This document shows, one piece after another, positions 1 through 64,000 of a stretch of 64,000 bases of DNA (position 1 is the first letter of the stretch; each line of letters opens with the position of its first letter). The stretch is from Candidatus Chlorohelix allophototropha (GTDB lineage Bacteria > Chloroflexota > Chloroflexia > Chloroheliales > Chloroheliaceae). The notes below the pieces were generated by a model, which had not been told where the DNA came from, did not search any database, and saw nothing but the letters and a program-made list of their open reading frames with translations. Both the position numbers and the translations under genes were made by a program. The stretch is taken from NCBI RefSeq assembly GCF_030389965.1, contig NZ_CP128400.1, positions 1,302,001 to 1,366,000 on the forward strand, written 5' to 3'.

Positions 1-555
1 CCAATGGTCGAGCGGCACCCAACGCCATTCCAGCCCAAAAATCAGCCGCGCTAACGCTTTAGCCCCACGCGAGATGATCAGGCGATTGGAGGCTTCGTAG
101 CCTCGCTTGATAGTTTTTTCGGCGCGTCGCGGTACAATCCATGTGTCGATAGTAGCGTGTAATAGCCGCAAACGCCTGAATTCAGGGGTCATTTGCCCCG
201 CTTTTTCGACTGCGTTAGTCACAAGTCCGTTTCGGGCGTACAATACTTGCCCGCGTTGGTAGGGCCAGTGATCAAGGTCATGAGGAGACAGGTGTTTTTG
301 TTGTAGGTAGGAAAGGCTGATGTATTGGACATCATAGATCAGTTTCTTTTTGGCTTCGTTCACCAGAATTTCACCACATTCGGCAGGAGAAAGTCGGGCA
401 TGTGCTTCATCGCTTAGCACTATTTCGAGATCATCATCTGAGAGCGAATCGGCATGCCCGTGACCTTTGGAGCCAACCAAAACTATTCCAAGTACATCAG
501 GCTGCGCTTTCCATTCTTCGATTCTTGCAATAGTTTGAGCAAAAAGCTCAAGCAT
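1..555 (-). CDS. Nucleotidyltransferase-domain protein (3' end outside window)
   Basis: The reading frame opens with ATG at 555, preceded by AGGAG about seven bases upstream, and stays open to the window edge (185 codons seen). Residues about 20-46 read GIVLVGSKGHGHADSLSDDD followed by LEIVL. This resembles the polymerase-beta-fold nucleotidyltransferase signature (GS-x-n-G-x-n-S-D-x-D-hydrophobic) found in antibiotic adenylyltransferases and small stand-alone transferases. The downstream part is helix-rich with WIVPRR and LARLIFGLEWRW, as in the helical tail of DUF4037- or kanamycin-nucleotidyltransferase-like proteins. The C terminus is missing, so the exact family and substrate cannot be named. 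The VOC gene at 567-998 lies directly upstream on the same strand with an 11-base gap, so the two are probably co-transcribed. Confidence 0.6.
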   Translation of the reverse strand, partial: MLELFAQTIARIEEWKAQPDVLGIVLVGSKGHGHADSLSDDDLEIVLSDEAHARLSPAECGEILVNEAKKKLIYDVQYISLSYLQQKHLSPHDLDHWPYQRGQVLYARNGLVTNAVEKAGQMTPEFRRLRLLHATIDTWIVPRRAEKTIKRGYEASNRLIISRGAKALARLIFGLEWRWVPLDHW

Positions 556-566
556 AAGCTTTTCTC

Positions 567-998
567 CTAGCGACAGTGTATTTTTAGGTAGTCGGCAGCC
601 ATTTCTGGTGTTAGAAATTCCAGCATAACCCGGTTTTCTATCCAGAATTCAATTACATCGAAAGTTCCGCGTCGGAAACGCCTAGAACGCCAACCCTCTT
701 TTTCCGCGATAGCAAGAACTTCTGATTCACTTAATTTTATAGAAATGGCAGCGTGGGTAGCAGAATAAGATGCGATACACTGAGTTTGCTGGAAACTGAC
801 TGGAGCATCTTCCTCACCGGGGATTAATTCTGTCTCTACAGGGTAAACTTCAATTGTAGTGCCGGCTTCATCTCCTGTGAATACCATATATGCTCCGGGG
901 ATGATGCTAAAGCGATGAGCGCTGCCCCCCAGCATTTTTGACAGAATTTCCGCGACATGTGGCGGGTTAGAAACTGCCAGTGAGATATGGTGAATCAA
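567..998 (-). CDS. VOC (glyoxalase/bleomycin-resistance fold) protein
   Basis: A 143-residue protein. It begins MIHHISLAVSNPPHVAEIL, the usual first strand and helix of a vicinal-oxygen-chelate module. A central GAYMVF strand and a C-terminal RVMLEFLTPE strand carry possible metal-ligand residues (His4, a Glu near residue 128). The length fits one subunit of a dimeric VOC enzyme. The start is a TTG at 998 with CGGAGAG nine bases upstream. I cannot assign a substrate; known VOC members range from glyoxalases to dioxygenases and resistance proteins. It follows the sdh operon but is separated from it by a strong hairpin at 1025-1053, so it is probably transcribed with the nucleotidyltransferase gene rather than with sdh. 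Confidence 0.6.
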   Translation of the reverse strand: MIHHISLAVSNPPHVAEILSKMLGGSAHRFSIIPGAYMVFTGDEAGTTIEVYPVETELIPGEEDAPVSFQQTQCIASYSATHAAISIKLSESEVLAIAEKEGWRSRRFRRGTFDVIEFWIENRVMLEFLTPEMAADYLKIHCR

Positions 999-1024
999 GT
1001 TTTTTTCTCTCCGGGATTAACGAA

Positions 1025-1053
1025 ACCCCCTTACCCCGGTTGGGGAAGGGGGT
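1025..1053 (-). terminator. Hairpin after sdhB
   Basis: A G/C-rich inverted repeat: CCCCCTT, one bulged base, CCCC, a GGTT loop, then GGGG and AAGGGGG. It lies 35 bases after the sdhB stop, where the sdh transcript would end. The U tract on the minus strand is short (TTTCGTTAAT), so termination may be partial. Confidence 0.55.
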
Positions 1054-1087
1054 AAAATTATCACAACAAGTTTTAAGTTGTTCCAGA

Positions 1088-1783
1088 TTATCGTCGATAT
1101 AGCATATAGCGCTTTATTTCCTCGATAGCTTTCGTTACCGGGATATCGCGTGGGCAGGCATCGGTGCAGTTAAAGACGGTACGGCAACGGAATAGACCTT
1201 CGGCTTCGCCCAGAACGGCAAGGCGATCTTCTGCGCCTTGGTCGCGGGTATCGAAAATGAAGCGATGCGCATTTACTATTGCAGCAGGTCCAATAAAATC
1301 GCCGCTTGCCCAGTAAGGAGGGCAACTACCGCTACAAGCGCCGCAAAGGATACACTTGGTGGTTTCATCGAATACATCGCGTTCTTCAGAAGATTGTATC
1401 CGCTCGGCGGCAGGCGCATCGTCATAATTAATCAGGTAGGGTTTGATAGAGCGATATTTGGCAAAGAAAGGTTCCATGTCCACTACCAAGTCTTTGATAA
1501 TGGTAAAACCGAGCATTGGCTCAATCTGAATTTTCTTGCCTATATCTTGTACCAGCACTTTACAAGCCAGACGGTTACGTCCGTTGATACGTACTGCATC
1601 GCTACCACAAACGCCGTGTGCGCAACTCCGGCGGAAAGTAAGAGTACCGTCCTGATACCACTTGATGGTGTTGAGTACATCAAGAATTCTATCAAGCGGG
1701 TCTGCCTCTAATTCATAGGATTGGAAATGCGCCTTTTTATCCTTTTCAGGGTCGAAGCGCAAAACTTTCACCGTTACTTGCAT
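1088..1783 (-). CDS. sdhB: Succinate dehydrogenase iron-sulfur subunit
   Basis: This 231-residue protein is the electron-transfer subunit of respiratory complex II, passing electrons from SdhA flavin to membrane quinone. The N-terminal 2Fe-2S domain carries CAHGVCGSDA with the later RLAC cysteine (about residues 54-75). The C-terminal domain carries CILCGACSGSCP (about 144-155) and CRTVFNCTDACPRDIP (about 200-215), the ligands of the 4Fe-4S and 3Fe-4S clusters. Length and motif order match the SdhB/FrdB family. It is the last gene of sdhCDAB, 36 bases after sdhA. Succinate dehydrogenase and fumarate reductase cannot be separated by sequence alone. The two anchor genes and the TCA-like context favour the dehydrogenase direction. 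Confidence 0.95.
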   Translation of the reverse strand: MQVTVKVLRFDPEKDKKAHFQSYELEADPLDRILDVLNTIKWYQDGTLTFRRSCAHGVCGSDAVRINGRNRLACKVLVQDIGKKIQIEPMLGFTIIKDLVVDMEPFFAKYRSIKPYLINYDDAPAAERIQSSEERDVFDETTKCILCGACSGSCPPYWASGDFIGPAAIVNAHRFIFDTRDQGAEDRLAVLGEAEGLFRCRTVFNCTDACPRDIPVTKAIEEIKRYMLYRR

Positions 1784-1819
1784 CTATTTGAACCTTTCAT
1801 TGCGAATTGTAAAAATACG

Positions 1820-3562
1820 CTAGTATTTGCGCTCCTTTGGCTGGAACCTGGTTATGGATACGGGTTTATAGGCAAGGCGCGAAACACCACCATCCTCGCT
1901 GCGATAAGCCAGCGTATGCTTCAGGAAGTTCACATCGTCGCGGTTTAACATATCCTCGCGATAATGTGCGCCCCGACTTTCTTTGCGTTCCAGCGCGCCC
2001 TTGGCAGTGGCTTCGGCAACTTCAAGCAGCGAGCCAAGTTCAAGAATTTCCAAGCGTTCGGTGTTGAATTTACTGCTTGGGTCTTGCAAGCGTACTTTAA
2101 GGTAGCGTCCCTTCAACTCCTGTATTTTTGTCAGGGCGTGGGTCATGCCTTTTTCGTTGCGCACTACTTTTACATTTTCTTCCATTTCGCGCTGTAATTC
2201 TTTGCGAATGTCGGCGGCAATTTCCTTGCGCTTGGGATCGGTTCCGGCATTAACCCAACCAATTAACTGGTTTGCTTTGGATTCATGATTAGCAGGTAAT
2301 TCCTCGAAATCTACCGTTTTGATGTATTCTGCCGCTTTCATACCGGCACGTCGTCCGAATACCACAAGGTCTACCAATGAGTTAGTACCGAGGCGGTTTG
2401 CGCCGTGGACAGAAACACAGGCAACCTCACCGGCAGCGTATAAGCCGGGTAATACGGTGGCGTTCTCATCTATTATAACTTCGCCATTCACGTTGGTGGG
2501 TACGCCACCCATTGCGTAGTGAGCGGTAGGCTGAATCGGCACACCTTCTTTATACGGCTCAACTTTTAGGTAGGTGCGGGCAAAATCGGTAATATCAGGC
2601 AATTTAGCGTCAATGACCTCTTTGCCGAGGTGATCTACGTGCAGATACACATAGTCCTTATCTGGTCCCGCTCCGCGCCCTTCCCGGATTTCCTGAGCGA
2701 TAAAGCGACTTACCATATCACGTGGGGCAAGGTCTTTAAGGGTTGGGGCGTAGCGTTCGCAGAAGCGTTCGCCTACTGAATTACGCAGGATACCACCTTC
2801 ACCACGTGCCGCTTCGGAAAGCAATACGCCGATGCGATAAAGCCCGGTGGGATGGAACTGATACATTTCCATATCCATCAAGGGTACACCAGCACGATAG
2901 GCACTGGTCATACCATCGCCGGTGCAAGCGTGAGCATTCGAGGTAACTTTCCAAGCGCGTCCATAACCGCCGGTAGCAAGAATAGCCGCTTTGGTTTGGA
3001 AAGTGTGCAATTCGCCCGTTTTGATGTCAATAGCTGTAACGCCTACGCAACGCCCGTTATTGATCAATATATCCATCAGGTGGAATTCGTTAAAGAAAGT
3101 TACATTATTCTTGATACCCTGTTGGTATAGAGTTTGAAGAATCATATGTCCGGTGCGGTCTGCGGAATAGCAGGCACGGCGTACCGGACCTTCTCCGTAG
3201 TTGCGGGTGTGACCACCGAAACGGCGCTGGTCAATTTTACCTTCGGGAGTGCGGTTAAAGGGCAATCCCATATGCTCAAGTTCGTAAATGGCATCAATTG
3301 CTTCGCGTGCTAGGATTTCGGCGGCATCCTGATCGGTCAGGTAATCGCCACCTTTGACCGTATCGAACATGTGCCATTCCCAATGGTCTTCCTCGCAATT
3401 GCCTAGCGCGGCGCAGATACCACCTTGAGCAGCGCCGGTATGCGAGCGGCTGGGATACAGTTTACTGATTACCGCCACGTTACCCTTGCCGACTAGCTTT
3501 ATAGCAGCAGACAGGCCAGCCCCACCTGCTCCTATTACTACGGCATCATATTTATGGTACAT
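1820..3562 (-). CDS. sdhA: Succinate dehydrogenase flavoprotein subunit
   Basis: A 580-residue catalytic subunit of complex II that oxidises succinate to fumarate with covalently bound FAD. Residues 6-23 form the FAD-binding VVIGAGGAGLSAAIKL strand-loop-helix. SRSHTGAAQGGICAALGN follows (about 38-55), containing the His used for FAD attachment in this family. The substrate region reads HPTGLYRIG and RGEGGILRN, and the C-terminal flavin contact is HGANRLGTNSLVDLVVFG. The helical and capping domain ends near THALTKIQELKGRY. Start ATG at 3562 has GAGGAG ten bases upstream. It sits between sdhD (28 bases upstream) and sdhB, in the conserved C-D-A-B order. Confidence 0.96.
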   Translation of the reverse strand: MYHKYDAVVIGAGGAGLSAAIKLVGKGNVAVISKLYPSRSHTGAAQGGICAALGNCEEDHWEWHMFDTVKGGDYLTDQDAAEILAREAIDAIYELEHMGLPFNRTPEGKIDQRRFGGHTRNYGEGPVRRACYSADRTGHMILQTLYQQGIKNNVTFFNEFHLMDILINNGRCVGVTAIDIKTGELHTFQTKAAILATGGYGRAWKVTSNAHACTGDGMTSAYRAGVPLMDMEMYQFHPTGLYRIGVLLSEAARGEGGILRNSVGERFCERYAPTLKDLAPRDMVSRFIAQEIREGRGAGPDKDYVYLHVDHLGKEVIDAKLPDITDFARTYLKVEPYKEGVPIQPTAHYAMGGVPTNVNGEVIIDENATVLPGLYAAGEVACVSVHGANRLGTNSLVDLVVFGRRAGMKAAEYIKTVDFEELPANHESKANQLIGWVNAGTDPKRKEIAADIRKELQREMEENVKVVRNEKGMTHALTKIQELKGRYLKVRLQDPSSKFNTERLEILELGSLLEVAEATAKGALERKESRGAHYREDMLNRDDVNFLKHTLAYRSEDGGVSRLAYKPVSITRFQPKERKY

Positions 3563-3589
3563 CTCTGACTTGCTCCTCGTGAAAAAGAA

Positions 3590-4018
3590 TTACTTTACCG
3601 GCACAACCGGATTAAAAGTAATGATGACCTGTGATCCGATTAGTATAAAGAATATGCCAACCGCATATAAGGTAGAAAGGGCGAACATACGCCAGCCTCT
3701 TGCGCTGACATAATCATAAATCAGTACCCTTGCGCCGTTCAAGCCATGCAAAAGCGCTAGAAAGAGCAAGATCAGGTCGTAGGTGCGCCAGAGCGGGTTA
3801 GCCCAGCGATTTGCAACAAATTGGTAATCAATCACATCCACATTATTGAGTAGGTGCATGATTACAAGGTGACCGAGCGCAAAAATAATCAACAGGATGC
3901 CTGAAACCCGGAAGAAATACCAGCTATAGAGTTCAAACTGATTAGCGGGTTTGGGACGTGAGCCTTTAGAAGTATAGCGACGTTTCTGTTGGGATTGAGC
4001 TTGAGTTTCGACTGCCAT
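3590..4018 (-). CDS. sdhD: Succinate dehydrogenase membrane anchor SdhD
   Basis: A 142-residue membrane protein with a basic N-terminal 30 residues and three hydrophobic helices: FFRVSGILLIIFALGHLVIM, YDLILLFLALLHGLNGARVL and FALSTLYAVGIFFILIGSQV. The His of GHLVIMH or of ALLHGLNG is the likely haem b ligand. The family anchors SdhAB to the membrane and forms the quinone site. The pairing with the second anchor at 4093-4491 and the position just before sdhA support the assignment. C and D are named by operon order, so the labels could be exchanged. Confidence 0.85.
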   Translation of the reverse strand: MAVETQAQSQQKRRYTSKGSRPKPANQFELYSWYFFRVSGILLIIFALGHLVIMHLLNNVDVIDYQFVANRWANPLWRTYDLILLFLALLHGLNGARVLIYDYVSARGWRMFALSTLYAVGIFFILIGSQVIITFNPVVPVK

Positions 4019-4092
4019 AGGTTTTAAAATTTCCTTTTTCTAGTAGAAAATGCGGGTTTTATACCCGCTCTTTCATCGAAAAACCGTCGTAT

Positions 4093-4491
4093 CTATGTCC
4101 ATTTTACGCTGCTCAGCATTATTATAGCAGCGGGCAGCCACAGCACCAAGAAAAGAGCTAAGGTGAAGTAAAAAAGCTGCTTATGGTATTTGATAGCGGA
4201 TTCCCAGAAGTCCAGCAGGATTATACGCAAGCCATTAGATGCATGGAACAATACCGCCCCTACCAAAAGCACTTCAATAATGCGGAAGGGTGGGATTTTG
4301 TAAAGAAAAACGAGGTCTTCGTAGTAACTCGGACCAAGCCCTACCAGATAGGTATCAGCAATATGCAGAAAAAGGAAGCCCAGAATCCCAACACCTGTGA
4401 GGCGATGGAGTATCCAGAGCCACATACCAAATTGACCACGATACATTTGTAATCCCCTTTGAGAAAAGGTTAGGTTCGGCTTAGAAGTCAA
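4093..4491 (-). CDS. sdhC: Succinate dehydrogenase cytochrome b subunit SdhC
   Basis: A 132-residue protein and the first gene of the sdh operon. It contains the family signature WILHRLTGVGILGFLFLHIADTYL (about residues 26-49), with conserved His and Arg near the quinone and haem sites. Two further membrane helices follow (IIEVLLVGAVLFHASNGLRI and LFYFTLALFLVLWLPAAIIM). The FHASNGLRIILLD segment is typical of SdhC-type anchors. Known family role: binds haem b and quinone together with SdhD. An excellent promoter lies 47-75 bases upstream of its start. Confidence 0.88.
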   Translation of the reverse strand: MTSKPNLTFSQRGLQMYRGQFGMWLWILHRLTGVGILGFLFLHIADTYLVGLGPSYYEDLVFLYKIPPFRIIEVLLVGAVLFHASNGLRIILLDFWESAIKYHKQLFYFTLALFLVLWLPAAIIMLSSVKWT

Positions 4492-4537
4492 AAGCCGTCT
4501 ATTTCATCGTTATGAGCCAGATTAAAACGTTGTGAAC

Positions 4538-4566
4538 ATTATAACACTCCGATTTTAGGCTTGCAA
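4538..4566 (-). promoter_or_regulatory. sdh operon promoter (-35 / extended -10)
   Basis: On the minus strand: TTGCAA, a 17-base spacer, then TATAAT, with TG one base before the -10 (TGTTATAAT). It points into sdhC at 4491. No operator is obvious in the roughly 40-base leader. Confidence 0.7.
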
Positions 4567-4696
4567 TATTGGACTAGGGCATTAATTTTATGTCAGGCTA
4601 AAGAATCGGCAAAGATATTGCCCTTTGGCGCTATTTGTCTCACCGTGTGCGAAGAATCACAAGCAGTTTCAGTTCAGAATAAAGCGCAGTTTTGTA

Positions 4697-5461
4697 TCAA
4701 GCTTTGCGGCGGCACACATAGATTAATTTTTCGCTGCCTGCGTGGTATTCGTCAAATTCATAAGATCCATACAAATCTTCGATGGAAAAGCCGCTTTTAT
4801 CGAGCAGCAGTTCCGCTTCGTAGCGATAAATATAACGAAGGTTAAAGGATGTTACGGTGCGCCGCAAGCTATTATCTGCCTCAATTTCATCGAATATGTA
4901 GCGATAATGGCGTTGCTGCATCGCCGGTTCTGCAGTAGCGCTTAAGAAAACCTGCACCAGATTGCCGTTTTTTGGATTCTGAAACTCGCTATCCAGTTCA
5001 AGCCTTCCATCGGCGGGATATTGTTCCTTGATTTCTGGGTTTTGTATATCAAGTATAAACAGCCCAGCAGGCGCAAGATGTTTGCGGGCAGCGTTTAGGC
5101 AATCAATTTGTTCGGGCTGGCTGAGTAGATGTTGGAAAGAATTGAGCGCGATGAAAATAAAATCGAATTGTTCACCTAGCTCAAAATTGCGCATGTCCGC
5201 CGGAAAGAAGCGTGCCGTTTCTTTAAAACCAATCGCTTTATTGCGTGCAATCTCCAGCATTTTTTCGGAAGCATCCAATCCGGCAACTCGATAACCTGCT
5301 TCCAATAGCGGAAGTGTAACCCGTCCTGAACCGCACGCCAATTCCAACACTCGCGCATTAGCTCCAGCACGGCGTACCATCTCAACGTAAAAATCAAGGT
5401 CAGCATCGAACCTTGCATACTTAGTATCGTAATATTCGGCGATGTTGTCGTAGGGGTTCAC
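4697..5461 (-). CDS. Class I SAM-dependent methyltransferase (second of a tandem pair)
   Basis: A Rossmann-fold methyltransferase. Motif I is VLELACGSGRVTLPLLEAGY, followed by VAGLDASEKML (acidic ribose-binding Asp) and FIFIALNSFQHL as motif IV. The substrate is not predictable; the closest general type is the small methyltransferase 11/25 fold. The start chosen is GTG at 5461, which overlaps the stop of the upstream methyltransferase (GTGA). An ATG at 5488 would add nine residues and overlap the neighbour by 31 bases. Relation to its neighbour is clear: matching N-terminal motifs (YYDxxY), motif I, FNxFQH-like motif IV, and a shared ending FDEYHA / FEEYAA ... IYxC. The pair therefore arose by duplication. 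Confidence 0.75.
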   Translation of the reverse strand: MNPYDNIAEYYDTKYARFDADLDFYVEMVRRAGANARVLELACGSGRVTLPLLEAGYRVAGLDASEKMLEIARNKAIGFKETARFFPADMRNFELGEQFDFIFIALNSFQHLLSQPEQIDCLNAARKHLAPAGLFILDIQNPEIKEQYPADGRLELDSEFQNPKNGNLVQVFLSATAEPAMQQRHYRYIFDEIEADNSLRRTVTSFNLRYIYRYEAELLLDKSGFSIEDLYGSYEFDEYHAGSEKLIYVCRRKA

Positions 5462-6255
5462 GCTTGTTCCGGCTCTGCTTTCTGACAAATATATATAATG
5501 CGAGGGCTTTCGGCGGCATACTCTTCAAAGTAATAACTGCCATAAGACTCTACTATTTTGAATCCGACTTTTTCAAGCAGGTTTTTTAACTCATCTGCAT
5601 AAAAATAGCGCAACTTGAGGGTGGTATTACAAACTAAATCGTTATTACCGCCCGGTAGCCTTTCGTAGTACATGTAACGTCGAGTGCGAATCTGGTGGTG
5701 AGGAAAGTCGGTAGTACTGACCATCAAGGTTACGGTGCTTTGCCGTTCTGGATCATGCATAACACCATAAAGCTCGGTCAGTTTGTTGGCGGGTTCTTCA
5801 TCGGGAGTTGAATTATCCATTGCCAACACAAAAACACCTTGAGTTGACAGCATATCTCGCGCATTCTCAAGGCAAGCAATCTGATCTTCATCATCATACA
5901 TGTGCTGGAAGGTGTTAAAGCCTAGAATGACTATCTCAAACTTTTCTGAACCAAGAACGGTGCGCGGGTAACGCATGTCGCCCTTAAGCAAGCGAGTACG
6001 CGCTTGAGCTTGCACGGGCAGGGCTGTTAACTTGTTATGGGCGCGCTCAAGCATTTCATCGGAAAGGTCTAACCCGGTGACTCGATAACCCGCTTCTACC
6101 AGCGGTATGAGCAAACGCCCTGTACCGCACGCCAGTTCAAGAATATGAGGGTCAACGCCTACTTGCCGAATGATTTCCAGATAAAATGGATTGTCGGTGG
6201 TTACATCAGAATAATACAGGTCATAATAGTAGGCGAACCCAGCATATTCATCCAA
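5458..6255 (-). CDS. Class I SAM-dependent methyltransferase (first of a tandem pair)
   Basis: A paralogue of the gene at 4697-5461. Motif I is ILELACGTGRLLIPLVEAGY, followed by VTGLDLSDEMLERA and ILGFNTFQHMYDD, so SAM binding is well supported while the acceptor is unknown. I prefer the TTG at 6255, which has GGAG seven bases upstream and lies just beyond the gcvPA stop at 6258. An ATG at 6288 would instead overlap gcvPA by 31 bases. Known glycine-cleavage operons do not normally carry this gene; its tight spacing suggests co-transcription with gcvT-gcvH-gcvPA. Confidence 0.75.
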   Translation of the reverse strand: MDEYAGFAYYYDLYYSDVTTDNPFYLEIIRQVGVDPHILELACGTGRLLIPLVEAGYRVTGLDLSDEMLERAHNKLTALPVQAQARTRLLKGDMRYPRTVLGSEKFEIVILGFNTFQHMYDDEDQIACLENARDMLSTQGVFVLAMDNSTPDEEPANKLTELYGVMHDPERQSTVTLMVSTTDFPHHQIRTRRYMYYERLPGGNNDLVCNTTLKLRYFYADELKNLLEKVGFKIVESYGSYYFEEYAAESPRIIYICQKAEPEQA

Positions 6256-6257
6256 AA

Positions 6258-7571
6258 TTACGCTCCGCGCAACACTTCCACCAAACAATCAATTTCTTCT
6301 CTGGTGTTCATTTCGGTGCAGCAAAAGAGCAAGCAATCGGCAAATTGGGGGTACTCTTTGCCAAGAGCATAACCGCCGATTATTCCGGCTTCTTTACAAG
6401 CTGCTTGCACTATTTCTATATTTGGTACACGTACTAAGAACTCATTGAAGAAAGCGCCTTCTAGTAGCAAGCTGTAACCGGGAAGTTTGGCAATTTCGTC
6501 AGCGGCATAGTGGGCTTTGTGATAGCATTGTTCCGCTACTTCGTGCAAACCTTGTTTGCCCATTGCGCTCAGGTAAACGGTAACGACCAAAGCGATCAAG
6601 CCTTCGTTAGTGCATATATTGCTGGTGGCTTTTTCGCGTCGGATATGCTGTTCGCGAGTCTGGAGGGTTAGCACAAAAGCGCGTTTGCCCGTTTTATCGG
6701 TGGTCTGTCCCACTATGCGACCGGGCAAGTTGCGGATATATTCATTACGACAGGTGAAAATACCCACATAAGGTCCACCAAAGCTAGGGCGCATTCCGAG
6801 GCTTTGCCCTTCGCCTACCGCAATATCTGCGCCACACTCACCGGGCGGTTTGAGCAAGCCCAATGAGGTAGGATAGGCTGAAACTACAAACAACGCCCCT
6901 TTAGCGTGAGCCGCATCCGCGAGCTTTTTCAAATCTTGAATCTGCCCCAGAAAATCAGGCTGTTGAACCAACAGAGCGGCAGTTTGGTCATCAAGGGCGG
7001 CAACCGCTTCTTCCATGGTTTCATATTCGGCGATAACGATACCCTGCGGTTCGGTATAGGTGCGCGTTACGGCACGGGAGTCAGGGTGTACCGTTTTAGG
7101 GATTATCACTTTGTTTCTATTAGTGACGTTAACTGCCATAATGGCGGCTTCTGCCAGCGCGCTTGCCCCGTCATACATAGAAGCGTTTGAAACATCCATG
7201 TTGAAGAGTTCGCCCATCATGGTTTGATATTCGTAAATGGCTTGCAAAGTACCCTGACTTACTTCGGGCTGGTAAGGAGTATATGCGGTATAAAACTCAG
7301 AACGCCCCACCAAATGCCCAACTACACTGGGTACATAGTGGTTGTAACTTCCTGCTCCGAGGAAAGAGGCATGATCACGCAAATTCCAGTTGCGGGAAGC
7401 CAAACCGTTCATCAGGCGAGTTGTTTCTAGTTCAGAGAGGGCTTTGGGTAGGTCGAGTTTAGGGAAGCGCACCTGTTTGGGTACTACCTCGAAAAGCTCT
7501 TCAACCGAATCGACACCGATGCTTTTCAGCATTTCCTGAAGCTCAACATCGGAATTAGGAACATAATTCAT
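6258..7571 (-). CDS. gcvPA: Glycine dehydrogenase (decarboxylating) subunit 1
   Basis: A 437-residue N-terminal half of the split P-protein of the glycine cleavage system, which decarboxylates glycine and loads the aminomethyl group on the lipoyl arm of GcvH. Recognisable family segments are FLGAGSYNHYVPSVV, TAYTPYQPEVSQGTLQAIYEYQ, GEGQSLGMRPSFGGPYVGIF and EKATSNICTNEGL. In split enzymes the PLP-binding lysine is in the second subunit, GcvPB. No gcvPB lies next to it here: the following genes are two methyltransferases. The gene follows gcvH by about 100 bases containing a hairpin. Confidence 0.93.
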   Translation of the reverse strand: MNYVPNSDVELQEMLKSIGVDSVEELFEVVPKQVRFPKLDLPKALSELETTRLMNGLASRNWNLRDHASFLGAGSYNHYVPSVVGHLVGRSEFYTAYTPYQPEVSQGTLQAIYEYQTMMGELFNMDVSNASMYDGASALAEAAIMAVNVTNRNKVIIPKTVHPDSRAVTRTYTEPQGIVIAEYETMEEAVAALDDQTAALLVQQPDFLGQIQDLKKLADAAHAKGALFVVSAYPTSLGLLKPPGECGADIAVGEGQSLGMRPSFGGPYVGIFTCRNEYIRNLPGRIVGQTTDKTGKRAFVLTLQTREQHIRREKATSNICTNEGLIALVVTVYLSAMGKQGLHEVAEQCYHKAHYAADEIAKLPGYSLLLEGAFFNEFLVRVPNIEIVQAACKEAGIIGGYALGKEYPQFADCLLFCCTEMNTREEIDCLVEVLRGA

Positions 7572-7604
7572 CTCTTATACCAGCCTGTTTCTAGTAAAGG
7601 TATT

Positions 7605-7632
7605 TTTGCCTACAGGCTAACCCGTAGGCAAA
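7605..7632 (-). repeat. Hairpin between gcvH and gcvPA
   Basis: Perfect nine-base inverted repeat, TTTGCCTAC and GTAGGCAAA, with a ten-base loop. There is no T tract after it on the minus strand, so it looks more like a stabilising or attenuating structure in the gcvH-gcvPA spacer than a full terminator. Confidence 0.5.
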
Positions 7633-7673
7633 CACAAAATTGATTAACGGTAGAGGGATTCTAAATGAACCTG

Positions 7674-8054
7674 CTATTTACCGATCAAAGCGCGGTAAGC
7701 CACCGAATCCATCAGATTGTTCAATTCAGCCAGATTATTGGCTTTTAGTTTGATAATCCAGCCCTCTCCGTGAGGGTCTTTGTTTACCAATTCGGGCGTG
7801 TTTACTACCGCTGCATTGACCTCGATAACTTCGCCTGATAGAGGGCTATAGAGATCCGAAACGGTTTTGACCGACTCAATTACGCCAAAAGTCTGGTTTT
7901 GGGACAACTGCTTGCCCACATCAGGCGCGTCCACGTAAACAATATCGCCCAGTTCATCCTGTGCAAATTCGGTAATGCCCACGATGGCAACATCGCCTTC
8001 CACTTTTACCCATTCATGTTCTTTGCTGTACTTCAAATTTTCAGGGAAATTCAT
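7674..8054 (-). CDS. gcvH: Glycine cleavage system H protein
   Basis: A 126-residue lipoyl carrier of the glycine cleavage system. The sequence opens with NLKYSKEHEWVKVEGDVAIVGITEFAQ. The lipoylation lysine is in FGVIESVKTVSDLYSP (about residue 64). The segment DPHGEGWIIKLK is also typical. The length is standard. It sits 15 bases after gcvT and moves the aminomethyl group between the P and T proteins. Lipoylation requires LipA/LipB or LplA genes that are not in this window. Confidence 0.96.
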   Translation of the reverse strand: MNFPENLKYSKEHEWVKVEGDVAIVGITEFAQDELGDIVYVDAPDVGKQLSQNQTFGVIESVKTVSDLYSPLSGEVIEVNAAVVNTPELVNKDPHGEGWIIKLKANNLAELNNLMDSVAYRALIGK

Positions 8055-8069
8055 GGGATTAACCTCTCC

Positions 8070-9182
8070 TTACTTTTTTGCTTTCTTATAGAAAGGCGTT
8101 TTAACCACGACCGCCTCCGCTGGCTGGTCGCGTACCACTACCTGAAACGTTGTACCTACTTCGGCAAATTCTACCGAAACAAGCGCCAACCCGATATTTT
8201 TGCCCAATGATGGCGAAGGCGCACCGCTGGTAACAAATCCGATTTCCTTGCCGTCTTTGGTTATTTTGTAGCCGTGTCGCCCGATTTCGCGACCTTTCAT
8301 TTCAAACCCAACTAGCTTTCGCTTGATACCTTCTTTTTGTTTGGCAACTAAGGTAGCACGTCCGGAAAAATTACCCTTATCCAGATTTACAAAGCGTTCC
8401 AATCCGGCTTCCAGTGGGTTAACTCTGGCATCAATATCGTTGCCGTACAATGCCATTTTAGCTTCAAGGCGCAAGGTATCGCGTGCGCCCAAACCGATTG
8501 GTTTTATGCCTTTATCTTTGCCGGCTTCTGAAAGTAAATTCCAGAGGGTTTCGGCATCCGCTGCCTTCACAAAGATTTCGTAGCCGTCCTCACCGGTATA
8601 GCCGGTGCGGGCTACCAGCGCGGATAACTCGCCAACTTTGCCGCTGGCAATGCTGTAATATTTCAAGTCACCCACTGCTACATCGGTTAGAGGAGCGAGG
8701 ATTTCGAGTGAGAGCGGTCCCTGGATCGAGATCAGGGCGGTTCGTTCGGAAACATTCTGTATTATAACGTCGCTGCCTCGAATTAGGGAACATTCAAGCA
8801 TCCATTTGTGGTCTTTAGCAATGTTGGCAGCGTTTACGACTACGTAATATTTGTTAGGAAGTCGGTAAACAATCAGGTCGTCCACAATACCACCGTCGGG
8901 GTAGCACATAAGGTTGTATTGCGCCTGTCCAACTTCTAACTTGGATATATCATTGGTGCAAAGGTATTGCAGAAAATCCAGCGCGGTTGCGCCGCTAATT
9001 TCAAATTCACCCATGTGGCACAGGTCAAAGAGACCCACGGCGGTACGAACTGCCTTATGTTCGTCGATTATGCCGCTGTACTGAACGGGCATGTGCCAAC
9101 CCCCAAATTCAATTAAACGTGCTCCGATTTGTTGGTGTAGCGTGTGAAGTGGGGTTTTTTTCAAACTCGCGATATCGGTCAT
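8070..9182 (-). CDS. gcvT: Aminomethyltransferase (glycine cleavage T protein)
   Basis: A 370-residue protein transferring the one-carbon unit from GcvH to tetrahydrofolate and releasing ammonia. Family landmarks are TPLHTLHQQIGARLIEFGGW, FDLCHMGEFEISG, NLMCYPDGGIVDDLIVYRL (with the catalytic Asp), ARTGYTGEDGYEIF, GARDTLRLEA and the C-terminal VTSGAPSPSLGKNIGLALV barrel. It is the first gene of the gcv operon, preceded by a good promoter. I looked for a glycine riboswitch in the upstream region and did not see its conserved elements. Confidence 0.96.
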   Translation of the reverse strand: MTDIASLKKTPLHTLHQQIGARLIEFGGWHMPVQYSGIIDEHKAVRTAVGLFDLCHMGEFEISGATALDFLQYLCTNDISKLEVGQAQYNLMCYPDGGIVDDLIVYRLPNKYYVVVNAANIAKDHKWMLECSLIRGSDVIIQNVSERTALISIQGPLSLEILAPLTDVAVGDLKYYSIASGKVGELSALVARTGYTGEDGYEIFVKAADAETLWNLLSEAGKDKGIKPIGLGARDTLRLEAKMALYGNDIDARVNPLEAGLERFVNLDKGNFSGRATLVAKQKEGIKRKLVGFEMKGREIGRHGYKITKDGKEIGFVTSGAPSPSLGKNIGLALVSVEFAEVGTTFQVVVRDQPAEAVVVKTPFYKKAKK

Positions 9183-9252
9183 TTTGTTTTAGACCTCTAA
9201 CTTTGTTGTCATTCCAATTGTGGTTTTAACCGTGCAGTAAAAGACTTTCTCT

Positions 9253-9281
9253 ATTCTAATGTCCAGCCCCATCTAAGTCAA
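9253..9281 (-). promoter_or_regulatory. gcvT operon promoter
   Basis: Minus-strand TTGACT, a 17-base spacer and TAGAAT, placed about 70 bases before the gcvT start. It is the best sigma-70-like match in the 180-base gap between the phosphatase gene and gcvT. Confidence 0.6.
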
Positions 9282-9363
9282 ACCGCTCCAATCGGAAGGC
9301 AGGCTTTAAGTTGGTGAATAACTTGTGTCAATTTGGCAGCCACCCTTGGGGTTATTGGTACTG

Positions 9364-10086
9364 TCAATCTTCTTTTAATAATCCAACATCGCGCAGATGG
9401 CTTAGTTCATTGAGCGAAACCAACAGGCGTTGTGGCTTTCCGTCTTGACCCTTAAATATACGCAAAAAGGTTACCGAAGTGTTTCCGCAAGGGAAGAAGA
9501 AATCGCGATTAACCCCTAACACTTCCGAAATATAAATGTTTATTGCGCCACCATGCGAAAAGACAGCTATTCGGTCTCCGGTGTGCTTTAAGGCAAGGCT
9601 ATCCATTGCTTCTACAACCCGCTTACGGAAAGTGGCGGAGCCTTCTTCCGTATTAACAGCATCCCAACTGCCATGTATTGCCGCAAGCTGGATAATGCGG
9701 TCAAGCCGTTCTCGCAATGCGGCGGCAGTTTCAGCCGGAGATAAATTTCCTTCGAGCGTGAATTGCGAACCTATATTAATCTCACGCACACCATCAATAG
9801 GGATGATGTCAAGCGCCTGTAAATTGGCGAGCGGGGTAGCGGTTTCGATGGTGCGCCGCAAAGGGCTGCTATAAATTGCCTTTAGCTTGATACCTCCCCA
9901 CCGTTGCGCCAGCGCTTCGGCTTGGGCGCGTCCTTTTGCGCTTAAAGGTTGGTCATCGTAACTGCCGCCGGCAACAACTTCGGCAGGGTCGGGCAAGGCA
10001 TCGGCATGTCTTATCAGCAATATTTCGGTGGCGTTAGCTCGGCTCATAAAAGGATTCGACCCGGTGTTTTGAGAAGTCTCGCTCAT
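9364..10086 (-). CDS. Histidine phosphatase family protein
   Basis: A 240-residue phosphoglycerate-mutase-like enzyme. The phosphohistidine motif is LLIRHADALPDP (about residues 22-33), the second Arg motif is SSPLRRTIETATPL, and the second catalytic His is in VFSHGGAINIYI. These are the residues used by the family to form a phosphohistidine intermediate. Substrates vary widely (phosphoglycerate, sugar phosphates, alpha-ribazole phosphate), so no specific function is claimed. It lies 20 bases after the DUF1232-CPBP gene and likely ends a co-transcribed group running from the APH-type gene at 13245. Confidence 0.85.
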   Translation of the reverse strand: MSETSQNTGSNPFMSRANATEILLIRHADALPDPAEVVAGGSYDDQPLSAKGRAQAEALAQRWGGIKLKAIYSSPLRRTIETATPLANLQALDIIPIDGVREINIGSQFTLEGNLSPAETAAALRERLDRIIQLAAIHGSWDAVNTEEGSATFRKRVVEAMDSLALKHTGDRIAVFSHGGAINIYISEVLGVNRDFFFPCGNTSVTFLRIFKGQDGKPQRLLVSLNELSHLRDVGLLKED

Positions 10087-10106
10087 GATTTCCTTTGTTT
10101 AAAATT

Positions 10107-11063
10107 TTATGATGTGAGTATTTGCCCGATTGCCAGTGCACCGTTCCAGGCGATATGCCCGACGATTCCCGGCAATAGAGAGTCGCTTTTCCAGCGCACC
10201 CAGCCATAGATTATACCACCGGAAAGTAATACTGCCATAAAAAATGGACTTGTTCCGACATGTGCCAGTGCAAATATAAGCGCAGTGACACCAATGGCAA
10301 TATAGGAGGAATGCCAACGCGGGTTTGGCGCTAAATAAGCCCCCCATTTTAGCAAGAGCGCGAATAGCAACCCTCGATAGATTATTTCTTCGACCAGTGG
10401 TGCCCCGATAACACTACCGAATAATATTATGGTTGTTAGAATCAGGTTGCTATTTTCAAAAGTGGTTGAGCCAGTACCGTATACCAATCTTACGCTTACA
10501 GCGATTAAACCAAACAGCAAAAATATCAGAGGGGTTAGCCACTGCCAGCCTTGTTTAACCATTTTTACTCCCATTCTGAGACGCAATTCGGGATTATTAG
10601 CCAATACGTAGGTAATTGCAAACAGAAAGGTTATATAGATGAAGCCGCTTGAGGCGTAGCGCACTAATTGATCGGCGCGAAGATTACGAGGTAGAAACGC
10701 CAATATAATTGCTCTGCCGAGATAAAGCGCCAGCGCCAACCCCAACAGTTTAACGGCTGTTACAGCCCAGCGTGCTGGTTTTAAATACCAACTTTGAACG
10801 GCAGCTTTTTCGCGACATTCGCTCATTATGTTGTGAGGAACTAGCGCACGTGCCAGAATGATGCCCAGCGGCAATAGAATTAGGTCATCCAGATAGCCGA
10901 TTACAGGAATAAAGTCTGGAATCAAGTCGAGAGGGCTGATGGCGTAGCCGACCACTAGCGCGGCAGTTAGGCGGGCATACCAAGGCGTTCGAGAGTCACG
11001 GTAAGCTAGATATAAGGCGAATATTTCATTTTTTAATTGCTTAACACGATTTTTCCAGTTCAT
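10107..11063 (-). CDS. DUF1232-CPBP intramembrane protease fusion protein
   Basis: A 318-residue membrane protein of two recognisable parts. Residues about 20-75 (TPWYARLTAALVVGYAISP, then LDLIPDFIPVIGYLDDL) match the DUF1232 (YkvA-like) helical domain. Residues about 110-318 form a multi-helix CPBP (Rce1/Abi-like) domain with the metalloprotease signature VEEIIYRGLLFALL, then FALAHVG and GHIAWNGALA. These supply the Glu-Glu, His and Asn/His residues of the family. Known CPBP proteins cleave membrane-associated peptides or act in bacteriocin self-immunity. The start overlaps the acyltransferase stop by 23 bases. The join of the two domains in one frame is visible directly; its role is unknown. 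Confidence 0.8.
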   Translation of the reverse strand: MNWKNRVKQLKNEIFALYLAYRDSRTPWYARLTAALVVGYAISPLDLIPDFIPVIGYLDDLILLPLGIILARALVPHNIMSECREKAAVQSWYLKPARWAVTAVKLLGLALALYLGRAIILAFLPRNLRADQLVRYASSGFIYITFLFAITYVLANNPELRLRMGVKMVKQGWQWLTPLIFLLFGLIAVSVRLVYGTGSTTFENSNLILTTIILFGSVIGAPLVEEIIYRGLLFALLLKWGAYLAPNPRWHSSYIAIGVTALIFALAHVGTSPFFMAVLLSGGIIYGWVRWKSDSLLPGIVGHIAWNGALAIGQILTS

Positions 11064-11850
11064 GTTGTTCTGTTGGTTCCCGGTGAACCTCCTGCCATAT
11101 TTTTAAGTTATCCAACCAACGCCCTGCTAACTCTTGCGGCAATAGGGCTGCAATGTTCAAGCCAAGTTGCACTTCGTATAGCTCAGGGCGCGCCGACCAA
11201 ATGAGCGGTTTGCCTATTCGTACATGCCAACCGCCGTTATACCACCAAACCCCTACCGGAATTATCGGCAGCCCTAGAGAATTCAGCCATCTACCCGCGC
11301 CGGGGCGGATATTGCCGAATACCAACCGCGCTTTCCCTTCCGGGAAGACCAGCGCCGGATGCTGTTTGACGCGCATTTTCCATTCTCGCAGAGCTTTGAT
11401 GGAAGCACGCTCGTTACCCAATGCGACTCGCAGTACATTTTTGCTCCAGCGCCGGTAAGAATAGTTTATCAGCTTTTTTGTAAGGCGGGCGGGTATTGGT
11501 GGTTTTTTCTTGCGTTTGGAAGCGCGCTGCCCTACCACTAGGGTAAATTCTTCCAAGACTTCTGGGCGAATCTGTTGTACTGCCGCAAGTATTGCAGCTA
11601 TTACATCAAGCGTAATTGCGCCCCGATAGTGGTTAGCCGCCAATACAAAAGAGCCGGAAGTGGGCAGATTTTCTAATCCTTCCACCTGAATCGGCTTATC
11701 GGCAAAGCGACGCAAGAAAACTAGGCTTGAAAATCGCGGGTAAATTACCGTTGCAATGGTGTACCATATCCAGAAAAGCGTCACGCGCCACCATACTCTG
11801 GGCGCGCGATAAGCGGGCAAGAAAGTTTTGTCGTCTGCTTTAGCGGTCAT
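11041..11850 (-). CDS. Lysophospholipid acyltransferase-like protein
   Basis: A 269-residue protein of the PlsC/LPLAT type. These proteins transfer acyl groups to lysophosphatidic acid or related lipids at the membrane. The N terminus has a hydrophobic anchor (FWIWYTIATVIYPRFSSLVF). The substrate motif FPEGKARLVFG and the downstream LPIIPVGVWW match family blocks III and IV. The catalytic block reads LAANHYRGAITLD, so the Asp stands eight residues after the His instead of the usual five (HX4D). This may mean an altered or lost activity. The gene overlaps the next one by 23 bases, indicating translational coupling. Confidence 0.7.
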   Translation of the reverse strand: MTAKADDKTFLPAYRAPRVWWRVTLFWIWYTIATVIYPRFSSLVFLRRFADKPIQVEGLENLPTSGSFVLAANHYRGAITLDVIAAILAAVQQIRPEVLEEFTLVVGQRASKRKKKPPIPARLTKKLINYSYRRWSKNVLRVALGNERASIKALREWKMRVKQHPALVFPEGKARLVFGNIRPGAGRWLNSLGLPIIPVGVWWYNGGWHVRIGKPLIWSARPELYEVQLGLNIAALLPQELAGRWLDNLKIWQEVHREPTEQHELEKSC

Positions 11851-11861
11851 ACTTTCTTAGT

Positions 11862-12170
11862 TTATTGTCCGGGCGGGTTTGGGAAGTTTGGCGGAATATC
11901 GCCAAAGTCACCCGGATTTAAATCTTCCGGGTTTAACCGTTTTTGTGGTTGTGCTGCCTGGGACACAGTATCTCCGCCGCCTCCGCTATCGCTTGTGTCC
12001 GAACTACTATCCGCCGAATACGAGGCATCCGAAGAGGTGTCGCTACCTTCGCTGGAAGCGGAATCGCTATCGCCAGAACCGGAATCCGAATCGCCAGAGT
12101 CAGAATCGGAGTCGGAATCATCCAGTAACAAAGAAATCAACAGTGCGTGTACTCGTAGTAATGGTTTCAT
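11862..12170 (-). CDS. Small Ser/Asp-rich low-complexity protein
   Basis: A 102-residue protein starting at the ATG at 12170 (GAAAGGAA eight bases upstream), beginning MKPLLRVHALLISLLL. After a short hydrophobic stretch comes about 50 residues made almost only of Ser, Asp and Gly in SD/SG dipeptides. A proline-rich tail follows with NPEDLNPGDFGDIPPNFPNPPGQ-like composition. The N terminus could be a signal or a weak membrane anchor, though it is short. No family is recognisable. The upstream gene ends 34 bases before it and the acyltransferase starts 11 bases after, so it lies inside the operon. Sequence bias alone keeps confidence moderate. Confidence 0.45.
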   Translation of the reverse strand: MKPLLRVHALLISLLLDDSDSDSDSGDSDSGSGDSDSASSEGSDTSSDASYSADSSSDTSDSGGGGDTVSQAAQPQKRLNPEDLNPGDFGDIPPNFPNPPGQ

Positions 12171-12204
12171 GTTTGCTATTCCTTTCTGTGTTTTCTGGAT
12201 TAAA

Positions 12205-13245
12205 TTAGATTGGCGCTCCTTCACATACACCCCGCGCGCGTTTTGCCAGTGCGGGTACGCCTTCACCTAGGGTTTCAAAGAACGGATCGTCGGTGATACC
12301 TAACTTGTGGCGTTTGTAGCTTCCTTCCAGCACGATAGCCAATTTCCAGATAGCTAGCGCTACATAGAAATTCAGGTTTCCAACTTTTGTGCCGGTCAGT
12401 TCTGCGTAATATTCAACCGCTTGATGACGGTTCATAAAACCGGGCTGTACCGATATTTGACCCATTTCGAGGTTGAAGGGAATCGGCGGATCTCCGGGAT
12501 TGCTCCAGAACGAGAGTAGATAACCTAAATCTGCCAAAGGATCGCCCAGTGTAGCGAGTTCCCAGTCTAGGATTGCGATTACGCGGGCAGGTTGTCCCTT
12601 GCCGATTATGACATTATCCAAGCGGTAGTCACCGTGAACCAGTGTCGAAGGAGGAGAGTCGGGAAGATGCTCCTTGAGCCATTCGCTTACCCAGATTAAA
12701 TCGGGCAGATCACGGGTATAAGCGCCTTCGAGTTGCCCGTTCCAACGTTTCAACTGGCGGGCGATATAGCCTTCCGGTTTGCCCAAATTAGTCAGTCCAA
12801 CTTTATGATAATCCACCGAGTGGAGTTCCGCTACAGCACGTACTAATTCCTGCGAGATCTCAAGGCGGGATTTGTCATTATCGAATTCGGGTGGCAGTTT
12901 ATCACGAATGACATATCCCTCGACCCGTTTCATCACATAAAAAGGCGCACCGATTACATTGTTATCTTCACAGGCTGCCACCGGCTCTGGAACCGGAACC
13001 CGGCTATTTTTAAGCCCGTTGATAACGCGCCATTCGCGGATGACATCGTGGGCGGTAGGTAGATAGGGTGGAAGCGGTGGGCGACGTAAAACAAATTCTT
13101 CAGTGCCGCGCTTGACCAGAAAGGTAAGGTTTGAATGACCCTCTCCAATGCGTTGAATTATAATCGGGGCATCCTTACCCGGCACATTGGCTTGCATCCA
13201 AAGTCGTAAAGCAACTTCGTCAACCAGCGTTGGTAACGTTGTCAT
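12205..13245 (-). CDS. APH-family phosphotransferase (ACAD10-like)
   Basis: A 346-residue kinase-fold protein related to aminoglycoside phosphotransferases and to the kinase part of acyl-CoA dehydrogenase 10/11. It shows the nucleotide region GHSNLTFLVKRG...FVLRRPP, the Brenner motif LVHGDYRLDNVIIG (catalytic Asp and Asn) and the metal motif AILDWELATLGDPLADLGYLL. The RRPPxPPxxPTAHDVxRE segment is characteristic of the ACAD10-like subgroup, thought to act on hydroxy-acyl-CoA or small molecules. The family match is strong but the substrate is not. It is the first gene of the minus-strand group 9364-13245. Confidence 0.82.
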   Translation of the reverse strand: MTTLPTLVDEVALRLWMQANVPGKDAPIIIQRIGEGHSNLTFLVKRGTEEFVLRRPPLPPYLPTAHDVIREWRVINGLKNSRVPVPEPVAACEDNNVIGAPFYVMKRVEGYVIRDKLPPEFDNDKSRLEISQELVRAVAELHSVDYHKVGLTNLGKPEGYIARQLKRWNGQLEGAYTRDLPDLIWVSEWLKEHLPDSPPSTLVHGDYRLDNVIIGKGQPARVIAILDWELATLGDPLADLGYLLSFWSNPGDPPIPFNLEMGQISVQPGFMNRHQAVEYYAELTGTKVGNLNFYVALAIWKLAIVLEGSYKRHKLGITDDPFFETLGEGVPALAKRARGVCEGAPI

Positions 13246-13324
13246 TTATGGCTTAGCTCCAAAAAATATATTTAAGAAAATAGCTCAGGAACTTTCTATT
13301 GGATTATAACATCAACTTTTTCCT

Positions 13325-13353
13325 TTGAAAAAACTGATCGTCTGTCATAGAAT
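13325..13353 (+). promoter_or_regulatory. Promoter upstream of M1 aminopeptidase
   Basis: TTGAAA, 17-base spacer, TAGAAT. It lies 64 bases before the TTG start at 13417, in the divergent gap between the APH-type gene and the aminopeptidase. Confidence 0.55.
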
Positions 13354-13416
13354 ACCTATAGTAAAATATTTTGAGTAATAAATTTAAATTTGTTTCTTTA
13401 GAAAGAGGAAAACAGA

Positions 13417-16011
13417 TTGGCAAATTACCATGAGTTGTTGCCTTCCCATACTTGCAGCCGCATGTTAGCCCTCTACGAACAGAGGGAAGCGCGAGCAGGA
13501 GGAGCAAGACCATTCCCATTACCGGGCGATAAACCACATTATGCGCCTAACCGAGAGTATGCCCTGCAACATTTATTCCTAGATGTTACAGTGCATTTTG
13601 AGAGCAAAAGTGTGGCGGGTGTGGTACGCACTACCCTTACGCCGATTAATGATGGGCTGGATTCAATAACTTTCGATTCTGAACATACTGTAGTCAATAA
13701 AGTGTGGATTGAGGGCGAGAATAAGGCTTTGCTTTTCAGGCACGAAGATGCAAAACTTAAAATTGACCTTGGCAAACCTTGTAAATCGAACGAAGAATTA
13801 ACGATTGTAATTGAGTATGTGGCTAATCCTCGCTGTGGGCTTTATTTTGTAGAGCCTAGTGAAGCTTATCCCGATAAAAAGCTACAAGTGTGGTCGCAGG
13901 GGCAAGATACCGATAACCACTACTGGTTTCCATGCTACGATGCGCCAAATCAGAAAGCTGTTACCGAAATGCGAATTACGGTGCCGGAGAATATGTTTGC
14001 TCTGTCAAATGGCGCCTTACTTGAAACTAAACATCACCCCTCTGCTGGAACTAGAACCTACCACTGGAAACAGGCGATCCCTCATAGCTCTTATCTGATA
14101 ACGCTGGCAGCAGCAGAGTTTGTAGAAATTCAGGATAACTGGGAGGATATTCCGGTACCCTATTATGTTTTGCCGGGGCAAGAAGAAAAAGCGCGAGTTT
14201 CTCTGACCAAAACTCCGCAAATGATACAATTCTTTTCCGAGAAGATCGGTCACCGCTACCCTTATGAGAAATATGCCAGTGTTTGTGTCAGCGATTTCAT
14301 TTTCGGGGGTATGGAGAATACCACCGCTACTACTCTGACCGAAACTACTTTGCATGATGAACGTGCCCATCAGGATTATTCCAGCGACCCTTTGTTGGCA
14401 CACGAACTGGCGCATCAGTGGTTTGGGGATTGGCTGACATGTCGTGATTGGAGTCATGGTTGGTTGAATGAGGGATTCGCTACTTACTTTGAAGCGCTAT
14501 GGGCTGAGCAAGACCTAGGGCGTGATGACTTTATCTATGAAATGTACCAGAACTCCCAAATTTATTTCTCCGAAGATACCGGGCATTATCGTCGTCCGAT
14601 TGTTGCCTATACCTTTAATATGCCGATAGACCTGTTCGATCGCCATCTCTATGAGAAGGGTTCGTTGGTTTTGCACATGATTCGCTATCTTCTGGGCGAT
14701 GATTTGTGGTGGAAGACTATCACTTACTATGTGAACAAGCACAAGACCCAAAACGTGATTACCTCCGATTTGGAACGCGCGATTGAAGAGGCAACCGGCT
14801 TTAATCTGCAAGGCTTCTTCGAGCAATGGGTCTATAAGTCTGGCTATCCTGAGTTCAAACTTAGCTATAGCTATGACGATAAGAGCCAAACTGCAAAATT
14901 CAGCGTGGCGCAAACGCAGGAGATTAACGCTGAAACATCGCTGTTTACCTTACCGGTAGAAATCGCTTTTATAAGTGAAAGTGGTAAGCGTGAAATATTT
15001 AAGGTTGAGCTTGAAGAAAAAGAGCAGACCTTCTATTTCCGCTTAGCCGAAAAACCACTTTTTGCCAGTTTCGACCCGGATAATTGGATTCTTAAGACGG
15101 TGGATTGGAAACGTTCTGCTGAGCAACTAATAGCCCAACTTGAGAAGGACACCAATTCGTTTGGGCGTATCATAGCTGCACAGGAATTGGGCAAACTAGG
15201 GACGCTTGAAGCGGTAAATGCTCTATCAAGGGTTCTGGCAAACGATACCTTCTGGGCGGTTCGCGCCGAATGTGCTAAAGCTCTTGGCGTGGCTAAAACT
15301 CCTGCTGCGGAAAATGCGCTGCTGACGGCGTTGGCAACTGAGAAGCATGCCAAAGTGCGGCGTGCAATTACCGGAGGGTTGGGCGAATTTCGCACTGAAG
15401 CGGCGGTGCAGGCACTTACCAAAGTGCTGGCGGGCGACATCACCGATATTGTAGAAGGCTCTGCGGCTGTGGCGCTTGGTAAGACAAAACAACCCGCTGC
15501 CTTTAATACGCTAGTAGCGGCTTTATCCCGCGACTCGTTTAACCAGATGGTGCGAAACGGTGCGATTAATGGGCTGGTTGAATTGAAAGATTCGCGGGCA
15601 TTGCCAATTGCGCTAGAGTGGACTGCCTACGGGAAACCTGACCAAAATCGGCAAGCGGCTACGGCTGCTTTGGGTAAAATCGGCAAAATCCTTAAGGACG
15701 ATGAAAAGGAAAAGGTGGTTGAGCGGTTAACTGAATTATTGCAAGACTCAAGCTGGCGCACCCGCTTACAAGCAATTCTAGCGGCGCAAACGCTAGGCGA
15801 TAACCGACATATCCCCAACCTGCAACGAATCGTAGATACTGCGGTGGAAGGGCGCGAGATCAGAATCAGCCGTGAGGCAATTGCGTCAATTCGCTCTGGC
15901 ACAGCAAAAGATGACGAGGTCAAGAAGTTGCGTGAAGATTTGGATAAGCTACAAAGCGAGAACAAGGATTTGCGCGAACGACTTGAAACATTGGAGTCAA
16001 AAATAAAATAA
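13417..16011 (+). CDS. M1-family metallo-aminopeptidase with C-terminal HEAT repeats
   Basis: An 864-residue zinc aminopeptidase removing N-terminal residues from peptides. Residues about 1-230 form the beta-rich N-terminal domain. The exopeptidase motif GGMENTTATTLTE (about 290-302) precedes the zinc site HELAHQWFGDWLTC, with the third ligand in WLNEGFATYFE. The proton donor Tyr is expected near DLFDRHLYEKGSLVL. From about 570 to 830 there are repeated helical units (for example SFGRIIAAQELGKLGTLEAV, then AVRAECAKALGVAKTPAAEN) of the HEAT/PBS type, ending in a short coiled coil (LREDLDKLQSENKDL). The start is TTG at 13417 after AGAGGA. No signal peptide is visible, so it is probably cytoplasmic. 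Confidence 0.93.
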   Translation: MANYHELLPSHTCSRMLALYEQREARAGGARPFPLPGDKPHYAPNREYALQHLFLDVTVHFESKSVAGVVRTTLTPINDGLDSITFDSEHTVVNKVWIEGENKALLFRHEDAKLKIDLGKPCKSNEELTIVIEYVANPRCGLYFVEPSEAYPDKKLQVWSQGQDTDNHYWFPCYDAPNQKAVTEMRITVPENMFALSNGALLETKHHPSAGTRTYHWKQAIPHSSYLITLAAAEFVEIQDNWEDIPVPYYVLPGQEEKARVSLTKTPQMIQFFSEKIGHRYPYEKYASVCVSDFIFGGMENTTATTLTETTLHDERAHQDYSSDPLLAHELAHQWFGDWLTCRDWSHGWLNEGFATYFEALWAEQDLGRDDFIYEMYQNSQIYFSEDTGHYRRPIVAYTFNMPIDLFDRHLYEKGSLVLHMIRYLLGDDLWWKTITYYVNKHKTQNVITSDLERAIEEATGFNLQGFFEQWVYKSGYPEFKLSYSYDDKSQTAKFSVAQTQEINAETSLFTLPVEIAFISESGKREIFKVELEEKEQTFYFRLAEKPLFASFDPDNWILKTVDWKRSAEQLIAQLEKDTNSFGRIIAAQELGKLGTLEAVNALSRVLANDTFWAVRAECAKALGVAKTPAAENALLTALATEKHAKVRRAITGGLGEFRTEAAVQALTKVLAGDITDIVEGSAAVALGKTKQPAAFNTLVAALSRDSFNQMVRNGAINGLVELKDSRALPIALEWTAYGKPDQNRQAATAALGKIGKILKDDEKEKVVERLTELLQDSSWRTRLQAILAAQTLGDNRHIPNLQRIVDTAVEGREIRISREAIASIRSGTAKDDEVKKLREDLDKLQSENKDLRERLETLESKIK

Positions 16012-16019
16012 TGGGGCAA

Positions 16020-16041
16020 GGGTGCGGAGAGATTCGCACCC
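16020..16041. terminator. Hairpin between convergent aminopeptidase and ppk1
   Basis: GGGTGCG and CGCACCC arms separated by eight bases, eight bases after the aminopeptidase stop. No T tract on either side, so it may act weakly in either direction. Confidence 0.4.
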
Positions 16042-16109
16042 TCAAGTTCAATGATGCGATGTGTCAAAAAACCGTAGCACGCCTATTGTTAGAACACCGC
16101 ATGTGCTTC

Positions 16110-18278
16110 TTAGTCTTCGATTCTAGTAATTTGATTTTCTTCTAGAATTGAATGGCTGTCATGTTCTTGGCTACGGCGCAAGAACCAAAGCTGAGCGTTG
16201 AAGGCAGGTTCTCCGCTTTTTGGTCTAATATGATTGTAAGCACCATCAGGCAATAATAAACGGGCTTTTTGGTTATCTTTGAGGTACGAAGCCAATACCT
16301 CTTTGATCAACCAATCTTTGAGTATTAAGTCCTCTACTGGGAAGGTGGTTTCCACCCGCCTATCCAGATTACGTTGCATCATATCGGCGCTCCCAAGCCA
16401 AACTTCCTCCGCGCTTTCATCACCATTGCGAAAATAGAAAACCCGGTGGTGTTCAAGGAAACGTCCCACAATACTTATAACTCTGATATTTTCACTTAAG
16501 CCCTTTACACCGGGTATGATACAGCAACTATTTCTGATAATCAGGTCAATGCTAACACCGGCTTGGCTGGCTTCATAGAGAGCGTCTATCAACTTGAAAT
16601 CAGTTAGGGCATTCACTTTGAAGATCAATTGCCCCCCTCTGCCCGCTTTAACATGTTCAATTTCGCGGTTTATACGTTCCAGCAAACCTTGTCGGATTCC
16701 GCCGGGCGAAACCAAAAGTTTGCGGTAAGCCGTATTAAGGCTATAGCCAGTCAGCGAGTTGAAAAGCGCAGAAGCGTCCGCGCCTAAATCCGGTTGACAA
16801 GTGAACAAACCGATATCGGTATATACTCGTGCGGTTTTGTAATTGTAATTTCCGGTGCTTAAGTGTACGTAGCGCCTAATACCATCCGGTTCCTTACGTA
16901 CTACCAGCAAAATTTTGCAGTGAGTTTTTAGTTCGATATCGCCATAGACTACATGTACCCCTGCTTTTTCAAGTGCTCGTGCCCACTCTATATTATTTTC
17001 TTCATCGAAGCGGGCTTTGAGTTCCACCAACACCGATACCTGTTTACCGTTTAAGCTTGCCTCTGCCAGCGCTTCTACAATAGGAGAATTAGAACCGACC
17101 CGGTAAATAGTTTGTTTGATAGCCAGCACATCCGGGTCGTTTGCCGCAGCATTGAGGAAATCAATTACGGGTGTAAAGCTGTCATAGGGGTGGTGTAGTA
17201 GTATATCGTGCGCTCTGATACTGGCAAATATATCCGTGCCGCTACGCAAACTACTCGGTACGCGAGGGCGAAAAGGGGGGTCTTTTAACCCCGGTATTTC
17301 AAGCTCATAAAGACTCATGAGATCGGCTAAACCAAGCGGTCCTTCGGTTGGATAAACATAGTCCGACTCAATTTCGAGGTTCGAGCTGAGAATGCTTTTG
17401 ATTGAATCCGGAGTGTGTGCATCTACTAGAAGTTGAGTAACGCTACCAAAGCGCCTTCTCGCTAGGCTTTCTTCCACAGTTTGCAAAAGATCGCCCGCTT
17501 CGTCTTGGCGTATTTCAATATCGGCATCGCGTACTACTCGGAAAGCGTAGCTATTCACTACTTGCAAGCCGGTGAATAAAGTATCCAGATTAGCCGCCAC
17601 TAATTGTTCAAGCCAAACATAACCGCGTTTGCGTCCTCGTATTAGTTCAGGCTGGTTGCGATCGTAAGGTACATCTACCGGAACAAGTCGGGGCAAAACC
17701 TGCGGAATCTTTACGCGGGCGAATTTATTATCGCCATCGGGGGATTTTATTACAACTGCGAGACTCAGGCTCAGATTGGAAATATGTGGGAAGGGATGTG
17801 CCGGGTCTACTGCCAACGGGGTAAGAACCGGATAGACGGTGCTATCGAAATAACCTTTTAGAGTGGTTTTTTGTTCATCATTTAGTTCTGAATAATTATA
17901 AATGTGGATTCCGGCTTTAGCCAGTAAGGGTAGTAGGGTTTCCTTGAAATATCTTATCGCTAGTTTATAAAGCACCTGTACCCGGTCGCGTAGTAGCAAC
18001 AATTGTTCACGCGGAGTTAGCCCATCCTCACTGGATTCTGTAACTCCCTCTTCCACCTGTGCTTTCAACCCAGAAACCCGAATCATGTAGAATTCATCAA
18101 TATTACTGTAGAAAATGCTTAGGAATTTTACACGCTCCAACAATGGATGTGTTTCATCCATAGCTTCTTCGAGTACGCGGTAATTAAACTCCAGCAAGCT
18201 GATTTCACGATTAAAATATGCTTTTTGAGGTTCAATAAGTTGATGATTATCTGTAGTAATCGGGTGATTTCTAGTCAT
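16110..18278 (-). CDS. ppk1: Polyphosphate kinase 1
   Basis: A 722-residue PPK1 that reversibly makes polyphosphate from ATP. The N-terminal domain begins YFNREISLLEFNYRVLEEA. The head domain follows, then two phospholipase-D-like catalytic domains. HLSTGNYNYKTARVYTDIGL holds the autophosphorylated His (about residue 450). IVGRFLEHHRVFYF and EVWLGSADMMQRNLDRRVE provide the second His and the ATP-site residues. Full length for the family. It is convergent with the aminopeptidase gene and divergent from the LarA-like gene. No exopolyphosphatase gene is adjacent. Confidence 0.96.
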   Translation of the reverse strand: MTRNHPITTDNHQLIEPQKAYFNREISLLEFNYRVLEEAMDETHPLLERVKFLSIFYSNIDEFYMIRVSGLKAQVEEGVTESSEDGLTPREQLLLLRDRVQVLYKLAIRYFKETLLPLLAKAGIHIYNYSELNDEQKTTLKGYFDSTVYPVLTPLAVDPAHPFPHISNLSLSLAVVIKSPDGDNKFARVKIPQVLPRLVPVDVPYDRNQPELIRGRKRGYVWLEQLVAANLDTLFTGLQVVNSYAFRVVRDADIEIRQDEAGDLLQTVEESLARRRFGSVTQLLVDAHTPDSIKSILSSNLEIESDYVYPTEGPLGLADLMSLYELEIPGLKDPPFRPRVPSSLRSGTDIFASIRAHDILLHHPYDSFTPVIDFLNAAANDPDVLAIKQTIYRVGSNSPIVEALAEASLNGKQVSVLVELKARFDEENNIEWARALEKAGVHVVYGDIELKTHCKILLVVRKEPDGIRRYVHLSTGNYNYKTARVYTDIGLFTCQPDLGADASALFNSLTGYSLNTAYRKLLVSPGGIRQGLLERINREIEHVKAGRGGQLIFKVNALTDFKLIDALYEASQAGVSIDLIIRNSCCIIPGVKGLSENIRVISIVGRFLEHHRVFYFRNGDESAEEVWLGSADMMQRNLDRRVETTFPVEDLILKDWLIKEVLASYLKDNQKARLLLPDGAYNHIRPKSGEPAFNAQLWFLRRSQEHDSHSILEENQITRIED

Positions 18279-18378
18279 AAAGCTATCATATTTCCCTGTT
18301 AAGTTACAGAATTATTTTATAAGCAGCTTACTTTACAGGATTTTAAGGTTATCGATCTGTTTTGTCAAAATATTCGAA

Positions 18379-18407
18379 TTGACTTTATCTTTTGTTCCAA
18401 ATAAGAT
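18379..18407 (+). promoter_or_regulatory. Promoter of LarA-like gene
   Basis: TTGACT, 17-base spacer, TAAGAT, placed 50 bases before the ATG at 18457 in the divergent gap with ppk1. Confidence 0.55.
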
Positions 18408-18456
18408 GTAAATATTACTCCCAAAAACATTTAATAATTTGCCAAAGGATAAAGAT

Positions 18457-19725
18457 ATGAGCGCTTTCGACTTGAGATTGCCGCGTATGGCTACTATCCG
18501 TCAAAGTTTGTACCATGCCCCTTTAGGCGATGCTGGTGTGGTTGTAGCGGTACAGCGTGAGTTTGCTAGAATCGGTTTGTTGCATAAGATTCAAGCTGGA
18601 CAAACTATTGCTATCGGGGCGGGGAGTCGTGGGGTAGCTTCCATAAATCTGATAATTAAAACTCTGGTTGAGGAAGTTAAAAGAACTGGCGCTAACCCGT
18701 TCGTTTTTCCTGCAATGGGTAGTCATGGGGGGGCTACTGCCGAAGGACAAGTCGAGATGCTTGGCACTTTGGGGATAACCGAGAGCTATATCGGTTGTTC
18801 TATTCGCAGTAGTATGGATGTAATCGAATTGGGTACTACCGCTAGGGGAGTACCAGTATTTCTGGATAAAAATGCCATCCAAGCCGATGGAATAATAATT
18901 GCGAACCGCATCAAAGCACATACCAATTTTCGCGGTGAAGTGGAGAGCGGATTAATGAAAATGTTGGCAATTGGAACTGGCAAGCAGCGACAGGCTATGG
19001 CTATTCATGCAATGGGTGCGGAGGGCTTACGCGATAATATTCCAGAGGTCGGGCAGGCGATACTCGATCGTGCATCTGTGCTGGCAGGATTTGCTTCAAT
19101 CGAAGATGGTTACCATAATGCCACCCGGATTATAGGAGTAGAACCAGAAAATTTCTTACGCACCGAGATTGAGCTTTTAAAAGAAGCTAAACATTATATG
19201 CCGAAACTTCCTCTCAAGCAGTTCGATATTCTGGTTGTAGATCAAATCGGCAAAAATATAAGCGGCTCGGGAATGGACTCAAATGTAGTGGGCAGAGTAC
19301 GATTGCCCGGTCTTAATGCTTTTCCTGAACCTGACATTCAGGTGATTATTGCGTTGGATATGACGGAGGAGTCACATGGAAACGCCGTTGGTGTTGGTTT
19401 GTCGGATTTGACGGTACGTCGGTTGGTGAACAAAGTAGATTACCATGCCACTTATACTAATGTGCTTACCGGCAATGGTCCGCAACATGGGGCGATACCG
19501 GTTACATTGGAATCAGACAGGGAAGCGATACAGACTGCCATCAAGTATCTGTTACCTCCGATGAATCCCTCTGAAATCAAAATGATGCGTATCCGAGACA
19601 CCTTGACGCTGGATGTATTACAGGTTAGTGAGGCTGTTTTGAAACAACTGCAATCTCTGGATGGGATTGAAGTTATCACAGAGCTTGCCGAAATTGAATT
19701 TGATAGTAGCGGTTCGCTGTTCTAA
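18457..19725 (+). CDS. LarA-like (lactate racemase N-terminal domain) protein
   Basis: A 422-residue protein starting at the ATG with AAGGAT upstream; a TTG 18 bases earlier is in frame but lacks a site. It contains blocks such as VFPAMGSHGGATAEGQ, IIIANRIKAHTNFRG and ESGLMKMLAIGTGK, which I associate with a family annotated as lactate-racemase-domain (DUF2088) proteins. LarA itself uses a nickel-pincer cofactor to racemise lactate. The LarB/C/E cofactor genes are not in this window and the canonical LarA active-site motifs are not obvious. I therefore call the fold, not the reaction. It stands alone between a promoter and a strong terminator. Confidence 0.7.
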   Translation: MSAFDLRLPRMATIRQSLYHAPLGDAGVVVAVQREFARIGLLHKIQAGQTIAIGAGSRGVASINLIIKTLVEEVKRTGANPFVFPAMGSHGGATAEGQVEMLGTLGITESYIGCSIRSSMDVIELGTTARGVPVFLDKNAIQADGIIIANRIKAHTNFRGEVESGLMKMLAIGTGKQRQAMAIHAMGAEGLRDNIPEVGQAILDRASVLAGFASIEDGYHNATRIIGVEPENFLRTEIELLKEAKHYMPKLPLKQFDILVVDQIGKNISGSGMDSNVVGRVRLPGLNAFPEPDIQVIIALDMTEESHGNAVGVGLSDLTVRRLVNKVDYHATYTNVLTGNGPQHGAIPVTLESDREAIQTAIKYLLPPMNPSEIKMMRIRDTLTLDVLQVSEAVLKQLQSLDGIEVITELAEIEFDSSGSLF

Positions 19726-19731
19726 AAGAAA

Positions 19732-19759
19732 AACCCCTCTCATTCGAATGAGAGGGGTT
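19732..19759. terminator. Bidirectional terminator (LarA-like / PPC protein)
   Basis: A perfect 14+14 palindrome with arms AACCCCTCTCATTC and its complement, flanked by A-rich and T-rich bases. It lies between convergent genes and can serve both strands. Confidence 0.8.
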
Positions 19760-19776
19760 GATTGCTCAAATAATTG

Positions 19777-22413
19777 TTAAGGTCTTCCGTAGCGCCATTG
19801 GAAATAATGTTGCCCTACGTTCCCCATTTCCACCTGCCATTCCGCACTATTACTCGGTGTAAATGTTAGGATTCGTCTTTCAAAGACCTGAACCATGACA
19901 TCCTTTTCCTGACCACCAACCACGGCTTTTATCCAGTAAGGTTCACTTAACGGTAAGCCCATTACATATACCCAATCCATTAATTGGGCTTTTATGTAAC
20001 TGTTTCCGTTAAATACTGTTCCGGTAGAAGTGAGATAGTTCCAGAAAACATCAGGAATATTGTGTCCGGTTTCGGTTACATATTTGGACAACTTAACTTG
20101 TACAGGTGCTGTACTCAGTTCAAAAGTGTTCCCGTCGCTTGTTAAGCCATTAGTAACTGTTTGCCCGGAGCGATCGGTTGCCATACCGTTTCCATCAACC
20201 GTAATCAGGTTTGAAAAACTTTGGTAGCTAGGTGATGGATTAGCGCTACTCAAGTCCCCGGCTATCGGTATTGTATTTGGTACAGTTTGCAGGAATGCTG
20301 AGTTACCGGTTGCTATTTTACCAAGAATCATTTCCCTGACCAGCAAGCCGTTACTTACAAACCATTGTGAGTCGCGGCTACTCTTAGGGTTATTGATTTC
20401 CATCCGGCTTTTGTCAAAGTATTGTACCTGTCGTGAACCGCCGGGTGCCTCAGCATAGGATTCTGTTTTAGCCAAACCCGGTGATCCCCACATCCATGTA
20501 CGGGCGGCGCGTCCGGATAGTACCGCTAGATCGGTATAATCCCAAACTTGCATGAAACCCGGATCACCAAAACTTAGGCTTAGTGAATTTACTGAGACTC
20601 CTGCCGCTGTAGCGGCAGCAGTGGTAGTAGCTGCGGTTGTTGTGGGGGCGGTTGTAGGAACACCTGTCCCAGTAGAGAAGGTTAACTGGTAAGACATCCC
20701 ATTTCGTCCCCTATCGCCTGTATTTCTCACCTCTGCGTAATATATCCCATCACTCGGTACACCGAAGTTAACCTGTGAGGATAAATCGCCGTCACTTCTG
20801 TCATCATTTTGACCGATCAAAACTTGGCTTGCAATTTGGGAAGGATCAGTCGTATCAAAGCTAATAGCCCATACGAATAGTGAAGTATCGATTCCAGCAG
20901 CAGGTAGCCCGCTGAAACTGGTACCGACTGAGTAAACTCGTCCTGCTTTAGCATAAAACCTAACCCAATCAGTATCTCCATCAGGGCAGAATGTATGGGT
21001 CTGAGTTTCGTTTATCAAAATTTCTTTAGCATTGTTTGGCGTATTATCCGATTCATAGGCATCAAAGCAGGTTCCAATTCCATTGCCAAAGGCTGCTAAT
21101 GTGAGATTATAGCTCATTAAGTCGGTGCCGTGTCCGGCAACGTCTTTAACTGCTAGATAATACCGAACATATTCACCAAGTGGTGTGCCGGTGGTGAAAG
21201 GTACTACCCAGTCTATGCGAGAGGCTAGCCCTGCTCCGGGATAATCATCGCTGGAGTAGATAGGTTTGAGGCTACCATCGGCGTTAAGCTGGTACAACAC
21301 CATAAAGGTGTCAATTCCGCCTTGGAGTTTGCTGGTGAAAACACTGTATGTTTTACCCTTAACCAAATCAAAATACTCCCAATCTACATCCCCTGCAGGG
21401 CATGAATAATGGAATTGAGTTCCATCATTAGTAGTGTCTATAGTAGGCAAACCGGGAGTTGGGTTGAACGGTACAATAGTGCTTTGGCTGGGCTTAAGCA
21501 AACTAGCTTGACTTGGGCTATTATCCGACTCAAATCTATCTTGGCAAGTACCTAGGGTTGGAGTAGCGCCGGGGGTGCTGGTAGCGGGTACAGTAGTGCC
21601 TATGCCGTTTAATGTTAGACTTAGTGTGTATGTTCCACATGATGCTGTACTACTGTTTGATCCTAATTGTCCTAGAATGACCCTAACATAATAAGTACCT
21701 GTAGTAGTAGCAGTGAAATTTATACTAGAAATGTAGGAAGCACTGGTAGTTCCACTTCCGTTGTCAGCAGCTAGTGGAGTATTAACATTGGCGCTACTAT
21801 CCAACAAAAAGATTGCTGGAAATGTTTCAGTAGATGGTGATTCAGCCGTGATTGTATAATTTCGTCCGGCTTGGGCAGTAAAAGTAACCCAATCTTCATC
21901 TGTAGCCGGATCTAGTGAATGGTTTTGTGCGGTTGCCACCTGAATGGTTTTTGCAGTTGCGGCTGTATTATCAGGTTCATAATTATCATTAGTATTAGGT
22001 ATGCCCGTGCAAACTGCCATAACATGGTAGCCCGGTGTAGGGGTAGGCGCTAATGGCGTAGTTATAGGCGCAGACTGATTTAAAGCGCTTCCACCTGCAG
22101 CTAGTGCTTTAGGATTAGTGCTATTAAGGTAAGCCTTGTCCAGTTGCATAACCCTGTTAAAATTAAAGGGCGAGGAGTATTGCTTTTCAACTTTTTGAGC
22201 TTCTTCTTTGCTGTTTGGAAGCGTTGGCAAAACACCATTCCACGAAGCGTTAGCAACGGTCGGCTCAGCCGCAATTAAAGCTCCATCTGCTATCGGACTG
22301 TAGCTTGAAGCCATAAGCGCAGATTCTACCAGTATTACTGTAACTACGAGGAGTACAGATACTCGAAATAATCGGGATTTGTAAATTTTGTAATTAGTTC
22401 GATTGGGTTTCAT
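19777..22413 (-). CDS. Large secreted protein with three PPC-type domains
   Basis: 878 residues from the ATG at 22413 (GGAGG eleven bases upstream); a further in-frame ATG seven codons upstream lacks a site. Basic residues then LFRVSVLLVVTVILVESALM form a signal peptide or N-terminal anchor. Three repeats follow (about residues 140-280, 290-450 and 455-590), each beginning with a D-x-Y/F-E-x-D-N motif and containing DxDW and GxxYxV strands, as in bacterial pre-peptidase C-terminal (PPC) beta-sandwich domains. A Thr/Ala-rich linker leads to a C-terminal domain with WIKAVVGGQ, VFERRILTFTPSN and GNVGQHYFQWRYG. I have seen this block mostly in Chloroflexota extracellular proteins. No protease domain is present, so an adhesive or envelope role is inferred. 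Confidence 0.75.
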   Translation of the reverse strand: MKPNRTNYKIYKSRLFRVSVLLVVTVILVESALMASSYSPIADGALIAAEPTVANASWNGVLPTLPNSKEEAQKVEKQYSSPFNFNRVMQLDKAYLNSTNPKALAAGGSALNQSAPITTPLAPTPTPGYHVMAVCTGIPNTNDNYEPDNTAATAKTIQVATAQNHSLDPATDEDWVTFTAQAGRNYTITAESPSTETFPAIFLLDSSANVNTPLAADNGSGTTSASYISSINFTATTTGTYYVRVILGQLGSNSSTASCGTYTLSLTLNGIGTTVPATSTPGATPTLGTCQDRFESDNSPSQASLLKPSQSTIVPFNPTPGLPTIDTTNDGTQFHYSCPAGDVDWEYFDLVKGKTYSVFTSKLQGGIDTFMVLYQLNADGSLKPIYSSDDYPGAGLASRIDWVVPFTTGTPLGEYVRYYLAVKDVAGHGTDLMSYNLTLAAFGNGIGTCFDAYESDNTPNNAKEILINETQTHTFCPDGDTDWVRFYAKAGRVYSVGTSFSGLPAAGIDTSLFVWAISFDTTDPSQIASQVLIGQNDDRSDGDLSSQVNFGVPSDGIYYAEVRNTGDRGRNGMSYQLTFSTGTGVPTTAPTTTAATTTAAATAAGVSVNSLSLSFGDPGFMQVWDYTDLAVLSGRAARTWMWGSPGLAKTESYAEAPGGSRQVQYFDKSRMEINNPKSSRDSQWFVSNGLLVREMILGKIATGNSAFLQTVPNTIPIAGDLSSANPSPSYQSFSNLITVDGNGMATDRSGQTVTNGLTSDGNTFELSTAPVQVKLSKYVTETGHNIPDVFWNYLTSTGTVFNGNSYIKAQLMDWVYVMGLPLSEPYWIKAVVGGQEKDVMVQVFERRILTFTPSNSAEWQVEMGNVGQHYFQWRYGRP

Positions 22414-22637
22414 TGAATATGCTTCCTCCGGCATTTGGCTCAGATAATATTTGACTGAACTTTAGCACTATTCTGTGAGCTACAGATTTGTGAGGTAAGA
22501 TATGAAAACAGTATTCCAATGCTTCGATTATATATATCAAACCTTAACCCTGTCAAACTTCTTTCAAAAGTTTAATCTCAAACAGTGGGTTATAATTATA
22601 AGGTGATAATCTCAATGAAAAACAATGGAGAAAATAG

Positions 22638-23564
22638 ATGATTTTGGTTATTGGTAGTACCGGATTTATTGGAAGAAATTTAGTGCCAAAACTTTTGCAA
22701 AGTTATCCCGGCAGGGTTAGGGTTTTGGTGCGTTCAAGTTCTAGCTCTTCCAAGCGAAGTGCGGCGAGTTTAGCTGCGCTGAAGAAATTATCAGGTTTGG
22801 AAATAGTCGAAGGTGATGTATTAAATCCTGCTTCACTTGCTAAAGCAATGAAAGGGATTGAGACAGTTTTTGATTATGCTCAGGTTACTGCTAACTACAA
22901 GGATAAGGACAATATTTACTGGCGCGTAAATGTTGAAGGCACTAAGAATGTCGTAGCTGCGGCGGAAGCAGCCGGTGTAAAGCGGTTTATTTTGGGTAGC
23001 GGCTTAGGTACTATCCAAGGTAAGCCCGGAAGTTATATGCGAACTCGGTGGGAAGCTGAACAAACTGTTCGCAACAGCAAATTAAACTGGACTATTCTAC
23101 AACCCAGTATTCTTTTTGGGCGTGGCGCAGAATTTTTCGAAGCACAGGCGCGTATTATTAAAATGCTTCCGATTGCTACTATTATTGGAAATGGTAAAAT
23201 TCGTTTTCAGCCGATTTATGTTGAGGATGTAGTTACGGCTGCAATCGAATGTATTAATCGAGATGATAAAATAGGTAAGGCAGTTGCTTTTGGGGGACCA
23301 GCAACTTTTACCTATAAAGAGCTTATATCCCTCGTTGTAAAGAATTTGAAGAAGCAGCGCTTGTTTTTATATCTACCCTTGCCTTTGGCACGTATAAACG
23401 CGGCTCTATTCAATATGTTACCCGAACCTCCTTTAACCCCAGCAACACTGGAATTATTTGATTTTGAGAATACTACTGGTGATGATCAGATTCTTGAGAA
23501 GGAATTTGGAATAAAAGCCTTTTCTTTGCATGAATATCTGGAAAAGAATAGTATTCTGGGTTAG
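22638..23564 (+). CDS. NAD(P)-binding epimerase-like protein (NDUFA9/NmrA type)
   Basis: A 308-residue atypical short-chain dehydrogenase fold. It opens MILVIGSTGFIGRNLVPKLL with the GxxGxxG dinucleotide loop. It shows the VEGDVLNP step, VNVEGTKNVVAAAEAAGVKRFILGS, and the Q-P-x-x-x-F-G segment WTILQPSILFGRG. The usual YxxxK pair is not evident (SYMRTRWEAEQ occupies that place), as in complex I NDUFA9-like and NmrA-like proteins that bind cofactor without classical catalysis. GGAG lies eight bases before the ATG. It is convergent with the LexA-fold gene, separated by a terminator. Confidence 0.8.
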   Translation: MILVIGSTGFIGRNLVPKLLQSYPGRVRVLVRSSSSSSKRSAASLAALKKLSGLEIVEGDVLNPASLAKAMKGIETVFDYAQVTANYKDKDNIYWRVNVEGTKNVVAAAEAAGVKRFILGSGLGTIQGKPGSYMRTRWEAEQTVRNSKLNWTILQPSILFGRGAEFFEAQARIIKMLPIATIIGNGKIRFQPIYVEDVVTAAIECINRDDKIGKAVAFGGPATFTYKELISLVVKNLKKQRLFLYLPLPLARINAALFNMLPEPPLTPATLELFDFENTTGDDQILEKEFGIKAFSLHEYLEKNSILG

Positions 23565-23580
23565 TTTTGAGTAAATAAAA

Positions 23581-23619
23581 TAACACCTGTCTTACCTTTA
23601 TTGTGTAGGGCAGGTGTTA
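23581..23619. terminator. Terminator between epimerase-like gene and LexA-fold gene
   Basis: Arms TAACACCTGTC and GGCAGGTGTTA (one G·T pair) around a 17-base loop, in the 79-base gap between convergent genes. Confidence 0.65.
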
Positions 23620-23643
23620 TATGAATCCATCATTTCCGCCGGG

Positions 23644-24396
23644 TTAGTTAACCCACCCGTTTTTGATAATTGCTACGACTCGTCCTTGGATTTTCACCCC
23701 ATCAAGATCATCACGCTCAGAATCGCCTCTTTGCGGCAAAATATGGATTGGACCTAAGTTCTGATTGGCTGGTTGTAATAATACTCGATCTGAGTAACGA
23801 TGACGGTAAAATCGCTTGAGGGTTACTAGCCCGGCAGGGTCATTGCTATCGGTTAGGCAGGCAATAACGAAATCCCCTTCGTCAGCCCAAGTTTGAGATT
23901 GTACTATTATTATGTCTCCATCGTCGATTTCGTTTTCTATCATCGATTGACCGCGTACTCTTAGGGCGTATGTTTGGCGATTGATTTTTACTTCATCCTG
24001 ATTAAGCATTACAAAGTCCACATCCGCTCCATAGCCGGTTTCGTGATAGGCAATCGTTACATCATATTGTCCAGCCGCGACTTCTCCCACCACAGGCAAT
24101 TTGACATAACTTACTTGATTAAAATTATCCCACGGTGCAGGACCGTCCGAAGCTACCATTTTTACACTGGAGTTATAACGATTCGGACGAGTTTTACTAC
24201 TTTGCGAAATGGTTATATCTTTGGACTGACCTAAGATTCGGTAATCGCTCAAGGTTCCGTCAGCGGTGCGTTGTGATAGAGTGAAACCATATTCGCCTGT
24301 TATGTTGGAAGTGCGCTTAAAGTTCCAACAAGATGCAGCACTATCTCCAGAAATGGTAGCTTTATCTTTATTATTATTTTCTTTGTTGTACTTCAT
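23644..24396 (-). CDS. LexA-fold (S24 peptidase) protein without visible HTH
   Basis: A protein of 250 residues from the ATG at 24396 (CAGGAAAAC upstream). The C-terminal half is a self-cleaving S24 domain. The cleavage region is LPVVGEVAAGQYD, the nucleophile is in VRGQSMIENEIDDGDIIIV and the general-base lysine in LVTLKRFYRHR. It ends with LQPANQNLGPI and VQGRVVAII-like strands as in LexA. The N-terminal about 100 residues are polar (KYNKENNNKDKATISGD) and show no helix-turn-helix that I can recognise. It could be a UmuD-like, LexA-paralogue or phage-repressor-like regulator with a divergent N domain. It lies immediately downstream of lexA on the same strand. Confidence 0.7.
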   Translation of the reverse strand: MKYNKENNNKDKATISGDSAASCWNFKRTSNITGEYGFTLSQRTADGTLSDYRILGQSKDITISQSSKTRPNRYNSSVKMVASDGPAPWDNFNQVSYVKLPVVGEVAAGQYDVTIAYHETGYGADVDFVMLNQDEVKINRQTYALRVRGQSMIENEIDDGDIIIVQSQTWADEGDFVIACLTDSNDPAGLVTLKRFYRHRYSDRVLLQPANQNLGPIHILPQRGDSERDDLDGVKIQGRVVAIIKNGWVN

Positions 24397-24439
24397 AATA
24401 ATTTTGTTTTCCTGAAGAAATGAGGCAATCAATTTCAAG

Positions 24440-24480
24440 GTAATACTGATTCCTGCCAATAGCTCAGGAAACAGTATTAC
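24440..24480. repeat. Long interrupted palindrome before the LexA-fold gene
   Basis: Outer arms GTAATACTG / CAGTATTAC (nine perfect pairs), one mismatch, inner arms ATTCCTG-type six perfect pairs (TTCCTG / CAGGAA) and a nine-base centre. It lies 33 bases downstream of the lexA stop and 44 bases upstream of the start at 24396. No T tract follows on the minus strand, so it may be an operator or an RNA hairpin rather than a plain terminator. Confidence 0.6.
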
Positions 24481-24512
24481 TATTTTCGGTTTGAGGTAAT
24501 CGGAGACTTATT

Positions 24513-25151
24513 TTATATTGAAGCGCGGATAACCCCAACGAGTTTACCCATGACACGGGCATTGCTGAGTTTTTTTACTATTGGTCCCATAGTTGGGTTA
24601 GCGGGTTGCAACCGCACTTCATCTTTGGATTTATCAGGATACCACTTTTTCAGGGTGGTTTCGCGTTCCTCTTCCAGCCAGACTGCCACAATTTCGCCAA
24701 CTTCAGCTGTTTGCTGAGGTTTAATTAAAACTATGTCACCATCAGCGATAAGGGCATCCACCATTGAATTGCCCTTTACTTTAAGGGCAAATACTTCATT
24801 TGCTTTGCGCGTACCTAGCATAGAAGGCGGCACCTCAACTGTATCTTCGGTGGTTCTATCTCTACGATCTGGAATGGGTTCACCGGCAGCAATAATGCCA
24901 AGGAGAGGCACTTCGAGTGTTCTAGCCCCAGAGGTACGATATTTTAAACAAATGGCTCTAGACTTCCCCTCTGTGCGGCTAATGTAGCCTTTTTGCTCAA
25001 GTGCTGCTAGGTTATAGTCAACAACTGAAGTTGAGGAAATAGTAAGTGCCTGTTGTATTTCTCTTACGGTGGGGGGTAAGCCATTATTATCATCAATGAA
25101 TTGCTCAATAAACTCAAGCATTCGTTGCTGTTTGGCAGAAAGCTGATTCAT
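24513..25151 (-). CDS. lexA: LexA repressor, SOS regulator
   Basis: The start chosen (ATG at 25151) follows AGGAGG by nine bases and gives 212 residues, the normal LexA length. The N-terminal winged helix reads QRMLEFIEQFIDDNNGLPPT, VREIQQALTIS and SSTSVVDYNLAALEQKGYI. The S24 domain has the Ala-Gly cleavage site in LLGIIAAGEPIP, the nucleophile Ser in VKGNSMVDALIADGDIVLI and the Lys in TTLKKWYP. The same frame continues upstream to an ATG at 25313, also with GGGAG before it, which would add 54 residues rich in Ala, Ser, Thr and Lys. Autoregulation is suggested by an SOS box at 25440-25453. Confidence 0.93.
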   Translation of the reverse strand: MNQLSAKQQRMLEFIEQFIDDNNGLPPTVREIQQALTISSTSVVDYNLAALEQKGYISRTEGKSRAICLKYRTSGARTLEVPLLGIIAAGEPIPDRRDRTTEDTVEVPPSMLGTRKANEVFALKVKGNSMVDALIADGDIVLIKPQQTAEVGEIVAVWLEEERETTLKKWYPDKSKDEVRLQPANPTMGPIVKKLSNARVMGKLVGVIRASI

Positions 25152-25439
25152 TTTGCGCCTTCCTCCTGAACGGGTTAACCGTGCGCTAGCCTTAGCAGAC
25201 GCCTCAGTCGGGTTTTTATGCTTGTTAGAAGGTGCAACACTTGTGGGTTTCATGTGCACCGCTTCAATTTCTGCAGAAGCAGTTTTGGGTTTAACACTTA
25301 CTGCGTTAGCCATTAAAATTGAAACTCCCTTTAGCTATAGCACCCTCTAGGTTATAAAGGATTTGTGAGTTATGCTCTTAAAATTTGTAGGGCATAGCTT
25401 CGCGATTAAAACAAATATACAATAGAACAATTATACGCA

Positions 25440-25453
25440 CGAACAAGGGTTCT
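25440..25453 (+). promoter_or_regulatory. Gram-positive-type SOS box upstream of lexA
   Basis: CGAACAAGGGTTCT matches the Bacillus-type LexA operator GAAC-N4-GTTC with its flanking C and T. It is 127 bases before the upstream lexA start (25313) and 289 before the preferred one. It is the only clear full match I found in the window. Confidence 0.65.
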
Positions 25454-25527
25454 TGTCAAGGGTTTTTTTATCCTGATTCCTCAAATTTTATTTCTAGCGT
25501 CAAATGCATTTGAGTGTAACTGAACAA

Positions 25528-25566
25528 GAAAAAAGGCAGAGGCGGATTTTACTCACACCTCTACCT
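25528..25566 (-). terminator. Terminator of sigma/anti-sigma operon
   Basis: On the minus strand AGGTAGAGG pairs with CCTCTGCCT (one G·T) around a 15-base loop, followed by TTTTTTCTT. It lies 39 bases after the anti-sigma-like gene, just before the lexA promoter region (25314-25527), which otherwise holds only the SOS box. Confidence 0.8.
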
Positions 25567-25604
25567 GTGGTTAGTAAGCTCGTTAAGGTATAGTCTAATA
25601 ATTA

Positions 25605-26729
25605 CTACCGAGTAGTAGGTTTAGGGGTTCCGGCACCCTTTATTGTAGTCCTAGGCGTTGTAGTGGTTGTATGAGTTGTACCACTAGGTTTGGGCGTTTC
25701 CGTAATCTGTGGTTTTGTATATTCAGTAGCTTTTTCAGTTTCAGTAACTTTAGGCGTGTCAATATTTCTAGACTTATCAGTAGCATCATCATCTTCAGAG
25801 TCAGTTGTACCAATGGGCTTCTTAGTCGAATCCTCCGATTCGGGTCGTGTAGTTTGTACTGGCACAACTTTTGTTGGTTCGGGCGTTTTTACAGTGACAG
25901 GTTTAGAAGTTGCAGTTTTAATCGGCGCTATCGGCTGCCCTTTATTACTTGTAACAATCGTTGTAGCTGTAGTTGGTACGGTAGTTGTAACCGTAGTATC
26001 GGTTGGTGAAGGCTCAGGTAGTAACTCTGTTGTGGGCTGTGGCACTACAACAACTGGAAGCGTATTTTCAACCGGACTAGGCGAAGGTGTAGTATCTTCA
26101 AATGTTTTATTAGCATTTAAGATATGAACTTCTAAAGCAAACTTAGTACCATTATCTGCAATAACACCCTCTACATAGGTATCTTTCCCAACTTCTAAGA
26201 CTCCATACCTAATAATAGTGGTTTCGGTATAAGTAATCTTTTGATCCTTTATAGTGAGGTTATCAACCTGAACATCTTGTATAGTTCCGGTAATTTCGAA
26301 TCTAGGGGATTGTATTTCAAGTCCTATGCCTGCTCCGAAAACCGTCACGGTCATTATCAGAAGTAAAGAAGCTGCAATGATAGCAGTCTGCGCCTTATTG
26401 AATAACCCACTCCAACTAAACTTGTCAGATTTAGCAGTAGAAGTGCCCACTCGTTTTTTGCTATTTATATCTATTGGTATTATTGGAGGAACAAATGCAT
26501 TATTATTTGTTGGTAACTGCGTAATAAGGCGTGCTTTTAAGGTCGTTAATGCTTCAGGTCGCATACTATGACGAGGAAGCGCCATAATATCTTGCGCAAG
26601 TTCTGCCAAAGGACGAACTTGTGCAGCTTCTTCAGGGTAATATATCAGCACTTGCTTTATACTATTACCCTGTTTTATTTGTGTGATTGTATTGAGTAAT
26701 ACTGCTTCTATTCTATTTTCATCATTCAT
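25605..26729 (-). CDS. Membrane anti-sigma-factor-like protein
   Basis: 374 residues from the ATG at 26729, whose ATGA overlaps the sigma-factor stop. An N-terminal about 75 residues (IKQGNSIKQVLIYYPEEAAQ, VRPLAELAQDIMALP) resembles the domain that precedes the membrane segment in many Chloroflexota/Actinobacteria anti-sigma-like proteins. A membrane helix follows (TAIIAASLLLIMTVTVFGAG, about 130-150), then a small beta domain with GTIQDVQVDNLTIKD and YVEGVIAD that looks DUF5666-like. The last 150 residues are Thr/Pro/Lys-rich, probably an extended wall-spanning stalk. Role inferred: it holds the ECF sigma factor encoded just upstream and senses the envelope. Confidence 0.65.
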   Translation of the reverse strand: MNDENRIEAVLLNTITQIKQGNSIKQVLIYYPEEAAQVRPLAELAQDIMALPRHSMRPEALTTLKARLITQLPTNNNAFVPPIIPIDINSKKRVGTSTAKSDKFSWSGLFNKAQTAIIAASLLLIMTVTVFGAGIGLEIQSPRFEITGTIQDVQVDNLTIKDQKITYTETTIIRYGVLEVGKDTYVEGVIADNGTKFALEVHILNANKTFEDTTPSPSPVENTLPVVVVPQPTTELLPEPSPTDTTVTTTVPTTATTIVTSNKGQPIAPIKTATSKPVTVKTPEPTKVVPVQTTRPESEDSTKKPIGTTDSEDDDATDKSRNIDTPKVTETEKATEYTKPQITETPKPSGTTHTTTTTPRTTIKGAGTPKPTTR

Positions 26730-27373
26730 TGCCGTTGGTTTGACCCCCACCCAAGCCTTGCTTTATCCTCAAAGCTACCTAGTTCATTACCCTTTACCCG
26801 GTCTTCTTCATGGTTCAATAAACGCCGCAGATTTTTAATTGCACGATATTGAAGACTTTTAATAGCTGGTATAGTTTTATCAAGTGCGCTGGCAATTTCA
26901 TCCAAGCTATGACCTTCTACAAGATGTAATATGAGAACTGTTCTCTGATCGTCCGGTAATGCTGTAATTGCTTGTTGCAATTCTTCTCTAATTGCCAGAT
27001 TCTCCGCCAACTCACCTGCATCAGCGGCACTCCATTCACTTTCCCCTGTCACATGCGGGTTTTTGTCCCAATCCACGCCATCTAATGAAACTGCTTGATG
27101 GCGGCTACGTTGCCGCAATGAATTTGCTAGAAAGTTATGGGCGATACGGAATATCCATGCTTTGAAAGGTACTTCTCTTTGTTCATAACTTTCGATTTTT
27201 GTTACGACTCGGCTAAGCGTTTCGCTTACAATGTCCTCAGCTAAAAAATGATCACCGCAATGATAGTAGGCATAGTTATATAGGCGGTGAGCATATTGCT
27301 CCAACAATACACCCACGGCTTCAGCATCGCCCTGTTTCAAGCGAGTAACTAGTTCTAGGTCGCTAAGTTGCAT
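26726..27373 (-). CDS. ECF-type sigma-70 family RNA polymerase sigma factor
   Basis: A 215-residue protein with sigma region 2 (HFLAEDIVSETLSRVV ... FKAWIFRIAHNFLANSLRQR, about residues 44-95) and region 4 (ALPDDQRTVLILHLVEGHSL, DEIASALDKTIPAIKSLQYR, about 140-190). Regions 1.1 and 3 are absent, as expected for the extracytoplasmic-function group. It overlaps the anti-sigma-like gene by four bases (ATGA), so the pair is translationally coupled. The target promoter is unknown. One copy of a 14-base direct repeat lies 15 bases before its start. Confidence 0.9.
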   Translation of the reverse strand: MQLSDLELVTRLKQGDAEAVGVLLEQYAHRLYNYAYYHCGDHFLAEDIVSETLSRVVTKIESYEQREVPFKAWIFRIAHNFLANSLRQRSRHQAVSLDGVDWDKNPHVTGESEWSAADAGELAENLAIREELQQAITALPDDQRTVLILHLVEGHSLDEIASALDKTIPAIKSLQYRAIKNLRRLLNHEEDRVKGNELGSFEDKARLGWGSNQRQ

Positions 27374-27872
27374 CCGCTATGAGTGTTACCTTATCGTAAT
27401 TATCTAGGACACTACTTCTTTTTTGTATGCTAGTTCTATAAATGCTGCTGTTTATGTTTTTTCGCTGATATGACTAGTAATTGTCTAAGTTATATCGAAT
27501 ATAGGGCTTTCCTAAATAGATATAATTCGTTTAGTTACTTCATATATAAGAACACCGCAGGAGGGGAAAAGTAGCGGGTATAAATATGGATTTTTCGATG
27601 AGTTTTAAAAATGAGGGAATAAATGGGGAATGTTATAAAAGAAGAAAGGGTTGCAAGCTTTATAGGCTTTGCATCCCTCTCCTAACAATCTCTCCTCGCT
27701 ATAACTATTGACGTCAGGGGTTGCAAAAAAGTTCCCTCCATTTCGATGAATTTTAAATTATATTCAGACCAGTTCTAACTTGCCACAAAGGGTTATCGGA
27801 TATAAAATAGGTATCAAGATTAGTAATAGACGAAAAAAAACCTTATCGTAATTTCGATTACAGGAGAATACT
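27374..27872. promoter_or_regulatory. 499-base divergent regulatory gap (sigma factor / ppa)
   Basis: No convincing gene. The 14-mer ACCTTATCGTAATT occurs twice in the same orientation, at 27388-27401 and 27840-27853, close to the two divergent start codons. An imperfect hairpin (GGGTTGCAAGC / GCTTTGCATCCC) lies at 27648-27677. A possible 41-codon frame at 27586-27711 lacks a proper ribosome site and is not called. Confidence 0.5.
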
Positions 27873-28400
27873 TTGAAGAGAACGAGTATTGAAGTTATTA
27901 TCGAAATTCCAACGGGTTCGCGCAACAAGTATGAGTTTGACAAAGAACGCAAACTTTTCAAATTGGATCGTGTTCTTTTTTCTTCGGTTCATTATCCGGC
28001 AGACTACGGATATATAGACCAGACTCTTGCTTTAGACGGCGACCCACTTGATGCTTTGGTGTTAATGGATTTTCCTACCTTCCCTGGCTGCGTTATTGAT
28101 ACCCGTCCCATTGGAATTTTGGGAATGCAAGACGAGCAAGGACAAGATGAAAAAATTCTGGCTGTTCCTACTAAGGATCCACGATATCGCCATATTACCA
28201 AACTGGAGCATCTTGGTCCACACTGGTTGAGAGAAATTGAGAACTTCTTTGCTACCTATAAGGCTCTTGAAGACAAATGGACAGAGATGTTAGGTTGGTA
28301 TGACGAAGCGAAAGCTTGGGAAGTTATCGAGGAATGTGAAAAACGATACCAGGATTTTGAAGCGCTAAAAAAGCGCAAAGATACGCATGAGTCGGAATAA
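27873..28400 (+). CDS. ppa: Inorganic pyrophosphatase
   Basis: A 175-residue family I soluble pyrophosphatase hydrolysing PPi released by biosynthesis. Active-site blocks are IEIPTGSRNKYEFDKE, HYPADYGYIDQTL, the metal-binding DGDPLDALVLMDFP, and DEKILAVPTKDPRY. The length is standard for the bacterial hexamer. The start is TTG at 27873 with AGGAG seven bases upstream. It is monocistronic and ends at a strong bidirectional terminator shared with the inositol-phosphate synthase gene. Confidence 0.96.
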   Translation: MKRTSIEVIIEIPTGSRNKYEFDKERKLFKLDRVLFSSVHYPADYGYIDQTLALDGDPLDALVLMDFPTFPGCVIDTRPIGILGMQDEQGQDEKILAVPTKDPRYRHITKLEHLGPHWLREIENFFATYKALEDKWTEMLGWYDEAKAWEVIEECEKRYQDFEALKKRKDTHESE

Positions 28401-28435
28401 AAAAACATCACTGTTTTCTTATTTTACACAGGTAT

Positions 28436-28480
28436 AAAATCAAAAGGACTATGGAATTAATCCACAGTCCTTTTGATTTT
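28436..28480. terminator. Bidirectional terminator (ppa / ino1)
   Basis: Fifteen-base perfect arms (AAAATCAAAAGGACT and its complement) plus an inner TGGA/TCCA pairing, with A and T tracts at the ends so that both strands get a U tract. It lies between convergent genes. Confidence 0.85.
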
Positions 28481-28486
28481 CAGAGC

Positions 28487-29626
28487 TTATTCCTTAACAG
28501 CAGATGTGCTAGGAACAGTAGTGTCGAAAGGAAGGCGAGTATCGTCTTTGCCATCAATGAAATCTTCCACCATACGGCGAGCGATATCATCATGATACTG
28601 TACGGGTGGGCTTTTCATGAAATAGGCGCTAGGTCCGGCGATTGTACCAGCAACGCCACGATCCATAGCTAGCTTAGCGCAACGCAATGCGTCAATTACC
28701 ACACCGGCGCTGTTGGGGCTATCCCATACTTCTAGCTTTACTTCCATTTTGAGAGGCACGTTGCCAAAAGTAGTACCTTCCATACGGATATGGCACCATT
28801 TCTGGTCTTCCAGCCACGGCACATAATCGGAAGGACCGACATGCACGTTTTTCTCTTCCAGATGGGTGTTCTCTAGTTGACTGGTAACGGCATTAGTTTT
28901 GGAAATCTTCTTGCTCTCGAGGCGACTGCGTTCCAACATGTTGTAGAAATCGGTATTGCCACCGAAATTCAACTGGTAGGTACGATCCAGCCTTACACCA
29001 CGTTCCTCAAACAAGCGGGCAAGCATACGGTGAGTAATAGTAGCGCCGACCTGCGATTTGATATCATCGCCAATGATAGGAAGCCCCTTCGCAAGGAAGC
29101 GACGTTGCCAGTATTCTTCACGTCCGATGAATACCGGGATGCAGTTTACGAAAGCACAACCAGCTTCCAAAATTTGCTCTACATACCATTTGGTAGCCAT
29201 TTCGCTGCCAACAGGTAGGTAATTTACTACTACATCAGTCTTAGTTTCTTTCAGAATACGAATAATATCTGCGGTCGGTCCGGGAGCCTTGGTAATAATC
29301 TGGCTCAGATAATGACCCAACCCGTCATGTGTCATGCCTCGATGAACCGGTACGCCAATATGCGGCACATCCGAAAATTTGATAGTGTTGTTTGGTTCAG
29401 CGAAAATTGCTTCACTCAGGTCTTTACCGACCTTGGTGACATTGATGTCGAAAGCGGCGCTAAATTCAATATCGCTTATATGGTATCCGCCGAGGCGTAC
29501 ATGCATTAAGCCGGGGACAAATTCATTGTCCTTGGCATTTTTATAGAATTCTACGCCTTGTACCAGCGAAGAGGCGCAGTTGCCTACGCCAATAATAGCA
29601 ACCCGGATTTTTTTCTTCTCGCCCAA
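28487..29626 (-). CDS. ino1: myo-Inositol-1-phosphate synthase
   Basis: A 379-residue NAD-dependent enzyme that converts glucose 6-phosphate to inositol 1-phosphate. The first residues [19 protein letters not shown] bind [39 protein letters not shown] and [13 protein letters not shown] are the conserved catalytic blocks of the compact prokaryotic type. The product feeds inositol phospholipids, di-myo-inositol phosphate or similar solutes; no partner gene is in the window. A perfect inverted repeat lies 63 bases upstream of the start. Confidence 0.94.
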
Positions 29627-29688
29627 GTTTGGTCGCTCCTTAATACATTACTCTCAAATTAACTTCACTTTTCTCAAAAACTCCGATT

Positions 29689-29713
29689 TTAATGCTAGCC
29701 GAGAGAGCATTAA
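29689..29713. repeat. Inverted repeat upstream of ino1
   Basis: TTAATGCT and AGCATTAA, eight perfect pairs with a nine-base centre, in the 272-base divergent gap between ino1 and the ferredoxin gene. Placement suggests an operator. Confidence 0.45.
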
Positions 29714-29804
29714 CATGCCCTAGTTTCACACATAGTTGTCCTTTTTGTCAAATTAACCTCAGGACATTCCAATATACAGTTCCATAACAATTGGATATTG
29801 GATA

Positions 29805-29834
29805 TTGCAAGTGAAAATTGCCAGTTGCTATAAT
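29805..29834 (+). promoter_or_regulatory. Promoter of the ferredoxin gene
   Basis: TTGCAA, 18-base spacer, TATAAT with an extended TG (TGCTATAAT), 64 bases before the ATG at 29899. A short tandem repeat of TTGGATA lies just before it. Confidence 0.6.
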
Positions 29835-29898
29835 TACTACATGCTAACGCTACTTCACAATTCGATAAACTATTAACTTCATATATATTGGATGACAA

Positions 29899-30207
29899 AT
29901 GCCCATCATTACAATCTTACCTTCAGGACAGGAATTAGAAGTGGAACCCGGTTTAACAATTATGGAGGCAGTACTGGCTAAACAGTTAGCTTGGCCTACC
30001 ACTTGTGGCGGTAAAGCTCGATGTACTACATGTGCCTTTGTTTTGATTAAAGGATTTGAGAATGTTTCTCCGATGTCACGTTTAGAGGAACATCAATTGG
30101 CGGTTCGGAAAGGTCGGCATAGCTTAGTTCAAAAGCTACGGTTAGCTTGCCAAACTCGCGTTAAAGGCGATATCACTATTCGCAAGAATTTGCAGGAATT
30201 CTGTTAA
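29899..30207 (+). CDS. 2Fe-2S ferredoxin-type protein
   Basis: A 102-residue plant/adrenodoxin-type ferredoxin. It begins MPIITILPSGQELEVEPGLT. Cluster ligands are in WPTTCGGKARCTTCAF (three Cys) with the fourth in RLACQTRVKG, following a HSLVQKLRLACQ segment as in the family. It acts as a small electron carrier. The redox partner is unknown. Its stop and the stop of the lipoprotein gene at 30210 lie two bases apart on opposite strands. Confidence 0.88.
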   Translation: MPIITILPSGQELEVEPGLTIMEAVLAKQLAWPTTCGGKARCTTCAFVLIKGFENVSPMSRLEEHQLAVRKGRHSLVQKLRLACQTRVKGDITIRKNLQEFC

Positions 30208-30209
30208 AT

Positions 30210-30914
30210 TTACTTCGATAAATTGGTCAGAGTAAAGGTATCCAGAATTTGAACAAACTGCCCACAATATTTTTGACCAAGATCAGGCGAAGCGCTATAG
30301 CTTATTACCCATCCCCGCCCTTGACTGACAAAAGTTATTTGAATAGATTGCGTTTGGGTAGGTTGCGAAGCATTAAATGAGATGACATAGGCTGTGTTAC
30401 CTGCTACGGCTCTTTCTCCTTGCTGGTCTATAGGCAAGGATTTTTGGGTAGCGGTAACTTCCTTTAACTTGCTATCAAAATAAGCTTTTGAGTCAGTAGC
30501 CGGATTGTCGAGTTTCTCGGAAAGGACAAACATAAACGCTCGGCTATTATCCTTATAATCTGCCACTATCAAGTCGCTTTTGAGGTTTCCTGCTGCCTGA
30601 TTTTCCCGTATAGTCCAGTTATCTGGATATGAAAGCGCATACGGGTAGGTATTGGATACAAAAATGCGAAAACCCTGTGGAACTGGTACTGTTTTGTTAG
30701 GTGTAAGACTACCATCTGTGCTAACATTGCTTGATAAGCAATTTGTTAGATTTAAGCGAGGCACATTAGCAATTTCCCCACTATTCTGCGAAGAAACTTC
30801 CTCACTGCAAGCAGACAGAAATATACTTAGGGTTAGAAGTAAAATTAAAACAAAAAGCATTTTACTGAAGGCTTTCGAAGAGATAATTGAGCCTGAATCT
30901 TTTCTTATATGCAT
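30210..30914 (-). CDS. Predicted lipoprotein of unknown function
   Basis: A 234-residue protein. The N terminus has basic residues, then MLFVLILLLTLSIFLSACSE, a lipoprotein signal with the lipobox LSAC, so it should be a membrane-anchored extracytoplasmic protein. The mature part contains FVSNTYPYALSYPDNWTIR and a fold like the PsbP/DUF1795-type domain often found in small bacterial lipoproteins (Y/F-x-YPxxW). That resemblance is weak and no function is claimed. It is transcribed alone, away from the greA leader. Confidence 0.6.
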   Translation of the reverse strand: MHIRKDSGSIISSKAFSKMLFVLILLLTLSIFLSACSEEVSSQNSGEIANVPRLNLTNCLSSNVSTDGSLTPNKTVPVPQGFRIFVSNTYPYALSYPDNWTIRENQAAGNLKSDLIVADYKDNSRAFMFVLSEKLDNPATDSKAYFDSKLKEVTATQKSLPIDQQGERAVAGNTAYVISFNASQPTQTQSIQITFVSQGRGWVISYSASPDLGQKYCGQFVQILDTFTLTNLSK

Positions 30915-31048
30915 TTTAAATATTGAACCCTTTCACTGTTTTTTAATATTTTATCACACCGGAGAATAAGTATATTGCTAAATTAGCCTTGTACCCATGC
31001 GCTACATTGAGGCTACAACTCCTTCTTCGAAAGCACCTTTTACTACTC

Positions 31049-31077
31049 TTTACAAAATACAAAACATTAAATATAAT
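31049..31077 (+). promoter_or_regulatory. Consensus promoter far upstream of greA
   Basis: TTTACA, 17-base spacer, perfect TATAAT. Transcription would start near 31084, about 540 bases before greA and about ten bases before a terminator-like hairpin. No other plus-strand gene lies between 30915 and 31623. Confidence 0.65.
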
Positions 31078-31093
31078 AAATCCGTAAGCATAT

Positions 31094-31143
31094 CGAGAGC
31101 ATGGGGGGTTTACTTTTAACCGCGCTCTCGTTTTTCTTTTTTG
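31094..31143 (+). terminator. Terminator-like hairpin at start of greA leader
   Basis: Arms CGAGAGC / GCTCTCG, an inner GGTT/AACC pairing, and then TTTTTCTTTTTTG. This is a complete intrinsic-terminator signature on the plus strand but with no coding gene before it. It could release a very short RNA or act as an attenuator. Confidence 0.7.
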
Positions 31144-31623
31144 TTGTGAAGTACCTACAAAACCTGATAAATCACTCACAGGTGGTACTATAAATGCAAT
31201 TTCCCTCTTTCCGCAGCAAAACTAACTCCGCGGAACAGGGTGAGCAAAACAAGCAGCTTTACAAATGTTAATTCGGATATCCTGCTGAGGTTAGCCTCAA
31301 CTTCTTCAGTTATAGCCGTGCAGATATATAAAATCTGCAATTGTTAAGTGGCTCAAGGTTGCTCTTATTTCCGATACTATTTGGTAGTGCGAACCAAGCA
31401 GTACCCACTCCCGTTTTCAGATAGCTTCATTGCTATCAAACATGGAGTATATGACCTTTTAGTTAAAAGGCTTTGATTATTAACCCGGTGCTTATGCCAG
31501 GTTTGGTCACTCGCCCTATTGTTTTTTCTCTCTGTTTTTATAGAGAGGAAGACGTGGTGCTGGAAATTGTCGATGTAGATTTTCTTGCACCGTTACTAAA
31601 TTGAGTTTCGAGGAGACTCTTAT
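31144..31623 (+). promoter_or_regulatory. Long structured leader before greA (possible ncRNA)
   Basis: 480 bases without a supported ORF but with several hairpins. These are a GAGG/CCTC stem near 31287, TGCAGAT / ATCTGCA near 31319-31339, GATAGC / GCTATC near 31421-31438, and CTCTCT / AGAGAG just before the greA ribosome site. I could not match it to tmRNA, RNase P, SRP, T-box or a riboswitch class. It is either an untranslated leader or an unidentified RNA. Confidence 0.4.
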
Positions 31624-32097
31624 ATGAGCATAACTGAGCGTACCATTCAGCTTACCGCCGAAGGTAAGGAAAGACTCGAAAAAGAATTGCATCAATTGCG
31701 GACTACTAAACGGGAAGAAATAGCCGAACGTATTCAGCAAGCAAAACACGGTGGTGATATAAGTGAGAGTGGCGAATACGAAGATGCCAAGCAAGAGCAG
31801 GCTATGCTCGAGAAGAAAATCTACGAACTTGAAAATACCCTTAGCAGGGCACAAGTTATCACCCAAACTAATGGTAATACTCAAGCGTGTGTAGGTTGTA
31901 CCGTTAAGATTATTGATGAGGATGGAGAAGAAGAAGTCTACATGCTGGTTAGCTCGGCAGAGGCTAATATAACCGAGAACAAAATCAGCACTGAATCTCC
32001 TCTTGGTGCTGCTATAGTTGGCAAGAAAAAAGGTGATGAAGTTTCCTATAATGCTCGTGTTGGTGTCGTTAAGGTCAAGATAGTCTCTATCGACTAG
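31624..32097 (+). CDS. greA: Transcription elongation factor GreA
   Basis: A 157-residue protein. It stimulates RNA cleavage by backtracked RNA polymerase through its N-terminal coiled coil. The coiled coil reads LTAEGKERLEKELHQL, then IAERIQQAKHGGDISESGEY with the acidic tip EYEDAKQEQAMLE. The C-terminal FKBP-like domain carries GCTVKIIDEDGEEE and SPLGAAIVGKKKGDEV. The length matches the family. GAGGAG precedes the ATG. The unusual feature is its upstream region: a consensus promoter and terminator-like hairpin about 500 bases away. Confidence 0.96.
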   Translation: MSITERTIQLTAEGKERLEKELHQLRTTKREEIAERIQQAKHGGDISESGEYEDAKQEQAMLEKKIYELENTLSRAQVITQTNGNTQACVGCTVKIIDEDGEEEVYMLVSSAEANITENKISTESPLGAAIVGKKKGDEVSYNARVGVVKVKIVSID

Positions 32098-32127
32098 CTT
32101 CCTTATAAATAATTGTAGAAGAAATTG

Positions 32128-32171
32128 AAAGGATTCTGGATTAAACGTCCGGTTTCCTTTTTTGTTATAAT
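32128..32171 (+). terminator. greA terminator overlapping an extended -10 for lysS
   Basis: AAAGGA and TCCTTT arms with an inner TGGA/TCCG pairing, then six T (32128-32163). TGTTATAAT, an extended -10 box, follows directly at 32163-32171, 60 bases before lysS. Both features are short, so each is tentative. Confidence 0.5.
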
Positions 32172-32230
32172 CACACAGGCATCTTACCGTCTGTTATAGC
32201 AAAAAATTAAGAGAAGAGACGAAAAACGTG

Positions 32231-33754
32231 ATGGATTCTTATAGCAGTTTTGAAAATGGAATGCAGTTAAACGAATACCAACGTTTAAGGCTGGATAAAG
32301 TAAAAAAATTCCGGGAATTGGGAATAGACCCTTACCCGCCACGTTTCCTACAACGTACCCATAGCGTTGCGGAAGTCTTGCAAAACTTTGAAGCGTTGCA
32401 AAAAGATGACCATGCCGATCCGCCAGTGCCAGGAGTCTTGGTTGGTGTTTCCGGTCGTCTTATGCTTAAACGCGATAAAAAAGTAGTTTTTGGAGACTTG
32501 ATAGAAGACGGCAACCGTATCCAGATCTATTTGAAAGATGCTCATCTTGAAGCCGGTGAACAGAGTTTGCTACTTTTCAAGGATAGCGTAGATCTCGGTG
32601 ATATTATCGGGGTAGTGGGTAAGCCTTTTATTACCAAAACAGGCGATAAAACTATTGAAGTTCATCAGTGGAATATACTTTCAAAAGCGATTAACCAACC
32701 CCCCGATAAGCATGCCGGTTTACAGGATACTGAGCAACGCTATCGCCAGCGCTATGTTGATCTAATTTCCAACCCAGAAGTGCGCGATGTATTCGTCAAG
32801 CGTAGCCGTATCATTAGCGCAATGCGTAGCTATCTAGATCGTCAAGGCTTCCTTGAGGTGGAAACTCCAACCCTACAACCCTTGTATGGTGGCGCTTCGG
32901 CTCGTCCTTTTGTGACCCATCATAATGCCCTTGACCAAAATTTTTACATGCGTATTGCCGATGAGCTATACCTAAAACGTTTGGTGGCGGGTGGTTTTGG
33001 CAAAGTCTATGAAATTTGTAAAGATTTCCGTAATGAAGGTATTGATGTTCGTCACAATCCTGAATTTACGATGATGGAATGTTATGCTGCCTACTGGGAT
33101 TACAACGATGTGATGAAGTTGGTTGAAGAGATGTTTGCCTATATTGCTCAAGAGGTACTCGGCACGCTCAAAGTTCAGACTCGCGGTTACGAAGTGGATT
33201 TTACGCCACCCTATCGGCGGCTTCAGTTGCGTCAGGCTATCATTGATTATACCGGACTCGATTATGAGCAATATCCTGAGCAGGAAGACCTATATCGCGA
33301 AGTTAAAAAACTGGGTGTGGATGTAGCACCCGATACGGTTTGGCCTAAACTTGTCGATGAAACTCTCAAAACCTTTGTAATTCCCAAGCTGATTCAGCCT
33401 ACATTCCTTTATGATTATCCTGAAAAACTCTCGCCGCTTGCTAAGAAAAAGCCGGGAGTAGCAGGTACAGTCGAAAGATTTCAGCCTTTTATTGCCGGTC
33501 TCGAATGTGGCAACGCTTTTACCGAGTTGAATGACCCGGTTGACCAGCGTGAGCGTTTCCTTGACCAGAAACGCAATCAGGATGCTGGTGACGATGAAGC
33601 TATGCAAATGGATCTCGATTTTATTAACGCCTTGATGTATGGAATGCCACCTACCGGAGGTCTTGGCGTTGGTATTGATCGCCTTTGCATGCTGCTGCTG
33701 GATCAAGCGAGTATTCGCGATGTTATTCTGTTTCCGCAAATGCGCAACCTGTAG
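32231..33754 (+). CDS. lysS: Lysyl-tRNA synthetase (class II)
   Basis: A protein of 507 residues that charges tRNA-Lys. The N-terminal OB-fold anticodon domain covers about residues 60-160 (VSGRLMLKRDKKVVFGDLIE). The class II catalytic domain then shows motif 1 (MRSYLDRQGFLEVETPTLQP), motif 2 (ICKDFRNEGIDVRHNPEFTM) and motif 3 (GLGVGIDRLCMLLLDQ). I start at the ATG at 32231; a GTG immediately before it is also possible. It may have its own promoter (extended -10 at 32163). The methyltransferase gene follows after 54 bases. Confidence 0.97.
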   Translation: MDSYSSFENGMQLNEYQRLRLDKVKKFRELGIDPYPPRFLQRTHSVAEVLQNFEALQKDDHADPPVPGVLVGVSGRLMLKRDKKVVFGDLIEDGNRIQIYLKDAHLEAGEQSLLLFKDSVDLGDIIGVVGKPFITKTGDKTIEVHQWNILSKAINQPPDKHAGLQDTEQRYRQRYVDLISNPEVRDVFVKRSRIISAMRSYLDRQGFLEVETPTLQPLYGGASARPFVTHHNALDQNFYMRIADELYLKRLVAGGFGKVYEICKDFRNEGIDVRHNPEFTMMECYAAYWDYNDVMKLVEEMFAYIAQEVLGTLKVQTRGYEVDFTPPYRRLQLRQAIIDYTGLDYEQYPEQEDLYREVKKLGVDVAPDTVWPKLVDETLKTFVIPKLIQPTFLYDYPEKLSPLAKKKPGVAGTVERFQPFIAGLECGNAFTELNDPVDQRERFLDQKRNQDAGDDEAMQMDLDFINALMYGMPPTGGLGVGIDRLCMLLLDQASIRDVILFPQMRNL

Positions 33755-33808
33755 CATTGAAGTTTACAGCTTGTTAACAATTGCTAGGCTGGTATATCTG
33801 AGGAACTA

Positions 33809-34711
33809 ATGCAACTGGATTTACTACCTATTCTAAAGTGTTTGCACTGTGGTCACGATGGATTACAGCAACAAGAAAATTCCAGAATTGTAAACAAAGA
33901 AACCCTTCTTGACGGCGCGGGAGTTTGCCCGCGCTGCCACACTCGCTATCCTGTAAAAGACGGCATAATTAATTTCCTGTCTCGCCGCACTCCTAATATC
34001 ACTTTTGGACAATTACCCAATCAGTTTACCTTCACCGCTTGGGGTTATGAGCGTCTGTGGAGAAAGCGCGCTTTATCTCTACTGGGTGGTCGCGAATGGT
34101 TACCGGAAGAAGAACTGGCAACCCTAATTGAAATGCTCAATGCCGATGGTTTTAAGCGTGAAGGTTACGAGATTGCTACCCATAACGGGGTCGCTTTTAT
34201 TTTGGACGAGGGTTCTTCCACCGGATTCTATGCCAGAGCAGTTGCGTGTGCGATTCGAGATGGAAAACTAAATATGGGAGGCGCACCCCTACATGTGGTC
34301 GCTATCGACAATAGCTGGCAGATGTTACAAGAAGCGCGAAAATATATTGAACAAGAAGGACTTTCTGACGCTATCTCGCTTGTCAGGGCCGATGTCGAGG
34401 ATATGCCGTTTATAAATAAAGCATTTGCAGGGATTACCAACGGCGCTGCTTTAAACGAGTTCAAACATACTGAACCGGCTTTGAGTGAAACGCGCCGCAC
34501 TCTCGACAAGTTTGGCAACGCCGTTTTTATGGTGCAAATGAAAGCGCGTGGTAAAACCGGACGCTTGCTTGATACTCTGATAACCCTTACCAGCGGCATC
34601 AAATTTTTTGATTATGCGCAACTGGAACAACATTACGATAGGGCAGGTTTCCGCTGTTTAGAGCAAGTCTCTAGCGGATTAGTTACTATCAGTCGCCTAC
34701 GCAAAAGATAA
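33809..34711 (+). CDS. SAM methyltransferase with N-terminal zinc ribbon
   Basis: A 300-residue protein. Residues 11-50 hold two Cys pairs, CLHCGHDG and CPRCHTRYPVKDGIINFL. This is a Trm112/RlmA-like zinc ribbon that often precedes methyltransferase domains. The catalytic part has VAFILDEGSSTGFYARAVA as a degenerate motif I, HVVAIDNSWQMLQEA as motif II, RADVEDMPF, and ITNGAALNEFKHTEPALSET as motifs III-IV. The acceptor is not predictable. It follows lysS by 54 bases, in the same direction. Confidence 0.75.
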   Translation: MQLDLLPILKCLHCGHDGLQQQENSRIVNKETLLDGAGVCPRCHTRYPVKDGIINFLSRRTPNITFGQLPNQFTFTAWGYERLWRKRALSLLGGREWLPEEELATLIEMLNADGFKREGYEIATHNGVAFILDEGSSTGFYARAVACAIRDGKLNMGGAPLHVVAIDNSWQMLQEARKYIEQEGLSDAISLVRADVEDMPFINKAFAGITNGAALNEFKHTEPALSETRRTLDKFGNAVFMVQMKARGKTGRLLDTLITLTSGIKFFDYAQLEQHYDRAGFRCLEQVSSGLVTISRLRKR

Positions 34712-34736
34712 AAGGCGAAGGCTATACCCTCGCCTT
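34712..34736 (-). terminator. Hairpin between methyltransferase and vWA genes
   Basis: AAGGCGA / TCGCCTT arms with an 11-base loop. On the minus strand it is followed by TTTTATCTTTT, so it serves the vWA gene best. It lies between convergent genes. Confidence 0.6.
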
Positions 34737-34755
34737 AAGCTACAAATAAACCCCA

Positions 34756-35505
34756 TCAAATAAAGAAACGATTTGCCCCTATTGTGCTTTGGCTACGTAT
34801 AATCGAGGCGCTAACCTGATGGAAGATGCGGCGTATTTCGCTTGACGATGCTTGCACCGTAAGTACTGCCGGGAAGCCCACCTCGCGCGCGATTTGGTTT
34901 AAATCGTGGCTGCCAAACCCCACATACGCCAATGTATAAGACTCTTGTGCTACTAGCGCATTACTTACGGTACGTACTTGCTGATTATTAGCTTTCGAGG
35001 TGTTATCTTCTCCATCTGAAAAGACCACAATCACCCCACGGGTACGTACTCCATTATCCCGAAGCATTTGCCCATATGCCACCATTCCCGTCATAACGTG
35101 CAGTAGCGTATCATAAAGCGCCGTATTGCTATCGGGATTGAAATCCGCACCATTGATACCATTTAGCCCTGTAACGGGGGTATAGCTGAACAGCAACCTA
35201 GGTTTTGCGCTGAAAGCCCATGTGCTTAACAGGATTGATTCTGGCAGGCGCGATTCTCGCAACGCTTCTAGCATCTGGTTAAATCCTTCAATCACTGCTT
35301 GTCTGTAAGGACTCATCGAACCGCTTTCATCCAGCACTACCGCCACCAGCGTTACATCGTCGCTATCAATTTGGTCTAATCCCACCCCATTGCAACCCGC
35401 TAACGCTACCGCATCCAAATTTTCTACCAATACCAACGCTGCTTGTTGGTCAAGATCATTGTTTTGAACCGCGCTGCTAAAGAGGTCATTTATATTTCCG
35501 CTCAT
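34756..35505 (-). CDS. TerY/YegL-like von Willebrand factor A domain protein
   Basis: 249 residues from the ATG at 35505 (GGAAGGG just upstream). The vWA domain holds the metal-ion-dependent adhesion site: VVLDESGSMSPYRQAV (DxSxS), the Thr region near SNTALYDTLL, and VVFSDGEDNTSKANN (the distal Asp). It has no signal peptide, so it is a cytoplasmic vWA protein, as in TerY and YegL. These occur with a PP2C phosphatase and a kinase in predicted phosphorylation-dependent stress systems. Both partners are encoded just upstream on the same strand (36603-39184). A link to chaperone-like or metal-dependent signalling is known only as prediction for the family. Confidence 0.85.
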   Translation of the reverse strand: MSGNINDLFSSAVQNNDLDQQAALVLVENLDAVALAGCNGVGLDQIDSDDVTLVAVVLDESGSMSPYRQAVIEGFNQMLEALRESRLPESILLSTWAFSAKPRLLFSYTPVTGLNGINGADFNPDSNTALYDTLLHVMTGMVAYGQMLRDNGVRTRGVIVVFSDGEDNTSKANNQQVRTVSNALVAQESYTLAYVGFGSHDLNQIAREVGFPAVLTVQASSSEIRRIFHQVSASIIRSQSTIGANRFFI

Positions 35506-35625
35506 ATTTCCCTTCCTTTCGGACAAACCTTAAGTAAGCCCTACCTTTTACAAAGGTATAGTTGTAATTATTTGATTGCCCTGTCTCGCTTCTTTGAGTC
35601 AGACAGGGCTTATAACTTAGGAGAA

Positions 35626-36570
35626 TTAGTTAATTGGGTCTTTGGAAGTTACCAACCGCATCCCTTGTTTTGACATCGCCTGCAACTCGGCATTGGCAAT
35701 TGCATCAAAGTCAATGGCGGGGTGCTGAACCGAGGAAGTGCAATCCATCAGGAAGCGCAACTTGGCAATAACCTCCGGTTGGTTGCTAAAATACTGGATA
35801 ATCGAGCGCATCGTTGATAACACGCAATGGCTTTTTGCCTGACCCGCCACATACACCAAATCATACTTGCTCAACATATCGAGGAATGAAGTATTCAATC
35901 CACCTAACGGATGCGTGGGTACTTTCACCTCCGGTTCAAGGATGGAGTAGTTTTCGGTCTGCGGAATAGAGCCTTTAATCAGCCACATAGGTTGGGCGTG
36001 CCGTGCCGCCGAATGGTACATAATCGCTTCTGATAAGGCGGGTACAATAGATTGTCCCGGTGTTCCAATCATGGTGTGGTAGGGCCAAATCATCAGAATA
36101 TATTTGCCGCCCTTTTCCAATTCCTCAACATAGTGCAATGACCAAGTTGGATCAATAACCGGCTTCCAAGTGCCGTTGCGAATATCTTCACCCGAAATTG
36201 TGGTGAATGGCGCAGGATGTTCGCCCTTTTCGTTAATCCACCACGTAGGGTAGAAAATCTGGAAAGCGGTGTGACTATCCAATGAAGCGGCGATACTGGT
36301 AATTTCCCCGTTGTGCTGATAAATCCATTCTATAGTGCGGCGGGTATCTTCCACTGCGCCCGGCACACTCAAAGTTCCGGTCGGTAGAATAAAATCCACT
36401 TGCGGGTCAACCAGTAGCAACATAACCCGCTTTTTATCATGTGCGCTTGGGGCGCTTTGCGCTTTCAACCCGGCTTCGGCTGCTACCGCTATTTCAGATT
36501 GGTATAGCGTGCCGACTTTTGCCGGGTCGTAGTAAGCCGGGAAAGCTGCATTAGTTTGATTCGTTGCCAT
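35626..36570 (-). CDS. Isochorismatase-like cysteine hydrolase
   Basis: A 314-residue member of the nicotinamidase/isochorismatase-like family. LLLVDPQVDFILPTGTLSVP holds the catalytic Asp and SIAASLDSHTAFQIFYPTWW the substrate and metal face. VYVAGQAKSHCVLSTMRSII holds the nucleophilic Cys. The segment with the catalytic Lys is less sure (a candidate is near ELEKGGKYILMIWP). It is longer than simple nicotinamidases (about 200 residues), with extra residues at both ends. AGGA lies eight bases before the ATG. It stands 32 bases after the kinase and before the vWA gene, so it appears built into the signalling operon. Nicotinamide amidase activity is possible but not shown. Confidence 0.75.
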   Translation of the reverse strand: MATNQTNAAFPAYYDPAKVGTLYQSEIAVAAEAGLKAQSAPSAHDKKRVMLLLVDPQVDFILPTGTLSVPGAVEDTRRTIEWIYQHNGEITSIAASLDSHTAFQIFYPTWWINEKGEHPAPFTTISGEDIRNGTWKPVIDPTWSLHYVEELEKGGKYILMIWPYHTMIGTPGQSIVPALSEAIMYHSAARHAQPMWLIKGSIPQTENYSILEPEVKVPTHPLGGLNTSFLDMLSKYDLVYVAGQAKSHCVLSTMRSIIQYFSNQPEVIAKLRFLMDCTSSVQHPAIDFDAIANAELQAMSKQGMRLVTSKDPIN

Positions 36571-36602
36571 TTTAAATATCCTTTCATTCCATTGTTTGAA
36601 AC

Positions 36603-38477
36603 TTATTTTACCATTTTAAGAAAAGTAATCCTGTTATTACTGACTACCAGCAAGCCCCGCCCGTAAGGGATTAGCGCATCGCCTTCTCCCACGTAAGCGG
36701 CTGTAGCAGGTAATAGGCTATTCTGTCCGTTTGCCAAATCTACCCTGAGTATTCCGGCATTAGTCGGCAGTAACGCGGTGTTTTGAGAAAAAGCGATACC
36801 ACTAAGCTCATCTATACCGCCAAAATCGGCATTACTCCCTCTGCGGCTGTGCCGGATTTTACCGTCAGCGTCAACCACCTCGAATCGTATCCATGTAACT
36901 CCGTTATGGCGCGTTTTTCGTACCAGCAGTACCAATGCGCCTGAGAAAAAAGCTTGTGTTTCCAGCAAACTTTCTCCGGGTTGCAGCAGAGCCACTTCAA
37001 GGTTATGTCGTCCCTCGCGGTTCAACAGGAAAAACTCATAGCGGTTAAAAATACGGGTATAACCGATTAGCCTATCCTGATTTGGCAGTGGGTTGGGTGC
37101 AGCCACAAACCACGTTTGGTTCTCCAATATGCTGGTGACAGGACGTTCCAGCAATTGTCCCCAGCGCACCTCCCCTTTTAGCAACATTCCTCCTGCAACT
37201 CGGTAAAGTAGCCCGTTAGCACAGGCAAAAATCGCCGTATTACTACCATATAAATCGGTAGTTAGTCGTGCAATTCCGGTTGCATGGTCTCCGTTCAGGT
37301 CAATTACCAACAGGCTATTGTCACCGATTGCGGGACTGACCGCTAGAAAATTTCCGGCAAACTCAAACCGCGCCCCCGGTAGTTCGTGGAATAACACTTG
37401 TCGCTTGATTGGTGTTCCCGCCGCTTTCGTATAGAGTACGGTATTGCCTTCCTCGTTCGCCAAACAATATAGAATATCGCCCAACAACTGCCAGAAAATC
37501 AGCTTGCCATTTACCTTCAAAAATTCTTCACAGCGTAGCCCGTTTACCTCTATCACCTCCGGCATAACAAACGCCAATGTAGCGGCGCAGACCGGGCAAT
37601 GCAGGCGAGCATTCGGATACCAATGTCCGCAACTATGGCATTCTTGCAACGACTCCTGGTAAAGCTGCAATAGTTCAACCGGAATTGCCCCACGCCATCC
37701 TTTTGCAAAAATACTATGGAAAAGCTGCAATAACTCATCCGTCAGTAATTTTGGACTTAAAGCCGTTTTAGGATATTTCACGCTCCGGTCAAACACTGTA
37801 ACCCCAATTTGCGCTCGCGCTTCAAGCTGTTTCAGAGTCGGGTGAGTGCCTCCGTAGGGATGCGTCAGCAACAACGCCCTGAATACCATCACTGCAAAGC
37901 TGTACCAATCATTGGCAGGGCTGAAAAGCGTATTAGCGCTCAAGTCCCGGTTGTAAAGTTGCGGGTCGAGGTAATCACGGGTTGCTACCGGGCAGGGATA
38001 TTGCCCGAACTGGTAACTATCCACATCTATGAACTGGACTTTATCGTTGTAAAAAAGCTCGTTATTATCATTAAAGTCTCCCACAACTAGCCCGGCAGCG
38101 TGAATTGCCAGCAAGGTAAGTTGCATTTCCAGAAACACGCCCGTTATATCGCGTTCGTTCAAATGGGTAGAGTCGCGATAGGCGCGTTGGAAAAGGCGTG
38201 AAACCGGCATATACCCGTTTGGCAGACTGCGCATTGCAAATCCAACCGGAGCTTTGCCGCGCTCATCCCATACCAGTTCTTCTGGTAAAATTACGTTGGA
38301 TGGCAATCTTGGCGCAAACTCGATTAACTCTCTGACTTTATTTAGTCGAGTTGGGTTAGGGCAGTGGTACAGTTTGAGAGCGCGGTTGTTATAGCGCAAA
38401 ACTGTAGCCTCACCCCCTGCCCCTAGCACATCTTTCTCCTGTACTGTAACCCGCTTGTTGCCCACTACTAATTTCAT
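36603..38477 (-). CDS. YegI-like protein kinase with zinc ribbon and C-terminal beta domain
   Basis: 624 residues from the ATG at 38477, two bases after the phosphatase stop. Kinase landmarks are the glycine loop LGAGGEATVLRY (about 15-26), the Lys in RALKLYHCP, the catalytic loop VVGDFNDNNELFYND and the metal loop FIDVDSYQFGQYPCP. This DFNxxN ... DVDS pattern is that of the YegI/TerY-associated kinase group rather than of classical Ser/Thr kinases (HRD...DFG). Near residue 310 a zinc ribbon is visible, CHSCGHWYPNARLHCPVCAA. The remaining 280 residues are strand-rich with repeated short segments and might be a beta-propeller-like sensor. No membrane helix is seen. Confidence 0.82.
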   Translation of the reverse strand: MKLVVGNKRVTVQEKDVLGAGGEATVLRYNNRALKLYHCPNPTRLNKVRELIEFAPRLPSNVILPEELVWDERGKAPVGFAMRSLPNGYMPVSRLFQRAYRDSTHLNERDITGVFLEMQLTLLAIHAAGLVVGDFNDNNELFYNDKVQFIDVDSYQFGQYPCPVATRDYLDPQLYNRDLSANTLFSPANDWYSFAVMVFRALLLTHPYGGTHPTLKQLEARAQIGVTVFDRSVKYPKTALSPKLLTDELLQLFHSIFAKGWRGAIPVELLQLYQESLQECHSCGHWYPNARLHCPVCAATLAFVMPEVIEVNGLRCEEFLKVNGKLIFWQLLGDILYCLANEEGNTVLYTKAAGTPIKRQVLFHELPGARFEFAGNFLAVSPAIGDNSLLVIDLNGDHATGIARLTTDLYGSNTAIFACANGLLYRVAGGMLLKGEVRWGQLLERPVTSILENQTWFVAAPNPLPNQDRLIGYTRIFNRYEFFLLNREGRHNLEVALLQPGESLLETQAFFSGALVLLVRKTRHNGVTWIRFEVVDADGKIRHSRRGSNADFGGIDELSGIAFSQNTALLPTNAGILRVDLANGQNSLLPATAAYVGEGDALIPYGRGLLVVSNNRITFLKMVK

Positions 38478-38479
38478 GG

Positions 38480-39184
38480 CTATGCCACTCTTTCTACCAC
38501 AATCCCGGTGGTGTCGTCTTCTAGGCGCCCCTTGCGGGAATGTACATTTAGTTGGCGTTGCAAGCCGCGTGGGTGGCTGTGTCCCCAAGTAGAGGGTAAT
38601 AGTTGCGGGTCAAGCCCGTCCGTCCAGATTGCCAAACGCTCCAATTGCTTTACCGAAAATTCGCGCACCTCGAACGAAGAGGGGACATTGTTCAGCAAAT
38701 CATATGCCAGATAATGCGGAGTATTATTTTGATCAATCGAACTGATATTTTTATTCAAAACGCACAAGCCATCACCTGCGCTGAAAATAATGCCTTTTTC
38801 GCTATCCATCACAAAACCTAGCACCGTAGTCAACAAATATTCGGCAATGACCTCATGGTTTTGTGCCGGATTGAGCGCACGCAAGCCCTGTAAAACGCGC
38901 CGCATATAGCGCAAGGCTGCCCGATAGAGCATGTCTGGTAGCCATTCGATTGGCACGCCTTTGGAAAGTTGTCGCGCTGCTTCTTGGCAAAGAAAACGAG
39001 CCATCAAACCTGCGCCCACTTCAGAATTGCTCCCGCTTCCGCATCCGTCACAGACTACTCCAATCAGGTAGCTTTCACCGTTTACCTGAATTTCCGTAAT
39101 ATTGTATTTGTCTTGGCAGTTGGTCTGGAGTAGCGTATGATTTTTTCCAATGGTTGAACCGGCACTAACTTTGAAGCGGCGCAT
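38480..39184 (-). CDS. PP2C-type Ser/Thr phosphatase (YegK/TerY-P type)
   Basis: A 234-residue small PP2C phosphatase. The metal-binding motifs are IGVVCDGCGSGSNSEVGAG (about 42-60), IFSAGDGLCVLN, RLAIWTDGLD and the C-terminal LEDDTTGIVVERVA (Asp pair). N-terminal NHTLLQTNCQDKYN matches the family start (Q/N-D). It is the first gene of the minus-strand operon, with the kinase starting two bases after its stop. The pair would reversibly phosphorylate a target, possibly the vWA protein. The upstream 378-base gap carries repeated ACACTAACTA-like motifs. Confidence 0.85.
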   Translation of the reverse strand: MRRFKVSAGSTIGKNHTLLQTNCQDKYNITEIQVNGESYLIGVVCDGCGSGSNSEVGAGLMARFLCQEAARQLSKGVPIEWLPDMLYRAALRYMRRVLQGLRALNPAQNHEVIAEYLLTTVLGFVMDSEKGIIFSAGDGLCVLNKNISSIDQNNTPHYLAYDLLNNVPSSFEVREFSVKQLERLAIWTDGLDPQLLPSTWGHSHPRGLQRQLNVHSRKGRLEDDTTGIVVERVA

Positions 39185-39562
39185 ATTCTTGAACCTTTCT
39201 TATGGTTAATGTATTATTAACACTAACTAAACCCGCAATTATGCCCTTCCTAATTAAAAAAGCAAAATGTAGTTATACCATAGAACCGGGATTGAGAAGG
39301 GCTAAAAATGATTTTCTAAATCTGTATGTGTAATTTACACACTAACTATATCATGGGATTGAATCGCTGTCAATAGTTTCTTAGTGTTATTTATCACACT
39401 TACTAATTTTGATATTTTTAACTTTCTGAGCAATTATTCAGGTCAGGCTATGGTAAGTTAGAGTATAATTTGATAAGGGGATTGTTCTGGGCGATAACAT
39501 GACAACAGCCCAAATCATGGGTAAAATATAGTTGTAATCTCGAAAGGTATTTTGGTTAATTT
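39185..39562. promoter_or_regulatory. 378-base divergent gap with repeated motif
   Basis: No gene seen. ACACTAACTA occurs at 39220-39229 and 39339-39348, and a related ACACTTACTAA at 39396-39406 faces TTAGTGT at 39381-39387 as an inverted pair. A palindrome, TGTGTAA-T-TTACACA, lies at 39327-39341 next to the second copy. This spacing looks like a cluster of operator sites between the phosphatase and protease genes. Confidence 0.5.
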
Positions 39563-40723
39563 ATGTTCGGAAACTCTTTCAAACTATTTACTTGGCGCGG
39601 CGTGGAAATCTTTATGGATCTTACCGCGCTCTTTATCATAGTTTTTTATGTTGCTACACTTGGCGGGGTAAGCCGTAATGACGGTCTGCTGATTGGCGTA
39701 GCGGTTGGCGTGCTGATTATAGCCTCAATTCTAATACATGAACTGGCGCATGCGGCGGTTGGGATGCTGTTAGGCGCTAAAGTCGATAAAATCATGCTTT
39801 CCGTCATCGGTGGGGTGTGTGTCTTTGGCTCAAAGCGTACCAGCAACTGGCGCGACCTATTGATTTCATTAGCGGGACCTGCTTCTAACTTTGCGCTCTG
39901 GTTTATCTTTAACCTTTCTTTTGAGCAAACTCGCAACCAAAGTTTGCAAACTACTGCTTGGATATATATTTGCTACTATGTGTCGCAAGCTAATCTGCTA
40001 CTGGCAATTTTTAACCTCTTGCCCGGTTTCCCGCTGGACGGTGGGCAAGCCTTACGCGCACTGGTGTTGCTGGTAACTCGCCGTGAGTTATGGGCTGCTT
40101 GGGCGGTTGCACTCGGTGGTCTGGGGGTAGGTGGGTTCTTTGCTTTTATAGTTATCAACGATTTGCAGAGTGGGCAGCCCTCTGTTCTAAATGTCATTTT
40201 GTTGGGCATGCTGGGCTACTGGATTGTCAGTGCTTCGTTAGGGCAATTGCAAAGCACTAAACAATTTACCGGGCAAGCTATGCGATTCAAGCGCGCTCCC
40301 GCTGCCCCTGTAGCTACCTCTCAAAAGCAAGAAAGCATCTCAGAAGGAATTCCTGCGGGAGCTTTGGCAAATCGCGGATTTGATTCTACTTTTGACCCGC
40401 GAACCACTATAATTGAGTTTCTAGCGCGAACATCGACTATATCGGATGGGGTAATGATCCCGGTATTGCGTGACGGTTTTTTTGCCGGAATGCTAACCCG
40501 TTCTATCGCTCGCAAGGTTTCGCGCGACCAACAGCAATATACTTATCTTGAGAAAATTATGATGCCTCGCCGTGATTTTCAGGCGGTTTATGAGGATGAC
40601 GACCTGTCTATGGCACGCCTTTTGTTACGTGCCGGACGAGGTAAGCCGGTGCTGGTTCTCGATCGGGGCGGTGTATTTATTGGTTCTATTTCTGCGGCAG
40701 AATTGGAAAAAGTTCGCCGATAA
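39563..40723 (+). CDS. M50 (site-2) membrane metalloprotease with CBS-like C terminus
   Basis: A 386-residue intramembrane zinc protease. Several membrane helices surround ILIHELAHAAVGMLLGAKVD (the HExxH zinc site, about residue 65) and NLLPGFPLDGGQALRAL (the distal zinc Asp, about 155). SLAGPASNFALWFIF is a further family block. Residues about 270-386 have CBS-type strands and helices (TSTISDGVMIPVLRDGFFAG, then PVLVLDRGGVFIGSISAAEL). This makes it a member of the M50 subgroup with a cytoplasmic CBS module. Such proteases can release anti-sigma or membrane-bound factors. It is the first plus-strand gene after the TerY-P-like locus. Confidence 0.9.
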   Translation: MFGNSFKLFTWRGVEIFMDLTALFIIVFYVATLGGVSRNDGLLIGVAVGVLIIASILIHELAHAAVGMLLGAKVDKIMLSVIGGVCVFGSKRTSNWRDLLISLAGPASNFALWFIFNLSFEQTRNQSLQTTAWIYICYYVSQANLLLAIFNLLPGFPLDGGQALRALVLLVTRRELWAAWAVALGGLGVGGFFAFIVINDLQSGQPSVLNVILLGMLGYWIVSASLGQLQSTKQFTGQAMRFKRAPAAPVATSQKQESISEGIPAGALANRGFDSTFDPRTTIIEFLARTSTISDGVMIPVLRDGFFAGMLTRSIARKVSRDQQQYTYLEKIMMPRRDFQAVYEDDDLSMARLLLRAGRGKPVLVLDRGGVFIGSISAAELEKVRR

Positions 40724-40761
40724 ACTTGAAAACGTTGGTTACATGTTGTAGGAGATTATGA

Positions 40762-41013
40762 ATGCCCGTTTACGCATATAAGTGTTCACACTGCAATTCA
40801 AGTTTTGAGCGGCTGCGCGGGATTAGCCAGCTTGATACTGAAATGGAATGTCCCGAATGTGGCGCGCAAGGCAAAGCCAAGCGTTTGATCAGCACCTTTG
40901 CGGCTTTCTCCAAGTCTGACGGCATCACCAGACCCGCCAATGTGCAGGTCGGTGGTAATGACGGTGGCGGTTGCTGCAAAGGCGGTGGTTGCGGCTGCCA
41001 CGGTGGGATATAA
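40762..41013 (+). CDS. FmdB-type zinc ribbon protein
   Basis: An 83-residue protein that begins MPVYAYKCSHCNSSFERL, with a second Cys pair in MECPECGAQGKAKRLISTF. This is the FmdB/CxxC_CxxC_SSSS regulatory-protein zinc ribbon found in many bacteria, of unknown function. It ends with a Gly/Cys-rich tail (CCKGGGCGCHGG) that could bind further metal. GTAGGAG precedes the ATG. It lies 38 bases after the protease gene and nine bases before the next gene, so the three are probably one transcript. Confidence 0.85.
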   Translation: MPVYAYKCSHCNSSFERLRGISQLDTEMECPECGAQGKAKRLISTFAAFSKSDGITRPANVQVGGNDGGGCCKGGGCGCHGGI

Positions 41014-41022
41014 TTCAGCAAT

Positions 41023-41832
41023 ATGGAAAACCCTTTGCTTCTGCTTCTACCGATAATATTGGCATTGTGGGTGGGTTCTTTCTTCTACAACCTGCAATAT
41101 AGCCGGCGCAAATTGACTTGGCTTGCCAGATGGTTGGAAGATTCACTGACGATGTTGGGTTCTGATATCGGTAGCCGTTGGTTGAACCAAAACACCTTAA
41201 GTATTGAAGTAAAACAGGGCAAAGGGCGTATTCGGGAAGTAGTAATAGTGTTGGGTAGTGTTCGCCGTGAATTTTTTGCTCGTCTGATTACACTGGTTCG
41301 GGGTGGTAAAGATAGCATGACTATCATGATTTCTATTAATCCTCCACCCCGCCCCGGTACGGAAATGGAAATCTTTAAAAAATCAGACCCAGTACCTCGC
41401 CCTGTACTGCTTGGCTTGGGAGGCATGAAGGATTGGGAGGTACAGGATTATTCACGTAGCGCTCCTTATCGAATTGCCTCGCGGCTCGACCAAATAAATG
41501 GGCTTGCCGAACGGGTCATCACTTTGCTAAATGACGATGGCTATGACATTCGTCGTATATCGGTGCGCTCCACCACTCCTCATTTGTTACTAGTCTTTAA
41601 TATGGTGAAGCTGCCTAAAACCGATGCACATGACCTGATCCAATTAATTCGCAACATTCTTGAGGAAGTTTCTTCTCAGCCGCTGCAACAATCGCAAAAA
41701 CGACCAGGTTCTAAGTCTCGTGAAAGACGCACTACCAAAGAATCAGCCATTCGTGCAAATCCGATTCTCTCGTTGGGCGATCACCATGTACCAGAAAATT
41801 ACGGCAAACCGGGAGATCCTTCCGCAAATTGA
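41023..41832 (+). CDS. Single-pass membrane protein of unknown function
   Basis: A 269-residue protein. It starts MENPLLLLLPIILALWVGSF, a single N-terminal membrane helix, followed by a basic patch (NLQYSRRKLTWLARWLED). A central strand-helix region (LSIEVKQGKGRIREVVIVLG) and a polar tail with basic residues (SQKRPGSKSRERRTT) follow. I do not recognise a family. The protein probably faces the cytoplasm with its large domain. It follows the FmdB gene by nine bases and ends at a hairpin. Confidence 0.6.
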   Translation: MENPLLLLLPIILALWVGSFFYNLQYSRRKLTWLARWLEDSLTMLGSDIGSRWLNQNTLSIEVKQGKGRIREVVIVLGSVRREFFARLITLVRGGKDSMTIMISINPPPRPGTEMEIFKKSDPVPRPVLLGLGGMKDWEVQDYSRSAPYRIASRLDQINGLAERVITLLNDDGYDIRRISVRSTTPHLLLVFNMVKLPKTDAHDLIQLIRNILEEVSSQPLQQSQKRPGSKSRERRTTKESAIRANPILSLGDHHVPENYGKPGDPSAN

Positions 41833-41836
41833 AAAA

Positions 41837-41857
41837 GGAGAAGTTCAACACTTCTCC
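41837..41857. terminator. Hairpin between convergent genes
   Basis: GGAGAAG / CTTCTCC arms with a seven-base loop, four bases after the stop at 41832 and 29 before the prenyl synthase stop. On the minus strand it is followed by TTTTTC. Confidence 0.6.
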
Positions 41858-41885
41858 TCAATCAATCTGTAATCTCTTAAAGAGA

Positions 41886-42887
41886 CTATTTATTCCGCTT
41901 CAAAGCGTAATCTGCAATGTTGAGAAGGGCGCGTACCGCCTCATTCTCGCTTTGGTCGCTTACCAACTCTTTGGCTTGTTGAATGTAATCCCGCGCTTCT
42001 TCGTAAGCAGCCTCAAAAGCGCCACTCGCTTTAATCAGTTCAACCGCTTGTGCAATATCCTGATCATTCGCTTCCTTATTTTGGATTACCTTCTTGACGA
42101 AATTGGCATCTTCCTTCGAAGCCTTTTCAAAGAAGTTCATGGTAGGTAGGGTCACAATACCCTGTTTAAGGTCTCCGCCGGTTGCCTTTCCGGTAACTGC
42201 CGCCGGTTGAAAATCTATAACATCATCTACAATCTGGAAAGCCATCCCGACCATATGCCCAAAGCGTCGCATGCGACTAACCAGTTCTTCTTCTGCGCCC
42301 CCCATGATTGCGCCCATTTCGCAAGCGGTTGCGAAAAGCGCGGCGGTTTTGCAATATATCCGCTTATAATAATCCTCGCGTGCCTGTTTCCATTCACGGC
42401 TGCTAAAAATTTGAGTCAACTCTCCCTCGCAAATAGCCGCCAGACATTCAGCGAAAATCTGAACAATGCGCGGGTTGCCGGGACGTGTGATCAAAATAGC
42501 GGATTGAGCGAAAAGATAATCGCCCACCAGAATAACCGTCCCACTGCTTAACTGTGAGTTTAGGGTAGCGAAGCCCCGCCTTAGCAAGGCATTATCAATC
42601 GTGTCATCATGCACCAGCGTTGCGGTGTGCAACATTTCGACTGCTGCGGCTACCTGCCGCAATTTCAGAGCATCGATTTTTTCAGGAGTGCCCGGTACGA
42701 GTGCTGAAAGGAGGGTAAGGTGAGGGCGTAGGCGCTTGCCACCGGCATTTATTATCGCTTGTAACAGAGGCTCTAAAAGTGGAAAGTTGATTGAAGCTGC
42801 TTCGGTCAAGACCTTGCTCACTTCTACAATTTCCTCCTCGATACCGGCGAGCAGTTTAGGAGTTTCCAGCCCCTGTAAGCTATTCAT
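41886..42887 (-). CDS. Polyprenyl diphosphate synthase
   Basis: A 333-residue trans-isoprenyl diphosphate synthase. The first Asp-rich motif is in TATLVHDDTIDNALLRRG (about 84-101) and the second in VGMAFQIVDDVIDF (about 215-228). The GGKRLRPHL segment near residue 50 binds the diphosphate. The residues just before the first motif (VEMLHTATLV) are small, which in this family permits long products such as the C35-C50 tails of menaquinone. It is probably the hepT/ispB type. The next gene on this strand, upstream, is the GbsR-type regulator. Confidence 0.9.
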   Translation of the reverse strand: MNSLQGLETPKLLAGIEEEIVEVSKVLTEAASINFPLLEPLLQAIINAGGKRLRPHLTLLSALVPGTPEKIDALKLRQVAAAVEMLHTATLVHDDTIDNALLRRGFATLNSQLSSGTVILVGDYLFAQSAILITRPGNPRIVQIFAECLAAICEGELTQIFSSREWKQAREDYYKRIYCKTAALFATACEMGAIMGGAEEELVSRMRRFGHMVGMAFQIVDDVIDFQPAAVTGKATGGDLKQGIVTLPTMNFFEKASKEDANFVKKVIQNKEANDQDIAQAVELIKASGAFEAAYEEARDYIQQAKELVSDQSENEAVRALLNIADYALKRNK

Positions 42888-42940
42888 AAGCTATACCTTC
42901 TTTAATAAATTATATTATTGCGACTTATTAGTAGAAATGT

Positions 42941-43615
42941 CTATTCTACTTCCGTTTCTAATACCTGAATTTCCGGTTCAGAGAAACTACTCTCATGCTC
43001 GTCCCCGGTTTTGGAATTATGACGGGCAGTAGTAAAATTTACTTGTCCACCTTTTACCATTTTTTCCAACAAGTGATCGCCAAACTGTAGAAGTTTGCGC
43101 AACATTTCCATTCTCATCAAATAGAAGTCTGCTACCTGCGCTTCCTGTCCGCTCGCCACTGCTGAAACTTTTTCCAATGCTTCTATACTATGGGTCAGCG
43201 AGCGTAATATTTGCGAATTTTCTCGCCGTTCGCGTTCCTGCAAAATACCGCTTATGGCTGTCCAGATGTCGGTTTCAGCTTCATAGTAATTTTTGCGATC
43301 TGCCCATTTGTAAATTTGACGAACCAACCCCCAGCGTTCAAGCGCTCGGATATTTATGCTAACATTGCCCTTGCTGCTATCTAACCGCTTGACCATATCG
43401 TCTAGGGTAAGAGGTTCAGGACTTAGGAATAGCACTGCGTATAACTGGCCCATCAGGCGATTAAACCCGAAGAAATCTGCCACTCGACCTAGGCTATTTA
43501 TAAAATCGCGAGAAGATTCTTCTAATTGTCCCTGAAGGTTGGCAGAATCAGGTTGATTGAGGTCCTGCGCTTTGCTTTCTAACACAGCATAGTGCTCCCT
43601 GAGTGCGCTTGGCAT
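42941..43615 (-). CDS. GbsR/MarR-type transcriptional regulator
   Basis: A 224-residue DNA-binding protein. Residues about 40-130 match a GbsR-like winged helix: RVADFFGFNRLMGQLYAVLF, LTLDDMVKRLDSSKGNVSIN and IRALERWGLVRQIY. GbsR of Bacillus represses choline uptake and use. Others in this group act in membrane or osmotic stress. The C-terminal 80 residues are helical and may form the dimer. No ligand or target is implied by the neighbours other than the prenyl synthase 53 bases downstream. Confidence 0.8.
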   Translation of the reverse strand: MPSALREHYAVLESKAQDLNQPDSANLQGQLEESSRDFINSLGRVADFFGFNRLMGQLYAVLFLSPEPLTLDDMVKRLDSSKGNVSINIRALERWGLVRQIYKWADRKNYYEAETDIWTAISGILQERERRENSQILRSLTHSIEALEKVSAVASGQEAQVADFYLMRMEMLRKLLQFGDHLLEKMVKGGQVNFTTARHNSKTGDEHESSFSEPEIQVLETEVE

Positions 43616-43731
43616 TTAAAAAGCCCATAAGCAACGGAAAATAAATATGTTCGCATCGTTCAAAAAATTCTAAACGAATGCAACAAGATAATACCACTTT
43701 GTGAAATTCCTGTCAATAGTACAAAAGAAGC

Positions 43732-43760
43732 TTGACATAGAACCAGCCTTGCTATATAGT
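43732..43760 (+). promoter_or_regulatory. topA promoter
   Basis: Perfect TTGACA, 17-base spacer, TATAGT. It is the best -35 match in the window. Transcription should start near 43767, about 85 bases before the topA ATG. Confidence 0.75.
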
Positions 43761-43795
43761 CACAGTTCGTTAAACGATGAGGCTAATTGGTGCTT

Positions 43796-43837
43796 TTCCC
43801 CTCTTTTTCTTTTTTCAAACCATCAGGGGAATTTTTT
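43796..43837 (+). terminator. Terminator-like hairpin in the topA leader
   Basis: TTCCCCT pairs with AGGGGAA across a 22-base U-rich loop and is followed by six T (43832-43837), 14 bases before the topA start. As it lies after the promoter and before the gene, it may attenuate transcription. The long loop weakens it. Confidence 0.5.
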
Positions 43838-43851
43838 ACGAGGTTCAGCAT

Positions 43852-46080
43852 ATGGCAGCCAAGTCAAAACTGGTTATAGTGGAAAGCCCTACCAAAGCCA
43901 AAACTATTGGCAAATATTTAGGTAAAGGCTATACCGTCAAAGCCAGTTATGGACATGTACGCGATTTGCCTAAGAGCAAATTAGGTGTGGATGTCGAGCA
44001 CGATTTTGTGCCCCAATATCTTATTCCACGCGACAAAAACGCGGTTGTTAAAGATCTAAAAAAAGAAGTTAAAGCCGCCGATGAAATTTTGCTTGCAACC
44101 GACCCTGACCGTGAAGGTGAGGCGATTGCGTGGCATTTGCTCAGTGCTACCGGTTTGGCTACCCCTGAAAACGGCAAGCGTATAGGGCGTGTTGTTTTCC
44201 ATGAAATTACTAAAGAAGCCGTTAAGGAAGCCCTGAAACATCCCCGCGATATCGATATGAACTTGGTGAATGCGCAGCAAACCCGCCGTATTCTGGACAG
44301 GTTAGTAGGTTACAAGATTAGCCCTATATTATGGAAAAAGGTGAAGAAGGGCTTGAGCGCGGGCAGGGTGCAAAGCGTTGCGGTGCGCCTGATTGTTGAT
44401 CGCGAACGTGAGGTAGCTGCATTTAATCCTGAAGAATATTGGACTATCGAAACCGATTTCCGGGTTGAGAAGGGTAAAAATCGCAAAGCCGCCCAGTTTC
44501 ACGCTGCCCTTAACAGTATAAATGGGCAAAAAGCTTCTTTGAAAACTGAAGCAGAGGCAGCAGCGGTTTTAAACGAACTGCAAGGCGCTTTATATTGTGT
44601 AAGTGATATTCGGCAACGTCAGATTAGCCGTAACCCCTCTGCGCCTTTCACTACCAGTACTTTGCAACAGGAAGCTAACCGGAAGTTAAATTTCACCAGC
44701 AAACGCACTATGGGAATTGCTCAGTCGCTCTATGAGGGCGTAGAATTGGGCGAAGAGGGCGCTTTAGGTCTAATTACCTACATGCGTACCGATAGCACCA
44801 ACGTAGCCGCTGTAGCGCAACAGGAAGCACGCCAAGTAATAGAGGCAAAGTATGGCAAAGAATATATGCCGGAACAACCTCCGGTGTATACCCGCAAGTC
44901 AAAAAATGCTCAGGAAGCGCATGAGGCGATTCGCCCTACCAGCATAGCCCGTGACCCGGAAAGTCTCAAACCCTTTCTAAGTCCTGAACAATATAAACTG
45001 TACCGTCTCATTTGGCAGCGTTTCCTCGCCAGCCAAATGGCTCCTGCGCAACTGGACAGCACTTCAGTGGATGTAAAAGCTGATACGCGCCCCTTAACGG
45101 AATTGGTGCAATGGCGTTATCTTTTCCGCGCTACTGGCTCGGTAATCCGCTTTGCAGGCTTTCTGGCAGTTTATCAGGAGAGTTTGGATGAAGATGCTGG
45201 AGAAGATGAATTAAGCAAAAAGGCGCTACCTGCTCTTGAAATTAAAGAAATCCTTGATTTGGTACAGCTATTGCCAGAGCAACATTTTACCCAGCCTCCT
45301 GCGCGTTATACTGAGGCTAGTTTAGTGCGTGCGCTCGAAGAAATGGGCATAGGTCGTCCGAGTACCTACGCGCCTACTCTCAGCACGGTTCAAGAGCGTT
45401 ACTATATCACCAAAATTGAGAAGCACTTCCAGCCAACTGAACTTGGTATGTTGGTTAATGACCTACTGGTAGATTTTTTCCCTGATATTGTGGATATTAA
45501 TTTTACCAGCCAAATGGAAGATAATCTGGATGAAATAGCGGGCGGTCAGAAGCAGTGGCAACCGGTGTTGGCTGAATTCTACAAGCCTTTTGAAATCACA
45601 GTAGTCCGTGCTGAAACCGAAATGAGCAAGGTAGAGCTTAAGCCTGAATACGCCGGGGAAGATTGTGAAAAGTGTGGGCGACCCATGCTAATTCGCATGA
45701 GTAAATTCGGTAAGTTTATAGCTTGTTCTGGCTTCCCGGAATGTCGCAATGCCAAGCCTTTGTTGAAAAGCACTAAAGTTGCGTGTCCCCAGTGCCATCA
45801 GGGCGAAATATTGGTGAAAAAAACCCGCAAGCGCCGTATTTTTTATGGTTGCTCTCTCTACCCCGAATGCACCTTTAGCTTGTGGGAACGTCCAATTTCG
45901 CAGCCTTGCCCGGAATGTGGCAACCTTATGACCTTAAGTGGGCGTAATCGGGCGAAATGTACCAGTTGTGGTACGTTAATAGATTATGAGATTCCCGAAG
46001 AGGAACAGGAGTTGCCCCTAGTGCGAGTTTCCCCTTCCTCTACAATTGTTACAAATGTTACAGAAAAAGCGGTGAGTTAA
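43852..46080 (+). CDS. topA: DNA topoisomerase I
   Basis: 742 residues from the ATG at 43852, which has GAGG eight bases upstream. A frame extension to 43777 would add 25 unlikely residues that overlap the leader hairpin. This type IA topoisomerase relaxes negative supercoils. The Toprim domain shows KLVIVESPTKAKTIGKYLG and ATDPDREGEAIAWHL. The active Tyr is in LGLITYMRTDSTNVA (about residue 310). The C terminus has zinc-ribbon units CEKCGRPMLIRMSKFGKFIA, CPQCHQGEILVKKT...YPEC and CPECGNLMTLSGRNRAKCTS. The hslV gene begins 15 bases later. Confidence 0.96.
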   Translation: MAAKSKLVIVESPTKAKTIGKYLGKGYTVKASYGHVRDLPKSKLGVDVEHDFVPQYLIPRDKNAVVKDLKKEVKAADEILLATDPDREGEAIAWHLLSATGLATPENGKRIGRVVFHEITKEAVKEALKHPRDIDMNLVNAQQTRRILDRLVGYKISPILWKKVKKGLSAGRVQSVAVRLIVDREREVAAFNPEEYWTIETDFRVEKGKNRKAAQFHAALNSINGQKASLKTEAEAAAVLNELQGALYCVSDIRQRQISRNPSAPFTTSTLQQEANRKLNFTSKRTMGIAQSLYEGVELGEEGALGLITYMRTDSTNVAAVAQQEARQVIEAKYGKEYMPEQPPVYTRKSKNAQEAHEAIRPTSIARDPESLKPFLSPEQYKLYRLIWQRFLASQMAPAQLDSTSVDVKADTRPLTELVQWRYLFRATGSVIRFAGFLAVYQESLDEDAGEDELSKKALPALEIKEILDLVQLLPEQHFTQPPARYTEASLVRALEEMGIGRPSTYAPTLSTVQERYYITKIEKHFQPTELGMLVNDLLVDFFPDIVDINFTSQMEDNLDEIAGGQKQWQPVLAEFYKPFEITVVRAETEMSKVELKPEYAGEDCEKCGRPMLIRMSKFGKFIACSGFPECRNAKPLLKSTKVACPQCHQGEILVKKTRKRRIFYGCSLYPECTFSLWERPISQPCPECGNLMTLSGRNRAKCTSCGTLIDYEIPEEEQELPLVRVSPSSTIVTNVTEKAVS

Positions 46081-46095
46081 GCGGAGCGCAATAAT

Positions 46096-46731
46096 TTGAC
46101 TTTACATAATTCAACCCGAATACAGGCTACTACTATACTGGCAGTAGTGCACAACGGTCAGGTAGCAATGGCGGGCGATGGTCAGGTGACCTTCGGTGAA
46201 ATGGTATTAAAGAATACTGCTCGCAAGATTCGCACGCTCTACAACGGTCAGGTGTTGGCGGGTTTTGCCGGAGCAGTTGCCGATGCGCTCAACCTTTTTG
46301 AAAAGTTTGAGGGTCAGTTAGAGCAATATCATGGCAATTTGCGTAAAGCAGCCGTAGAGTTGACCAAAGAATGGCGTACAGATCGTATGTTGCGCCGCTT
46401 GGAAGCCCAGTTGCTGGTTGCTGATAAAAATACAGTGCTGATTCTCTCCGGTGATGGTGACGTGGTAGAACCGGACGAGAAAATTGCGGCTATCGGTAGC
46501 GGTAGTTCCTACGCCCTAGCTGCTGCCAAAGCCTTGTTGCGCAATACCGACCTGGATGCTGCCCAAATTGCCGAACGCTCTTTGCAGATAGCAGGTGAGA
46601 TGTGTATTTTTACCAATACTTATATCACCGTAAAAGTAGCACCTCCTGCTGAAAGTGAAGAACAAGGAGATTCTGAAGAGCAGGAAGACGAAGAATTGAG
46701 TGGTAGCAGTTATGATGGGGGAAACATTTAA
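46096..46731 (+). CDS. hslV: ATP-dependent protease peptidase subunit HslV
   Basis: A 211-residue N-terminal-nucleophile protease. It starts at TTG at 46096 (GGAG nine bases upstream). A short propeptide, [11 protein letters not shown], precedes the mature [20 protein letters not shown]. The first Thr is the expected catalytic residue, and [15 protein letters not shown] is a further family block. After the normal end near residue 175 comes an acidic tail of about 30 residues ([20 protein letters not shown]), which is unusual. HslV needs the HslU ATPase, but no hslU is adjacent: the next gene is an oppositely oriented sigma factor behind a strong terminator. Confidence 0.92.
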
Positions 46732-46792
46732 ATAAAAAACCGACTATGGTTTTCACTTGAGCCGGTTCTAAATATCCTATCAGTTTTAAGGT

Positions 46793-46817
46793 GAGGCTTG
46801 CAAGCCTCTTTTTTTTT
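46793..46817 (+). terminator. Strong terminator after hslV
   Basis: GAGGCTTG / CAAGCCTC with essentially no loop bases, then nine T. Another imperfect hairpin lies just before it (46738-46768). Confidence 0.85.
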
Positions 46818-46831
46818 ATTTCTGCATGCTG

Positions 46832-47443
46832 CTAAACTGCCATTAGAAACAAAGTCTGGTAATGTAACCTGAATTGTTCGCGAGCGCGGAATAGCATAGA
46901 TTTGACTGCACTTGGTGAAATGCTCATTATTGCGGCAATCTCATCGTAGGATAGATTCATATATTCCCGTAGAACAAGGCACATCCTATGGTGAGTCTTC
47001 ATTTTATTTAATACAACTCTTACCTGATTACGTGTTTGTTGTCCAATATAAATTTGTTCCGGCTCGTCTTTTGAACGATTTAAATTACTATGGATTGTGT
47101 TATCCCACGGAACCCAACTAATACGCTTTTTTCTTCGCAACAAATCCATGCAGGCATTGTAAGCAATACGATATAGCCACGCCGAAAGATTTATCTCGGA
47201 ACAATCTTTATTAATCGCTTTGAAAGCTTTAGTAAAAACTTCCTGAGTCATATCAAATGCGTCATCTGAATTGCCTAGCAATCGGTAAGTTAAACTATAA
47301 ACCTGTGGTAGATAGCGTTCGTATACAATTGCGAAACTATCCACGTCCCCGTTTCGGATTTTCCCTACCAACTCGGTTTCTTCAAGGTTAGTTTGATTAG
47401 CCGGGCTACCCCTTTGATTTTCAATTATATTTGTTGTAGACAT
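46832..47443 (-). CDS. ECF-type sigma-70 family sigma factor
   Basis: A 203-residue sigma factor with region 2 (DAFDMTQEVFTKAFKAINKD, LSAWLYRIAYNACMDLLRRK, about 62-105) and region 4 (RMCLVLREYMNLSYDEIAAI, MSISPSAVKSMLFRAREQFR, about 150-190). There is no coupled anti-sigma gene. The next gene on this strand, 177 bases upstream, encodes a REC-only protein of the two-component cluster, so any regulatory partner is unknown. It lies opposite the hslV terminator. Confidence 0.88.
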   Translation of the reverse strand: MSTTNIIENQRGSPANQTNLEETELVGKIRNGDVDSFAIVYERYLPQVYSLTYRLLGNSDDAFDMTQEVFTKAFKAINKDCSEINLSAWLYRIAYNACMDLLRRKKRISWVPWDNTIHSNLNRSKDEPEQIYIGQQTRNQVRVVLNKMKTHHRMCLVLREYMNLSYDEIAAIMSISPSAVKSMLFRAREQFRLHYQTLFLMAV

Positions 47444-47620
47444 TAAATTTATGCTCCAAATTAAAACAAGGCATTAATACCGTATTTTAAGGACTTTGAC
47501 TCTAATAATCCTACAAAAGCTATAACACAGATAAAACCGTCACAGGGGTAGTTAAGGGTTGGTATAAAGACTTAGTTCCTAATTAGTCTAAAGGCTTAAA
47601 CACTTGATGGTGAGCCTAAT

Positions 47621-48004
47621 CTACCGAGCTTTGAATCGCTTAAGGGCACTTTCAACGCCTGCCACTAGCTCTTTTGATACAAATGGTTTTTCGATAAAAT
47701 CCACTAATTCAATAGAGTTTAAAGCATTAATCAAGGTTGGGGTAGGTGCTGCACTCATCATCAAAACTGGGGTTAACATTGTTTTGGGATAATTTGAAGC
47801 GCGTAATTTTAACAAAAACTCAAGCCCATTAAGTTCGGGCATTTTGTAGTCAAGTAGTATCAGGTCAGGTCGTTCATAAAGAATAAGTGTAAGGGCATTA
47901 ATAGGATTATCATTCGTAACTACTTTAAATCCTTTGCGAGTAAGAGCATTTTTGATAACTTCTAGCACACTTAGGTCGTCGTCCACAACCATTATTTTTG
48001 ACAT
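47621..48004 (-). CDS. Stand-alone response regulator receiver (REC) protein
   Basis: A 127-residue single REC domain. Acid pocket MSKIMVVDDDLSVLEV, phosphoacceptor Asp in RPDLILLDYKMPELNG (about 53), switch residues in PVLMMSAAP and Lys in VDFIEKPFVS. With no output domain it should act by protein contact or as a phosphate sink. It begins 14 bases after the stop of the large histidine kinase, so it is the third member of that operon. Confidence 0.88.
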   Translation of the reverse strand: MSKIMVVDDDLSVLEVIKNALTRKGFKVVTNDNPINALTLILYERPDLILLDYKMPELNGLEFLLKLRASNYPKTMLTPVLMMSAAPTPTLINALNSIELVDFIEKPFVSKELVAGVESALKRFKAR

Positions 48005-48018
48005 TTACCCGGTTACCT

Positions 48019-51000
48019 TCAAGCTAAGGGAATACTAAATGAGAAAGTGCTGCCTTTACCCTGAATGCTTTCTACCCAGATACGACCACCATGTCGTTCC
48101 ACAATTTCCTTACAAATACTTAAACCCAACCCGCTGCCAAGTTGACTTCCCCGTATTCTTCGCGCTTCTTCGTCCTGTACTTGATAGAAACGTTCAAATA
48201 TACGGCTGAGATGCTCAGGCGATATACCTATCCCACTATCGGCAATGCTAATAACTGAAAAATCATTCTCTAATTTTAATTCTACCATTATTCTACCGCC
48301 TTGCGGTGTAAACTTAATTGCGTTTTCAAACAAATTACCGATTAGTTGAGTAAGTCGCATTTCATCCGCATGTACAACACAGGTTTCTTCAGGTAATTGA
48401 GCGGTTATTAACCGAATATTCTTAGCGTAAATCATCGGTTTTATGTTATTCACAGCCTTAAGCATAATATCGGTGAGTGAGATAGGCACCAAATTCACAC
48501 TAAAACGCCCGGCATCAGACCTAGATAAGTCAAGTATATCCTCAGCCAATTTCTTTAATTGATTTACGCTTACTAAGATGCTACTGATAAACTCTTGCTG
48601 AAGCTGGTTTAATTCACCTGCTTTGCCTTCCGCCAGCATTTTTGTAAAGCCGTTTATGACATTAATTGGATTACGCAATTCGTGCGAAACCATAGAAACG
48701 AAGTTGGTTTTCAACTGTTCCACTTCGCGAAGAGCAGTTACATCTCGCATGGTAGCGACTATATTAGTGGTTCCTTCTGCACTCAGCACCGCGCTCCAGT
48801 TAGCGGAAACTGTACGTCGCAAGCCTTTCCGGTTATCAAGGCGAATTTCGTGGTGTAACAATGGCTCTTTAATTACCAGCGCTTTGGTTAAGGGGCAAGC
48901 AATCTCGCAGAGTAAATTGCCCTCTTTGTCCTGACAACGCAATACTTCTTGGCATTTTTTGCCGGGTTCTTCTGATTCTGCCCCAATGAAAGAACCAATT
49001 GCCGAGTTTAACCGCAACACATTAAATTTATCGTCAATTAGTATAATTCCATCGCTGCTATTACCAAAAATTGCTTCAAGGCGTTCTCGCTCTTGCGCGG
49101 TTTGTCTGAGTAATTTACGCTCTCGGGCTGCCTGAAGCTCTAACTGCTCTACTTGAGTAATGACCAATTCATGTAGCAGGGCGTTTTCGATTGGACCAAC
49201 GGCTTGGTTGATAATATCGGTTATAAGAATCAGGTCATCTTCGGTGTAAAGATAATCCTGTGAAGCGCCGATTTGAAGCAAGCCGGTACAACGTTCGCCA
49301 TACCAAAGTGGCATTAGTACACCGGAGAGCAATTGGCGAGAATTATAGCTCTCAAGAATACGGCGGAATCGCGGAACTTTGTAATCTAGCTCGGTGATAG
49401 GCACTGCATTTCGCAGTGAGATTGCAACTTCGTTATGACTTAAACCTATCGAACCAAATTTTAACTCAGGCAGTTCGTTGCCCGACATAAAATCATGTTC
49501 TAGCTGACGATATAGTCCATCAGGCCCGAATACTTGGATATTTGCCCAGTTAAAATCTATATGACGATGCAATTCAATGAAAGTGTTGCGTAATACCTCG
49601 GTTAATTCGAGACTGCTGCTGGTTACTTTCGCAACTTGTCGTAGAATAGTTAGATGTTCGGCTTTGCGCTGGCTTCGTCTTAAGATACGCGCTTTTTCTA
49701 AGGCAATTGCCGCTTGACTCGCCACGATGACCATTAGCTGTTTATGGTACTGCTTAAAGGGCGCATTCTGGTAATTGGCAATAGCAATAAAACCGCTAAC
49801 CTGCTCGTCTAGTTTTGTAGGTGTAACCAACAGCGCGTTTGGTAAATGCCCTTCGAGGCTTCGAAACCGTTTGAGCGGGAAGTCATTATCACTGGCATCT
49901 ATCACCAATTGCCGTCCATGCTGGAGAAGCCAATTCAAAATAGGTTCGGTGGAATTCCAGCTTTCTGGGGCATAATAAACGCCATGCTCTACGTGCAGTT
50001 GGATTTCAAAGATACTGCGGGTTTCATCGAAGGTGGCTACATACAAAGCATCATAATCAATCAGCTTGCCGAGATAGTCTTTTATTATAAAGAGAAGATT
50101 ACTTGTATCCAAAGTGCTGGCGAGCCGTAATGCGATTTCGCTCAGGTTGGTCATTTCCTGATTACGCCGCGCGGCTTCCTGTTTCAAACGGGTATTTTCA
50201 GTAATATCACGTACCAACAAAGAAATGCCCCTGATACTTTCATTTACGTCCCGTATAGGAGCAAGTGTTACTGAAAGAGAAAGAATTGAGCCATCTTTAT
50301 GTCGTTTCTCCATAACAACATTAGCCAAAGTGACTCCCTGTTTTACATGTTCGAAAAACGCTTTTTCTTTGGCGATATCTCCTGAACTGGGTATAAACTG
50401 CCCAGTAATTTCCTGCGCACTAAAGCCAAATAAAGCTTCTGCGGCATCATTCCATTCTTGTACTCGACCTTCAAGGTCTAATTCAACTAACGGATCACTG
50501 AGGCTTGTTGTTAAAAGGTTTAAATACGAGCGCATTTCTTGGGATTGCTGGTGTCTTTCAGCCAATTCCAACCCATCGCTTAATTTCTCTCCAAGTTCTT
50601 CGAGCAATTCAAGCTCGGATGCTGCAATTTTATTTTCGTGGTTTTTGCTAAATACAGCCAGAATACCCCAATTGTGGTCTTTATCTTCTTGCCCAACAGG
50701 GATAAGAATAATCGAGCTAAAGCTTTGCGATTTTACAAAGTTACGATACTCTTCGGGTAGAAACTGGCAATTTTCGGTCAACCAACATTGTATCTTGTTG
50801 ATATTAGCTGCCAGAATACTCCGGTGTAAAATTAAAGGAGCAGCCAATGCTGACCCGTAAAAGGAATTATCCTTGGCACGCTTACCAAAAAGAAGGAAGG
50901 CGCTTTCGCTTTGCTTAAAGTTTGTTTCCAACCATTCCAGAACCCGTGTTATCAGGTTTTCACGGTTTGTAACATTAGCCGTTATCTGATTTAGCTGTAA

Positions 51001-51534
51001 TTGGCTGGCTAGTCTACTGGATTGGCGTAAACTGGCATCGGAGTGAATGAGCTTGGCGATACCAACCGCTTCTTGGTCAGCCATCTCATCAAGTAGTTGT
51101 AGATGTTCGCTGGTAAAGGCATCAAATCGAGGGCTGGTAACAGTAATAGTGCCAAGCACCTGTTTTTTATGCAGAAGCGGCACACACATTAGCGAGGCTA
51201 TTTGATCATTTCCAATCCGAATATATTCCCCTGCCCGGTTTACATCGCCACACAGAAAAGATTGTTTGGTGGCAGCTACATGACCCGCGATACCAACACG
51301 CAACTTAAATCTGCTCTGCCTCAATTTACCCGGAGCAGTTACACGTGAAGAAGCACGAGTGACCAGTTCACCAGATTTCTTGTCTATAAGCGCTATAGAA
51401 CAGTGTTCCGCATCTAGTAAATTGAGAATACGGTTGACTATACTACGTAAAACAATTTCATATCGCGCCGGGTTGACCAGAGATTCTTCCTCTTTCCCGG
51501 CTGAAACGATTGTTTGTGACTCAATATCCTGCAT
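48019..51534 (-). CDS. Large sensor histidine kinase with four GAF and two PAS domains
   Basis: A 1171-residue soluble kinase with no membrane segment. Rough order: GAF 1 (about 25-165, IVNRILNLLDAEHCSIALID), GAF 2 (about 195-330), PAS 1 (about 345-455, EWNDAAEALFGFSAQEITG), GAF 3 (about 465-620), GAF 4 (about 635-790) and PAS 2 (about 815-930, with CQEVLRCQDKEGNLLCEIAC). HisKA follows with VSMVSHELRNPINVINGF (His about 942), then HATPase with NLFENAIKFTPQGG, SIADSGIGISPEHL and GSGLGLSICKEIVERHGG. It may sense small ligands, redox or light through its GAF/PAS set, but no bilin-binding Cys motif is plain. The operon order is OmpR-type regulator, this kinase, REC protein. Confidence 0.92.
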   Translation of the reverse strand: MQDIESQTIVSAGKEEESLVNPARYEIVLRSIVNRILNLLDAEHCSIALIDKKSGELVTRASSRVTAPGKLRQSRFKLRVGIAGHVAATKQSFLCGDVNRAGEYIRIGNDQIASLMCVPLLHKKQVLGTITVTSPRFDAFTSEHLQLLDEMADQEAVGIAKLIHSDASLRQSSRLASQLQLNQITANVTNRENLITRVLEWLETNFKQSESAFLLFGKRAKDNSFYGSALAAPLILHRSILAANINKIQCWLTENCQFLPEEYRNFVKSQSFSSIILIPVGQEDKDHNWGILAVFSKNHENKIAASELELLEELGEKLSDGLELAERHQQSQEMRSYLNLLTTSLSDPLVELDLEGRVQEWNDAAEALFGFSAQEITGQFIPSSGDIAKEKAFFEHVKQGVTLANVVMEKRHKDGSILSLSVTLAPIRDVNESIRGISLLVRDITENTRLKQEAARRNQEMTNLSEIALRLASTLDTSNLLFIIKDYLGKLIDYDALYVATFDETRSIFEIQLHVEHGVYYAPESWNSTEPILNWLLQHGRQLVIDASDNDFPLKRFRSLEGHLPNALLVTPTKLDEQVSGFIAIANYQNAPFKQYHKQLMVIVASQAAIALEKARILRRSQRKAEHLTILRQVAKVTSSSLELTEVLRNTFIELHRHIDFNWANIQVFGPDGLYRQLEHDFMSGNELPELKFGSIGLSHNEVAISLRNAVPITELDYKVPRFRRILESYNSRQLLSGVLMPLWYGERCTGLLQIGASQDYLYTEDDLILITDIINQAVGPIENALLHELVITQVEQLELQAARERKLLRQTAQERERLEAIFGNSSDGIILIDDKFNVLRLNSAIGSFIGAESEEPGKKCQEVLRCQDKEGNLLCEIACPLTKALVIKEPLLHHEIRLDNRKGLRRTVSANWSAVLSAEGTTNIVATMRDVTALREVEQLKTNFVSMVSHELRNPINVINGFTKMLAEGKAGELNQLQQEFISSILVSVNQLKKLAEDILDLSRSDAGRFSVNLVPISLTDIMLKAVNNIKPMIYAKNIRLITAQLPEETCVVHADEMRLTQLIGNLFENAIKFTPQGGRIMVELKLENDFSVISIADSGIGISPEHLSRIFERFYQVQDEEARRIRGSQLGSGLGLSICKEIVERHGGRIWVESIQGKGSTFSFSIPLA

Positions 51535-51629
51535 TGTACTTCCATTACTTTTGACGAAGCTTGTGTCCAGCCTCAGCTTTTCCTAAAGGAGGTATTTCAA
51601 TAATAGCTCATTATTGATTTCAGGAAGGA

Positions 51630-52337
51630 TTATTTTACCAATTCTCCGTTCTGCACTTTACGGAAGCGGTATCCACTGCCTTTTACAGTTTCAATATAAA
51701 TAGGCTGTGCAGGATCAGGTTCAATTTTAGTGCGCAATCGGCGGATATAAACATCAATGGCGTTACTTTCACCTTCATACTCATACCCCAGCGCCTTTTC
51801 CGCAATGCTATCGCGCGTTACAACCTTACCGGCATGTGCCATAAGACATTCGAGAATTTTCATTTCGGTGGGTGTTAAAATTACAGATTTGCGGTGGGGC
51901 AACGTTACCTTCAATTCACGCATCGCCAGTTCTACATCCCCTACTTTAAGATGGCTTTGCACCAATTCACGCGGTACTCGCTCAACCCGTCTTAGTACTG
52001 CTTTTACTCTAGCAATAAATTCTCCCGGTTCAAAAGGTTTTACAATATAATCATCTGCACTCTCAAGCCCTTCAAGTTTATAAGGCAAACGACCTTCGCC
52101 TGTTAAAAGAATTACGGGGATGTCAGGTTCAGTTTCATTTAGTTTTTTGCTAAATTCTATTCCATTACCATCGGGTAAGCCCTTATCAACAATAATCAAC
52201 CAAGGGGTACTTTTTTTCAATATTGTTTCTGCTTCTCGTATGCTTTCGGCTTTAGTTACATTATAACCCTCACCTTTAAGTAGAAACTCTACCATTTTAA
52301 GTGTCATTGGGTCGTCTTCGATTACTAGTATGTCCAT
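51630..52337 (-). CDS. OmpR-family response regulator
   Basis: A 235-residue regulator. The receiver has MDILVIEDDPMTLKMV, phosphoacceptor Asp in PWLIIVDKGLPDGNG (about 52) and Lys in DDYIVKPFEPGEF. The winged-helix output domain covers about 135-230 (VILTPTEMKILECLMAHAGK, SNAIDVYIRRLRTKIEPD, IETVKGSGYRFR). It is the first gene of the operon with the multi-GAF kinase (95 bases downstream). A perfect 14-base palindrome lies 74 bases upstream of its start and could be its own operator. Confidence 0.9.
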   Translation of the reverse strand: MDILVIEDDPMTLKMVEFLLKGEGYNVTKAESIREAETILKKSTPWLIIVDKGLPDGNGIEFSKKLNETEPDIPVILLTGEGRLPYKLEGLESADDYIVKPFEPGEFIARVKAVLRRVERVPRELVQSHLKVGDVELAMRELKVTLPHRKSVILTPTEMKILECLMAHAGKVVTRDSIAEKALGYEYEGESNAIDVYIRRLRTKIEPDPAQPIYIETVKGSGYRFRKVQNGELVK

Positions 52338-52718
52338 TAGTTCCTCCAGGTATTAGTGCTGTTACGGCTTCGGTAATTTGAGCGGATTTCTTATCATTTT
52401 AGACTTATAGAGTACCATGGTACTATGATATAGCTAACAGTTTTAAAAAATTATTACAGGTTCTATAACTGCAAGATAAATGACGTACTACCTCATTTAA
52501 ATCACACTATACTTAACCTCATTAATCAACGTAACGATTGAAATATTTGTCCGGAAGTAGGGAAGTAACTTTTATGTTACAGCCTTTAAATCTTCGGGAG
52601 GGCAGCTACAGTAAAACCCTTCTGTAAATATTTTAATGTCTAACTATAATCTAACCAGAAAAACCTTAAGATGCACATTACGAAACGTCACCAAATTGCT
52701 ATATGTAACAATCCTGTA
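52338..52718. promoter_or_regulatory. 381-base gap with palindrome AGTACCATGGTACT
   Basis: No gene seen. The perfect 14-base palindrome AGTACCATGGTACT is at 52411-52424, partly extended by flanking ATAG and ATGA. It lies upstream of the OmpR-type regulator. The rest is A/T-rich and shows nothing I can name. Confidence 0.5.
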
Positions 52719-53588
52719 TTACAAAAAGAATTTGGTTAGTGCTTGGTATGTTTCTTCCGGTGTTTCTTCCGGTAAAAAATGACCGGATGGTAATCCTGTC
52801 CCCTGTACATTAATCGCTTTTTTGCGCCATTCCGCTATCACATCATATTTTTTACCTACAAAGCCTTTATTCCCCCACAGTACCAGCAGTGGGCAGGCAA
52901 TTTTTTTGTAGCTATCTTGCTTATCATGCTCAAGATCGATAGAAGCAGCGGCACGATAATCTTCGCAAGTAGCATGGATGGTTGCAGGTTGGCAAAAACA
53001 CCGCAGGTATTCGGATAATGCCTCTTCAGAAAACGAGTTAGGATTTCTGCTCCATTGTGCTATTTTTTTACGCAAATAGTATTCCGGGTTAGCTCCTATC
53101 AAGGTTTCAGGTAAATCGAATGGTTGAATAAGGAAGAACCAGTGATAATAAGCTGTAGCTACTTCTTTGTCGGTGCTGGCGTACATAGTGGAAGTAGGGA
53201 CAATATCCAGTAGAGCAGCCTTTTTAACTCTTTCAGGATAATCCAATGCCATTCGGTGCGTTACTCTCGCCCCTCTATCGTGTCCGGCAACATAAAATTC
53301 CTTGAAACCAAGCGTTTCCATAACCTTAACCTGTTCGGTAGCTATTGCCCTTTTCGAGTAAGTGGCGTGTTCTGGATCACTTTCAGGCTTAGAGCTATCA
53401 CCATAGCCTCTCAAGTCAGTGATTATAAGTGTAAAATGTTGAGCTAACTTCGGGGCGACTTTATACCACATAACGTGGGTTTGAGGATAACCATGCAGTA
53501 AGAGTAAAGGTGGTCCTGCTCCCCCTTTTCTAAGCTTAATAGTATTAAGTCCAATTGTTATTAATTGCTGCTCAAAGTTTTCAAACAT
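52719..53588 (-). CDS. Alpha/beta hydrolase, haloacetate dehalogenase-like
   Basis: A 289-residue hydrolase. LLLLHGYPQTHVMWYKVAP forms the oxyanion region and DLRGYGDSSKPESDP follows. The nucleophile elbow GHDRGARVTHRMALDYP places an Asp where lipases have Ser. The final His is in SGHFLPEETPEE. The DRxxR after the nucleophile and the LDIVPT segment are those of fluoroacetate/haloacetate dehalogenases and epoxide hydrolase relatives. The family is clear; the real substrate in this host is not. It is transcribed alone. Confidence 0.82.
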   Translation of the reverse strand: MFENFEQQLITIGLNTIKLRKGGAGPPLLLLHGYPQTHVMWYKVAPKLAQHFTLIITDLRGYGDSSKPESDPEHATYSKRAIATEQVKVMETLGFKEFYVAGHDRGARVTHRMALDYPERVKKAALLDIVPTSTMYASTDKEVATAYYHWFFLIQPFDLPETLIGANPEYYLRKKIAQWSRNPNSFSEEALSEYLRCFCQPATIHATCEDYRAAASIDLEHDKQDSYKKIACPLLVLWGNKGFVGKKYDVIAEWRKKAINVQGTGLPSGHFLPEETPEETYQALTKFFL

Positions 53589-53769
53589 GTACTACCCTGA
53601 CTTCATTGGCAGATTGCTAATAGGTTATAACGGGATTCTACCATATAAAATGAATTTTATTAATAAGTTTGAGATGTAGCATAGGTTCATGATTTCTTTT
53701 TTTTTTTGTGCTATTCTAAGCAAAATTTAGCTGTTTTCGCATTACACACACAAAAGAAGGATCGTGCAA

Positions 53770-54453
53770 ATGGAACAAAGTTCTTCAAAAGTTCACGGGC
53801 TGGATCAAACTAGACACATTGGCAGTCGCCCACAGATTGAACACACCAACTTATCCCTACTGGTTTATTGGGTATTGTGTACTGTGGTAGGTTTCGCTCT
53901 ACTCTGGAATGATATTTCAAGTTGGCGCGTTGCAACTGCTTGGCAAAATTATGGGTGGTTAGCTTTGGTTGCATTGGTAACAACAATACTTTCCCAAATC
54001 CCCTATATGATGGTTTCGAGTGGTAATGGGCGACCTATAGCCCCGGTTTCCTCAACAATCTTTGTGATAGTTAACGGTGCGATAGAAGCTTTCGTTTTTC
54101 TGGGTTGCTATAATCTACTGTTCAACTTGTCAAAACTTGTGTTTGGGGATTTAAATATCGTCAACTTTATTTTTGGTTTATTCGGCTTCATCTTCTACAG
54201 TGGATTTATCCATGCCTTCTTTTGGGCACGTTTGATTCCGCCGCATTTTAGCGCCAATCCGAAATTACAACCTTTGCGACGTATGATGCCGTTTGTGCAA
54301 ATTACTATTGTGGTGGGCTGGTGTATCTATTACTATTTCACTGCTGACATTTGGACAGTGGTGGCGTTGCATGCTTTGGTGGATGGCGTTTTGATGTTCT
54401 GGGTAAGACCCCCAGTTCTATTTGCGCAACGAAAGACTGCTGCGGTTAAATAA
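53770..54453 (+). CDS. Multi-pass membrane protein of unknown function
   Basis: 227 residues from the ATG at 53770 (AAGGA eight bases upstream; a GTG six bases earlier is too close to it). About six membrane helices are visible, among them LLVYWVLCTVVGFALLW, WLALVALVTTILSQIPYMM, NFIFGLFGFIFYSGFIHAFF and QITIVVGWCIYYYF. The segment VVALHALVDGVLMFW recalls the last helix of CPBP-type membrane proteins, but no EExxxR motif is present. I therefore do not assign a family. It ends before a strong terminator, apparently a single-gene unit. Confidence 0.55.
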   Translation: MEQSSSKVHGLDQTRHIGSRPQIEHTNLSLLVYWVLCTVVGFALLWNDISSWRVATAWQNYGWLALVALVTTILSQIPYMMVSSGNGRPIAPVSSTIFVIVNGAIEAFVFLGCYNLLFNLSKLVFGDLNIVNFIFGLFGFIFYSGFIHAFFWARLIPPHFSANPKLQPLRRMMPFVQITIVVGWCIYYYFTADIWTVVALHALVDGVLMFWVRPPVLFAQRKTAAVK

Positions 54454-54501
54454 GTCCCGCTTTTAGCCCGCTTTGTTTCCCAGTTTATTTTTGCATGGAG
54501 C

Positions 54502-54543
54502 AAAAATCCTCCTTATCGAACTACATTGAGAAGGAGGATTTTT
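54502..54543 (+). terminator. Terminator after membrane protein gene
   Basis: Thirteen-base perfect arms (AAAAATCCTCCTT and its complement) with a 16-base loop; the arm ends in TTTTT. Confidence 0.85.
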
Positions 54544-54671
54544 CATTAGGAAAATTTTTAAGGGAAGATTCGATAATAAAATAACAAACTTGTAGTATTT
54601 ACTACGTACTATTTGACCTTTGGTTTCCTATGATAAAATGAGTCGATAAAATATCAGGAGGACATAACTAA

Positions 54672-55724
54672 ATGTTAAATGAGACACGCTTTATTCGAGC
54701 TTGCCGTCGGGAAACTACCGATGCTACTCCGGTTTGGTTTATGCGGCAGGCAGGTCGCTATATGCAGGAATACCGTGCTATTCGTGAGAAAGTCAGCATG
54801 CTTGAATCCCTGCGTTCAGCGGAACTGGCTTGCGAGATTACTCTCCAACCTATCAACGCTTTTGACCTCGATGCAGCTATCATTTTCGCCGATATTTTAA
54901 CCCCCCTTATTGGGATGGGTATTAACCTGGATTTTGTTAAAGGCGAGGGACCACAGATCGATAATCCGGTACGTACTACCCGTGATATTGATCGATTGGC
55001 TACTCCCCCTACCGAGGAAACCATGCCGTTTGTCCTCAACGCTATCCGCATGGTTACAGCAGAACTTAACCCTCGCAACATCCCTTTGATTGGTTTTATA
55101 GGCGCACCCTTTACGCTGGCGAGTTATGCCATTGAAGGTGCTGGCTCTCGTAACTATGAATTCACCAAGGCATTAATGTATTCTGAGCCTGCTGCTTGGA
55201 AACGTTTGATGGATCGTATAGTCACCGTTTTAAGTGATTTTATGGTAAAACAGGTTGAGGCGGGTGCTTCCGCTTTACAAATTTTTGACTCATGGGCAGG
55301 GGCGCTCAGCCCGCGTGATTATGCTAAATATGCGGCACCCTATAATAAGCAACTCATCGAAGTAGCCAAGAAAACCGGAGTGCCTGTAATCTATTTCAGC
55401 ACCGGAACTGCCAGCTTACTTGAAGAGATTCGAGGTATGGGTAGTGATGTCATAGGGGTAGATTGGCGCATTCGGTTGGACAAAGCGTGGGAAGAAATCG
55501 GTTACGATAAAGCTATTATGGGTAATCTTGACCCCGTTATGCTCAAAGCACCTTGGGAGGAACTTCAGGCTAACACAGATCTGATTTTGCAGCAAGCCGC
55601 CGGACGACCCGGTCACATTTTCAATCTTGGTCACGGCATCTTGCAGGGAACTTCGGTTGATATGGTAAAGCGGTTGGCTGATTATGTCCATCAGCAGACT
55701 GCTAAAGTGGAGGTAGCCCTGTGA
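54672..55724 (+). CDS. hemE: Uroporphyrinogen decarboxylase
   Basis: A 350-residue cofactor-free enzyme that removes four carboxyl groups from uroporphyrinogen III to give coproporphyrinogen III. The first family block is TPVWFMRQAGRYMQEYRAI with the substrate-binding Arg. ILTPLIGMGINLDFVKGEGP, FIGAPFTLASYAIEGAGS and SALQIFDSWAGALSP follow. The length is standard. AGGAGG precedes the ATG. The gene overlaps hemH by four bases, so the two haem genes are translationally coupled. Confidence 0.97.
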   Translation: MLNETRFIRACRRETTDATPVWFMRQAGRYMQEYRAIREKVSMLESLRSAELACEITLQPINAFDLDAAIIFADILTPLIGMGINLDFVKGEGPQIDNPVRTTRDIDRLATPPTEETMPFVLNAIRMVTAELNPRNIPLIGFIGAPFTLASYAIEGAGSRNYEFTKALMYSEPAAWKRLMDRIVTVLSDFMVKQVEAGASALQIFDSWAGALSPRDYAKYAAPYNKQLIEVAKKTGVPVIYFSTGTASLLEEIRGMGSDVIGVDWRIRLDKAWEEIGYDKAIMGNLDPVMLKAPWEELQANTDLILQQAAGRPGHIFNLGHGILQGTSVDMVKRLADYVHQQTAKVEVAL

Positions 55725-56653
55725 CGGCAATGCAAACCTCGACTATAGGTGTGCTGCTAATGGCTTATGGTGGTCCCGGTAGTCTCGATGATTTGCCGGG
55801 TTATCTTGCCGACATTCGGGGTGGCAAGCCAACCTCCAAAGCCGTTTTGAACGAAATGATTCGTAATTACACTCAGATTGGCGGCAAATCTCCGCTTTTG
55901 GATATAACTACAAAACAGGCAGAAGCGCTTCAGAATGAGCTAGGGGATGGCTATAAGGTATATATTGGTATGCGTCACTGGTCGCCATGGATGGAAGAAA
56001 CCGTTCGTGATATGATCAAAGACGGGATTAAGAAAGCTATTGCGATTGCCCTTGCCCCTCACTACAGTATTATGAGTGTAGCAAAATACCAAGAAAAAGT
56101 GCGCGCCGGATTGGAAATGTTTGGGGGCGATATCGAGTTTGAATTTGTAAATAGCTACAATAGCGCTCCAAAGTATATTCAGGCGTTGGCAGAGCGAGTT
56201 CAAGACGGATTGTCACGCTGGGATGTTTCAGAACGGGATAACGTTCATGTTATCTTCAGTGCTCACAGCCTACCAGTACGCATCCTCAAAATGGGTGATC
56301 CCTACCAAGATCAACTTTTCGAAACCGCTCGTTTAATAGCAGCGTCAGCGGGTTTGCCGGAAAGCCAGTGGAGTTGGAGTTATCAGAGTGCCGGACGTAC
56401 TCCTGAACCATGGCTTGGTCCACAACTTGAGGAGCATATTAAGGCTCTGGCGGAAAAAGGCATCAAAAATATTGTCAGTGTTCCGGTCGGCTTTGTCTGT
56501 GATCACGTAGAAATCTTATTTGATATAGACATAAAGGCGCAGGCATTGGCACGCAGTCTCGGTATTAGGTTGGAACGCCCTCCCGCGCTCAATCTCGACC
56601 CGCTCTATATCGGTGCACTCGCAGACTTGGTAAAGGAACGAATCCCCAATTAA
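55721..56653 (+). CDS. hemH: Ferrochelatase (probably coproporphyrin type)
   Basis: A 310-residue chelatase inserting Fe(II) into the porphyrin. GTG at 55721 overlaps the hemE stop (GTGA) and has GGAGG seven bases upstream. LLMAYGGPGSLDDLPGYLAD opens the fold. The metal-site His is in VIFSAHSLPVRILKMGDPYQ, and a second acidic block reads VGFVCDHVEILFDIDIKA. Several residues resemble the Gram-positive enzymes that act on coproporphyrin. With no other haem genes in the window, the branch (protoporphyrin or coproporphyrin) stays open. Confidence 0.93.
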   Translation: MTAMQTSTIGVLLMAYGGPGSLDDLPGYLADIRGGKPTSKAVLNEMIRNYTQIGGKSPLLDITTKQAEALQNELGDGYKVYIGMRHWSPWMEETVRDMIKDGIKKAIAIALAPHYSIMSVAKYQEKVRAGLEMFGGDIEFEFVNSYNSAPKYIQALAERVQDGLSRWDVSERDNVHVIFSAHSLPVRILKMGDPYQDQLFETARLIAASAGLPESQWSWSYQSAGRTPEPWLGPQLEEHIKALAEKGIKNIVSVPVGFVCDHVEILFDIDIKAQALARSLGIRLERPPALNLDPLYIGALADLVKERIPN

Positions 56654-57071
56654 ATCGACTGCCCTGCCGAAAGGATTAGAGACGTTCGGTAAGACGGTTT
56701 GATTGGAAAATTATCTAAATAAGTAAGATTCTTTGCATGCTGTGAGAAGAAAATCCGCGCTTTCTTCTCACAGCATGTATTTATTATCTGTATAATACCC
56801 AAATACGAATCTACACTCGTATTAATTTGCGATTAGCTTGTATGATTTTCATTGTAGGTAGCTAGAGTCACAGCAAAAATTTGTTAAACATGGCAAGATG
56901 AGATAATATCATCGAAGAGAATGGAGTAGCCTTTTGAAAATCTCATGCGGCTTTGGATGTAAATCTTGGGATTATGGTGAAATCATTTGTTTGGGTGTAT
57001 AATATTGGCTAATGCGAGAATGTGTCGCTTCTACATGCGGCAAACCCTGTAGAGGAGTTTTAATAGTAGTC
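56654..57071. terminator. hemH terminator and 418-base gap
   Basis: A 17-base perfect inverted repeat (56736-56752 with 56761-56777, eight-base loop; arm beginning CATGCTGTGAG) ends the hem operon; T-rich bases follow. The remaining 290 bases up to 57071 contain a TATAAT near 56998 but no supported gene. Confidence 0.8.
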
Positions 57072-57548
57072 ATGGCTGAGATCAGCAGGTCTATAGACAT
57101 TGATGCTCCAATTGATGTGGTTTTTGACTATGTCACTAACCCTAATAACACTGTTAAATATTCTCCTCAATTTACCAAATTTGTACCAGTTTCCCAACTT
57201 GCACAAGGTTTAGGTGCAAAAGTAGAAGCAGCTGGTAACTATATGGGTATGACTATCAAAACCACGCTTGAAGTCACTGAATTTGAGCTTAACAAACGGT
57301 TTGTTTCCCGTAGCACGCATGGCGTTAAGAGTGTTTCCACTTGGGAATTCAGTGTAGTCGATACCACTAAAACTAAAGTGAAATTTACCAGTGACTATTC
57401 CTTGCCCGGTCGTGCTCTTGGTTGGCTTTTAGATAAAATGCTGATCGAGAAAGATGTAGAAAAAACCACCGTCGAGACTCTGGTAAACCTCAAACGTATC
57501 CTAGAGAATAAACCGAATTTGCGCCCCGCTGAGCCGGCTCACTGGTAG
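57072..57548 (+). CDS. SRPBCC (START-like) lipid/ligand-binding protein
   Basis: 158 residues from the ATG at 57072. A frame extension to 57012 exists but has no support; GAGGAG lies 14 bases upstream of the ATG. It begins MAEISRSIDIDAPIDVVFDY, the standard first strand of the helix-grip fold. VGMTIKTTLEVTEFE-like strands follow, and a C-terminal helix (EKTTVETLVNLKRILENK). Such proteins act as polyketide cyclase/CoQ10-binding-like carriers or as stress proteins. No substrate is indicated. It lies directly before tRNA-Arg. Confidence 0.75.
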   Translation: MAEISRSIDIDAPIDVVFDYVTNPNNTVKYSPQFTKFVPVSQLAQGLGAKVEAAGNYMGMTIKTTLEVTEFELNKRFVSRSTHGVKSVSTWEFSVVDTTKTKVKFTSDYSLPGRALGWLLDKMLIEKDVEKTTVETLVNLKRILENKPNLRPAEPAHW

Positions 57549-57592
57549 TTTGTTGACTAGTTAGATTCTCTCGTGTTATTATCTATTTATAC

Positions 57593-57665
57593 GCGCCAGT
57601 AGCTCAGTGGATAGAGCGTTTGCCTCCGGAGCAAAAGGTCGGTGGTTCGAGCCCACTCTGGCGTA
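57593..57665 (+). tRNA. tRNA-Arg (anticodon CCG)
   Basis: A 73-base cloverleaf ending in discriminator A. Acceptor GCGCCAG / CTGGCGT (one G·T pair), D stem GCTC / GAGC, anticodon stem TTTGC / GCAAA with loop CTCCGGA (anticodon CCG), and T arm GGTGG-TTCGAGC-CCACT. CCA is not encoded. A T-rich tract follows. Confidence 0.95.
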
Positions 57666-57696
57666 TTTTTTTATTTCTGACAGGAGTAATACCCTC

Positions 57697-58035
57697 TTGA
57701 GTTTTACTTATCACATGGTTCCGTGTGAGTATTTTGAAGCCCAATCACAGGATAAGCCATATCGCCCTGAACCTATGGTAGCCGGGCGCGAGGAATTTAT
57801 TCATTGCACCGATGGCGAACAAAACCTAGCTGATACCGGTAATCGTTTCTATAAGGGTGATCCCCGTCCTTTTTACGCTCTATTACTAGATTTGGAAAAG
57901 TTAACTTCTCCTTTCAAATATGAGGATAATGCTAGGATATTTCCCCATATATACGGTGCTTTGAATCGGGAAGCGATTATAGCGGTGTTACCTTTCCCAC
58001 GCGCCGAGGATGGAACTTTTCTACCTCCTGCCTGA
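57697..58035 (+). CDS. DUF952 family protein
   Basis: 112 residues from a TTG at 57697 with AGGAG ten bases upstream. The frame also runs back into the tRNA, which is not plausible as coding. It contains EFIHCTDGEQNLADTGNRFY and RIFPHIYGALNREAIIAVLP. The first part (FIHCT ... NRFY) and PHIYGxLN are the DUF952 signature, a small ADP-ribosyltransferase-like fold of unknown activity. The T-rich segment after the tRNA separates the transcripts, though read-through from the tRNA is possible. Confidence 0.8.
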   Translation: MSFTYHMVPCEYFEAQSQDKPYRPEPMVAGREEFIHCTDGEQNLADTGNRFYKGDPRPFYALLLDLEKLTSPFKYEDNARIFPHIYGALNREAIIAVLPFPRAEDGTFLPPA

Positions 58036-58056
58036 ATGTAGCATGAAGTCTAATTA

Positions 58057-59289
58057 ATGAAACAAGCCTGCTCCCTTAAAAAATATGGAATCCTGATTCT
58101 TTTAATACAACTGGCGCTTCTTTTAGTTAGTTGTGGAACAAATACACTTGCGGGAGTTCCAGAACCCACTTTTACTCCTCAACCATCAACTTCCGCAACT
58201 ATCCAAGCTACTTTGGTTGTGACCCGCCCATCGACTGTTTCAGTTCCTACCATAGCTCCTACCGTCACTGTAGAACCCACTCCTGCTATAGTTGCCACTC
58301 CTGAAGCTGTTTCTACGCCCGGCGACCAAGAAGCCTCAGAACCGCTAATTCAGGCAACACCTTTGCCGGCGCTTTCAGACTTACCCCGCATTAATGGAGT
58401 TCCAAAAATTCCGGTGCTGAATCCTCTCCCTCGGATTTCGCAACCAGACCCTACGCTTAAACAGAATTTCGGGCTGAATAATACTCCTCTTGTGGCTCTT
58501 CAGGTTGGGCATTATCAAATTGAGCAACTCCCTGACGAATTTGCCAGCTTGCGTTCCCAGACCGGAGGCAGCGGGGGCGGTATTCGCGAAGTGGATTTGA
58601 ATCTAGAGGTTACAAAGCGCGTGGCTGCGTTGCTCACTGCACATAGCATCACAGTTGAAATCTTGCCCGCCACAGTACCTGCGGGGTACACTGCCGATGC
58701 TTTTGTAGCCATTCATACCGATGCCTCCACCGGAGCAAGTGCCAGCGGTTATAAGATCGCACGCAGTCGTTTTAGTGCCATTCCGGTTACCGATGATGCG
58801 CTAGTAGGGAATATTTTCAATGCTTATGGCAAACTAACGGGCTTAGGGGTAAGCGATAGTATTACTCGTAATATGACAGGCTATTATGCCTTTAATAATC
58901 GGCGGCGTGTAAATTCGATTAGCAAAATTACTCCGGCTGCTATCATTGAAATGGGTTATCTCACCAATTCCTCAGATCGAAATGTATTACTCAATCGGCA
59001 GGAAGCGGTTGCACAAGGGCTTGCCGATGGCATCATAAAATTTCTTGATGCCCGACCACCGTTAGCACAACGAGAAAAGCCTCAAGATCGCGTAACTGCC
59101 TTGATAGTTAATCAGGATAATCTACCTGTTTATTCCGAACAGGGGACGTTGCTTGCCTATGTTTCAAAAGGTCAGCTATTCGAGAATTATGAAGTAAAAG
59201 GAGATAACTACTCGGTATTTCTTCCGGTTTTACGGCTTTCCGGGTATCTGAAAAAAATTGATGTCACCGTTACAACAATTACGCGCTAA
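58057..59289 (+). CDS. N-acetylmuramoyl-L-alanine amidase lipoprotein (Amidase_3)
   Basis: A 410-residue exported enzyme. The signal peptide ends in the lipobox LLVSC (about residue 25), followed by a Pro/Thr-rich spacer of about 100 residues. The zinc amidase domain begins at VALQVGHYQIEQ, where the His is the first ligand. Glu follows in GGIREVDLNLEVT, and the next ligand in AFVAIHTDASTG. The catalytic Glu is in AAIIEMGYLTNSSDRNVL. A C-terminal 70 residues look like a small beta (SH3-like) domain. It should cut peptide stems from glycan strands in the wall. Its stop overlaps the DUF2227 stop by four bases. Confidence 0.9.
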   Translation: MKQACSLKKYGILILLIQLALLLVSCGTNTLAGVPEPTFTPQPSTSATIQATLVVTRPSTVSVPTIAPTVTVEPTPAIVATPEAVSTPGDQEASEPLIQATPLPALSDLPRINGVPKIPVLNPLPRISQPDPTLKQNFGLNNTPLVALQVGHYQIEQLPDEFASLRSQTGGSGGGIREVDLNLEVTKRVAALLTAHSITVEILPATVPAGYTADAFVAIHTDASTGASASGYKIARSRFSAIPVTDDALVGNIFNAYGKLTGLGVSDSITRNMTGYYAFNNRRRVNSISKITPAAIIEMGYLTNSSDRNVLLNRQEAVAQGLADGIIKFLDARPPLAQREKPQDRVTALIVNQDNLPVYSEQGTLLAYVSKGQLFENYEVKGDNYSVFLPVLRLSGYLKKIDVTVTTITR

Positions 59290-59879
59290 CGCCTTCGCGC
59301 TGTGTTACGCCAACCATATCCTGAATTGCGCCGATAACCCTTGCCCCTTCCCCGTTTAGATTCGCCATGATGTTCGAAAAAACTCTCCCTATGCTTTCCA
59401 AAATGTAGCAGTTTTTTGAGATTTGTGCTGGTAATATCCAGAAAAAAATGTAAGGTGTCGCTGAACATCATCCCGGCAACAAGGAAAATCAAATAGGGAA
59501 ATGCACCCGGAACCCAATCAAAAACAGTTTCTCGGACACTAGATTGAATAGCTGCGCCTAGAAAGTAGAGCAGTAGTATCGGCAACCACAGTAAATAAAC
59601 TATTCTCAGAATGGTACTGATTATCGGAAAATGTGAAAAAAAGCTTCGGTGTGCAAAAGCTTTCTGGTAAGGCCACCAGTAGAAGCGCATGAGTCCCCAG
59701 CTTTTATAGCCATCACTTTCCAGATCAAGGTCGGGATTCATCAAAAAAGTGGCGAAAGTGTACCCACCCAAGAATACAGCACATTCCAAAGTGGTACGGT
59801 GTAGCTGTAGGTAACCCATTCCTGTTAAAGGCACGCTGACGAAAGTATTTATGGTTCGATGGGTTATACCCATTGGCAT
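59286..59879 (-). CDS. DUF2227-type metal-binding membrane protein
   Basis: A 197-residue protein that begins MPMGITHRTINTFVSVPL. It has conserved polar blocks FATFLMNPDLDLESDGYKSW, FYWWPYQKAFAHRSFFSH and FSDTLHFFLDITSTNLKK. These His/Asp residues match the DUF2227 (putative metal-binding) family. Hydrophobic helices at about 25-40, 85-115 and 130-150 suggest membrane embedding. The C terminus is basic. Its function is unknown. It runs opposite the amidase gene with a four-base stop overlap. Confidence 0.75.
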   Translation of the reverse strand: MPMGITHRTINTFVSVPLTGMGYLQLHRTTLECAVFLGGYTFATFLMNPDLDLESDGYKSWGLMRFYWWPYQKAFAHRSFFSHFPIISTILRIVYLLWLPILLLYFLGAAIQSSVRETVFDWVPGAFPYLIFLVAGMMFSDTLHFFLDITSTNLKKLLHFGKHRESFFEHHGESKRGRGKGYRRNSGYGWRNTARRR

Positions 59880-59937
59880 GCTTTTTTACTCCAGATTTCG
59901 CGGTTAAGTCGATTAGAACTAAAATGCGTAGCGGAAT

Positions 59938-60004
59938 TATAGCATATATTAGCACATTCATGCTATAATCTCGGTGAAAAAATGAATGATTCGAATCGAA
60001 TCAT
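59938..60004. promoter_or_regulatory. Palindromes and extended -10 boxes in the divergent gap
   Basis: TATAGCAT / ATGCTATA (59938-59967, eight pairs) overlaps TGCTATAAT at 59961-59969. ATGATTCGA-A-TCGAATCAT (59986-60004, nine pairs) follows. Half of the latter (AATCGAATCA) recurs near 60129, and a further TGTTATAAT lies at 60086-60094. The gap 59880-60162 separates the DUF2227 gene and the small-gene pair. Confidence 0.55.
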
Positions 60005-60162
60005 GGCTCTTCTTTGTAATGAGTTGGTTTTCAGTTGGTGAACATGCGATAGTACCCGAATAATGCTGATTTATATCGGGATACTATGTTATAATTAACA
60101 CGCTTGTGAAGAGATACACATCTATTTTCAATCGAATCACGCTATAAGGAGACTACATTCTC

Positions 60163-60384
60163 ATGAGCCTGCGGGTTCTTAAAGAAATCGTGTATATTGC
60201 AATGGGCGATGAAATTTTTCGTCGCAAAGTCATTTTCCAGCCCGATGAATGGCTGCCAAAGTACGACCTCACTTCTGCGGAATTGATGGCGCTGAGGCTG
60301 GGTGACAAAAAGAAGTTAATTGACTTAGGTCTCGAAGAATACCTCGCGACCTATGCGGAGGCAATGCTCTCGCGCCGGAGATAA
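60163..60384 (+). CDS. Small protein resembling Franean1_4349/Nif11-type RiPP leaders
   Basis: A 73-residue protein beginning MSLRVLKEIVYIAMGDEIFR, with RKVIFQPDEWLPKYDLTSAE and LMALRLGDKKKLIDLGLEEY. The pattern (helix, F-R, ... P-E/D, Y-x-L-T-x-E-E/L, A-L) is that of helical leader-type proteins of RiPP pathways such as the Franean1_4349 group. The C-terminal 20 residues have no Gly-Gly site and few Ser, Thr or Cys, so a core peptide is not evident. AAGGAG lies ten bases upstream of the ATG. The next gene begins five bases later. No modification enzyme lies beside it, so the resemblance may only be to the fold. Confidence 0.6.
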   Translation: MSLRVLKEIVYIAMGDEIFRRKVIFQPDEWLPKYDLTSAELMALRLGDKKKLIDLGLEEYLATYAEAMLSRRR

Positions 60385-60389
60385 AGGTT

Positions 60390-60836
60390 ATGGCTAGTTG
60401 TGGTAAGCCTGCCGATGGCGAGAAGAAATTCAGAATAACGGTGGTGAAGCAGCCTGCCGGAGCAGAAGTTCAGGCGCGTGGTATTCTATACGATGCCCAG
60501 CTTGAACATACTCTGCGTCAGGGTGACTTGCTCCAATTCACTGATTTCTTAACTCAATCGGGGCATGCCCTGCCTTCAGAAATGATGAATGACCCCTTGC
60601 GGTTGGAAGCGGTAATGTACCAGTTAATTCTGAGCCGTCCTGAACTATCGGACAAACATGAGGCTAGTCGCATATGGTTGGATGGTCACACCGCACTTGG
60701 GTCAGGCAATCCTAGTTTGAACGAAGCCAGCCGTGCTGCCGAAGAAAAGTTACGGCAAATAGAGCAGGCCCAAAACGAAGCACCGCAGAAACCCGGCAAG
60801 CGGGTAATTTATCTGCGCACTCTCGGCGCGAATTAA
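60390..60836 (+). CDS. Companion protein of unknown function
   Basis: A 148-residue soluble protein: MASCGKPADGEKKFRITVVK, then QPAGAEVQARGILYDAQLEH and a Gln/Glu-rich C-terminal helix (ASRAAEEKLRQIEQAQNEAP). It has no signal peptide or membrane segment. No family is recognised. It starts five bases after the RiPP-leader-like gene, so it is almost surely made with it. Its stop (TAA) and that of the opposite AtuA-like gene share the TTAA at 60833-60836. Confidence 0.6.
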   Translation: MASCGKPADGEKKFRITVVKQPAGAEVQARGILYDAQLEHTLRQGDLLQFTDFLTQSGHALPSEMMNDPLRLEAVMYQLILSRPELSDKHEASRIWLDGHTALGSGNPSLNEASRAAEEKLRQIEQAQNEAPQKPGKRVIYLRTLGAN

Positions 60837-61141
60837 GCGTCTGGGATTTCCATTCGTAGCAGTGCTGCGCCCATTGTCTTGCCAAGGCTGTCCAATGCGA
60901 GCGAACGAGTGCCGCCGCCCCCTAACGCATTTCGCAAAACGAAGTTTAGTGCCAGTACATTTGGTACTTCGTAACGTTCCACTTCACCTTTTACAATTCC
61001 GGTGAAATGCGCTTTTACCCGTTCGGCGGTAACTTCCCGCTTGATCAATTCGTAGAGTTCGGGCGTGCGTACAAAAAGCGCCACATTGCAATTATCGCCT
61101 TTATCTCCACTGCGGGCGGTGGCAATTTCTACCAACTTCAT
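60833..61141 (-). CDS. AtuA-related ferredoxin-fold domain protein
   Basis: 102 residues from the ATG at 61141, preceded by AGGAGG at nine bases. A longer in-frame start (61228) lacks support. It begins MKLVEIATARSGDKGDNCNV, the signature of the C-terminal AtuA/DUF1446 module. LNFVLRNALGGGGTRSLALD is the second block. In acyclic-terpene and related degradation proteins this module follows a larger AtuA domain. Here it stands alone and no AtuA N-terminal gene is in the window, though one could lie elsewhere. Confidence 0.75.
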   Translation of the reverse strand: MKLVEIATARSGDKGDNCNVALFVRTPELYELIKREVTAERVKAHFTGIVKGEVERYEVPNVLALNFVLRNALGGGGTRSLALDSLGKTMGAALLRMEIPDA

Positions 61142-61269
61142 ACCACTTTTCCTCCTACTGCCAATCGATGCTTTGGTTTGATCGCCGAACTGGTCGCGGA
61201 ACAGATGCATTGCTATGAGCAGTACCATAAATAAGGGTGGTTATGAAGGGATTTTCCGAAAAACCCCCT

Positions 61270-61812
61270 TCAACGCTGCATCATTTCCGCTAATTTTGTT
61301 ACGGTATTCCAGTTTCGTCCGGTTCCGGTTACCTTTAGCTTTTTTTCGATTACCGCGTTGGTAAGTTTTGAATTACCAATCCCTTCTGGGTAATAAATAT
61401 ACAATTCTTTGCCCGCTATAAAGAGTTTTTCAACGCCGGAAAAGCTGGACAAAAACCCTTCTACCACCTGACTATCCGGCGCATCTGAAAGAAACATTGC
61501 CACTATCCATTTTGTCTCTTTTTCCGGTTGGTTATGGAATGGGTTGTTGTGGAAGGTTTCTTTTAATTCCGCCTGAGTTCGTATCATAACCTCGGTACGG
61601 AAGCCAAACCTTTTTTCAAATTCATTTGCTATGCGTTCGGCGAGTTGGTGCGGGTTGGTTTCTTCGCTATCAAATACAACATTGCCCGTTTGCAGATAGG
61701 TTGTTACATTGGTGAATCCAAGAACCTCATGCAATTCCTTGAGGGCAGCCATTTTTACCTGAGCATTTCCACCCACGTTGATTGCCCGGAACAAAGACAA
61801 GAATGTTCCCAT
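61270..61812 (-). CDS. DUF1697 family protein
   Basis: A 180-residue protein with MGTFLSLFRAINVGGNAQVK, then LKELHEVLGFTNVTTYLQTG and NVVFDSEET, the typical DUF1697 opening. MIRTQAELKETFHNNPFH and VAMFLSDAPDSQ are later family segments. The ending VTGTGRNWNTVTKLAEM is also conserved. No biochemical role is established for this family as far as I know. It lies 14 bases after proS on the same strand, so the two are likely co-transcribed. Confidence 0.88.
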   Translation of the reverse strand: MGTFLSLFRAINVGGNAQVKMAALKELHEVLGFTNVTTYLQTGNVVFDSEETNPHQLAERIANEFEKRFGFRTEVMIRTQAELKETFHNNPFHNQPEKETKWIVAMFLSDAPDSQVVEGFLSSFSGVEKLFIAGKELYIYYPEGIGNSKLTNAVIEKKLKVTGTGRNWNTVTKLAEMMQR

Positions 61813-61826
61813 GATTTATTTCCCCG

Positions 61827-63593
61827 TTACTTTGTATCAAATTCTACTTCCTGCATCGCGGTCTTAATATCCTGATAAAGATTGTCTATAAGCAACCGCG
61901 CTTTCATAACACTGGTATCGAGAGGCACATTCTCACGCTCAGCAGCAGCGCGAAGTTTAAACTCTACTCCGCCTGCTTTCAGAGAGCGGTCGCTTACTAC
62001 AATGCGAAGCGGCAGCCCTATTAGGTCGGCATCGGCGAATTTAACCCCGGCAGCCGCATCTGGTCTGTCATCGAATAGAATTTCCAACCCGGCAGCTTGC
62101 AAATCGTGGTAAAGTTTTTCGGCAGTTTCGCCAACTTCCGGTTTATTGCTACTTAACATAACTAGATGAACCTCGAAAGGCGCAACCGAAATCGGCAATT
62201 TCAAACCCGCTTCGTCGCGAAACTCTTCACAGACACACGCCAGCAATCGCCCTACCCCGATTCCGTAAGAACCCATCACAATCGGTTTGGACTGACTGTC
62301 ACGGTCGAGGAAATTTGCGCCGAATGCACCGCTATAGCGTGTGCCTAGCTTGAAAATATTCCCTATTTCCACCCCGCGCACCGCTTCTAGTGATGCGGCA
62401 CAATTCGGACATGTTTCGCCTCCGCCCGCCGCCACAATGTCAGTAACATAATCGGCAGTAAAATCACGCCCGTAGTTTACATTTTTAAGATGATAATTTT
62501 CCTCGTTTGCTCCCACTACCAGATTGGGTGTACGAGTTATCAAATCATCCGCTATGATTATTGCATCTACCCCTTGCGCCCCGGCATAACCCGGTACTGC
62601 GCCCGCCACTGTTATCTCTTCCGAACGAGCGGCGCGTAATTCCACTGCCTTTATAGCGTTGGAAATTTTGGTTTCATTCGCTTCCATATCGCCCCGCACG
62701 ATTGCCATAACCAACCGTTCGCGCCGTTCTTCACCCAATGTTGCCACCAGAAAGACCGCTTTGCCGGTTTTAGTTTCGGGGATTTGCAGATAATTTGCCA
62801 GCGCCTCGATGGTTTTTGTGCCGGGCGTATAAACTTTTTCAATTGGCAAGGCTTCTTCATGGGGCGGATTTGGTTTCTGGAAAGCGGCAACCTGACGATT
62901 AGCGCGACAACCGCATGCGCGACAAATTATCAGGGTGTCTTCTCCAATGGGGGTTAGATACATAAACTCATGTGCTTGTGAACCACCCATCATACCCACG
63001 TCACTGCTGACGCTGCTGGCAGGCAACCCCACCCGTTGAAAGATGCGGAAGTAGGCTTTGTAATGTGCTTTGTATTGCAAATCAAGCCCTTCCTCATCTG
63101 TATCTAGGCTGTAGCTATCCTTCATGATAAATTCGCGGGTACGGATAAGCCCGGCGCGAGGTCGCAATTCATCCCGGAACTTGGTTTGAATGTGATAGAC
63201 CAATTGCGGAAGCTGTCGATAAGAGCGAATCTCGCGCCGAATCAGGTCGCCCACTATTTCTTCGTGGGTCATTGCTAGCACCATATCACGGTTGGCAATA
63301 TCCTTGAAACGCGCCAGTTCCCCGCCGATACTATACCAGCGTCCGGTTTCTTTCCACAGTTCGGCTGGGTTCACTACCGGCATCAATAATTCCTGACCAC
63401 CGATAGCATTTATCTCCTCGCGGATAATTTGCTCAATTTTGCGGATTGCGCGGTAAGCAAGCGGCAAGTATGAATACAAACCCGCTCCAACTTGTCGGAT
63501 ATAACCCGCTCTAAGCAACAACTGGTGACTGGCAGTATCTGCCTCGCCGGGCGTTTCGCGCAATGTTAAACCGAATAAGCGGCTTTGCCTCAT
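61827..63593 (-). CDS. proS: Prolyl-tRNA synthetase
   Basis: A 588-residue bacterial-type class II synthetase. Motif 1 is near YRAIRKIEQIIREEINAIGG and motif 2 near FRDELRPRAGLIRTREFIMK. From about residue 230 to 400 there is the YbaK-like editing insertion (VAAFQKPNPPHEE, GKAVFLVATLGEERRERLVM). Motif 3 is in GSYGIGVGRLLACVCEEFRD, and the anticodon-binding domain is at the C terminus (APFEVHLVMLSSNKPEVG). It follows the glycosyltransferase fragment by three bases and precedes the DUF1697 gene. Confidence 0.97.
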   Translation of the reverse strand: MRQSRLFGLTLRETPGEADTASHQLLLRAGYIRQVGAGLYSYLPLAYRAIRKIEQIIREEINAIGGQELLMPVVNPAELWKETGRWYSIGGELARFKDIANRDMVLAMTHEEIVGDLIRREIRSYRQLPQLVYHIQTKFRDELRPRAGLIRTREFIMKDSYSLDTDEEGLDLQYKAHYKAYFRIFQRVGLPASSVSSDVGMMGGSQAHEFMYLTPIGEDTLIICRACGCRANRQVAAFQKPNPPHEEALPIEKVYTPGTKTIEALANYLQIPETKTGKAVFLVATLGEERRERLVMAIVRGDMEANETKISNAIKAVELRAARSEEITVAGAVPGYAGAQGVDAIIIADDLITRTPNLVVGANEENYHLKNVNYGRDFTADYVTDIVAAGGGETCPNCAASLEAVRGVEIGNIFKLGTRYSGAFGANFLDRDSQSKPIVMGSYGIGVGRLLACVCEEFRDEAGLKLPISVAPFEVHLVMLSSNKPEVGETAEKLYHDLQAAGLEILFDDRPDAAAGVKFADADLIGLPLRIVVSDRSLKAGGVEFKLRAAAERENVPLDTSVMKARLLIDNLYQDIKTAMQEVEFDTK

Positions 63594-63596
63594 CTT

Positions 63597-64000
63597 CTAA
63601 TCCTTCTTATTTCTATTACTGAAACGCCATAATAGCCCAACCGGGTAGCCTATCATTTTTGCTACGTCTCCGGTGAGGCGAATCAGCGGGACTAGCAAGA
63701 GTGCCTGTATTTTCTTTTGCGTTGTCCATTTTTGCCAACCCTGTATTTCGCCAAGAATCAGCCGGCGATGTGGTTTAAAGACATATCCCTCGCCAGTAAG
63801 TAATAATACCAGCCAAAATGGTTTCCAACGTCTCGCCAAAAATATCATTAGCGGGGCGAACACCAGATAGATTAGATAGCGCAATATGTGGCGTTTCAGG
63901 AATAAATCGGCTTTGCCATCTCCGCGCGCATAACGGTAATATTGTACGTAAAAGTCTTTTAGGCTGCTTCGGGGTCGAAACAGCACTACTGCTTCAGGTT
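63597..64000 (-). CDS. C-terminal part of a probable family 2 glycosyltransferase
   Basis: 134 codons, open at the window edge, so the 5' end is missing. Visible residues PEAVVLFRPRSSLKDFYVQYYRYARGDG resemble the final part of the catalytic domain in membrane family 2 glycosyltransferases (...R-x-S-L-x-x-F-x-x-Q...R-Y-x-x-G). They are followed by a hydrophobic segment (LIYLVFAPLMIFLA and FWLVLLLTGEGY) and a basic tail. The catalytic DxD part would lie outside the window, so this is a tentative call. It is the likely first gene of the operon with proS. Confidence 0.5.
   Translation of the reverse strand, partial: PEAVVLFRPRSSLKDFYVQYYRYARGDGKADLFLKRHILRYLIYLVFAPLMIFLARRWKPFWLVLLLTGEGYVFKPHRRLILGEIQGWQKWTTQKKIQALLLVPLIRLTGDVAKMIGYPVGLLWRFSNRNKKD

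Follow-up and report, generated by a model that had tools for sequence, protein, structure and literature searches.

A recurring TerY-P-type operon of Chloroflexota that carries a divergent, predicted nicotinamidase

TerY-P triads are widespread, but to our knowledge few of their substrates and outputs have been described. In the window, i.e., the whole stretch of 64,000 nucleotides analysed here from the genome of Candidatus Chlorohelix allophototropha (6,086,194 bases in 5 contigs), a phosphatase, a kinase, and a vWA protein resembling such a triad share an operon with a fourth gene that codes for a cysteine hydrolase. This raises the question of what the hydrolase is and how it relates to the other three. 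The evidence supports a TerY-P subtype that recurs across genomes and includes a divergent nicotinamidase. The features of the locus, all on the minus strand, are as follows.

39345..39373 (-), probable operon promoter, TTGACA-17-TATAGT with extended -10 TG (11/12 matches in the scan)
38480..39184 (-), PP2C Ser/Thr phosphatase, homologue of PphC/YegK (PF13672, E 3e-19)
36603..38477 (-), YegI-type Ser/Thr kinase with an ATG start (PF00069, E 2e-5, below the Pfam cut-off)
35626..36570 (-), nicotinamidase-like cysteine hydrolase (conserved residues, fold, neighbours coding for nicotinate phosphoribosyltransferase [NAPRT], exclusion with PncA)
35578..35609 (-), hairpin GCCCTGTCT...AGACAGGGC, GC-rich and lacking a T tract, between hydrolase and vWA (folding z-score -2.8)
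34756..35505 (-), cytoplasmic TerY/YegL-like vWA protein with an intact MIDAS (PF00092, E 1e-8)
34712..34736 (-), intrinsic-terminator-like hairpin with a T-rich tail, directly 3' of the vWA gene (terminator scan)

According to the open reading frames of the window, positions 34756-39184 hold four minus-strand genes in the order PP2C, kinase, hydrolase, and vWA, flanked by two plus-strand genes, for a methyltransferase (33809-34711) and an M50 protease (39563-40723). All four genes of the preliminary description are present, and its spacings of 2 bases (PP2C/kinase) and 32 bases (kinase/hydrolase) were borne out. The third spacing had to be revised from ca. 97 to about 120 bases, since the ATG at 35505, preceded by a clear ribosome-binding site (AAGGAAGGG), is a likelier vWA start than the alternative TTG at 35526. 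The promoter site, which is the top scorer of the region and lies ca. 160 bases 5' of the PP2C ATG, and the terminator-like hairpin come from scans that yield about equal numbers of sites in shuffled sequence. On the same strand, neither type of site was matched in the gaps between the four genes, so that nothing detected by the scan sets the hydrolase apart as a separate transcript. Judging from this layout, the four genes are one real operon, with a putative promoter at its 5' end and a putative terminator at its 3' end.

The hairpin between hydrolase and vWA was discarded as a terminator because it has no T tract and was not called by the terminator scan. It may act in attenuation or RNA processing and, being strong, could uncouple expression of the hydrolase from that of the vWA protein. 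Hairpins of unrelated sequence are found in the same gap of several operons with this gene order: the window (35578-35609), L006 (6988-7022), L043 of MAG 54-19 (6982-7006, z -5.4), and L042 of Ktedonospora (about 6927-7051, a near-perfect inverted repeat of about 28 bp, z -6.3). The gap of L007 had no folding excess. Repeat elements, or RNA-processing signals, that tune vWA expression are possible explanations for these hairpins. In genome G118, a long near-perfect inverted repeat (GGAGTCCCGGCTTCAGCCGG...), similar to a repetitive element, lies between hydrolase and vWA (L087, about 1558-1647). Elsewhere in the window, positions 48019-51534 (minus strand) encode a large sensor histidine kinase of 1171 aa with GAF and PAS domains.

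TerY-P systems have been defined by a TerY-like vWA protein, a PP2C, and a kinase with a C-terminal zinc ribbon (PMC11090510). The same set is found here in one operon, with a linkage that is kept across genomes. The phosphatase matched E. coli PphC/YegK (E 7e-7; hhalign E 2e-9), and its metal-ligand Asp residues are kept across homologues. The kinase has the Gly loop GxGGE, K35, D134, N139, and D151, together with the DFNDNN and DVDS loops and the zinc ribbon (C280-C283-C294-C297) read earlier from the sequence; D134, N139, D151, and the four Cys are invariant in six kinase homologues. Over kinase domain and zinc ribbon it is 25% identical to E. coli YegI (E 2e-17; hhalign E 3e-18), in an alignment that takes in the CPxC part of the ribbon. 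The vWA protein keeps its MIDAS residues (D60xSxS, T129, and D165) across homologues and matched YegL at the profile level (hhalign E 4e-6). Because the three proteins are homologous to PphC/YegK, to YegI over the zinc ribbon as well, and to YegL, we assign them by sequence as a TerY-P triad, in agreement with the preliminary description. The lack of a TerD-type gene, noted before for the window, extends to the whole host genome (no PF02342 match at E ≤ 1e-3). TerD was likewise absent from the five other operon-bearing genomes searched, the association of TerY-P with TerD/Ter being frequent and not strictly defining.

Beyond the zinc ribbon, the kinase continues for about 300 aa in a beta-rich, propeller-like part. 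The AF2 model, built from six sequences, is of low confidence (pLDDT 67), and with it Foldseek retrieved kinases, LRRK2 (kinase plus WD40), and propeller peptidases, which gives a hint of a possible C-terminal beta-propeller. In Ktedonospora formicarum, the kinase gene (L042 5465 / G447:C3:732767) is interrupted by a frame change around residue 460, so that most of the propeller-like tail falls outside the first frame; either an error in the sequencing or a genuine two-gene form could account for this.

The hydrolase is barely recognised by family libraries. Pfam gave a borderline isochorismatase match (E 0.019), and the curated PncA model of NCBIfam (NF008623) was failed by a wide distance (E 0.048, 13.5 bits versus a cut-off of 174), which places the protein in a divergent branch outside that family model. 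Its fold is clearly isochorismatase-like, as had been proposed from the sequence. A profile search of the PDB ranked yeast Pnc1 (1e-9), Mycobacterium tuberculosis PncA (4e-8), and Pyrococcus horikoshii PncA (1e-5) at the top, and with an AF2 model of pLDDT 95, Foldseek ranks 1 to 15 were all nicotinamidases (TM to target, 0.51 to 0.80). Across 46 homologues, the invariant residues include D55, K199, and C249, which correspond to the established catalytic residues of PncA/Pnc1, and D98, H100, and H165, which correspond to the metal ligands. The latter sit in DSH...WPYH, with H165 within WPxH, and the Asp-Lys-Cys triad aligns with that of Pnc1. With 314 aa, including an N-terminal extension, the protein is about 100 aa longer than a typical PncA and about 20% identical to Pnc1.

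Genomic context points the same way. NAPRT is the next pathway enzyme after nicotinamidase, and hydrolase relatives outside the operon adjoin an NAPRT gene on the same strand, at 6 to 95 bases, in 14 loci (L061, L062, and L064-L075). A canonical NAPRT adjoins a relative in L015, L033, and L036, and convergent NAPRT neighbours lie 27 to 30 bases away in L026 and L031. Among 400 Chloroflexota genomes, canonical PncA (called at E ≤ 1e-20) was present in 0/35 genomes with the hydrolase versus 143/365 of the others (Fisher p 1e-7, uncorrected for kinship and phylogenetically non-independent, with 29 of the 35 coming from two families). In family f49 both enzymes occur, never within one genome. The host has one NAPRT gene and four other isochorismatase-type proteins, which match biuret-hydrolase/RutB-like models and all lack the nicotinamidase metal motif, leaving the hydrolase as the only nicotinamidase candidate found in this genome. 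Given the active site, the fold, the NAPRT context, and the phyletic exclusion with PncA, we infer with good support that the hydrolase is a divergent nicotinamidase, with a predicted activity that would feed NAPRT. The suggestion of a role in nicotinamide turnover, made in the preliminary description, has thereby become the best-supported reading of this enzyme.

As a separate observation, L061, L062, L064-L075, and others have divergent nicotinamidases in tight operons with an unusual NAPRT of about 450 aa (PF02749 N domain). Such nicotinamidase-NAPRT operons occur in other Chloroflexota families, in genomes without canonical PncA, and the curated PncA model misses their nicotinamidases.

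The next point is whether hydrolase and triad belong together. All six genomes with the kinase subfamily (G000, G001, G003, G004, G361, and G447) have the hydrolase in the operon: 3/3 of those passing E ≤ 1e-100 in the 400-genome sample and 3/3 further genomes of the host's own family. The proposed check of recurrence elsewhere was thus positive at every locus where the kinase subfamily was found. A seventh locus, L008, reads HYD-vWA-PP2C as far as the contig end, and MAG 54-19 carries a close relative of the operon (L043). The six genomes represent three lineages and two gene orders, PP2C-KIN-HYD-vWA in the host's own family and Ktedonospora, and HYD-vWA-PP2C-KIN in G361, whose vWA-PP2C-KIN order equals E. 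coli yegL-pphC-yegI. Since these orders swap between the host family and Ktedonospora on one side and G361 and L008 on the other, [HYD-vWA] and [PP2C-KIN] move as blocks, the hydrolase always being directly before vWA. Close vWA relatives (E ≤ 1e-15, 400-genome sample) adjoin the hydrolase in G000, G361, and G447. Two draft genomes have less of the operon: a distant HYD-vWA pair without a related kinase was found in G118, and G365 (1760 contigs) has the vWA gene, with no hydrolase or kinase found.

Conventional vWA-PP2C-kinase triads with no hydrolase in the stretch examined are found in G043 and in G002, a member of the host's own family that also has six TerD genes. This bears out the view that the hydrolase is outside the core trio; it is not a general TerY-P component and marks a separate subtype, and the two subtypes coexist in one family. 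The triad and the TerD genes of G002, a genome without the hydrolase, belong to L124 (G002:C178) and G002:C498. In a tree of 63 hydrolase sequences, the operonic copies were clustered (3 changes versus a shuffled mean of 7.7), and the Ktedonospora hydrolase grouped with stand-alone Ktedonobacteria copies. A single operonic clade was rejected, as the tree needs those 3 changes, so the association may have been gained repeatedly or be an old link followed by losses; both are possible from the tree.

What could a phosphorylation switch do with such an enzyme? We propose that a TerY-P-type Ser/Thr switch acquired a dedicated nicotinamidase. The hydrolase would convert nicotinamide released by NAD cleavage to nicotinate, which the chromosomal NAPRT would return to NAD. 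Kinase and PP2C would act in opposition, with the vWA protein and/or the hydrolase as the most likely targets of phosphorylation, in response to signals that might be read by the zinc ribbon and the beta-rich C-terminal region of the kinase. Antagonism of the two enzymes is supported by E. coli, where YegI autophosphorylates and PphC dephosphorylates it (PMC13232886); no expression condition has been defined for yegI/pphC (PMC13232886). The MIDAS-bearing vWA protein might be an adaptor, as HYD-vWA is the most stable gene pair; it would bind the hydrolase and turn its activity up or down, or control how much of it reaches a partner. The net result would be NAD salvage and nicotinamide clearance controllable by phosphorylation in stress. 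This reading as a whole, phospho-controlled NAD salvage with the vWA protein as adaptor, is the one that we lean towards as probably right. That switch and nicotinamidase share an operon that is kept in distant relatives suggests control of NAD recycling by the switch; the stricter claim, that the switch directly controls the nicotinamidase and that NAD salvage is phospho-regulated, we hold tentatively, at a little under an even chance. We read nicotinamide deamidation in NAD salvage as the likely metabolic output, or input, of this TerY-P variant, and the hydrolase could act either as output (NAD salvage and nicotinamide removal) or as a signal source through the nicotinate level.

A plainer explanation is that the hydrolase could be a housekeeping enzyme, an ordinary nicotinamidase merely sharing a promoter with an unrelated TerY-P switch, since no other candidate for this activity was found in the genome and its relatives elsewhere are stand-alone or NAPRT-linked. 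However, the link to the triad holds in Chloroheliales and a Ktedonobacterium as well as in G361 and L008, two further Chloroflexota genomes, survives the block swap with the hydrolase still directly before vWA, and leaves a hydrolase-vWA pair without a kinase in G118, so that we regard mere promoter sharing as rather unlikely. Still less probable is that the switch reads some other small-molecule signal, which the enzyme, as a nicotinamidase-like amidase, would produce or break down. The enzyme superfamily is substrate-diverse, and the extra length and low identity to Pnc1 would suit such a role, but the homologues all keep the metal site typical of nicotinamidases, NAPRT adjoins many of the relatives, and the hydrolase and canonical PncA are mutually exclusive.

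A role in defence also has to be considered, as stand-alone TerY-P-like modules with antiphage activity have been reported, and TerY-P triads are found alongside restriction systems (PMC11090510). The operon would then be an anti-phage or DNA-processing system, in which nicotinamide clearance aids the rebuilding of NAD after NAD-consuming immunity. Against this, PADLOC returned for the four proteins (E ≤ 0.1) nothing except a weak match of the kinase to PD-T4-6 (E 0.024), the flanking genes code for a methyltransferase and an M50 protease, and none of the genes next to the operon was recognised as a nuclease or restriction gene; we therefore consider a defence role improbable. A literature search of limited coverage gave no report combining TerY with isochorismatase or nicotinamidase with defence.

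If phospho-controlled NAD salvage is correct, the hydrolase would be the first concrete metabolic effector or input for TerY-P systems. An operon-encoded enzyme with a predictable and easily assayed activity makes the output of a TerY-P switch directly testable. The hydrolase also belongs to a divergent Chloroflexota nicotinamidase family that escapes standard profiles, and the genomes that carry it would otherwise be taken to lack PncA.

Compared with E. coli yegL-pphC-yegI and TerY-P triads generally, the operon has the same three homologous proteins together, while the fourth conserved gene, for the predicted nicotinamidase, and the beta-rich, propeller-like kinase tail are its own; it also differs in the absence of TerD from the six operon genomes searched and, in the window, in the swapped order of the blocks. 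The Chloroflexota triads of G002 and G043 resemble it in their clustered vWA, PP2C, and YegI-like kinase genes and differ in having no hydrolase in the stretch examined and, for G002, in the six TerD genes. As for the hydrolase, its 314 aa with an N-terminal extension, its failure to reach the cut-offs of Pfam and of the NCBIfam model for PncA, and its linkage to a phospho-switch set it apart from PncA and Pnc1, with which it shares the catalytic D-K-C, the metal D-H-H, the best profile and fold matches, and the NAPRT neighbours.
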